Origin: Bacteroidota bacterium
Lineage (GTDB): Bacteria > Bacteroidota > Bacteroidia > Chitinophagales > BACL12
Reading direction: 5' to 3'
NCBI GenBank assembly: GCA_029571985.1
Contig: JAKQVC010000034.1
Span: forward strand, 1-33,317
Length of the DNA stretch: 33,317 bases
A program made the translations under genes and the position numbers. Shown one piece after another: positions 1-33,317 of this stretch. Under the pieces are notes generated by a model. That model ran no database searches and had not been told where the DNA came from. It saw nothing but the letters and a program-made list of their open reading frames with translations. The stretch's first letter is position 1, and every line of letters starts with the position of its first letter.

Positions 1-396
1 GAGTGGCACGTTCACTTGTTGGAAATTGTATGCTTGTTGTTGATAGTATCCGTCAATGCCACCAGTCAACTGCCCATTGCCAACCTGCAAATGAAAAGCG
101 TATTGCAGATGGATTTCATCAGTAGTGAGTTTGCCAAAAGCATCTCTGGCAATCCATACACCAGCGCTGTGTTGCTTAAATCGGTAAGCACCGGATAAGG
201 CTGAAAGGGTAGGTGCACCATCAATGCCAACCCACTGCACATTATATAAAAGTCCTGCGGAAATGCCTTCTGAAATGCCCTGAAGAGCAGGGTTGATGAG
301 GGCAGGCATGACATCTTGCTGAATAGGTAATCCGGTTTGTGCCTGTGTATAGGTCAAACCAATCAGACAATAAATACTGCAAATTAATTTTCTCAT
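1..396 (-). CDS. PorP/SprF-family type IX secretion outer membrane protein (3' end beyond left edge)
   Basis: The first 132 codons are visible and the reading frame is still open at base 1. The protein starts with a signal peptide (hydrophobic core CSIYCLIGLTY, likely cut after TQAQ). It then shows the N-terminal signature of PorP/SprF proteins: QQDVMPALINPAL at about residues 27-39, followed by GLLYNVQWVGIDGAPTLS and an alternating beta-strand pattern (GAYRF, SAGVWIARD, LQYAFHLQVG). PorP/SprF proteins are outer membrane barrels of roughly 300 residues. SprF is known to be needed for secretion of type B sorting-domain cargo such as SprB. The ATG overlaps the stop of the upstream sorting-domain gene (ATGA, 393-396), so the two are translationally coupled. 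That pairing fits a dedicated PorP with its own type B partner. The family call comes from motif recognition and the C-terminal half is unseen. Confidence 0.85.
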   Translation of the reverse strand, partial: MRKLICSIYCLIGLTYTQAQTGLPIQQDVMPALINPALQGISEGISAGLLYNVQWVGIDGAPTLSALSGAYRFKQHSAGVWIARDAFGKLTTDEIHLQYAFHLQVGNGQLTGGIDGYYQQQAYNFQQVNVPL

Positions 397-746
397 CTGA
401 CAATAGTTACCGTGCCGCTTACCTGCTGTTTTTCCTGTTGATCGGTATAATGTAAAACATATACATAAGTGCCTTGCTCTAATGGTTTATTATCAGTTGC
501 ATTGGTGCCATCCCAGTTTTGATCATAACCACTTGCTTTATAAACCTGAGCGCCCCATCGATTAAATACGGTTAATTCGTTATCCGGAAAATCAAAAAGG
601 CACATAATTTCCCATTTATCATTTATGCCATCGCCATTAGGTGTAAATACATCAGCAGGAGCAGGTCTGGCACAGGAAGTTTGTGCCTGCAATCCGGCCT
701 GAATGCTGCAACATATCGCTACCAGAACGAAATACTTTTGTATCAT
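393..746 (-). CDS. CTD-only secreted protein: type B T9SS sorting domain (gliding motility-associated C-terminal domain) without cargo
   Basis: This 117-residue protein has a signal peptide (residues 1 to about 21, ending GLQAQ) followed directly by a complete type B sorting domain. Visible signatures are FTPNGDGINDKWEI (about 34-47), LTVFNRWGAQVYKASGY, NWDGT, the LEQGTYVYVLHY strand, and the terminal GTVTIVR. In this family the domain normally sits at the end of adhesins hundreds to thousands of residues long and directs them through the T9SS. Here almost nothing lies between the signal peptide and the domain. It starts 1 nt after the stop of the upstream SUMF1-fold gene and overlaps the PorP/SprF start by 4 nt, so it is embedded in the operon. 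The intact frame and tight coupling argue against a decayed fragment. A role as adaptor, plug or minimal surface protein is inference. Confidence 0.85.
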   Translation of the reverse strand: MIQKYFVLVAICCSIQAGLQAQTSCARPAPADVFTPNGDGINDKWEIMCLFDFPDNELTVFNRWGAQVYKASGYDQNWDGTNATDNKPLEQGTYVYVLHYTDQQEKQQVSGTVTIVR

Positions 747-747
747 A

Positions 748-1530
748 TCAATTAGCTGTTTTTAATATCACTACTGGTCTGAATCCGATAAATGGTGAGC
801 CATGTGTAATGCCGTTATATGGGTCTGCACCATGAATGCGGAGTGCAGGTTCAAGACTTTCCCAACTACCGCCTTTATGTTTTCCGGGTTCAGATAACAT
901 TTCGGCTGCATTTCCGCTCATATTAAACATACCATATGGATTTGTATCGAAAGATAAAACCGGTGATAAGGTATAATCGCACACTGTTCCTTTTTTTGCA
1001 TTGCATTTATAATAGCCTTTGCGGTCAACATAACCACCTTTCCCCCAACCATAAACAGCTGAGGTATCGCCACCCTGAGCAGCTAATTTCCATTCGACAG
1101 AATCCGGCAGGCGCACTTCAACTGCATAACCTGCTTCAGTATATTTTTCCGTAAGCCATTTGCAATATAAAGCCGCACCGGCATGTGAAATATTTACAAC
1201 CGGATAATTATTGTATACTTCGTTTTGAAAATAAAAATTCGTGTACGCATTTGCTGAACCGTACAGCGAATCCCATCTGGCTGTATCAACTGCGGCCACT
1301 TGTAATTCTTCTGTGCGGTTATGAATTTTTAAATCGTACAGAAATTTTCGGTAATCCTCATTTGAGATTTCGTACGATAAAATATAAAAATCATGGTCTA
1401 ATCCTGTTTTGGATTGTTTAATTTCAACAAAGCCATGTTTTTTGAGAAACAGGTCGGTTTTATCAAAAGGGATTGCCGAAGTGCCCACCACGCAGACAAT
1501 ACCCATAAACAGGAAGAATAGAGTACGCAT
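748..1530 (-). CDS. SUMF1/FGE-sulfatase-fold secreted protein, predicted non-catalytic (copy A)
   Basis: This 260-residue protein has a signal peptide (core LFFLFMGIVCVVG, probable cleavage after TSA) and no lipobox cysteine. The rest is a divergent formylglycine-generating-enzyme (SUMF1) domain: EISNEDYRKFL (about 54-64), YPVVNISHAGAALYCKWL, VRLPDSVEWKLAAQGG, YGMFNMSGNAAEM, KGGSW, and the end SPFIGFRPV. True FGEs carry two copper-binding cysteines just after the GGSW segment (SWxCxxxxC type). Here that stretch reads GGSWESLEPALRIHG, with none. The usual GNVxEW is degraded to GNAAEM. GldJ and GldK of the T9SS/gliding machinery share this fold, so a structural role is plausible. It lies 42 nt after its paralogue and 1 nt before the sorting-domain gene. 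Calling it a GldJ/GldK analogue is inference. Confidence 0.8.
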   Translation of the reverse strand: MRTLFFLFMGIVCVVGTSAIPFDKTDLFLKKHGFVEIKQSKTGLDHDFYILSYEISNEDYRKFLYDLKIHNRTEELQVAAVDTARWDSLYGSANAYTNFYFQNEVYNNYPVVNISHAGAALYCKWLTEKYTEAGYAVEVRLPDSVEWKLAAQGGDTSAVYGWGKGGYVDRKGYYKCNAKKGTVCDYTLSPVLSFDTNPYGMFNMSGNAAEMLSEPGKHKGGSWESLEPALRIHGADPYNGITHGSPFIGFRPVVILKTAN

Positions 1531-1572
1531 ATAACCGAAATATACAGTTAAATATACAAATACCTGTATATT

Positions 1573-2388
1573 CTAGTGGGTTACAGCTGTGAATACCGGC
1601 CTGAATCCTATAAATGGTGTGGGGTCTGATGCCATTGGAAATTCCGGTTGGGCGTCTATTTTCAGAAATTCCGGCTCGCTCCACCAGTTGCCGCCGAGTG
1701 CTGTGCCGGTATCTGAAATCCATTCGCTTACATTACCTGCCATATTGAACAAGCCGTAGTCATTTGGTTTATAGGATTTTGAAATGGTAGTCAGATAGCC
1801 ACCATCATCGGCACTTTTTTCTGTTTTATAATTTGCGAGATACAATCCTTTGCTATCGCGTAAATGATCACCCGACCATGGATATATATTTCCGCTATGT
1901 CCACCGCGAGCTGCCATTACCCATTCTGATTTTAAAGGTAAGCGCACCTTTACCTGCAACCCTTTTGCCTGTAATTGTTCTTCAAGCCACGCACAATATA
2001 ATCGCGCACCTTCCTGACTGATATTTACCACCGGGTAATGATCAAACGCAGCATGATAAAAATACTGCTGTTCAATCGCTTCCATACTGCTGTTAGGTAA
2101 TCTCCATTTTTCTGAATGCACAGCTGCATCCTTTAGTTTTGAGCTGTCGCCACGAGCAGTCAGTGAATCCAGAAATACCCTGTATTGTTCGTTGGTAATT
2201 TCACCCGCCGACATATAAAATCCCTGAATGGTAACCGTTTTGCCATCCACAATCGTAGCGCCGGAAGGAATATAAACATACCCGGCTTTTTTGCAGATAC
2301 GATCAAACTTGCGGTCGGGCATTCCTGCTGAGGTGAACAAACCAATTGTAATGACGCAGAGAAGTAAGGTTTGTAAAGCTTTATACAT
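1573..2388 (-). CDS. SUMF1/FGE-sulfatase-fold secreted protein, predicted non-catalytic (copy B)
   Basis: This 271-residue paralogue of the next gene heads the four-gene operon. It has a signal peptide (core TLLLCVITIGLFTSA) and then a full SUMF1-type domain: GYVYIPSGATIVDGK, EITNEQYRVFLDSL, YPVVNISQEGARLYCAWL, VRLPLKSEWVMAARGG, YPWSG, YGLFNMAGNVSEW, LGGNW, and a terminal PTPFIGFRPVF. It is better preserved than copy A (GNVSEW intact) but also lacks the paired active-site cysteines after GGNW. No cysteine follows the signal-peptide core in a lipobox position, unlike the lipoproteins GldJ and GldK. The shared motif order suggests a tandem duplication. The upstream gap to pckA holds the pckA terminator (2440-2464), so this operon should have its own promoter, but I could not identify a convincing TAnnTTTG box there. 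Confidence 0.8.
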   Translation of the reverse strand: MYKALQTLLLCVITIGLFTSAGMPDRKFDRICKKAGYVYIPSGATIVDGKTVTIQGFYMSAGEITNEQYRVFLDSLTARGDSSKLKDAAVHSEKWRLPNSSMEAIEQQYFYHAAFDHYPVVNISQEGARLYCAWLEEQLQAKGLQVKVRLPLKSEWVMAARGGHSGNIYPWSGDHLRDSKGLYLANYKTEKSADDGGYLTTISKSYKPNDYGLFNMAGNVSEWISDTGTALGGNWWSEPEFLKIDAQPEFPMASDPTPFIGFRPVFTAVTH

Positions 2389-2439
2389 GATGGAGTGATT
2401 TAATGAGCATAACGTTTTTATGAGGGCACTTCATATAAA

Positions 2440-2464
2440 AAGGCTGCCTTTTTCGGGCAGCCTT
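2440..2464 (-). terminator. Rho-independent terminator of pckA
   Basis: A perfect 9-bp inverted repeat (AAGGCTGCC / GGCAGCCTT) encloses a 7-nt loop. On the minus strand it is followed by TTTTATAT. It lies 26 nt after the pckA stop codon and separates pckA from the SUMF1-PorP operon downstream. Confidence 0.8.
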
Positions 2465-2489
2465 CTGTAATATAGGTTTGTGCACCTGC

Positions 2490-4100
2490 TTAAACCGTGG
2501 CATTAGCCTTTGGGGCAGCTGCCAGAATTTCAGCATTGGCTTTATCGGCGTATTTCTCAAAATTCTTTACGAATTGTGCAGCGAGGTTATTCGCCTTCGT
2601 GTCGTAAGCCGCTTTATCAGCCCAGGTATTTCTTGGATTTAATACTTCTGCCGGTACGTTCGGACAAGTAGTTGGGAAATGCAATCCAAATACCTCATGC
2701 GTTTCATATGACACGGCGTCTAACTGTCCGGTTAAAGCAGCGGTAATCATGGCACGTGTATAGCTCAACTTCATGCGATTTCCGGTGCCGTAAGAACCAC
2801 CGGTCCAGCCTGTATTGATTAACCACACGTTGACATTGTGCTTGCGCATTTTTTCGCCGAGTAATTCAGCATATTTAGTTGGATGTAAAGGCAGGAATGG
2901 TGCGCCAAAGCATGTGCTGAACGTTAATTGTGGTTCAGTAACACCTGCTTCTGTTCCGGCCACTTTTGCGGTATAGCCGGATAAGAATTGATACATCGCC
3001 TGTCCCGGATTTAATTTGCTGATAGGAGGCAATACACCAAAGGCATCACAAGTAAGGAAGAAAATATTTTTTGGTAATCCGCCTTTACTTGGCGTCATAA
3101 TATTATCGATGTAATGAATCGGATAACTTACACGTGTATTTTCTGTTTTTGTGATATTCGTAAAATCTACTGTGCGTGTGCCCGGATAGAATTCGATATT
3201 TTCCAGAATGGAGCCAAATTTAATGGCATTGAATATCTGAGGTTCATTTTCTTTCGTGAGGTTAACGCATTTGGCATAACAACCTCCTTCAAAATTAAAT
3301 ACACCGTCTTCTGTCCAACCGTGTTCATCATCACCAATTAAACGGCGTTGCGGGTCGGCACTTAATGTTGTTTTACCTGTACCGGATAATCCGAAGAATA
3401 CAGCTACATCACCATCTTTACCCACATTCGCAGAACAGTGCATGCTCAGCACACCTTTTTCCTGCGGCAGCCAGTAATTTAATACAGTGAAAATGCCTTT
3501 TTTCATTTCACCGGTATAGCCTGTTCCACCAATTAAAATTATTTGTTTGGTGAAATCAATCATGGCGAAGTTTTTCTCGCGTGTTCCGTCTACGGCAGGA
3601 TCTGCCTGAAAACCCGGCGCATTGATAATGAGCCAGTCGGGTTGCATGGTTGTTATTTCTGCAGCATCGGGACGCATAAACATATTATCGCAGAATAAAT
3701 TTCCCCAAGGGTATTCATTTACGGTGCGAATATTGATGCGATAGGTTGGATCAGCACAAGCGAAATTATCTCTTACCCAAATGTCCTTATCCGCCAGATA
3801 GGTCATCACTTTTGCATACAACTTTTCGAAGGTTGCGGCGTCGGTCGGGATATTGAAGTTATTCCAATCCACTGTATCAACCGTTTTGGCATCTTTTACG
3901 GTGAATTTATCTTTCGGAGCGCGGCCTCTGAATTTACCGGTATCTACAACCAGGGCACCTGAGTCCGCTAAAACGCCTAATCCACGATTGAGGGTATGTT
4001 CAACGAGTTCGGCAGGGGAGAGGTTCCAGAAGGCATTTCCGGTGTGTTGCAGGCCAATCGCTGCGAGGGAAGCAGCGGGATTCTTTATTCCTGATTCCAT
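2490..4100 (-). CDS. pckA: ATP-dependent phosphoenolpyruvate carboxykinase
   Basis: This 536-residue cytosolic enzyme interconverts oxaloacetate plus ATP with phosphoenolpyruvate, CO2 and ADP, at the entry to gluconeogenesis. The length matches the ATP-type family (about 530-540). The kinase-1a (Walker A) loop GLSGTGKTT lies at about residues 237-245 with Lys243. It is followed by the metal-binding kinase-2 segment RLIGDDEHGW (about 253-262), which identifies the ATP rather than the GTP enzyme. The N-terminal RGRAPKDKF (RSPKDKF-type) and WLINTGWTGG near residue 430 are also family hallmarks. It is a single-gene unit with a TATCTTTG box upstream (4130-4137) and a terminator downstream (2440-2464). 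Nothing unusual was seen. Confidence 0.97.
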   Translation of the reverse strand: MESGIKNPAASLAAIGLQHTGNAFWNLSPAELVEHTLNRGLGVLADSGALVVDTGKFRGRAPKDKFTVKDAKTVDTVDWNNFNIPTDAATFEKLYAKVMTYLADKDIWVRDNFACADPTYRINIRTVNEYPWGNLFCDNMFMRPDAAEITTMQPDWLIINAPGFQADPAVDGTREKNFAMIDFTKQIILIGGTGYTGEMKKGIFTVLNYWLPQEKGVLSMHCSANVGKDGDVAVFFGLSGTGKTTLSADPQRRLIGDDEHGWTEDGVFNFEGGCYAKCVNLTKENEPQIFNAIKFGSILENIEFYPGTRTVDFTNITKTENTRVSYPIHYIDNIMTPSKGGLPKNIFFLTCDAFGVLPPISKLNPGQAMYQFLSGYTAKVAGTEAGVTEPQLTFSTCFGAPFLPLHPTKYAELLGEKMRKHNVNVWLINTGWTGGSYGTGNRMKLSYTRAMITAALTGQLDAVSYETHEVFGLHFPTTCPNVPAEVLNPRNTWADKAAYDTKANNLAAQFVKNFEKYADKANAEILAAAPKANATV

Positions 4101-4129
4101 ATATAAATAATCTTAGGATTGTTTCGCGG

Positions 4130-4137
4130 CAAAGATA
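4130..4137 (-). promoter_or_regulatory. -7 promoter element (TATCTTTG) of pckA
   Basis: This is an exact match to the Bacteroidetes -7 consensus TAnnTTTG on the minus strand, 29 nt before the pckA ATG. It predicts a leader of about 20-25 nt. No TTG at the expected -33 spacing was found; the nearest one leaves only a 14-bp spacer. Confidence 0.55.
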
Positions 4138-4205
4138 CGTCAGTGTACCTGCAAAAAAGGTAACTTTTGTCAATGGTATTTCCACATTTTGGCGGTGGCC
4201 GGGGG

Positions 4206-4235
4206 TTGCAACCATCAGGAGAATCCTTAGATTTG
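4206..4235 (+). promoter_or_regulatory. Promoter of the 4250 gene (TTG-N19-TAGATTTG)
   Basis: TTG at 4206-4208 and TAGATTTG at 4228-4235 are separated by 19 bp, the spacing expected for the Bacteroidetes housekeeping sigma factor. Transcription would start about 7 nt before the ATG at 4250. A second, weaker box (TAAATTTC, 4238-4245) lies 4 nt before the ATG. Confidence 0.6.
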
Positions 4236-4249
4236 AATAAATTTCCCGT

Positions 4250-4903
4250 ATGAAATCGCTGAAATTCCTTTGCCTGGCCTTTATTTGCTGGACCTCCGTG
4301 GATGCATATGGTCAGTTCTATGCTGCACCTTCGTTAAATCTTTATATCAACCAGAATATAATGGGCAGTAGCACAAGCGCGCTGGGTAATCTGGAGCCTG
4401 TTTATTTAGGATTGGGCGGTTCGGGGGGTTATGCCTTCGATTTCTGGGCAATTGAGCTTTCTGTAGCCGGTTATGCCCCCAGGACTTATGATACCATTAT
4501 TACCGAATTCGACGGTTTGTACGGCACTGTGGAATATCCGGCAACAGAGTCAAGCACCTTGTACGGCTTTGGGATAGATTTTAGATTTTATAGTCCCTGG
4601 TGGACTGACTACTCTGTGGACTTCTACTCTAGTGTGGGTATTCATAGAACATTTGAACATATTAAGCGCATCCTGCCGGAAGCCTATTCTATTTATGAAG
4701 ATGATGCTTTTAACATTCCTAACAATATTTTTCGAGCCGGACTCGGTGTCGATTTTTATCTCGAAGACCTGGATTTGATTTTCCTCGAAGTGGGTATTAG
4801 CAATGCATTAGCTATGTCGGATATAAGTAACCTGTCGACCTACAATGTGACTTACGGATTTGGCTGGACGGGTAAAGCAGGTATACGCCTGTTTCTGGAT
4901 TAA
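4250..4903 (+). CDS. Secreted small outer-membrane beta-barrel-like protein of unknown function
   Basis: This 217-residue protein starts with a signal peptide (MKSLKFLCLAFICWTSVDAYGQ, cut near AYG-Q). The remainder has the alternating polar/hydrophobic pattern and glycine/aromatic richness of a small outer membrane barrel: YLGLGGSGGYAFDFWAIELS, LYGFGIDFRFYSPWW, FRAGLGVDFYLEDLDLIFLEV, and a last strand TGKAGIRLFLD. The size fits an 8-stranded barrel. I recognise no specific family motif and no substrate. It stands alone, between the divergent pckA and the convergent dprA. The start is supported by the promoter at 4206-4235 and by the signal peptide. Other secreted beta-rich folds remain possible. 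Confidence 0.65.
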   Translation: MKSLKFLCLAFICWTSVDAYGQFYAAPSLNLYINQNIMGSSTSALGNLEPVYLGLGGSGGYAFDFWAIELSVAGYAPRTYDTIITEFDGLYGTVEYPATESSTLYGFGIDFRFYSPWWTDYSVDFYSSVGIHRTFEHIKRILPEAYSIYEDDAFNIPNNIFRAGLGVDFYLEDLDLIFLEVGISNALAMSDISNLSTYNVTYGFGWTGKAGIRLFLD

Positions 4904-4946
4904 TACCTTGCACATCAGCCGCTGCTTAAAGCCGGTTTCGACGGTA

Positions 4947-6035
4947 TTATCTGTTTAAGGCATACATTTTTCCCGGCAGCGAAATCAAAGCACCTTTAAA
5001 TTCCATATTGAGCAATACTCCGGCCAGTGTTCCGGGCGACAGGGCTGATTTTGATTGAAGTTCATCCACATACACCTGTTTTTCCTGCATTAGAATGTCA
5101 AATATTTTTTGCTCATCCGGATCCAGCTCCGGAAACAATGTGGTTTGAATTCCTTTGTCGTTTTTCTCCAGATTCCAACCCATGACGGTTCTGATATCAT
5201 CCGCATTTTCTACCAGGGTAGCCTTGTGTTGTTTAATCAGTTTATGGCATCCGGCTGAATACATTTGATGAACGGAACCCGGAAATGCCATCACATCCCG
5301 ATGATAATCATCCGCTAATAAAGCTGTAATTACAGCACCTCCGTCAGCACCTGTTTCAACTACAACGAGGCCATCTAACATGCCTGCAACAATTCTGTTC
5401 CGGCGGGGAAAATTCTGGCGGTCAGGATTGGTGCCGCTTATAAATTCTGTTAATAAACCACCCTGTTCACGCATTTTTGCAGCAGTTTCCCTATGTGCCC
5501 AGGGGTAAATGCGGTCGAGACCGTGGGCTAATACACCGATAGTTGGAACCTGATGTTTGATACAGGCGCGGTGTGCAGCGATATCGATTCCATAGGCCAA
5601 TCCGCTTATCACCAGTATATCATCCCCCGCTAAATCCTGCACAATCTCTTCACAGATACGTCGCCCGTAAGGTGTTGCCCGACGAGTGCCCACCACACCT
5701 ATAATACGAGCTGCATTTACATCAGCCGTGCCCTGATAAAACAATACCGTTGGAGCATCCGGACATTGATGCAGGCGTTTTGGGTAGTCGGGTTCGGTAT
5801 AGGTAAAACAACGGATATGATGTTGCTCAATGAATTGCATTTCTTTATCCACCTGGTCGAATATCTGATGACTGGCAATGGCGGTTGCAGCAACATCACC
5901 AATACCCGGAATTTCCAGGAGTTTTTTGCGACGGGTTTTGAAAACGGCTTCGGCACTTCCGCAATAACTTACCAGATTACGCGCCAAAACAGGGCCTATG
6001 CCCGGAATGAGGGTTAAAGCAATATGATAATACAT
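4947..6035 (-). CDS. dprA: DNA-processing protein DprA
   Basis: This 362-residue protein binds incoming single-stranded DNA and loads RecA during natural transformation. It has an N-terminal helix-hairpin-helix region with two hairpin motifs (IPGIGPVLARN about 10-20, IPGIGDVAATAI about 42-53). The central Rossmann-like DprA fold shows VGTRR (115-119), SGLAYGIDIAAH (144-155), GGLLTE (192-197), the RNRIVAG motif (212-218) and FPGS (251-254). A C-terminal winged-helix segment (about 305-360) ends ISLPGKMYAL. Length and domain order are standard. It is convergent with the barrel gene before it and divergent from the M1 peptidase gene. Its candidate TACGTTTA box (6046-6053) overlaps the M1 -7 box. 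Confidence 0.95.
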   Translation of the reverse strand: MYYHIALTLIPGIGPVLARNLVSYCGSAEAVFKTRRKKLLEIPGIGDVAATAIASHQIFDQVDKEMQFIEQHHIRCFTYTEPDYPKRLHQCPDAPTVLFYQGTADVNAARIIGVVGTRRATPYGRRICEEIVQDLAGDDILVISGLAYGIDIAAHRACIKHQVPTIGVLAHGLDRIYPWAHRETAAKMREQGGLLTEFISGTNPDRQNFPRRNRIVAGMLDGLVVVETGADGGAVITALLADDYHRDVMAFPGSVHQMYSAGCHKLIKQHKATLVENADDIRTVMGWNLEKNDKGIQTTLFPELDPDEQKIFDILMQEKQVYVDELQSKSALSPGTLAGVLLNMEFKGALISLPGKMYALNR

Positions 6036-6051
6036 TTTTAAGGGTTAAACG

Positions 6052-6059
6052 TATATTTG
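6052..6059 (+). promoter_or_regulatory. -7 promoter element (TATATTTG) of the M1 peptidase gene
   Basis: This is an exact TAnnTTTG match 31 nt before the ATG at 6091. The leader ends in three tandem AAATC units (6076-6090) directly before the start codon. On the opposite strand TACGTTTA (6046-6053) partly overlaps this box and could serve dprA, so the divergent promoters may compete. Confidence 0.55.
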
Positions 6060-6090
6060 TGAACGTAATACTCACAAATCAAATCAAATC

Positions 6091-9000
6091 ATGCGCTATC
6101 TGCAAACCTTTTGTGTTGTAATTTTATGCACCACTTTTTCATTAACCGCTTACAGTCAACAAATACTAGGCGATAATTATCAAAGACCTTCCTATTCGTA
6201 TCGCAGTGAAAATAATCCACACTACTGGAAAAACAGAAAACCCTATGACGGATACTGGCAGCAGGACGTGGAATATTCGATTAAAGCCAGAATAGATGAG
6301 AAGACAGATGTTATTTCGGGAGATGTGACTTTAACCTATTATAATAATTCTCCTGATGCTTTGCCGTTTGTATATTTTCATTTGTATCAGGAAGCGTTTC
6401 AGCCGGATTCATATGTATCGGATTTAAATGAAGCGAATGATGAAAAACCAACTTTTGGTCCATACGAAGCAGCAGGTAAAGGTTGCGATGTGAGCACCAT
6501 TACAGTTACGGCACGCAATGGCAGAAATGTTACCGAAACAACCATACTGGAGCAGGATTTCACTGTATTAAAAGTGACCTTGCAGCAGCCCATTCAGCCA
6601 GGCAGTAATATTACTTTTCGCATACCGTTTGATACCTATTTTGATACAGGTTCATTACGCAGAAGAATGAAGAAATTTAAGTCGGGTGAATTTATGCACT
6701 ACGATGGCGTGCATTGGTATCCGCGCATTTGTGTATACGACAGAAAAATGGGTTGGGATACTGACCAGCATTTAGGTAAAGAATTTTACGGTGATTACGG
6801 TAGCTATGCGGTTGAATTAGATTTTGCCAGCAATTATATTGTTGAAGGTTCCGGATGGCTGGAAAATGAAGCAGAGGTGATGCCGGCATCTTTGCGGGAA
6901 AAACTCGACATTAAAAACTTTAAAGGTAAACCTTGGGAATCACCTGCTTCAGTTATTATTCCCTATACAGAAGGCGACAGAAAAATATGGAAATATTATG
7001 CGATGAACGTGCATGATTTTGCATTTACTGCCGACCCAAATTATCGAATTGGAGAAGCCTCAGTTGTGGTGAACGGACAACAGATTCGTTGTATCGCTTT
7101 GGCGCAGGAAAGTCATGCCGGTTTCTGGCAAAATGCGGCAGAATACGCTGCAACAACTATAAAAACGTTCAGTGATGATTTCACACCTTATATCTGGCCG
7201 AAAATTATAGTGGCTGATGCCCGCGATGGGATGGAATATCCGATGCTGACGCTCGACGGTGGTTATGATCCGTCTTACCGAGATTTATTTGTGCATGAAA
7301 TCGGACACATGTGGTATTTCGGTATGGTGGGCAATAACGAAACCTATCGGGCATTTATGGATGAAGGATTTACGCAATTTATCACCTCCTGGGGTATGCG
7401 TAAAATTGATGGAGATTATTATATCAAATTCCCCGAACCCAACAAATATCGCGCAAGGTTCAAAAATCCGGACCCTGTTATGATGGGTGAGGTATTATAT
7501 GCTTATATAGAAGATGCTTCGCGTAAAAAAGATGCACCTTTAAATACACACTCTGATGCATTTAATTCTGCACTCGGTCATGGAGGAGGTTACCGCCACG
7601 TTTACTTCAAAACAGCAACCATGTTGTGGAACCTGCAATATGTTTTGGGTGATGAATTATTCCTGCAAGCGATGCAGCATTATACCGAAAAATGGAAATT
7701 ATGTCATCCGTATCCGGAAGATTTTCGTAACAGTATAATTGAATACACACATGTTGACCTGAATTGGTTTTTCGACCAATGGCTTGAAACAACAAAAAAT
7801 ATTGATTACGGCATTTGTAAAGTGGATAAAGAAGCTTCTGTTAATATTGATGGTCAACAATTGCAGTCTTATGCTGTCACCTTCCACAGAAAAGGCAGTA
7901 TGCAAATGCCTATCGACTTTATTGCCATTCTTGAAAATGGTGATACCATGCGTTACCATATTCCGAATACATGGTTTAATAAATATGCAAATACACCCGT
8001 AACCCAGGGTAGATTAGATAGAACGTATTTCCAAAATACCATCGTATTGCCAAAATGGTATGGTTGGGATAAATTGGAAGATACTTATGTGGCGCATATT
8101 CAGACAACTCAAAAAATTAAAAACATTATCATTGACCCAAGCGACCGTCTCGCTGATATTAATAAACTGGATAATAGTTGGAAATGTCCTGTGGAATGGG
8201 TTTTTGATAGTCATGTCTGGAACTATCCGAGCTGGGATGCCTATACCATGCGTTGGCGTCCGGATATTTGGGGTAATGCCTATGATGGATTAAAAGTAGG
8301 ATTGCACCTGAATGGTGATTATTTTAATTACAAACATAAAATTGAATTTACAGCCTGGTATAATACGGGATTGTTACAAGGCTTATTATACGACAATACT
8401 TTTGTTGCAGATAATGTAGATGTGCAGGATGATTTTGATTTAGTCAACTTTGATTTTAATTATAAAACCAGCACAGATAAATTTTTACCACTCTCTGATT
8501 ATTTTCTGAATACTGGATATCTGGATGGTGTATTCAGCTTCGAAACGGGCTTTGAAAAGAAATTAGGAGATGGTAATCGTGATTTACTGCGTGTCTACGT
8601 AAAAGACTTGTATTTTAATAACACCGAATATTTGATGTATGGCGATTATGTGCAGGAAGCAAAAAACAATTCAGTAAATATTGATTACACCCGCAATTAC
8701 AAATACTTCACAGGTTCAGGACAAATAGGAGTTCGCTTCAGAAGTAATGACCTGTTAAGTGATTATAATTTCACTCGACTGCAACTCGAAGCAATAAACA
8801 AAACCAAATTGTGGAAGCTCGATTTGCGCACACGCTATTTTGCCCAATGGGGTGGTGGCAACAATATGCCATTTGAATCAGCGCTCTTACTTGCAGGCGG
8901 CAATACTGAAGAAATGCTGGCGAATAAGTACACGCGTTCTCGTGGATTCTTCCCGGACACATGGACCGGTTATGGAGATCAAACCAATCATTTTCACATG

Positions 9001-9408
9001 AGTGGCGGATTGAATCTCAGAGGATATGCCGGTTATCTGGCACCAGAAACAGATGATTTGGGTAACCAGTATCTTACCTATGCAGGCATGAGTGGTACAT
9101 CGGTGAATGTTGAGCTGCAATTCAATCGCGTTTTCAATAAGAGTCTGATATCCTTTATTAAAATGGAACCTTATCTGTTCGCTGACGCAGGTGTATTGGT
9201 TACAGATGCGGAATTTGATGCGGTAGGATCATTGCGTATGGATGCCGGTATCGGTTCTGCCTTCAGCTGGTTTGGATTTGGCCCATTGGATGAAATCCAG
9301 CCGATTACGGTACGTGTTGATTTACCCCTGTTTTTAAACAGACCTCCATTTGTTGATGGCGAGTATTTTGCATTTCGATATGTGATTGGCGTTACACGCG
9401 CTTTCTGA
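6091..9408 (+). CDS. M1-family zinc metallopeptidase with C-terminal outer-membrane barrel domain
   Basis: This 1105-residue protein has a signal peptide (to about residue 22, ending AYSQ). The N-terminal two thirds is an M1 aminopeptidase: exopeptidase motif GMEYP (380-384), zinc motif HEIGH (402-406), and the third ligand Glu425 in FMDEGF, giving HExxH-x18-E. About 430 further residues follow the usual catalytic region. They look like an outer membrane barrel, with alternating strands, an Omp85-like LNLRGY motif (RGY at 977-979), and a final strand FRYVIGVTRAF ending in phenylalanine. M1 enzymes without such a domain are commonly 600-900 residues. The natural reading is an aminopeptidase anchored to the outer membrane by its own barrel. 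Catalytic residues are intact. The barrel assignment rests on pattern only. The gene is monocistronic, with a terminator at 9427. Confidence 0.88.
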   Translation: MRYLQTFCVVILCTTFSLTAYSQQILGDNYQRPSYSYRSENNPHYWKNRKPYDGYWQQDVEYSIKARIDEKTDVISGDVTLTYYNNSPDALPFVYFHLYQEAFQPDSYVSDLNEANDEKPTFGPYEAAGKGCDVSTITVTARNGRNVTETTILEQDFTVLKVTLQQPIQPGSNITFRIPFDTYFDTGSLRRRMKKFKSGEFMHYDGVHWYPRICVYDRKMGWDTDQHLGKEFYGDYGSYAVELDFASNYIVEGSGWLENEAEVMPASLREKLDIKNFKGKPWESPASVIIPYTEGDRKIWKYYAMNVHDFAFTADPNYRIGEASVVVNGQQIRCIALAQESHAGFWQNAAEYAATTIKTFSDDFTPYIWPKIIVADARDGMEYPMLTLDGGYDPSYRDLFVHEIGHMWYFGMVGNNETYRAFMDEGFTQFITSWGMRKIDGDYYIKFPEPNKYRARFKNPDPVMMGEVLYAYIEDASRKKDAPLNTHSDAFNSALGHGGGYRHVYFKTATMLWNLQYVLGDELFLQAMQHYTEKWKLCHPYPEDFRNSIIEYTHVDLNWFFDQWLETTKNIDYGICKVDKEASVNIDGQQLQSYAVTFHRKGSMQMPIDFIAILENGDTMRYHIPNTWFNKYANTPVTQGRLDRTYFQNTIVLPKWYGWDKLEDTYVAHIQTTQKIKNIIIDPSDRLADINKLDNSWKCPVEWVFDSHVWNYPSWDAYTMRWRPDIWGNAYDGLKVGLHLNGDYFNYKHKIEFTAWYNTGLLQGLLYDNTFVADNVDVQDDFDLVNFDFNYKTSTDKFLPLSDYFLNTGYLDGVFSFETGFEKKLGDGNRDLLRVYVKDLYFNNTEYLMYGDYVQEAKNNSVNIDYTRNYKYFTGSGQIGVRFRSNDLLSDYNFTRLQLEAINKTKLWKLDLRTRYFAQWGGGNNMPFESALLLAGGNTEEMLANKYTRSRGFFPDTWTGYGDQTNHFHMSGGLNLRGYAGYLAPETDDLGNQYLTYAGMSGTSVNVELQFNRVFNKSLISFIKMEPYLFADAGVLVTDAEFDAVGSLRMDAGIGSAFSWFGFGPLDEIQPITVRVDLPLFLNRPPFVDGEYFAFRYVIGVTRAF

Positions 9409-9426
9409 TATTGACAGCATTTAGAT

Positions 9427-9475
9427 AAACCTGCTGTAGGATGATATTCAAACTACAGCAGGTTTATTCTTTTAT
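9427..9475 (+). terminator. Rho-independent terminator of the M1 peptidase gene
   Basis: A perfect 13-bp inverted repeat (9427-9439 with 9453-9465, AAACCTGCTGTAG and its complement) has a 13-nt loop and is followed by ATTCTTTTAT on the plus strand. It lies 18 nt after the stop codon. The T-tract orientation favours termination of the plus-strand gene, though the stem could also slow transcripts from rsmG. Confidence 0.85.
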
Positions 9476-9566
9476 GTCAGATGATAAAAGCGCTGTTATC
9501 TGTATGTTGATACAGAGAGCGAAAAAAGGGTTAACCGAGATGTGCGCGCTAGAGAAGCCGGATGAT

Positions 9567-10211
9567 TTAATCCATGGGCAAGTACAAAACGAATTTATCG
9601 TTAAACCAGGGCTCGTAATACCATTCGGGTATTGGAAACTTGTAGACGATATCTTTAAATGGCGCCAGCTCTAAATCTAAAAATCCACCCTTGAGCATAA
9701 TTAATCCGTTAGGAACATCATTTACAGAGCTTCCACGGCGGATTAAATTAATAGTCCAATCGTATAAAATCATCATATCGGCTACCGCCCGCGTAACGAT
9801 GAAATCAAATTTGTCTTTAACATCCTCAGCCCGGGTATGTTCAACGCTTACATTGCGCAAGCCGAGTGCCTTGTAAATAGATTCAGCCACCTTCACTTTC
9901 TTATCGATGGAATCTACCAGATGAAAGTGCACATCCGGAAACATGATAGCCAGCGGGATACCGGGAAATCCGCCACCTGTCCCTAAATCCATCACTTTAG
10001 TGCCCGGTTCAAACTGAATGAACCTCGCTATCGCCAGTGAATGCAATACGTGATGCTCGTAAATGTTATCAATATCCTGACGGGAAATCACGTTTACCTT
10101 TTCATTCCAAAATGCATATTGATGGCCAATTTGTTTAAACTGGCTGATTTGCATAGGCGTAAGGTTTGGGAAATAGCGTTGGATCAGTTCCACAGAAACA
10201 AGTATAGACAT
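9567..10211 (-). CDS. rsmG: 16S rRNA (guanine-N7)-methyltransferase RsmG
   Basis: This 214-residue protein methylates N7 of G527 in 16S rRNA (E. coli numbering) using S-adenosylmethionine. Family signatures are NEKVNVISRQD (about 36-46), EHHVLHSLA (52-60), the AdoMet-binding loop VMDLGTGGGFPGIPLAI (73-89), LVDS at 98-101, and IVTRAVADM. The length is typical of the family (about 205-240). It is convergent with the M1 peptidase gene and divergent from the C1 peptidase gene. The start at 10211 gives the expected N-terminus. The partner gene mnmG, often adjacent in other bacteria, is not here. Confidence 0.95.
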   Translation of the reverse strand: MSILVSVELIQRYFPNLTPMQISQFKQIGHQYAFWNEKVNVISRQDIDNIYEHHVLHSLAIARFIQFEPGTKVMDLGTGGGFPGIPLAIMFPDVHFHLVDSIDKKVKVAESIYKALGLRNVSVEHTRAEDVKDKFDFIVTRAVADMMILYDWTINLIRRGSSVNDVPNGLIMLKGGFLDLELAPFKDIVYKFPIPEWYYEPWFNDKFVLYLPMD

Positions 10212-10273
10212 AAATGTAATAAATTACAAACAATTGTTAATCGTGACAGGCATTTTCGTTTCAAAAATTCTCT

Positions 10274-10281
10274 TATCTTTT
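10274..10281 (+). promoter_or_regulatory. Possible -7 element (TATCTTTT) of the C1 peptidase gene
   Basis: This matches TAnnTTTG at all fixed positions except the last (T for G). It lies 16 nt before the ATG at 10298. The intervening CGCAAAAAGTAAGGTT contains TAAGG, one of the few SD-like stretches before a gene in this window. Confidence 0.4.
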
Positions 10282-10297
10282 CGCAAAAAGTAAGGTT

Positions 10298-11866
10298 ATG
10301 GCAATTCGCATGGTCCCCGACGACAATCAACCGCGTCAACAATCTAAACTGCCCGGTGGTAACCGTGGGGGAGGCGGTGGCGGTAATATTATAACGATGG
10401 TGTTACCGCTTTTATTCGGATTTTTTCGGAAAAATCCCAAAACGGCCATTGTCCTGATACTAGTGCTGGCGGCCTTCTGGTATTTTGGCGGAGGTTCGTT
10501 ATTAACCAATGGCGGTGGCACCAGTTCTATTACAGATTTGTTCAGTACCGGCGCCAGCTTTAATCCGGAACAATACGATGCAACAGCTGTATTTGAACCA
10601 CCTGTAACCGATAATGCGAAAAACCCTTTACCAGAGGCGGTTTCCTTGTTAAAATATGCACCATCCCGATTAAATCAGGGTAGCCAGGGTAGTTGTGTCG
10701 GCTGGGGTTCTGCTTATGCAGCACGCACGATTCTGGAAGCGGAACGCACCGGGAAAGACCCCAATACTATCGCCTTCAGCCCCGCCTATCTCTATAACCA
10801 AATCGGATTGGATGGTTGTCAGGGCGCATATATTCCAAATGCCATGGAAGTTATGCAACAACAAGGCCTCATTCCATTGCGTGATTTCCCGTATTCGGAT
10901 GATGATTGCTCACGTCAGCCAACAGAGGCCCAAAAACAAAAGGCAGGTGCCTATACAATGCCGGGTTATGTGCGACTCACTAAAGGGGATGCCAATGGTG
11001 TTGGTCAGGAGGCCATTGATTTAGTGGCGATCAAACAAAATATTGCACAAGGTGCTCCGGTTGTGATCGGTATGATGGTGGGTGGCAGCTTTATGCAAAA
11101 TATGATGGGTAAGTCAGTGTGGAACCCAACACAACAGGATTTGAATATGCAGGGGTTTGGCGGACATTGTATGTGTGTAATCGGCTATGACGATTTTAAA
11201 GAAGGCGGTGCATTCCAGATAATGAATAGCTGGGGACCTGAGTGGGGAGAAAATGGCGTTGCCTGGGTGCCTTATAACGTATTCGACCGCTTTGTGGTGG
11301 AGGCCTATGGTGTGTATCCGATGGGTAGTGTAGATAAGCCGCTTGGCAATACACTTAAAGCTTCTTTTGGGTTAGTGATGAACGACGGTGCGAAAGCTAT
11401 TCCGCTCAAACAAACCGGGGAGTATACCTTCCAGACGGTTTCGGCAATTAGAAAAGGTACAAGGTTTAAAATTCAGGTAACAAACTCACATGAATGTTAT
11501 ACCTATGTATTTGCACTTGATGCAAATAAGCAAAGCGAAGTATTGTTTCCTTATACAGAAAAACATTCGCCCTATTGCGGGATAACCGGCACACGTTTGT
11601 TTCCTAAAGATTATAGCATGGAAGTAGATCAAACCGGTGCGCAAGATGAAATGGCCATCGTACTCACCAAAAAACCATTGGATTATAAGGCCATAAATGC
11701 ATCGATAAATAATCAATCCGGAACATTTGACCAGAAATTGCAAAAGGCACTTTCGGCAAATAAAATTCCGCGCTTACAATTTACTTCAGGCGATGTTATC
11801 GGCTTTTCAACAAATTTACAGGACAACGAGGCAGTGATTATGGTGATGGCCATTGACAAGCGATAA
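10298..11866 (+). CDS. Membrane-anchored C1 (papain-like) cysteine peptidase
   Basis: This 522-residue protein has three parts. The N-terminus is a polar, glycine-rich tail (six consecutive glycines near residue 25) followed by two hydrophobic stretches, with a clear membrane helix TAIVLILVLAAFWYFGGG at about 48-65. The middle is a papain-fold domain: oxyanion Gln127 and nucleophile Cys133 in LNQGSQGSCVGWGSA, His290 in FGGHCMCVIGYDD, and Asn310 in IMNSWGPEWGENG. All papain catalytic positions are present. The last 170 residues or so (from about 345) form an unassigned beta-rich domain resembling DUF4384-type regions. There is no cleavable signal peptide, so the enzyme should be tethered with its catalytic part probably in the periplasm. 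No propeptide is obvious. It is followed 35 nt later by the CBM9/DUF5916 gene. Its substrate is unknown. Confidence 0.85.
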   Translation: MAIRMVPDDNQPRQQSKLPGGNRGGGGGGNIITMVLPLLFGFFRKNPKTAIVLILVLAAFWYFGGGSLLTNGGGTSSITDLFSTGASFNPEQYDATAVFEPPVTDNAKNPLPEAVSLLKYAPSRLNQGSQGSCVGWGSAYAARTILEAERTGKDPNTIAFSPAYLYNQIGLDGCQGAYIPNAMEVMQQQGLIPLRDFPYSDDDCSRQPTEAQKQKAGAYTMPGYVRLTKGDANGVGQEAIDLVAIKQNIAQGAPVVIGMMVGGSFMQNMMGKSVWNPTQQDLNMQGFGGHCMCVIGYDDFKEGGAFQIMNSWGPEWGENGVAWVPYNVFDRFVVEAYGVYPMGSVDKPLGNTLKASFGLVMNDGAKAIPLKQTGEYTFQTVSAIRKGTRFKIQVTNSHECYTYVFALDANKQSEVLFPYTEKHSPYCGITGTRLFPKDYSMEVDQTGAQDEMAIVLTKKPLDYKAINASINNQSGTFDQKLQKALSANKIPRLQFTSGDVIGFSTNLQDNEAVIMVMAIDKR

Positions 11867-11889
11867 ATCAACTGCTAGCTTTAAAATAG

Positions 11890-11897
11890 TATCTTTA
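11890..11897 (+). promoter_or_regulatory. -7-like element (TATCTTTA) 4 nt before the DUF5916 gene
   Basis: TATCTTTA is followed by GTGT and then the ATG at 11902. If this box is used, transcription starts at or next to the start codon, giving a leaderless mRNA. Confidence 0.5.
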
Positions 11898-11901
11898 GTG
11901 T

Positions 11902-14172
11902 ATGAAAAACCGGTTCAGGCAGGTGGTTTTTTGCATGTGCGTTGTTGGCTACTTTCAAACGCATGCGCAGTCGCCCTATATACCTTATCGCACCAATGCG
12001 CCCTTTACACTGGATGGTCAGCTACTAGAACCTGACTGGCAATTAGCTGTTGAAGAAAGTGATTTCATTCAACAAGGTCCTGTTCCCGGCGCGCCGGCCA
12101 CTGAGCGAACGACTTTCAGGGTGATGTACGACAATGAGTATTTATATGTCGGAATAACAGCTTATGATCAAAATCCCGATCAACTAATACGCGCCGAACT
12201 GCAACGCGATTTTCCTTTGGGCAACGACGATGGAACCGGGGTAACTATCGATACCTATCTCGATAAATTTACGGGCATGTGCTTTGTCAGTAATACACTG
12301 AATGCACGCTGGGATGCGCAGATAACCATGGATGGTGGTGGACAGGCAACCTCCTTTAATACGTTTTGGGATGCCAGAACAACAGTAAATGAAAGTGGAT
12401 ATGTAACAGAATATCGCATCCCTTTTTCTACACTTCGTTTTCAGTCGGGAGCGGAGGTGAAAATGGGTATACGCATTGCCAGATTAATTAAACGGAAAAA
12501 CGAATTAATAACCTATCCACCACTCGACAGCACCCTCGAAAATATGTGGAATAACTTATCCAATGCCCGCGAAATCGTTTTTACCGGTCTTGAAGGTGGA
12601 AATCCATTTTATATCAGTCCTTATGCAATTGCCAATTATTCAGCGTCAAACATATTGAGCGCAGATGGTGAAGGATATATTTATGATGATATCATCATGA
12701 ACCGCAAAGAGTTTGTAAGTAATGAATGGATGGATAAAGTACTCAGTAATGTGGGATTAGATGTGAAGTATGGTTTGAGTAAAAACATGACACTTGATTT
12801 AACCTTAAATACAGATTTCGCGCAGGCGGAAGTGGATGATCGTATCATTAATCTCACGAAGTATGAAGTAAATCTCCCGGAAAAACGTCAATTTTTCCTC
12901 GAATCGGCAAATGCGTTGAGTTTTGGATTCCCTTCCGGCAACACGTTATTTATAACGCGAAAAATCGGTAACGAGCAGGGCATTATTGTCCCTATAGTTG
13001 GCGGCGCCCGTCTTACCGGAAAGTCAAATGGCTGGCTAACAGGAGCATTAAACATGCAAACATTGGGCATGATGACAAGGGAGGATACCATTGCTTCGCA
13101 TAATTTTAGTGTAATTCGCACCAGAAAAGATATTGATACACTCGGCAGTTTTGTGGGCGGTATTATTTGTAATCGATTAGATACCGATGGATCAGGAAAT
13201 TCGTTTCAGAGTTATGGTCTTGATTTTGTAAAACGGATTACCCAGCAATTAGTTGTTGAAGGCGGGTTAGCTGCAACGACAGAAAATGCCAAATTTGATG
13301 GTATCGATTCTTCCTATTATGCGCATTTGGGTCTATTTAAATCAGCTCGGGAAGGGCTCACCTATAGCGCAATGGTTGACGTTATCGGCAGCGGCATGAA
13401 TCCGGTGATGGGATATCTCGATGAACAGGATTATGGTAATACCAACGGGTCTTTAACATATCAATGGGCAATTAGTAATATTCCATCTTTACAATATATC
13501 TATGTGTATACCGATGCGAATTATCGCTGGAAATTGGCATCTGGTGATCAGGAAACGTTGCAAAATGGAGTAGGAGCAGGCGTGTTTTTTGAAAATGGCG
13601 CATCTATTGAATGCACTTTCCTGGAAAGAAAGGAAGATTCTCTGTTTTTCGATTGGGAGCTTGATGAAAGGAATGCAATCTCAGCGGGAAATTATACGAT
13701 GTATAATACATACCTCGGCATTAATTTGCCTACTCAATCAACGTACAATGTTTCATTAGGAGGGAGTTACGGAGGATTCTTTGGCGGCCTCCGCACAAAT
13801 GCAAATGTTTATGCACAATATTATGTAAACGCTCACTTCAACTTTTCAGTGGAATACGATTTCAATAATATTGTTTTCGATACATACCTGCTTGTTGATT
13901 CTACCACCAGATATGTAAGTAATCTGATACGTATGGGACTGAATTATAATTTCAATACCAGACTTTCTCTGAAAACCTATATTCAGTATGAGGATTTAAG
14001 CCATCTTTCATCAGTAAACCTGCGTTTCAGATATAACCCGACTGAAGGCACGGATTTATTCATCGTGATTAACGAAGGTGTAAATACCAACAGAGACAGA
14101 TTAGACCCGCGATTGCCTTATATGGCCAATCAGGCACTTACCGTGAAATTCACTAAAACCTTTGCTATCTGA
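11902..14172 (+). CDS. CBM9-like / DUF5916 outer membrane protein
   Basis: This 756-residue protein has a signal peptide (to about residue 23, ending THAQ). The first domain (about 28-230) is the family 9 carbohydrate-binding-like fold found at the start of DUF5916 proteins: LDGQLLEPDWQLA, FRVMYDNEYLYVGITAYD, FPLGNDDGTGVTIDTYLD, and YVTEYRIPFSTLRF. The remainder (about 250-756) is DUF5916: VGLDVKYGLSKNMTLDLTLN, TDFAQAEVDDRIINLTKYEV, FPEKR-like LPEKRQFFLESAN, and many amphipathic strands ending VKFTKTFAI, which suggests an outer membrane barrel. The family's function is not settled. Its frequent outer membrane location in Bacteroidetes is known, and carbohydrate binding here is only inferred from fold. 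It converges on the S46 peptidase gene with a 2-nt gap. Confidence 0.88.
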   Translation: MKNRFRQVVFCMCVVGYFQTHAQSPYIPYRTNAPFTLDGQLLEPDWQLAVEESDFIQQGPVPGAPATERTTFRVMYDNEYLYVGITAYDQNPDQLIRAELQRDFPLGNDDGTGVTIDTYLDKFTGMCFVSNTLNARWDAQITMDGGGQATSFNTFWDARTTVNESGYVTEYRIPFSTLRFQSGAEVKMGIRIARLIKRKNELITYPPLDSTLENMWNNLSNAREIVFTGLEGGNPFYISPYAIANYSASNILSADGEGYIYDDIIMNRKEFVSNEWMDKVLSNVGLDVKYGLSKNMTLDLTLNTDFAQAEVDDRIINLTKYEVNLPEKRQFFLESANALSFGFPSGNTLFITRKIGNEQGIIVPIVGGARLTGKSNGWLTGALNMQTLGMMTREDTIASHNFSVIRTRKDIDTLGSFVGGIICNRLDTDGSGNSFQSYGLDFVKRITQQLVVEGGLAATTENAKFDGIDSSYYAHLGLFKSAREGLTYSAMVDVIGSGMNPVMGYLDEQDYGNTNGSLTYQWAISNIPSLQYIYVYTDANYRWKLASGDQETLQNGVGAGVFFENGASIECTFLERKEDSLFFDWELDERNAISAGNYTMYNTYLGINLPTQSTYNVSLGGSYGGFFGGLRTNANVYAQYYVNAHFNFSVEYDFNNIVFDTYLLVDSTTRYVSNLIRMGLNYNFNTRLSLKTYIQYEDLSHLSSVNLRFRYNPTEGTDLFIVINEGVNTNRDRLDPRLPYMANQALTVKFTKTFAI

Positions 14173-14174
14173 TT

Positions 14175-16331
14175 TTATTGAACGAGTGTCAATTCCTTAA
14201 TCAGATTTGTGGCACCTGCATATTTATCGATAATAAATAAGGTATACCGGATGTCTAAAGTAATATTGCGACAACGGTTTACATCATACATGATATCACT
14301 CATAGTGCCTTCCCACACGCGGTCGTAATTTGTTCCAATTAATTCGCCATTGGCATTAATAACCGGGCTGCCGCTATTGCCGCCGGTGGTATGGTTGCTG
14401 GCAATAAAGGCTACTGGGAGCGCACCGCTTGCATCGGCATACGGACCAAAATCATTTTTTTCGACCAGCTCAACTAATTTTTTAGGCAGGTCGAATTCTT
14501 CATCTCCGGCCTTATATTTTTGCTCGAGTCCGGCATCAGTGGTCATATAATAATATTGAACGGCATCTTTAGCAGTATATCCTTTCACATTACCATATGT
14601 AACACGTAAGGTGGAGTTTGCATCCGGATAAAACAATTTATCGGGTTCCATTAACATTTGTGCGCGCATATAATCACGCATTAAAATATTGATTTCAGCC
14701 TGCAGCGGTTGAACATATTGTTTTATTTGTGCTGCATATAAAGCGGCTACTTCGCTGTATAAACGGTACATCGGATCTGCAGACATTTTTTTGGCTTTCT
14801 TCACTGAAAAATTCGTGAGCATGGCATCCAGTTTTTCCGGATTGGTAAATACGCTTTTTGCAAATATGGCATTAGCCCACGCTGTAAAATTATTCTTGTA
14901 TTGAGCGGCAGTGGTTTTAAAATAAGGACTTTGCAATTCCGGTTGCACTCTCGAACTATATAATTCGAGCATGGTGGCAAACATCTCTCTGTCGATACGC
15001 TTATCGTAACCACTAAAGAAGCCGGCTGCATTTGTTTTGTATTGGGCGGCTAATTGAGCGAGGGCTTCGCTGCTCAATGTATCTGCCAGTGCTTTGCTGA
15101 TTAAGCTCTCAAAGTCAGAGGCGAAATCAAGTGCCTCAACAGCAAAAAAGGCTTCTGAAGTGTAATCAATTAATTCGGCATAGGCTTTGTACCTACCATA
15201 CAGGGTTTCAAGTTGCGGAAGTAAATCCCGATAATCTTTCCCGGCATGTGTGTTTGCCCATACCTGAAATAGCTGTTCATAAGCTTGTTTTTTCCCAATT
15301 GCATCATTGAGTTCTAACCCGGTTTTTTCGCCTTTCCACTTTTTGTAGGCATTGGCCAGGCCTTTAGCTTTTGAAGCGTATTGTAAGGTTACTGTATCAT
15401 TGCCCAGCATGTATGCATTCATAATGGCCAGTCGTTTATCGCGACATTCAATGCGATTGGGGTTGGTGCTGTTGATGGTGAGGTCTACTGCATAACTGGT
15501 CAGGTACTCCTGTGTGCGACCCGGAAATCCATACACCATAGTGAAATCGCCTTCTTTTACACCTTTCAGTGAAATCGGGAAATGATAACGAGGTTTGAAA
15601 GGTACATTGTCTGAACTATACGCAGCAGGTTTATTGTCTTTACCTGCATATACTCTGAAGATACTGAAATCACCTGTATGACGAGGCCATACCCAATTAT
15701 CCGTTTCCCCGCCGAAATTACCAACACTTGCTGGTGGGGCTCCTACGAGTCGGATATCTGTAAATGTTTCCGTTACAAATAAATAATAGGCATTGCCATA
15801 ATAAAATGCACGTACAAATGTTTCGTAATGCGTACCCTTTTTATAAGAAGCTTCAAGATTGGCAATACGCTGTTTAATGGTAGCTGCACGTGTCGCTTCA
15901 TCCATTTGTGCGTTGACGTAGGATAATATGCTGTCAGTAACATCATGCATGCTAATGATAAAGGTAACTTTCAGACCGGGTGCAGGAATTTCCTCTGCTT
16001 TGTTTTTTGCCCAAAATCCATCGCGCAGATAATTATTTTCAAGCGAACTTAAATCATTTATGCTGCTGAAACCACAGTGGTGATTGGTTAGTAATAATCC
16101 CTCTGCAGATATCATTTCGCCGGTACAGCCGCCACCAAACAACACAACGGCGTCTTTCATACTACTGTGGTTTACCGAATAAATATCTTCAGCGCTGAGT
16201 TTGAATCCTCTTGCCTGCATATCTTCAATGTTCAACTGCTCGAGCAAAATCGGCAACCACATGCCTTCATCAGCATGCACAGTAAGGGTGGAAGCGGCAC
16301 ATAAAATCCCAATCAAAAAGCGCTTTAGCAT
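14175..16331 (-). CDS. S46-family dipeptidyl-peptidase, DPP11-like (Asp/Glu-specific type)
   Basis: This is a 718-residue periplasmic serine exopeptidase. I start it at MLKRFLIGILCAASTLTVHA, which is a proper signal peptide. The upstream in-frame ATG at 16373 would add 14 residues ahead of it and lies upstream of the TACCTTTA box at 16351-16358. The triad is His85 (LLLTNHHCG), Asp221 (WPRHTGDFS) and Ser653 (GGNSGSPV). Arg671 in NYDRVWEG lies 18 residues after the serine. In P. gingivalis the same position is Arg673 in DPP11, which prefers Asp/Glu at P1, and Gly673 in DPP7. The sequence therefore points to DPP11-type specificity. The enzyme removes dipeptides from extracellular peptides for uptake. 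Length matches the family (about 700-720). Confidence 0.93.
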   Translation of the reverse strand: MLKRFLIGILCAASTLTVHADEGMWLPILLEQLNIEDMQARGFKLSAEDIYSVNHSSMKDAVVLFGGGCTGEMISAEGLLLTNHHCGFSSINDLSSLENNYLRDGFWAKNKAEEIPAPGLKVTFIISMHDVTDSILSYVNAQMDEATRAATIKQRIANLEASYKKGTHYETFVRAFYYGNAYYLFVTETFTDIRLVGAPPASVGNFGGETDNWVWPRHTGDFSIFRVYAGKDNKPAAYSSDNVPFKPRYHFPISLKGVKEGDFTMVYGFPGRTQEYLTSYAVDLTINSTNPNRIECRDKRLAIMNAYMLGNDTVTLQYASKAKGLANAYKKWKGEKTGLELNDAIGKKQAYEQLFQVWANTHAGKDYRDLLPQLETLYGRYKAYAELIDYTSEAFFAVEALDFASDFESLISKALADTLSSEALAQLAAQYKTNAAGFFSGYDKRIDREMFATMLELYSSRVQPELQSPYFKTTAAQYKNNFTAWANAIFAKSVFTNPEKLDAMLTNFSVKKAKKMSADPMYRLYSEVAALYAAQIKQYVQPLQAEINILMRDYMRAQMLMEPDKLFYPDANSTLRVTYGNVKGYTAKDAVQYYYMTTDAGLEQKYKAGDEEFDLPKKLVELVEKNDFGPYADASGALPVAFIASNHTTGGNSGSPVINANGELIGTNYDRVWEGTMSDIMYDVNRCRNITLDIRYTLFIIDKYAGATNLIKELTLVQ

Positions 16332-16350
16332 AAGTATATGGTTTGTGCGG

Positions 16351-16358
16351 TAAAGGTA
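16351..16358 (-). promoter_or_regulatory. -7-like element (TACCTTTA) of the S46 peptidase gene
   Basis: TACCTTTA on the minus strand lies 19 nt before the ATG at 16331. It lies inside the longer open frame starting at 16373, which supports the shorter protein. Confidence 0.4.
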
Positions 16359-16483
16359 TTCCATTGGAGCCATTTTTCCAGAAGGCTTAACACACCTTAA
16401 TCGGGCAGGAAAAAAGTCATAAGTTCGTCAGGAATGCGGAGTTTTGGCCGATTTGACGTAATTTTATCAATAATTTTTCACCA

Positions 16484-19400
16484 ATGTTATCACGATACTT
16501 ACTCCTCACCCTCATGTGCACCGGCGCATTGACGTCATTTGCACAAGTACCCGTTCAGGTAAAAGGCGATTGGCCGACAATGCCGAACTCACCCAACTAT
16601 TACGAATTGCGTCAGCAAATTTTGGACCACATCACAGATGAAATCACCGAAGCTGAATTGCTTGGTATGGATGCCGAAACAGATGACGATTTAAGAAGAT
16701 TTTATCGTTGGGATTATTTAATGTCGACACGCGTCGATTCAGCAGGTAATTTTCCTGACCCCCGCATTCTCTTTATTGAATGGGAAAAAATGAGAGCGCG
16801 TTACGGCGACAATTTTGCCGGCGAACGGGCTGCTAACTGGACACCTGTTGGAACGGATGAAATTCCAACTCAGGGTGGAGGTATGGGACGTATTAACGTT
16901 GTAATCATTGATCCGGTAGATGTGAATACCCTTTATGTGGGCACTGCCGGCGGTGGATTATGGAGAAGCACCGATTTAGGTGGAAGCTGGACACCTCTTA
17001 CTGATAATATTCCCGTTCTGTCAATTGCAGATGTAGTTGTTGACCCTTCAAACAACGATATTATTTATATCGCAACCGGTGATAGCTACGGATACGAAAT
17101 TACCTGGCAGCCGGACAATGATTTCTGGGGCGGGATATATGCCGGAGGTATCATGAAGTCAACAGACGGTGGTTCAACCTGGTTACCAACCGGATTAAGC
17201 TACGAACAGGATGAACTCATGATTGTACAACGCATGGTTATGCATCGTGATGACCCTAATATTCTGATAGCGGCTACTCGTAATGGTATATACCGCACTA
17301 CCAACGGAGGTACTACATGGACCCTCGAATCATCTGCGCATTGCTACGATATCGCCCTGCATGCTACTGACGATAATATGTTTTATGCAGTTGGCGACCG
17401 CGATGTATTAGTATCTTCAAATGGTGGTGATACATGGACAGTGCTGGAAGATAATTTATCCTCCGGTGACGACCGTATGAGTATTGAAACAACTGCGGAT
17501 AATCCGAATGTTATTTATGTATTATGTTCTGATGGAGCACTAAAATTATCTACAGACGGTGGTTCTACCTGGGCCAATAAGGATAATGCAGATGGCGACG
17601 TTTCCGGATTTAATGGTTATTGGGGATTGGCAATGGGTGTTTCTCAACAGGATAAGGATTTAGTGTTTGTAGGTGGTGTGGATATGGCACGTTCTACAAA
17701 TGGCGGTAACTCGTTTTCAAATAAAACAGTTTGGTGGGATTATGGCGCAGACAATTATGTGCATGCCGATTCAAAATGTATTTTGTTTGACCCAACTAAT
17801 GACAATATTATTTATGCAGCCAATGATGGCGGACTCTTTAAATCTACAGATAAGGGCAATACCTGGACTGACTTAAGTGATGGATTACGCATTGCGCAAT
17901 TATATCGCTTGTCTGTTCACCCATCTGATGATGGATTGGTTTTAGGCGGTTTGCAGGATAATGGCACAAACTTCTGGAATGGTTCTGATTGGGATCGCAC
18001 CTTGGGTGGTGATGGTATGGAAGCTATCATCGATTACACAAACCCTGACAGGATGTATGCCGAATATTATTTTGGTGCCTTACAGCGCTCTACTAATGGC
18101 GGTGCTACCTGGTCTGATTTACCGGTTGCCGGCGGCCCATGGGTAACACCTTACGATATGGATCCGGTTGATCATTTAATTATGTATTACGGTACTTCTT
18201 CCGGCGATGTGCAACGTTCAACCAACGGCGGAACCAGCTGGATAACCAAAGAAGCAAATTTGTCGGGCGAGGTTTTTGACATTGCTATCGCACCTTCAAA
18301 TACAGCTTATATCTATGCCTGTTGTTTGCAACAAATTAAGAAATCAACCAATTCAGGTGATTCCTGGACAAATATTTCTACCGGTCTGCCATTCAGTGGT
18401 ATCGGTATTAATTATATTGCTGTCAGTGATGAAAATCCTGAACATCTCTGGGTTGCGATGAGCGGATACTCAGATGGTAATAAAGTTTTCTATTCATCAA
18501 ATGGTGGCACAACCTGGACAAACGTATCTGGTGATTTACCAAACGTTCCGGTGAATTGTATTGTGTATGAAAACGTCAGTCCCGATGATCGCATTTATAT
18601 CGGAACGGATATTGGTGTATTTACAAAATCTAACACTTCAGATTGGGAACCTTATATGACCGGTTTACCAAATGTAATGGTGCATGAACTTGAAATCGAT
18701 TATACAAATTACAAATTATACGCCGCAACATTCGGTCGCAATGTTTGGAAAAGCGATTTATACGGATTTATCGTTCCAACCTTGACCGTAGGTGATATTG
18801 AAACAACCTATTGCCCTGGCGAAGAAATAGATGTTGATTACGTAGCATCCGGAGTGTTTTCAGGAACAAATGTATTTACAGCACAATTGAGTAGTGCTAC
18901 CGGTAGCTTTGCTACTCCTGAAAATATTGGTTCCATCACCAGCGATGCACTTATCGGTTCTATACCTGCTACCATCCCGGATGATGCATCCGGTAACGGT
19001 TATAGAATTCGTGTAACTTCCAGTTCACCTGCTGTTATCAGTATCGATAATGGTGCAGATATTACAATAGCCTGCGATCAGCCGGTTGGTGTCGAAACAA
19101 CAACCATCACTGCAACAACGGCTACACTCGATTGGGATGATGTTATCTGTGCGGTGAGCTATGAAGTGAAGTATAAGGCTATTCCTGATGTTGATTACAC
19201 CTATGTAACAACCACATCATCAGATTACACAATCACTGATTTATTGCCTAATAGTGGTTACGAATGGGCTGTTAGAACAATCTGTGTTGAGGAACCTGAA
19301 GTAGCAACCGGATTTACCAATACGGAAAGCTTTACAACTGTTCAAAATAGTATTATTGATATTGCCGGCATTCAGGGTTTTGCCATGTATCCAAATCCTG

Positions 19401-19624
19401 CCAACAGTTCTACCTCTGTTCAATTTGTATTAAATGCACAGGCGCAGGTATCTGTTGAGCTCTTGGATATTACCGGAAAACTGGTACAGTCTGTTGCTCA
19501 GGGTCAATTGGCACCCGGACAGTACCAATACGCAATTGATGTAGATTTATTACCTGCCGGAACTTACTCTGTAATGATTTCAGTTGATGATAAATCTGCT
19601 GCTACTCAACTGATTGTTGAATAA
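16484..19624 (+). CDS. Secreted Asp-box (BNR/sortilin-like) propeller protein with Fn3 domain and type A T9SS sorting domain
   Basis: This 1046-residue protein has a signal peptide (MLSRYLLLTLMCTGALTSFAQ). From about residue 120 to 760 it carries eleven Asp-box-like repeats of the S-T-D/N-x-G-x-T/S-W type, for example STDGGSTW, TTNGGTTW, STNGGATW and SSNGGTTW. These are the hallmark of sortilin/Vps10-like and sialidase-like beta-propellers. An Fn3-like domain follows at about 865-955 (ATLDWDDV, YEVKYK, LLPNSGYEWAVRT). The end is a type A sorting domain from about 965: FAMYPNPANSSTSVQF, VELLDITGKLVQ, LPAGTYSVMI, and QLIVE. It is therefore T9SS cargo delivered to the cell surface or medium. Sialidase catalytic residues are not evident, so an enzymatic role is not claimed. 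A weak TAATTTTT box lies 5 nt before the ATG (16471-16478). Confidence 0.92.
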   Translation: MLSRYLLLTLMCTGALTSFAQVPVQVKGDWPTMPNSPNYYELRQQILDHITDEITEAELLGMDAETDDDLRRFYRWDYLMSTRVDSAGNFPDPRILFIEWEKMRARYGDNFAGERAANWTPVGTDEIPTQGGGMGRINVVIIDPVDVNTLYVGTAGGGLWRSTDLGGSWTPLTDNIPVLSIADVVVDPSNNDIIYIATGDSYGYEITWQPDNDFWGGIYAGGIMKSTDGGSTWLPTGLSYEQDELMIVQRMVMHRDDPNILIAATRNGIYRTTNGGTTWTLESSAHCYDIALHATDDNMFYAVGDRDVLVSSNGGDTWTVLEDNLSSGDDRMSIETTADNPNVIYVLCSDGALKLSTDGGSTWANKDNADGDVSGFNGYWGLAMGVSQQDKDLVFVGGVDMARSTNGGNSFSNKTVWWDYGADNYVHADSKCILFDPTNDNIIYAANDGGLFKSTDKGNTWTDLSDGLRIAQLYRLSVHPSDDGLVLGGLQDNGTNFWNGSDWDRTLGGDGMEAIIDYTNPDRMYAEYYFGALQRSTNGGATWSDLPVAGGPWVTPYDMDPVDHLIMYYGTSSGDVQRSTNGGTSWITKEANLSGEVFDIAIAPSNTAYIYACCLQQIKKSTNSGDSWTNISTGLPFSGIGINYIAVSDENPEHLWVAMSGYSDGNKVFYSSNGGTTWTNVSGDLPNVPVNCIVYENVSPDDRIYIGTDIGVFTKSNTSDWEPYMTGLPNVMVHELEIDYTNYKLYAATFGRNVWKSDLYGFIVPTLTVGDIETTYCPGEEIDVDYVASGVFSGTNVFTAQLSSATGSFATPENIGSITSDALIGSIPATIPDDASGNGYRIRVTSSSPAVISIDNGADITIACDQPVGVETTTITATTATLDWDDVICAVSYEVKYKAIPDVDYTYVTTTSSDYTITDLLPNSGYEWAVRTICVEEPEVATGFTNTESFTTVQNSIIDIAGIQGFAMYPNPANSSTSVQFVLNAQAQVSVELLDITGKLVQSVAQGQLAPGQYQYAIDVDLLPAGTYSVMISVDDKSAATQLIVE

Positions 19625-19690
19625 TAACAAATAGTCAGTGCCTATTTTCTGCTGATACGCAGTTGGTTATAGCAGGATAATAAAATAGAT

Positions 19691-19726
19691 AATGGGTGTT
19701 TAATCGATACAGATTAAACACCCATT
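19691..19726. terminator. Bidirectional terminator between the Asp-box gene and recN, overlapping the recN stop
   Basis: A perfect 15-bp inverted repeat (19691-19705 with 19712-19726, AATGGGTGTTTAATC and its complement) has a 6-nt loop. The recN stop codon (19714-19716) and its last codons lie within one arm. On the minus strand the stem is followed by ATCTATTTTATTA, and on the plus strand by AATTCTTTAG. It probably serves both convergent genes. Confidence 0.8.
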
Positions 19727-21375
19727 AATTCTTTAGCATTTTTGATAGCGGCAGGTGTAGGACTTTCGCCACTCAACATTTTTGCAATTTCTTCAATACG
19801 CTCCTGTTTAGTCAGCGCTTTAATATGGGTATGTGTAGATTTCCCGTCGGAAGTCTTGTACACAAATAAATGATGATTCCCTTTTGAGGCGATTTGTGGT
19901 AAATGTGTGATAGCAATTAATTGATGATTATCAGCTAAACGCATTAAAACGCCTCCCACCTTGTGTGCTACCTCGCCGCTTACTCCTGTATCTATTTCAT
20001 CAAAGATGAGGGTAGGGAGGGCAATCGAATTTGCCAACAGGGATTTAATACACAACATCAGTCTCGACAACTCACCACCACTGGCCACTTTTTTAATATC
20101 CTGTAAGGATGAACCTTTATTGGCGGAAAACAAAAATTGAATAGCATCAGCACCCGAAGCAGATAAGTACGTATCTGTATCAAATGTATGCGCAACGGAT
20201 AGTGTAGCATCCTGCATACCTACTTCTCCCAACAATTGTTTAACCTGCTTTTCTAACGAGGCAAATACTGTTTTACGTGCATCCGATAATTTCTTGGCGG
20301 CAATGGTTGTTTTCGCATACAAACTATTGCGTTTTTTTGTCAGCTCTTCAATGCGTTGCTCACTGTTTTCAAAGGTTTGTAATTGTGCAGCAAAGTTGTC
20401 GCGCAGGTGTATGAGCTCAGTTGCGTTTTGCAGACCATGTTTTTTTTGCAGCCGGTATAAAACAGATAGCTGTTGCTGAATAACCTCGCTTTTCGCCGGA
20501 TCTGCCTGTGCCTGCAAACCCATATCTTCTAAATCGCGAACGATATCCCGAATATCAATATGCGCAGATTCCAGTCTTTCAATATAAGCTGTCAGGTCCG
20601 GTGCATATTTTTCAATTTGTCTGAGTTGCGTCGATACTGCACTTAACAATTCACTGATACTATGTTGACCTGATTCTAAAAGTTCGCAGGAAGCGTGCAG
20701 ATGTGTTTTAATTTCACCGGCATGCGTTAATTGCGTTAGTTCTTTTTCTAATTGTTCCTGATCTATTGAATCTAATGCTGCTTTTTCCAGCTCTTCATAT
20801 TGATATAAAATAAAATCCCGTTCAACCCCGGCCTTACCGGCTAAGGCAATGGTTTCGTTCAGCTCCCGATCTACAGCTTTCCATGCATGATAGTGCTCTG
20901 TAAATGATTGAAATACCTTACCGGTATCTCCCAAAGCATCTATCACCATCAACTGAAATCCGGAATTGCCTAAATCTAAAGTTTCGTGCTGTGAATGTAT
21001 GGTAACCAGTTTATCAGCTAATTGCTGCAATACCTGTAAATTAACCGGCGTATCATTAATGAAGCTGCGCGATTTTCCGGCATCGGATAATTCGCGACGA
21101 ATAATAGTTTCGTCTTCATAATCTATTTCATGGGTTTCAAAAAAATCGGTCAGTGCGTAATTGCCGATTGCAAAATGTCCTTCTACTACACACTTGCGTG
21201 ATTTGTCATATAACACCTTGCTGTCCGCTCTTGCGCCAAGAATCAATCCGAGCGCACCAAGCAAAATAGATTTACCCGCACCGGTTTCTCCGGTAATGAT
21301 ATTCATTCCTTCGGAAAAATCGATTTCCGCTTCGTTTATGATGGCATAATTGCTGATATACAGTTTGCGCAGCAT
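19714..21375 (-). CDS. recN: DNA repair protein RecN
   Basis: This 553-residue SMC-like ATPase acts in double-strand break repair. The Walker A motif GETGAGKS is at 29-36 within MNIITGETGAGKSILLGAL. A long coiled-coil/helical middle (about 150-380) follows, then the ABC signature VASGGELSRLML, Walker B LPTLIFDEIDTGVSGEVA, and the H-loop ITHLPQIASKG near the C-terminus. Length is typical (about 550-560). It ends the bamD-rpoZ-coaBC-DUF4835-recN neighbourhood, but a divergent DUF3179 gene separates it from DUF4835. It has its own TATCTTTA box 4 nt before the ATG (21380-21387), and its stop codon lies inside a terminator stem. Confidence 0.97.
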   Translation of the reverse strand: MLRKLYISNYAIINEAEIDFSEGMNIITGETGAGKSILLGALGLILGARADSKVLYDKSRKCVVEGHFAIGNYALTDFFETHEIDYEDETIIRRELSDAGKSRSFINDTPVNLQVLQQLADKLVTIHSQHETLDLGNSGFQLMVIDALGDTGKVFQSFTEHYHAWKAVDRELNETIALAGKAGVERDFILYQYEELEKAALDSIDQEQLEKELTQLTHAGEIKTHLHASCELLESGQHSISELLSAVSTQLRQIEKYAPDLTAYIERLESAHIDIRDIVRDLEDMGLQAQADPAKSEVIQQQLSVLYRLQKKHGLQNATELIHLRDNFAAQLQTFENSEQRIEELTKKRNSLYAKTTIAAKKLSDARKTVFASLEKQVKQLLGEVGMQDATLSVAHTFDTDTYLSASGADAIQFLFSANKGSSLQDIKKVASGGELSRLMLCIKSLLANSIALPTLIFDEIDTGVSGEVAHKVGGVLMRLADNHQLIAITHLPQIASKGNHHLFVYKTSDGKSTHTHIKALTKQERIEEIAKMLSGESPTPAAIKNAKELMGV

Positions 21376-21379
21376 GGTG

Positions 21380-21387
21380 TAAAGATA
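21380..21387 (-). promoter_or_regulatory. -7-like element (TATCTTTA) 4 nt before recN
   Basis: On the minus strand TATCTTTA is followed by CACC and the recN ATG (21375). The spacing predicts a leaderless recN transcript. Confidence 0.5.
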
Positions 21388-21445
21388 AGCGTTGCGTCAG
21401 ATGTTTCACTGAAATTCATTTAACAGCTGTGCCAGACAAACACCC

Positions 21446-21453
21446 TATATTTG
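21446..21453 (+). promoter_or_regulatory. -7 element (TATATTTG) 5 nt before the DUF3179 gene
   Basis: This exact TAnnTTTG match is followed by TCGAT and the ATG at 21459. It lies downstream of the alternative GTG start at 21429, so that longer frame is unlikely to be used. Confidence 0.55.
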
Positions 21454-21458
21454 TCGAT

Positions 21459-22628
21459 ATGAAAAAGGCCCTGTTGCCCATAGCCGTCATACTGCTTTTT
21501 GCTATCGAATTCCTGAACATCTGGTTTTTAATGCCGTTTCCGGGTAGTCAGCAGAAAAGTATGATTGGTTTTTCCTGGTTTATGCATCATCAAATTTGGT
21601 GGATGCGCCTGCTGTTATACATCCTGATTAGCTGGCAGGTGTTCCGACTGGCGGTGCGACGCAAAATGGGCCGTATGATTGTAGTGGGTATTTGTTTAGT
21701 GCTTTATGGTGTTGTAGCCTACTATCTTAATTCGAAGTTAAATCCGCAACAAATGTTTCAGATGCCAGCTGAACCGGTTTATGCGGATGCTCAGTCAAAT
21801 ACGGTTTCAGAAGGCAAGCTGGTATTAGGAGTCTTTTTAAATGGGACGGCAAAGGCTTATCCGCTGGAAATAATCGCTTATCATCATCAGATTCGCGATA
21901 AAATTGGTCGAACAGATGTGCTGATTACTTACTGTTCGTTATGCCGGTCGGCCCGCGTGTATCTGCCAGAGGTTGAAAATGAATTTGCGCATTTCTCCCT
22001 GGTGGGGATTGACCAATACAACGCAATTCTGGAAGATGATGTTACAGGCAGCTGGTGGCAACAAGCTACCGGAACGGCCATTGCAGGTAAATCAAAGGGC
22101 GCACAACTGGAGGAAGTTGCCGCACAACAAATGTCGCTCAAAAAGTGGTTTGAATTATATCCGGAAGCCTTGGTTTTGCAAGCTGATACTGCTTTTCGCA
22201 AGCAATACGGACAATTGGCCGGATATGATGAAGGAAAAAATGGCAACTCACTTGAATCCCGCAATCAGAAAAGCGGCGAAGCAAACGCCTGGGTGGTGGT
22301 GGCAAACGTACGTGATGTGCGCAGAGCCTATGATTGGAATGTGCTTGAAGAAAAAGGCATTATTCAGGATACACTGAATAATAAACCCATCGCCATTGTG
22401 TTAGATACAGATGGTGTTACTTTTTATGGATTTTATCGCGAAGCGAACGGCGTTACCTATTCCTTTACACGCTCTTCGCCTACCTCCGATTTTTTAACTG
22501 AAATGCATACCAAACAGCAATGGACGCTGAGCGGTCAGGCAATAATGATTGGAGAATCATCAGCATCACTGGAAAAACTTCCTGTGGTTCAGGAGTTTAA
22601 TCACACATTTAATACGTTCGGGAAATAA
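21459..22628 (+). CDS. DUF3179-domain membrane protein
   Basis: This 389-residue protein has three hydrophobic segments in the first 90 residues or so (ALLPIAVILLFAIEFLNIWF; MRLLLYILISWQVFRLAV; MIVVGICLVLYGVVAYYL). A large DUF3179 domain follows: KAYPLEIIAYHHQIRD, VLITYCSLCRSARVYLP with a CxxC pair, GIDQYNAILEDDVTGSWWQQ, TGTAIAGKSKGAQLEE, and ITFYGF-like VTFYGFYREANG. The domain occurs widely in bacteria and archaea, and I know of no established function. The paired cysteines suggest a redox or metal role, which is inference. I chose the ATG at 21459 because the TATATTTG box lies directly before it. The gene is divergent from recN and converges on the DUF4835 gene with a 2-nt gap, so it interrupts an otherwise co-directional cluster. 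Confidence 0.85.
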   Translation: MKKALLPIAVILLFAIEFLNIWFLMPFPGSQQKSMIGFSWFMHHQIWWMRLLLYILISWQVFRLAVRRKMGRMIVVGICLVLYGVVAYYLNSKLNPQQMFQMPAEPVYADAQSNTVSEGKLVLGVFLNGTAKAYPLEIIAYHHQIRDKIGRTDVLITYCSLCRSARVYLPEVENEFAHFSLVGIDQYNAILEDDVTGSWWQQATGTAIAGKSKGAQLEEVAAQQMSLKKWFELYPEALVLQADTAFRKQYGQLAGYDEGKNGNSLESRNQKSGEANAWVVVANVRDVRRAYDWNVLEEKGIIQDTLNNKPIAIVLDTDGVTFYGFYREANGVTYSFTRSSPTSDFLTEMHTKQQWTLSGQAIMIGESSASLEKLPVVQEFNHTFNTFGK

Positions 22629-22630
22629 GG

Positions 22631-23530
22631 CTATTTGCCGGTTAACATATCCTGATAAGCATCTGCATTTACAGGATCAAGACGTGTCAGATAAGATACC
22701 GCTTTGGCCTTTTCGGTTGGGGTGGCTTTAGAATAAATACCTAATAGCTCATCACTTTTCGCACTGAAAAATAATTGAATAACCATGCTGTTTGGTGTAA
22801 TGCGATTGACATTGTCTAAAGTCTGCAGCGATTTGGTAATGATAGAAACCGGTTTAACCTGGTCATTATAAAAATTGTCCAGCCCCTGGCGATGATATTG
22901 ATAAACGGCGTCCCGCATTGCTGAAAAGCTCGGGTCCATTATATTGTTAATCAACCAAAAACGATTTCTTGAACCATCAAAACTTTTCCATCCTTTGGCA
23001 TCAGCGTTACTCGCCTGATTCACCAGTGTTTGCGCCTTTAAGAAATATTTATCGCCACCTTTTTGTGAAAACGAATCGTAATCCATGCCAATAATGATAT
23101 ACACGTAATAGGCCAGCATTTGCGTCAGATTGTTGCTGAACATATTTTCGTTAAACTCTAAAGGTTGATATTCGGTATAGGAAAATTCGAAATCTTTATC
23201 CTGAAAATTTAATAAGGTGCTGTTGTAATCGCTGCCATAAACGGGTCTGCGGCTCACAATACTGGCCTGACCACGATATTTACCACTTTGAACTTCTTCT
23301 GAAACCGTAATTAAAATCTGACACTCAATGCGTTCTTCTGGCAGAAAATTGTCATCTGTCCATTTACGTGTATTGATAAATTCGTAAATAGAAGTTTCCA
23401 ATGTTTTGAAAATACGTTTATCGGTTTGCGTAACCTGATCAGCATTTACTGTTACCGCGCAATTTAATTCCTGCGCATATGCGCCCAGAGCTCCAAGAAG
23501 TCCGAAAAATGTAAGTATGAATTTACGCAT
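22631..23530 (-). CDS. DUF4835-family periplasmic protein (PorD-like T9SS-associated)
   Basis: This 299-residue protein starts at MRKFILTFFGLLGALGAYAQ, a clean signal peptide. The longer frame from 23572 would add 14 residues inside coaBC. Recognisable DUF4835 features are ELNCAVTVNADQV, FKTLETSIYEFINTRKWTDD, IECQILITV, RPVYGSDYNSTLLNFQDKDF, FNENMFSNNLTQMLAYYVYIIIGMDYDSF, and the repeated Asp/Asn-rich C-terminus. The family is largely restricted to Bacteroidetes, sits beside coaBC and recN, and is named PorD in some annotations because of a link to type IX secretion. I hold that name with moderate confidence. Its start overlaps the coaBC stop by 8 nt, so it is translationally coupled to that gene. 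Confidence 0.85.
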   Translation of the reverse strand: MRKFILTFFGLLGALGAYAQELNCAVTVNADQVTQTDKRIFKTLETSIYEFINTRKWTDDNFLPEERIECQILITVSEEVQSGKYRGQASIVSRRPVYGSDYNSTLLNFQDKDFEFSYTEYQPLEFNENMFSNNLTQMLAYYVYIIIGMDYDSFSQKGGDKYFLKAQTLVNQASNADAKGWKSFDGSRNRFWLINNIMDPSFSAMRDAVYQYHRQGLDNFYNDQVKPVSIITKSLQTLDNVNRITPNSMVIQLFFSAKSDELLGIYSKATPTEKAKAVSYLTRLDPVNADAYQDMLTGK

Positions 23531-24734
23531 GTAATGCTTGTATAATATGATCAACAATATCTTGCGCCACAACGGCTTTTGGCTTCAATTCAAAGTTAAC
23601 GATTGCACCTGTCTTATGCAACAGGCTGATTTTGTTGGTATCGTAACCAAATCCTGCACCTGTATCGGATGTTTGGTTTAACACACACATATCCAATTGC
23701 TTGCGCTGAAGTTTTTCCTGCGCGTGTTGCAAACCGTTTTCCGTTTCTAAAGCAAAACCAACTATAAACTGCCCGGTTTTTTGTGCCGAGAGGGTGCCTA
23801 AAATATCAGTAGTCTTTTTAAGGTGCAGCGTCAATCCGGTATCGCTGTTTTCCTTTTTAATTTTCTGTTCTGCTGTGTCTGCAGGTGTAAAATCAGCAAC
23901 TGCCGCTGCTGCGATAAAAATATCACACGTAGCAAAAGCAGTGGATGCGGCATCAAACATCTCTCTGGCACTCACAACAGGAACGGTATGGATATTTGGA
24001 TGAGAAGCCCGCACATGCACCGGACCATGCACTAAAGTAACTATAGCACCTTCCCTTGCACAAACCTCCGCCAACGCAAATCCCATTTTTCCACTCGAGT
24101 GATTACCAATAAAACGCACCGGATCAATCGCTTCATATGTGGGGCCGGCGGTTATCAGCACTTTTTTACCGTTTAACCGCTTATTTTCAGGGTGGGGGAG
24201 ATGGGCGAGATATTGCAGAATGGCATCCGGTTCTTCCATACGGCCGGTTCCGGTTAAGCCACTGGCCAGTTCACCGTCAGCAGGTGAAATAATTTGAACA
24301 CCTGATGCTCGAAGCAGGTCAATATTACGCTGAGTGGCAGGATGTTTCCACATGTCAAGATCCATCGCCGGCGCAAAAACAACCGGGCAGCGGGCCGACA
24401 ATAAGGTGGCGAGTAAGAAGTTATCGCACAAGCCATGGGCATAACGGGCAATGGTATTGGCTGTTGCGGGTGCAACAACGATGATATCCGCCCATAAACC
24501 ATATTCTACATGATTGTTCCAACTCCCATCCGGTCCGGCCACGAAATCGACAGCTACGGGATGTTTACTGAGCGTGGCAAAAGTTACGGTTCCAACAAAT
24601 TCACGGGCAGAAGGCGTCATAATCACACGCACTTCAGCTCCTGCTTTGATGAGCAGACGCACCAAAACGGCGCTTTTATATGCGGCAATACCGCCACATA
24701 CACCAAGCAGGACTTTTTTGCCCTGAAGTGACAT
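23523..24734 (-). CDS. coaBC: Bifunctional phosphopantothenoylcysteine decarboxylase / phosphopantothenate-cysteine ligase
   Basis: This 403-residue flavoprotein catalyses two consecutive steps of coenzyme A synthesis: ligation of cysteine to 4'-phosphopantothenate, then decarboxylation. The CoaC half (about 1-180) shows VCGGIAAYK, the catalytic His75 in NNHVEYG, and FAPAMDLDMW (119-128). It also has the substrate flap LASGLTGTGRM (157-166), which lacks the flap cysteine found in E. coli Dfp. The CoaB half (about 188-403) shows VLITAGPTYEAIDPVRFIGN, HSSGKMG, the AAAVADF motif (277-283) and KIKK (291-294). Length and order are standard. It lies 5 nt after the omega-like gene and overlaps DUF4835 by 8 nt in the bamD operon. 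Confidence 0.96.
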   Translation of the reverse strand: MSLQGKKVLLGVCGGIAAYKSAVLVRLLIKAGAEVRVIMTPSAREFVGTVTFATLSKHPVAVDFVAGPDGSWNNHVEYGLWADIIVVAPATANTIARYAHGLCDNFLLATLLSARCPVVFAPAMDLDMWKHPATQRNIDLLRASGVQIISPADGELASGLTGTGRMEEPDAILQYLAHLPHPENKRLNGKKVLITAGPTYEAIDPVRFIGNHSSGKMGFALAEVCAREGAIVTLVHGPVHVRASHPNIHTVPVVSAREMFDAASTAFATCDIFIAAAAVADFTPADTAEQKIKKENSDTGLTLHLKKTTDILGTLSAQKTGQFIVGFALETENGLQHAQEKLQRKQLDMCVLNQTSDTGAGFGYDTNKISLLHKTGAIVNFELKPKAVVAQDIVDHIIQALHA

Positions 24735-24739
24735 AGTGC

Positions 24740-25084
24740 TTAGGATTTAGTTTCGTTGTTCTCCTCGCGTGTGTGGAAGAACAACTTGCTGCCGAGAAAC
24801 TCGTCTAAAGCCAACAGGGTTGATTTAGGCAATTTCTCATAGTACCGGGAGATTTCGATTTGTTCGCGGTTTTCGTGAATCTCCTCCAGGTTGTCCTGAT
24901 GTGAAGCAAATTCTTCCAGTTTGCTGTGCAATTCTCCACGTAACATACCGGTAATCTGATCAGCACGGCGACCTACCACAAAGATTGACCTGTAAATGTT
25001 GCCTGAAGCATTGGCAATATCGCGAAGGCTTTGAACTTCAATATTAGGTGAAACCTGTGTGTTAATCTTTTTGAGTGAGCTCAT
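24740..25084 (-). CDS. rpoZ: RNA polymerase omega subunit family protein (RpoZ/RPB6-like)
   Basis: This 114-residue cytosolic protein resembles the divergent omega subunit of Bacteroidetes. The core is SGNIYRSIFVVGRRADQI (about 28-45), with the second helix ELHSKLEEFASHQ. The segment IEISRYYEKLPKSTLLALDE (about 76-95) and the end LGSKLFFHTREENN follow the family pattern in this phylum. Omega helps assemble and stabilise RNA polymerase. The start codon lies 23 nt inside the end of bamD, and coaBC follows after 5 nt, the usual Bacteroidetes order. The gene symbol is by family and position. The sequence is too divergent to compare with E. coli RpoZ by eye. Confidence 0.85.
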   Translation of the reverse strand: MSSLKKINTQVSPNIEVQSLRDIANASGNIYRSIFVVGRRADQITGMLRGELHSKLEEFASHQDNLEEIHENREQIEISRYYEKLPKSTLLALDEFLGSKLFFHTREENNETKS

Positions 25085-25916
25085 TACAATTGATTTTAAA
25101 GGTACTAATTTCGTTTATGGCTTTGGATTTTAAGTCGACAGACCGCTCATACAGCGATTTAGCCTGATCGGCACGATCGCTGGTGGGGTATCGGCTGATA
25201 AAATCCTGATAGCTGCTTATTGCTTTATCATAGCGCTCTTCCTTGCGGCAAACTATACTTTGGCCGGCATAGCTGAAGTAGCAGCTGATTATCTTATAAC
25301 TGATTTCTTCGGCAAGACGTGTATCCGGAAAATCGTTCAACACGTTTTCGTAGGTGATGGCAGCGGCTTCATAATGTTCTGTATTGTAATACAGTTCTGC
25401 TGCCGCGATGAGCTTTTCCTCCAGTTTGGCACGTAACTCATCCATATACCCATTCGCTTCAGGCACGAGGCTGCTTTTGGCATACACATCAACAAAATAC
25501 TGGAAAGCATCAATCGCCTTGTAAGTGTATTCCTGATCCAGCTGATAGCGGGGAGAGGCCTGATACATGGATTTGGCACTCATGAAAAGACATTCTTCCG
25601 CCTCACCACTCAGAGGAAACAGGTTGAATACCTGACGAAACAGGCTCGAAGCACTGAAAAAGTCCTCCTGTCCATAATAGCAGTAGGCCATATAATAACG
25701 GACTTCCTTCTCGTCTACCGTTCCCAGCTTAACGCTGAGCAGCTGGTCTAACAAGGGTAATGCCCGTGCATAGTCGCCTTCCGCGTAGTATTCCTTAGCT
25801 TTAGAGTACTTATTGTCGAAATCGTCACTTTTCAACAATTTATCATACTCGCAACCGGAAAAAACCAGAAGGGAAATGCTTAATATTGTAAACGCTATGA
25901 GCCTGACTCTCAGCAT
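25062..25916 (-). CDS. bamD: Outer membrane protein assembly factor BamD (TPR lipoprotein)
   Basis: This 284-residue lipoprotein of the BAM complex helps fold barrel proteins into the outer membrane. I start it at MLRVRLIAFTILSISLLVFSGCEYD, which gives lipobox FSGC with Cys22. The longer frame from 25937 would begin upstream of the promoter box at 25925-25932. The mature part is a chain of TPR-like helices: YSKAKEYYAEGDYARALPLL, VRYYMAYCYYGQEDFFSAS, YYNTEHYEAAAITYENVLND, and YDKAISSYQDFISRYPTSD. This architecture and length (about 250-290) match BamD/YfiO. It is the first gene of the run bamD, omega, coaBC, DUF4835. Its end overlaps the omega gene by 23 nt. Confidence 0.93.
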   Translation of the reverse strand: MLRVRLIAFTILSISLLVFSGCEYDKLLKSDDFDNKYSKAKEYYAEGDYARALPLLDQLLSVKLGTVDEKEVRYYMAYCYYGQEDFFSASSLFRQVFNLFPLSGEAEECLFMSAKSMYQASPRYQLDQEYTYKAIDAFQYFVDVYAKSSLVPEANGYMDELRAKLEEKLIAAAELYYNTEHYEAAAITYENVLNDFPDTRLAEEISYKIISCYFSYAGQSIVCRKEERYDKAISSYQDFISRYPTSDRADQAKSLYERSVDLKSKAINEISTFKINCNELTQKD

Positions 25917-25924
25917 AAGAGGCG

Positions 25925-25932
25925 CAAAGTTA
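25925..25932 (-). promoter_or_regulatory. -7 element (TAACTTTG) of the bamD operon
   Basis: This exact TAnnTTTG match on the minus strand lies 8 nt before the bamD ATG at 25916. The mRNA would have at most a 1-3 nt leader. No TTG at the -33 position was recognised. Confidence 0.55.
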
Positions 25933-25990
25933 ATCATTTTCGCCTAAACGCTTATACTGGTAAATTATTGGAAAACAGGGTGTTAAATTT

Positions 25991-26019
25991 TTGTTACAGC
26001 ACAGAAGGCCGTATCTTTG
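25991..26019 (+). promoter_or_regulatory. Promoter of the alpha-oxoamine synthase gene (TTG-N18-TATCTTTG)
   Basis: TTG at 25991-25993 (inside TTTTTG) and TATCTTTG at 26012-26019 are separated by 18 bp. This is the best complete match in the window to the Bacteroidetes -33/-7 promoter. Transcription should start near 26025 and leave a leader of about 30 nt before the ATG at 26055. Confidence 0.7.
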
Positions 26020-26054
26020 CACCCGCTTAAAAACAGACTATAACACAACTGCAC

Positions 26055-27296
26055 ATGGATATCTTTGAAAAATTGAAGAAGGACAGAGGTCCGTTGGGTA
26101 AATGGAGCGATGTTGCGCACGGCTACATGATGTTCCCGAAATTGGAAGGGGAAATCGGCCCACGCATGATGTTTCGCGGGAAAGAACGCATTACCTGGAG
26201 TCTCAATAATTACCTGGGTTTGGCTAACCACCCTGAGGTACGTAAAATTGATGCTGAGGCTTCTGCTAGCTACGGACTTGCCTATCCAATGGGAAGCCGC
26301 ATGATGAGCGGTAACTCTGACCACCACGAGCAGTTGGAAAATGAATTGAGTGCCTTCGTTCAAAAAGAGGATACATTCCTGTTGAACTACGGCTATCAGG
26401 GCATTATGAGCGTTATTGATGCTATCTGCAACCGTCACGATGTAATCGTTTACGATGCAGAAAGCCATGCCTGTATTATTGATGGCGTGCGTTTGCATCA
26501 GGGAAAACGCTTCGTGTTCCGCCATAACGATATCGAAAATTGCGAAGTGCAATTGAAACGCGCTACCGAAATGGTTCAGGGAACTCCGGGCGGCATCCTC
26601 GTCATAACAGAAGGTGTGTTCGGTATGGGTGGCGATCAGGGTAAACTCAAAGAAATTGTTGCCCTGAAAGAAAAATATAATTTCCGCTTATTGGTTGATG
26701 ATGCGCACGGCTTTGGCACTATGGGTGATACCGGTGCCGGAACTGGTGAAGCACAGGGCTGCCAGGATGGTATCGACCTGTATTTCTCAACCTTTGCGAA
26801 ATCAATGGCCAGCATCGGCGCTTTCATTAGTGGTGAGAAGGATGTTATCTGGTATTTGCGCTATAACCTCCGTTCACAAATCTATGCGAAGTCGTTGCCA
26901 ATGCCAATCGTTATAGGCAATATCAAACGCCTCGAATTACTCCGCAACAGACCTGAACTCCGTCAGCAATTGTGGGATAATGTCAATAAATTACAAAACG
27001 GATTCCGCAGCCGTGGTTTCGACCTCGGTAATACAGATTCTCCTGTAACCCCGGTTTTCCTGAAAGTATCTATACCTGAAACCATCAACCTGGTTGTCGA
27101 TTTACGCGAAAACTACGGCATCTTCTGTTCGGCTGTAACCTACCCGGTTATTCCAAAAGGACTGCTGATGTTGCGTATTATCCCAACCGCCAGTCATAAC
27201 GACGACGATATCCAAAAAACCCTCGACGCCTTCAGTGCCATCCGCGATAAGATCGGAAGCGGCGCATACCTGAAGGAAGACCTGGTTAAAATATAA
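26055..27296 (+). CDS. PLP-dependent alpha-oxoamine synthase, serine palmitoyltransferase / cysteate acyltransferase-like
   Basis: This 413-residue fold-type I PLP enzyme condenses an amino acid with an acyl thioester and releases CO2. Motifs are WSLNNYLGLANHPEV, GSRMMSGNSDHHEQLE, YDAESHACIIDG (His stacking over PLP), ITEGVFGMGGDQGKL, LLVDDAHGFGTMG (PLP-binding Asp) and FSTFAKSMASIGAF with the Schiff-base Lys249. The C-terminus is PVIPKGLLMLRIIPTASHN. In Bacteroidetes this family includes serine palmitoyltransferase and the cysteate-fatty acyl transferase that makes capnine, the sulfonolipid base needed for efficient gliding in Flavobacterium johnsoniae. 2-Amino-3-ketobutyrate CoA ligase and BioF belong to the same family. 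The sequence alone does not fix the amino acid substrate. The gene is monocistronic, with a strong promoter and a terminator. Confidence 0.85.
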   Translation: MDIFEKLKKDRGPLGKWSDVAHGYMMFPKLEGEIGPRMMFRGKERITWSLNNYLGLANHPEVRKIDAEASASYGLAYPMGSRMMSGNSDHHEQLENELSAFVQKEDTFLLNYGYQGIMSVIDAICNRHDVIVYDAESHACIIDGVRLHQGKRFVFRHNDIENCEVQLKRATEMVQGTPGGILVITEGVFGMGGDQGKLKEIVALKEKYNFRLLVDDAHGFGTMGDTGAGTGEAQGCQDGIDLYFSTFAKSMASIGAFISGEKDVIWYLRYNLRSQIYAKSLPMPIVIGNIKRLELLRNRPELRQQLWDNVNKLQNGFRSRGFDLGNTDSPVTPVFLKVSIPETINLVVDLRENYGIFCSAVTYPVIPKGLLMLRIIPTASHNDDDIQKTLDAFSAIRDKIGSGAYLKEDLVKI

Positions 27297-27318
27297 TCGC
27301 GCGATAAAATTTTCTTAC

Positions 27319-27348
27319 AGCCGGGTGAATTTCATCCGGCTTTTTTAT
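27319..27348 (+). terminator. Rho-independent terminator of the alpha-oxoamine synthase gene
   Basis: A 10-bp stem (AGCCGGGTGA / TCATCCGGCT, one G-T pair) with a 3-nt loop is followed by TTTTTATT. It lies 22 nt after the stop codon. Confidence 0.85.
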
Positions 27349-27425
27349 TAAATTGCGTTCCCTTTTAAACAAGATGGCGTTACCGTGAACCACGCCGTCT
27401 AGCACATTTAAAACCGCACTCTCAT

Positions 27426-27614
27426 ATGGAACTGAATCAGAAACTCGCCCAACTCAAAGCTATTCTTGCTCTTGCTGAAGAAGACTTACAAAAATTCACA
27501 GATAAAGGCAATAAAACTGCCGGTACTCGTTTACGAAAATCTCTCCAGGAAATTCGCGAACTCGCTGGCGATATGCGCAAAGAAGTACTCGAATCGCGCA
27601 AGGTGAAAGTCTGA
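27426..27614 (+). CDS. Histone H1-like (Hc1-type) small protein
   Basis: This 62-residue, helix-rich protein has the pattern of the short histone H1-like proteins common in Bacteroidetes: LKAILALAEEDLQKF, then DKGNKTAGTRLRKSLQEI with the characteristic GNKxAGTRxRK core (about 28-38), and a basic C-terminus ESRKVKV. These proteins are related to chlamydial Hc1 and are presumed to bind DNA, but their roles in Bacteroidetes are little known. It lacks the long lysine/alanine-rich tail of true Hc1. The gene stands alone between a terminator and the repeat-rich intergenic region. No clear TAnnTTTG box was found upstream. Confidence 0.8.
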   Translation: MELNQKLAQLKAILALAEEDLQKFTDKGNKTAGTRLRKSLQEIRELAGDMRKEVLESRKVKV

Positions 27615-27672
27615 TTTTTCTTTTAATCAGGAGTCTGGTTATTTCAAAACATTTTGCTTCTTAAAATTTGTG

Positions 27673-27712
27673 TGTCGACGTGTCGACGTGTCGGGGTGCC
27701 GACGTGTCGACG
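27673..27712. repeat. Tandem 8-bp array, five units of TGTCGACG or variants
   Basis: The units are TGTCGACG, TGTCGACG, TGTCGGGG, TGCCGACG and TGTCGACG, directly abutting the first 57-bp repeat. Perfect units contain the palindrome GTCGAC. Confidence 0.9.
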
Positions 27713-27767
27713 TGAAATGCGAATGTGAAAGTGAGTCCGCCTTGCGGCGGTGAAGTGTGCAAGTGTG
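27711..27767. repeat. 57-bp extragenic repeat, copy 1
   Basis: It aligns without gaps to 27902-27958 at 50 of 57 positions. It begins CGTGAAATGC, has a central hairpin CCGCC-ttgc-GGCGG (27737-27750) and ends GTGTGCAAGTGTG. Confidence 0.9.
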
Positions 27768-27832
27768 CGAGAAAAATACAAGCGAAAGTTTCTGATTCAA
27801 CCAAACAGTTTAATTAAAAGGAAAAATAAGCT

Positions 27833-27853
27833 CCCTCTCCAGCAAGGAGAGGG
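27833..27853. repeat. Short GC-rich palindrome (CCCTCTCC / GGAGAGGG)
   Basis: An 8-bp perfect inverted repeat with a 5-nt loop (agcaa) is followed by CGGGGGGTGAGG. This type of CCCTCTCC...GGAGAGGG element is a common extragenic palindrome in several bacterial groups. Confidence 0.75.
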
Positions 27854-27901
27854 CGGGGGGTGAGGTTCATCAAATGATAATTAAAACCTCAAATGTTTCA
27901 A

Positions 27902-27958
27902 CGTGAAATGCAAGTGTGAAAGTGTGTCCGCCTGACGGCGGTAATGTGTGCAAGTGTG
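27902..27958. repeat. 57-bp extragenic repeat, copy 2
   Basis: This is the second copy of the element at 27711-27767, with 7 substitutions and no indels. The hairpin loop differs (CCGCC-tgac-GGCGG) while both stem arms are conserved. Confidence 0.9.
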
Positions 27959-28047
27959 AAAATGATTAACTGATGAAAATGATGAAGAGGTATGGTGCGG
28001 ACTTGTGAATTCAATTGCATTCGCCGCGCAGCGGCTTGCCTTCGTCC

Positions 28048-28131
28048 CACTACTCACTACCCTATGAAGTAGAAGCTTTTCTCCGCTTCGCTACAAAAAC
28101 CTTCACTTCATAGCAGGCACTACTCACTACC
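28048..28131. repeat. Direct and nested inverted repeat structure
   Basis: CACTACTCACTACC occurs at 28048-28061 and again at 28118-28131. Between the copies, CTATGAAGT (28062-28070) pairs with ACTTCATAG (28105-28113), and an inner GAAGC pairs with GCTTC. The layout of direct repeats flanking an inverted repeat resembles a tiny inserted element with target duplications, but the size (about 55 bp inside) is well below known autonomous elements. Confidence 0.6.
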
Positions 28132-28140
28132 TTTTATTGA

Positions 28141-28170
28141 GGAATAAGGAATTAGGAATAAGGAATAAAT
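28141..28170. repeat. GGAATAAGGAAT-type short tandem
   Basis: Purine-rich units GGAATAA / GGAATTA are repeated four times in 30 bp. Nothing indicates a function. Confidence 0.75.
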
Positions 28171-28233
28171 CCTCCAACAAAATTCTTCCCGCAACTTACC
28201 GTCTTACCGCCTTACCTGTTCCCTGCATTAATC

Positions 28234-29157
28234 TCACTCGCTAATCTCATCACAACTTTCAATAATTTTTTTCTCCAGCCCATCACTAACATTCCACAAT
28301 GGAAGTCTTACAGTATCTCCGCAAATATGTAAATGTTTGAGCGCTACTTTCACTCCTGAAGGAGAGCCTTCTTTAAATATCAAATCCGTAAACTCAAGTA
28401 ATTTATAATGCAGTAGTCGAGCACCCGGATATTTATCGTCAAGACTTAACCTGACCATATCACTAAACTCTTTCGGAAAAGCATTCGCAACAACTGAAAT
28501 TACTCCCTGCATACCCATGCTGATAAAAGGTAATGTAAATCCATCATCACCACTCAACACCATAAATCCTTCCGGTGCATCCTGGATGATATGCATACAT
28601 TGCCCGAAATTTCCACTCGCTTCTTTTACAGCAATTACATGCTGGGCATCACGCGCAATGCGAATGGTAGTGGCCGCTTCCATATTCGATGAAGTGCGAC
28701 CCGGCACATTATACAGAATTACCGGCACATCCACCTCTTTATCAATAGCCATATAATGCTGATAAATGCCCTCCTGCGAAGGTTTATTATAATAAGGCGA
28801 TGCAATTAAAATTGCATCCACAAACGCATTGCCTGCACGATGTGCGCGATAGGCTTTTATACTGGAAATAATGGCACGCGTGTCGTTACCACCAAAACCA
28901 CCAACTACCGGTACACGCTGGTTTACATGCGACAACGTGGCATCCATAATCGAAAACCGCTCAGCCTCCGATAGTGTCGCGGCCTCGCCGGTTGTGCCCA
29001 TACTTACCACATATTCAACACCACCATTAATGACATGATCAATTAAGGTATGCAATGCTGAAAAATCAATTTCGCCATCTTGCGTAAATGGTGTTACTAA
29101 TGCAACTCCGGTGCCGCGATAACGTGCGGTTACATCCGGCGAATAAATAGAAGCCAT
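28234..29157 (-). CDS. dapA: 4-hydroxy-tetrahydrodipicolinate synthase
   Basis: This 307-residue TIM-barrel aldolase condenses pyruvate with aspartate semialdehyde in lysine and diaminopimelate (peptidoglycan) synthesis. Motifs are GTGVALVTPF, MGTTGEAATLSEAE (the Thr-Thr pair that helps activate the substrate), VILYNVPGRTSSN with the catalytic Tyr, the Schiff-base Lys178 in IAVKEASGNFGQC, and LSGDDGFTLPFISMGMQGVISV. The length is slightly above the family mean (about 290-300). It is the last gene of accA-DUF6913-dapA, 16 nt after DUF6913. A TACGTTTA sequence (29161-29168) 3 nt before the ATG could also act as an internal promoter. Confidence 0.96.
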   Translation of the reverse strand: MASIYSPDVTARYRGTGVALVTPFTQDGEIDFSALHTLIDHVINGGVEYVVSMGTTGEAATLSEAERFSIMDATLSHVNQRVPVVGGFGGNDTRAIISSIKAYRAHRAGNAFVDAILIASPYYNKPSQEGIYQHYMAIDKEVDVPVILYNVPGRTSSNMEAATTIRIARDAQHVIAVKEASGNFGQCMHIIQDAPEGFMVLSGDDGFTLPFISMGMQGVISVVANAFPKEFSDMVRLSLDDKYPGARLLHYKLLEFTDLIFKEGSPSGVKVALKHLHICGDTVRLPLWNVSDGLEKKIIESCDEISE

Positions 29158-29173
29158 ACTTAAACGTATTTAA

Positions 29174-29698
29174 TTATTGTTCGGTGCGCACCATGCGCAA
29201 ATAATGCTCAACTTGAGCTAAATATTTATATACATCATCATCAGCAGTCTGCATCATAAAATCATAGGCATAAGTCTTTTGCTGATCAAAACGACCAATC
29301 CGCAATTTTGCTTTGCTGTAAGTGGAAATATATTCAAGCGGACGATTCGTTTCCATGCAGGTGTTAATCAACACATCAAAATCTTTTTCTACAAAATGTC
29401 TGAATCGCGCAATTTTAGGTATGCCAATCCAGTTTTTATCTTTTGCGGTCAGCCAAATAATTTCTTCCTCAAAAGGAGGTAATTTTTTTACATAACCCAG
29501 AATGGTAATTTTCTTTCCCTCGCTGCTGTAACGGTCAATATAATTTAATAATTGTCGTAAGGCTATTGGGTCACTGCCGTCAACTAAAAATGCCATCGAC
29601 TTAATCTCCTCATAAGGAATAGCACGGCGCAAGCCTGTATCTGTATAAGGTTTTGAGCGGACAAACCGACCGAAGAGGATATTTTTTATCGATCGCAT
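29174..29698 (-). CDS. DUF6913-family protein
   Basis: This 174-residue protein without signal peptide or membrane segment is presumably cytosolic. Its pattern fits the Bacteroidetes family DUF6913: FLVDGSDPIALRQLLNYID, ITILGYVKKLPP, FRHFVEKDFDVLINTCMETN, RPLEYISTYSKAKLRIGRF and YAYDFMMQTADDDVYKYLAQ. The family is found next to dapA in other Bacteroidetes as far as I recall, and it has no known function. It sits in an operon 11 nt after accA and 16 nt before dapA. A link to lysine/peptidoglycan synthesis is suggested by position only. Confidence 0.8.
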   Translation of the reverse strand: MRSIKNILFGRFVRSKPYTDTGLRRAIPYEEIKSMAFLVDGSDPIALRQLLNYIDRYSSEGKKITILGYVKKLPPFEEEIIWLTAKDKNWIGIPKIARFRHFVEKDFDVLINTCMETNRPLEYISTYSKAKLRIGRFDQQKTYAYDFMMQTADDDVYKYLAQVEHYLRMVRTEQ

Positions 29699-29709
29699 GG
29701 CTTACAGGA

Positions 29710-30681
29710 TTAACCGGCAGAGCCGGCATTTAATTCATCAAAAACACCCATGTCGTCGAATTTTTCAATACGCAAACGAATACGTTCATCCGCATCCATC
29801 GGTATTAATTCTTTCAGGTGTTTCTTGATATGTTTTTTCAGCAATTTCGCCATTTCTTCAGGATCAGTATGTGCGCCACCCAGCGGCTCTTTCACAATAC
29901 CATCGATAATTTTATTTTTATAATTATCAGCAGCTGTGAGTTTTAAGGCTTCTGCAGCAGTCTCCTTGAAATCCCAGCTTCTCCATAAAATACTTGAACA
30001 CGATTCAGGACTGATTACTGAATACCAGGTGTTTTCTAACATAAACACGCGGTCGCCAATGCCAATACCTAAAGCACCACCAGAAGCACCTTCACCAATC
30101 ACCACACAAATCACTGGCACACGCAATAAAGTCATTTCATATAAGTTGCGTGCAATTGCCTCTGCTTGTCCGCGTTCTTCTGCTTCTAAGCCGGGATAGG
30201 CCCCCGGAGTATCAATTAAAGTAACAATCGGAATATTAAACTTCTCGGCCAGCTTCATCAGACGCAACGCCTTGCGATAGCCTTCAGGATTGGCCATGCC
30301 GAAATTGCGATATTGACGCATTTTAGTATTAATACCTTTCTGATGACCGATAAACATCACGGTTTGTCCATCCAGCTTGGCCATCCCGCCAATAATCGCC
30401 TTATCATCCCGCACATTTCTGTCGCCGTGCAATTCCACGAAATCGGTGCACATGTTCTCTATATAGTACAAGCTATAAGGTCTGTCCGGATGCCTGCTTA
30501 ACTGCACTTTTTGCCAGCCATTCAGATTTTCATAAATCTGCTTTCTCAGGTTCGCAATCTTGTCCTTTAATTCAGATTCAGGAACCGAAATATCTATCTT
30601 CTGCTTTTCTCCCACCGCTTTCAGCTTCTCCAACTCTTCATACAGGTCGGCAATGGGCTTTTCGAAGTCTAAGAATATCAT
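29710..30681 (-). CDS. accA: Acetyl-CoA carboxylase carboxyltransferase subunit alpha
   Basis: This 323-residue subunit forms, with AccD, the carboxyltransferase that makes malonyl-CoA for fatty acid synthesis. I start it at [20 protein letters not shown], the usual AccA N-terminus. The frame open to 30741 begins upstream of the TACCTTTG box at 30686-30693. Motifs are [14 protein letters not shown] (about 58-71), [40 protein letters not shown], the oxyanion-type glycine motif [12 protein letters not shown], and [12 protein letters not shown]. Length is typical (315-325). It heads the operon accA-DUF6913-dapA and is divergent from the lipoprotein gene at 30777. Confidence 0.96.
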
Positions 30682-30685
30682 ACGG

Positions 30686-30693
30686 CAAAGGTA
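30686..30693 (-). promoter_or_regulatory. -7 element (TACCTTTG) 4 nt before accA
   Basis: On the minus strand this exact TAnnTTTG is followed by CCGT and the accA ATG (30681). It predicts a leaderless accA-DUF6913-dapA transcript and decides between the two possible accA starts. Confidence 0.55.
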
Positions 30694-30764
30694 GGGATTA
30701 CAACTGAAGTCTGAAACATCCGGGTAACCAATTGAAAACATACGGTTAACACCCCCTGAATGCC

Positions 30765-30772
30765 TATCTTTG
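30765..30772 (+). promoter_or_regulatory. -7 element (TATCTTTG) 4 nt before the lipoprotein gene
   Basis: This exact TAnnTTTG is followed by TCGT and the ATG at 30777. It is the mirror image of the accA promoter: both divergent genes have a box, four bases, then ATG. Confidence 0.55.
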
Positions 30773-30776
30773 TCGT

Positions 30777-31226
30777 ATGCGAGTTACTATACTTTTCCTG
30801 ACGCTCGGCCTCCTGTTGCATACCTCTTGTGGACAGGAAAAAAGCCATGAACACGCAGATGCCGATGCTGTAGAATCACATGATCATCATGCCGCCATCG
30901 CGCCTGAAGAAATTCAGCTGAATAACGGCGAAAAGTGGGTGGCCAACAAGGAAACAACCGATGGCATTAAACGCCTGCAATCGCTCGCAGAAGGCTATAG
31001 CGGGCAGGATGTGGATGCTGCCCACCTGGCTGAAGATATGCTGGTTGCTTATCAGGAAATTTTCGACAAATGCACCATGAAAGGTGAAGCGCACGAGCAA
31101 CTGCATCATTATCTTATGCCGTTGGGCGCACATCTCGAAGAAATTAAGGCATGCACTACCGGTTGCGGCGAGCACGTGCAACATGTGCAGGCTTACCTCA
31201 ATACCTATTTTACTTATTTTCAATAA
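30777..31226 (+). CDS. Cys/His-rich putative lipoprotein of unknown function
   Basis: This 149-residue protein has a lipoprotein-like signal ([18 protein letters not shown], Cys18). The residue at -3 is histidine, so the lipobox is not canonical. A His/Asp-rich stretch follows ([17 protein letters not shown], 23-39). The second half is helical with many possible metal ligands: [20 protein letters not shown], then [20 protein letters not shown]. The CTMxGEAHxQLH core resembles a stretch I associate with other small Bacteroidetes envelope proteins, but I know no named function. A periplasmic metal-binding or metal-sensing role is inference from composition. It has its own -7 box, and prmC follows 52 nt later in the same direction. 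Confidence 0.7.
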
Positions 31227-31278
31227 TCGCCCTGTTCACTGCTGAGGGTTCATTTCGCGCAGCAGACAGCCCGTTGCC

Positions 31279-32124
31279 ATGACTCCAACCAATGTGCAAG
31301 TACTCGTGCAGGATTTAGCTCAAACCCTCCTGAATCGGTATGACGCGACTGAAGCTGCAGCCATCGCCAGAATTGCGGCTGAGGAGATTTTTGGGAAACA
31401 GGCATTGCGCATCCCAACGGATATTTCAGACGATCAGCAGCATCATTGGCTAGAGGTAAGGTCGCAACTCATTTCCGGTGTTCCGCTGCAATATGCCCTG
31501 GGTAGAGCCTGGTTTATGGATTTGACTTTAAAGGTTACGCCGGATGTATTAATTCCGCGACCGGAAACTGAGGAACTCGTTGAGAAAATTATTCAACAAA
31601 CTAAAATCAGTAAACCCCGCATTTTAGATATTGGCACCGGCAGCGGCTGTATTGCCCTGGCATTAAAAAAAGCAATGCCGGATGCGCAAGTCTCAGCCTG
31701 CGATACCTCAATTGCAGCATTGCAAATAGCAGCCGAAAATGCGCAACAACATAACCTCGACGTAACGTTTTTTCAATCAGATATTCTTCAACCAAATGCA
31801 CTGCAGCATCATCCTACATTTGACCTGATTGTTTCCAATCCGCCATATATCCATCCCGATGAAAAATTGGATATGGAGCAACACGTACTCGCACATGAAC
31901 CACATCTGGCCTTGTTTACACCAGCGGAGGATATGTTTATTTTTTATCGCGCTATTGCAGATGCGTGTATTTCGGTTTTAAGGGGATGGTTGTGGTTTGA
32001 AATACATGCACATGGTGGCGAGCAGGTAGCTGAAATACTGCGCAGTAGAGGGTTTCAGGAGGTGACAATCCATCAGGATATGCAACAAAAAAATCGATTC
32101 GTTGCAGGGCGTTTGCATGCCTGA
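31279..32124 (+). CDS. prmC: Peptide chain release factor N5-glutamine methyltransferase PrmC
   Basis: This 281-residue enzyme methylates the glutamine of the GGQ motif in release factors RF1/RF2 using S-adenosylmethionine. It has an N-terminal helical domain (about 1-85) with LEVRSQLISGVPLQYALG. The transition IPRPETEEL (92-100) follows, then the AdoMet loop ILDIGTGSGCIALAL (115-129) and the catalytic NPPY (187-190) in FDLIVSNPPYIHPDEK. Length and order match PrmC/HemK. It follows the lipoprotein gene by 52 nt without an obvious own promoter, so the two may be co-transcribed. Confidence 0.96.
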   Translation: MTPTNVQVLVQDLAQTLLNRYDATEAAAIARIAAEEIFGKQALRIPTDISDDQQHHWLEVRSQLISGVPLQYALGRAWFMDLTLKVTPDVLIPRPETEELVEKIIQQTKISKPRILDIGTGSGCIALALKKAMPDAQVSACDTSIAALQIAAENAQQHNLDVTFFQSDILQPNALQHHPTFDLIVSNPPYIHPDEKLDMEQHVLAHEPHLALFTPAEDMFIFYRAIADACISVLRGWLWFEIHAHGGEQVAEILRSRGFQEVTIHQDMQQKNRFVAGRLHA

Positions 32125-32161
32125 CGTATTTAGCTTTATTTTTTTTTGACGGTAAATGCCG

Positions 32162-32169
32162 TATTTTTG
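32162..32169 (+). promoter_or_regulatory. -7 element (TATTTTTG) of the right-edge repeat protein
   Basis: This exact TAnnTTTG lies 23 nt before the ATG at 32193. A TTG at 32146-32148 is 13 bp upstream, closer than the usual -33 spacing. Confidence 0.45.
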
Positions 32170-32192
32170 AATGCATCAACCCGAATGCATGT

Positions 32193-33317
32193 ATGAAAAC
32201 ACTTTTTAGTATCGCAGTCTTAGTTTTTTATGTGTCAGCTTCTGCACAAATTGTTCCACAAATTGAATGGGAATTAAATATTGGTGGCGATGGTTGGGAC
32301 GAATGTCGCTCAATTGTAGAAACACCTGATGGCGGATTTATTCTCGGCGGATTTAGTGAATCAGATATCAGTGGAAATAAAACAGCACCGAGTTTCGGCA
32401 CCTATGATTTTTGGGTAGTGAAATTATCTGTTTTTGGAACAGTAGAGTGGGAGAGAAGCTATGGCGGAAATCTCCGTGAACAATGTTATCGCTGTGTGCC
32501 AACAGCCGATGGCGGATTTATAATGGGTGGCTGGTCAGAAAGTGGTGTGAATGGAAATAAAACAACTGAAAATTTTGGCTTGCGCGATTGTTGGGTGGTG
32601 AAAACAGATGCAGATGGTGAAATTGAATGGCAAACTTCGGTAGGTGGCGCTGGCGATGATTATATTTTTACCCTGCATCAATTAGCGGATGGCGGATTTA
32701 TTTTCGGCGGATTTTCTGAAAGTGGTATTTCCGGAAATAAAACGGAAGAAAATCTGGGCGGGATGGATTATTTCGTTTTTAAATTAAGTGCCGACGGCGA
32801 ATTATTATGGCAAAATACAATAGGTGGTTCGGCTGAAGATCGCCTGCATGCTATTTTAGAATTGGAAGACGGCTCATTTATTTGCGGCGGCACTTCCGAA
32901 TCAACAGATTTTGATCATACAGCACCTATGAAAGGTATTGAAGATTATTGGGTGCTTAAACTGGATGCTACCGGAAATCCGATTTGGGATAAATCGTATG
33001 GCGGTAATGATGTAGATGAATTATTTGATATTGGCATCGACCCTGAAGGCAATTTCGTTTTCGCGGGATTTACCATAAGTAGTGCCGATGGTGATGTAAC
33101 AGAACCCATCACCGGTATGCAGGACGGATGGGCTGTAAAAACAGATGCTGACGGCAATATTCTCTGGCAAAACACTATAGGTGGCGAAATGGGTGATCGC
33201 CTCGAATGCGCCAGTATCATGAATGACGGCAATTATTTTTTAGGCAGTGGTTCATACTCTCCTTTATCCGGCGATTTAATTGAAGCAAGTTACGATTGGG
33301 ATTATTGGCTGAAAAAA
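32193..33317 (+). CDS. Secreted 60-residue-repeat beta-propeller-like protein (3' end beyond right edge)
   Basis: The first 375 codons are visible and the frame is open at the window end. The protein starts with a signal peptide (MKTLFSIAVLVFYVSASAQ). Six repeats follow, each with a core DGGFILGGFSES-like strand, then a GxxDFWVVKLSxxG-type strand and a xxWxxxxGG turn. The cores start at 32328, 32508, 32688, 32868, 33045 and 33225, a period of 180 bp (once 177). This resembles delta-60-type or similar secreted propeller repeats of Bacteroidetes, which often end in a T9SS sorting domain. That tail would lie outside the window. The trailing WQNTIGG-type motif recurs almost unchanged. It has its own -7 box and is separate from prmC. 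Confidence 0.8.
   Translation, partial: MKTLFSIAVLVFYVSASAQIVPQIEWELNIGGDGWDECRSIVETPDGGFILGGFSESDISGNKTAPSFGTYDFWVVKLSVFGTVEWERSYGGNLREQCYRCVPTADGGFIMGGWSESGVNGNKTTENFGLRDCWVVKTDADGEIEWQTSVGGAGDDYIFTLHQLADGGFIFGGFSESGISGNKTEENLGGMDYFVFKLSADGELLWQNTIGGSAEDRLHAILELEDGSFICGGTSESTDFDHTAPMKGIEDYWVLKLDATGNPIWDKSYGGNDVDELFDIGIDPEGNFVFAGFTISSADGDVTEPITGMQDGWAVKTDADGNILWQNTIGGEMGDRLECASIMNDGNYFLGSGSYSPLSGDLIEASYDWDYWLKK

Follow-up and report, generated by a model that had tools for sequence, protein, structure and literature searches.

Type B substrates of the T9SS leave the translocon on their own PorP and stay bound to it (PMC9143113, PMC12618676, PMC10994853). Within the SprB-SprF pair of Flavobacterium johnsoniae the gene for the type B CTD substrate SprB, a 669 kDa adhesin, lies directly upstream of that for its PorP/SprF carrier, and SprF carries a periplasmic tail in which a Cys-X-Cys links to GldK. 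The tail cysteines tie the carrier to GldK and the moving track and are dispensable for export; on the other side of the bond, an invariant GldK cysteine forms the disulfide link to SprF and PorG (PMC12635249). In Porphyromonas gingivalis the type B CTD protein PG1035, ~50 kDa and hence with a passenger, is retained on the cell surface by a PorP that is itself tied to peptidoglycan by PorE, and it has been speculated to cap PorP (PMC9143113). In Fjoh_3952-Fjoh_3951-Fjoh_3950, a type B substrate that stays static is paired with a dedicated carrier; the operon includes a PorE homolog, and no SUMF1 genes are described in it (PMC12618676). The SUMF1 fold enters this field through the track lipoproteins GldK/PorK and GldJ. 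Two questions are left open by the publications, namely the minimal length of a type B signal and the need for a carrier tail in pulling the loaded carrier off the translocon.

The window analysed here corresponds to contig C208 in its full length (33317 bp); it belongs to G000, a 4.0 Mb draft genome of 282 contigs. At its beginning it carries a minus-strand cluster and its upstream flank, comprised of the following features:

1573..2388, minus strand: SUMF1 A, first gene of the cluster, 271 aa (PF03781, FGE-sulfatase, 6.8e-34)
748..1530, minus strand: SUMF1 B, 260 aa (PF03781, FGE-sulfatase, 9.7e-26)
393..746, minus strand: type B CTD protein, 117 aa (CHU_C 9.8e-28, residues 32-114)
1..396, minus strand: N-terminal half of PorP/SprF, 132 aa, open at the contig edge (PF11751, PorP_SprF, 3e-18)
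2438..2466, minus strand: intrinsic-terminator-like hairpin in the pckA/SUMF1 A gap (fold -18.8 kcal/mol, z -4.5)
2490..4100, minus strand: pckA, the upstream flank, a neighbour kept in G001, G002 and G004

Much of the initial annotation of this cluster holds. The spacings from SUMF1 A through SUMF1 B and the CTD gene to PorP are 42 nt, 1 nt and then a 4-nt overlap, all on one strand as had been claimed, and the family calls made at the time (two SUMF1 proteins, a type B sorting domain, PorP/SprF) agree with the Pfam matches above and with NCBIfam (TIGR04131 type B sorting domain at 2.5e-18 for the CTD protein; PorP family at 2.4e-22). The terminator said to separate pckA from the cluster is likewise borne out: the minus-strand fold of 2425-2475 yields the hairpin listed above with a U-rich 3' side, and the equivalent pckA-SUMF1 A hairpin of G001, a genome of the same genus, has a z of -4.1. 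In a simple consensus terminator scan no terminator was listed between pckA and SUMF1 A, probably because the stem extends into the T run. The signal peptides, and the lack of a lipobox on the two SUMF1 proteins, also read as first described; both were judged from the sequence, with no dedicated predictor.

The positions of four genes stand, but not their completeness, as base 1 is the contig end and PorP is cut there. Its second half lies at G000:C37:1-423, on a contig found by a genome search with the rsmE of G001, and is most similar to the G001 PorP of the same locus. The join of C208 to C37 is by synteny, and ~20 PorP residues are unsequenced between the two contigs. Downstream of PorP, C37 carries rsmE, DUF4159, response-regulator genes, TspO and more genes, essentially in the order of G001. 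The sequence left of base 1 had been suggested as a place to look for an OmpA/PorE-like gene or further CTD genes; neither is seen in the 17 kb readable on C37. The readable neighbourhood of the window thus differs from P. gingivalis and from the Fjoh_3952 operon, where PorE or its homolog accompanies the carrier.

The CTD protein is made up of a signal peptide, ~10 residues and the CTD, leaving a mature protein of ~96 residues. Its CHU_C score (96.6 bits vs a cut-off of 27) is the strongest in the genome and its TIGR04131 score is 66 bits vs a cut-off of 35, and on these matches it is classed as a member of the type B T9SS substrate family. Unlike SprB and PG1035, it has no passenger. Among the intact type B proteins that the genome encodes it is the shortest, the remaining unbroken frames spanning 410-2106 aa; one 155-aa type B frame sits close to a contig start. 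The counterpart in G001 is also 117 aa long and 52% identical, and elsewhere there is at least one clear case of a tiny CTD-only protein, of 120 aa in G015, with no adjacent PorP. Among three tiny CTDs the motifs TPNxDGxND, NRxG, WD and GTY and the terminal R are invariant. At ~96 residues the protein falls below the minimal type B export signal reported from GFP fusions, 150-235 residues (PMC12618676) or >200 (PMC10202324), a requirement that is an experimental limit and not a family definition. As the reported minimum exceeds this length, export of the CTD protein might fail.

The window half of PorP matches PF11751 at 66.8 bits, and in trees the window PorP is the sister of the G001 PorP with 98-100% bootstrap. 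The two are only 26% identical, against 56-84% for seven other reciprocal PorP pairs of the two genomes, a difference that could reflect relaxed constraint. A model of the G001 PorP (mean pLDDT 85) has exactly 14 strands, the last at 271-283 of 287 residues, and its best PDB match is 8gl6_F, a chain of a T9SS substrate-bound complex. Little follows the barrel: from the conserved HE motif to the C-terminus there are 12 residues in the window protein and 14 in that of G001, where the median is 27 and the tenth percentile 20. A terminal PR/CP motif or a tail cysteine is absent from both the G000 and G001 copies, while several further PorPs encoded in the genome do finish in a tail with a cysteine. 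Unlike SprF, then, the window PorP has no periplasmic C-tail with a cysteine, and it is not assigned to the track-linked carriers of the SprF type. The arrangement as such is ordinary; a type B CTD gene is followed directly by PorP in four other cases in the genome (C264, C9, C183 and C60).

A search of other genomes for the SUMF1-SUMF1-CTD-PorP order had been proposed, and it is found only in G000 and G001, that is, in one genus. In G001 the locus reads pckA, SUMF1 A, SUMF1 B, the 117-aa CTD protein, PorP, rsmE and DUF4159. G002 and G004, from two other genera of the same family, have pckA, a single SUMF1 and rsmE, with one additional gene between pckA and SUMF1 in G004, and the CTD and PorP genes are absent. 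The pckA at the same place is 90% (G001), 79% (G002) and 82% (G004) identical to that of the window. A third genus, g3 (G003 and G005), has a type B adhesin, PorP and rsmE at the same locus. The g3 pair is like that of the window in its genome place, in the order of type B CTD then PorP and, in G003, in the 4-nt overlap, which is common to the window, G001 and G003. It differs in that the CTD protein is large (at least 1289 aa in G003, with Big_9/cadherin-like repeats, and at least 1173 aa in G005), in that its PorP has a normal tail, and in that there is no SUMF1 gene of the window kind in G003 or G005. Since SUMF1 occurs without CTD-PorP, and CTD-PorP without SUMF1, in sister genera, each part can stand without the other, and the four genes in this order are confined to one genus.

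Genomes carry 8-15 PorP genes each, and there is little chance that a PorP came to lie immediately ahead of rsmE twice, once in each of two genera, so the CTD-PorP pair has probably occupied this position for a long time. A shared origin with the g3 pair is neither favoured nor rejected by PorP trees (p-AU 0.144), and as the g3 PorP is not the sister of the window PorP, descent from a large-adhesin pair is not proven.

Taken together, these data favour a reading in which the interval from pckA to rsmE is a slot of variable content, occupied by two mutually independent parts. One consists of one or two SUMF1-fold proteins, soluble and secreted; the other is a minimal pair of a type B substrate without passenger and a dedicated PorP carrier without periplasmic tail, most likely acting as a static cap. 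The chances that this reading is right are put at about one half. The machinery for such a pair is at hand. The genome encodes an SprA of 2436 aa and, on C280, a GldK with lipobox and track-cysteine motif in a GldK-GldL cluster with a PorP upstream, so that a T9SS is very likely present. The small CTD protein would first be exported by Sec, would then travel through the SprA translocon attached to its PorP via the extracellular loops, and would remain on the PorP barrel at the cell surface as a static cap or seal. The lack of a passenger bars it from acting as an adhesin, and with neither tail nor tail cysteine its PorP cannot form the disulfide link to the GldK track that SprF forms; a passenger-less substrate on a tail-less carrier would most likely end up capping or sealing the barrel. 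That the pair is exported, bound together, placed on the surface, static and working as a cap is inferred by analogy with the described systems. The claim that the CTD protein is delivered by its own PorP is retained in this form, from adjacency and from the published precedent for such carriers (PMC12618676, PMC9143113), although the SUMF1 pair is no longer counted as part of that module.

The confidence in the slot-and-cap reading is held at this level mainly because a slowly decaying relic remains as an explanation. The pair could be a large adhesin stripped of its passenger, with a short gene and its carrier drifting towards loss. A large adhesin-PorP pair does occupy the same place in g3, the window PorP diverges much faster than its paralogs, and the pair is missing in G002 and G004. 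However, both genes are intact in two species despite identities of only 52% (CTD) and ~30% (PorP), and change at second positions is lower than at first and third positions in all four genes between G000 and G001, with 4-fold sites near saturation. The CTD protein, moreover, keeps the highest CHU_C score of its genome, and the G001 model fully retains the 14-strand barrel. Judged by its coding pattern the CTD-PorP pair is intact and under selection in two species, and its decay is considered unlikely, if a serious contender.

A second alternative gives the CTD protein a part in signalling or regulation, as a substrate that would report on T9SS activity or limit it, in the manner of P. gingivalis PorA, from which PorXY-SigP receives a signal (PMC7712824). 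This would fit a CTD without passenger, which can do little else at the surface. PorA, however, uses its CTD to bind PorV and has a separate N-terminal domain of FimH-like fold, and the cluster itself contains no regulator gene; the response-regulator genes that lie three genes further downstream, both on C37 and in G001, are a weak pointer. Such a role is judged quite improbable. Less probable again, and close to speculation, is that the CTD-loaded, tail-less PorP serves as a plug or brake of the T9SS on SprA, offering nothing for the track to pull so that translocons stay occupied or sealed, or else that the SUMF1 pair non-covalently takes over the periplasmic role of the tail.

The distinctive part of the locus is the naturally minimal CTD-PorP substrate-carrier pair, a variant of a known partnership. 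A substrate of ~96 residues on a tail-less barrel would make both of the questions left open by the literature, on signal length and on the tail, directly testable. The small size of the pair also suits structural work, and the structure of a type B CTD was stated not yet to be solved in a 2025 paper (PMC12618676).

The SUMF1 proteins were initially likened to the SUMF1-fold GldJ/GldK, as parts of a miniature T9SS-like operon. They are like GldK/PorK and GldJ in SUMF1 fold, in sequence similarity and in the missing FGE cysteine pair. In profile comparison with solved structures the nearest are PorK/GldK (1e-40), then FGE (1e-18), and a modest model of SUMF1 B (pLDDT 74) is closest to PorK and FGE structures. 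Scores are, however, far under the equivalog cut-offs for SUMF1 A and SUMF1 B, respectively: 169.5 and 93.3 bits vs 350 for GldK TIGR03525, 67.7 and 36.3 bits vs 458.2 for GldJ TIGR03524, and 70.8 and 42 bits vs 382.9 for GldJ TIGR03530. At the GldK track-cysteine site, where the genome's own GldK reads TKGCYLAN, SUMF1 A has SKGLYLAN, with Leu in place of the cysteine, and SUMF1 B has RKGYYKCN; no lipobox is read in either sequence. Separate, true GldK and GldJ genes are carried by the genome. A miniature GldJ/GldK pair is ruled out by the cut-offs, the missing lipobox and the missing track cysteine. An FGE is ruled out in turn by the missing active-site cysteine pair C-x4-C; the genome's distinct FGE on C50 retains that pair (GGSFLCNEAYC). 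"Catalytically dead", as the two proteins had been called, is accurate for FGE chemistry but does not extend beyond it. The two appear to be related to GldK and to lie outside the gliding track, as far as sequence tells; literature searches turned up no SUMF1 proteins of such a type in connection with the T9SS.

The two proteins also differ in their history. They are 58% (SUMF1 A) and 57% (SUMF1 B) identical to their G001 copies. Both read as secreted and non-lipidated. In the trees SUMF1 B falls together with the one SUMF1 that G002 and G004 each have (support 95/87) and is likely the family-wide gene of the locus. SUMF1 A is found at this locus only in this genus and does not group with the family gene; a recent tandem duplication of A and B is a candidate origin, a clade of the two being not rejected (p-AU 0.203).

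Tight one-strand spacing in both genomes of the genus, a sequence nearer to PorK/GldK than to FGE, and the known role of GldK-type SUMF1 proteins as periplasmic partners of PorP-type carriers (PMC12635249) could together point to a SUMF1 pair that is a dedicated periplasmic scaffold for CTD-PorP, forming a small secretion or attachment machine and perhaps replacing the missing tail of PorP. This was the central proposal of the initial annotation, and the comparative data tell against it. The parts separate at the same locus in sister genera as described above, neither SUMF1 protein has the lipobox or track cysteine, and a type B CTD or PorP gene lies within three genes at only 2/40 further SUMF1 loci of the order, with ~3/40 expected by chance (on the basis of 33 type B and 11 PorP genes and an estimated genome of ~3500 genes). 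In an earlier smaller set a type B gene lay within four genes at 5/~25 SUMF1 loci, and a weak tendency of SUMF1 relatives in the order toward type B neighbours may exist. A four-part module with a SUMF1 scaffold is accordingly given up as the favoured account and regarded as improbable, and the locus warns against inferring a module from gene order alone.

As for the SUMF1 proteins themselves, it is as plausible as not that they are enzymes, or bind ligands, in an unrelated pathway and merely share the transcript, which is compatible with the slot-and-cap reading of CTD-PorP. Relatives stand alone beside unrelated genes in many families, and the FGE cysteine pair is also lacking in some enzymes of SUMF1 fold, such as PvdO, although PvdO matches are weak here. 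No pathway neighbours are conserved across the 40 loci, and hence no such pathway can be named. Short SUMF1 proteins of similar kind are widespread in the order, and tandem copies recur, with three in a row at one locus (L282) and two domains in one chain at another (L294).

Single reading frames that join the PorP/SprF barrel to an anchoring domain occur at five loci (L numbers):

L043 47-1498, PorP/SprF with an OmpA peptidoglycan-binding domain
L050 1755-3191, the same
L207 463-2385, the same
L210 1078-3486, the same
L205 1477-2934, PorP/SprF with a SPOR domain

The PorP-OmpA fusions (n=4) are spread over several families. Both kinds of fusion are the PorP-PorE anchor made as one chain. Genes at L213, L215 and L227 are similar in length to the PorP-SPOR fusion of L205.

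SUMF1 B (window 748-1530) carries a cysteine pair, residues 176 and 184, within the SUMF1 loop (CN...C), which looks like an intramolecular disulfide. The position of the partner shifts by lineage, with GTC in the sister genera G002 and G004 and NMCGN in genomes G044 and G032, and the pair is gone from the paralog, SUMF1 A. Family f18 also has SUMF1-fold genes arrayed in tandem and a chain with two SUMF1 domains (L282 5249-8891, L290 and L294): at L282 three genes of 629, 275 and 276 aa follow one another, and the two-domain chain, of 879 aa, is at L294.

Adjoining pckA, window 4250-4903 encodes a 217-aa outer-membrane-barrel-like protein for which a family search gave no match. Its counterpart in the same-genus genome G001, in the equivalent place (L055 3488-4132), is just 26% identical; this is therefore a further fast-evolving envelope gene beside pckA.

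Elsewhere the window includes:

10298-11866, DUF4384-containing papain-like C1 peptidase
16484-19624, beta-propeller protein (sortilin/BNR) of 1046 aa that carries a type A sorting domain

A lysine-rich 62-aa ORF (27426-27614), in an otherwise empty 940-bp stretch, appears by eye to resemble small bacterial histone-H1-like proteins.
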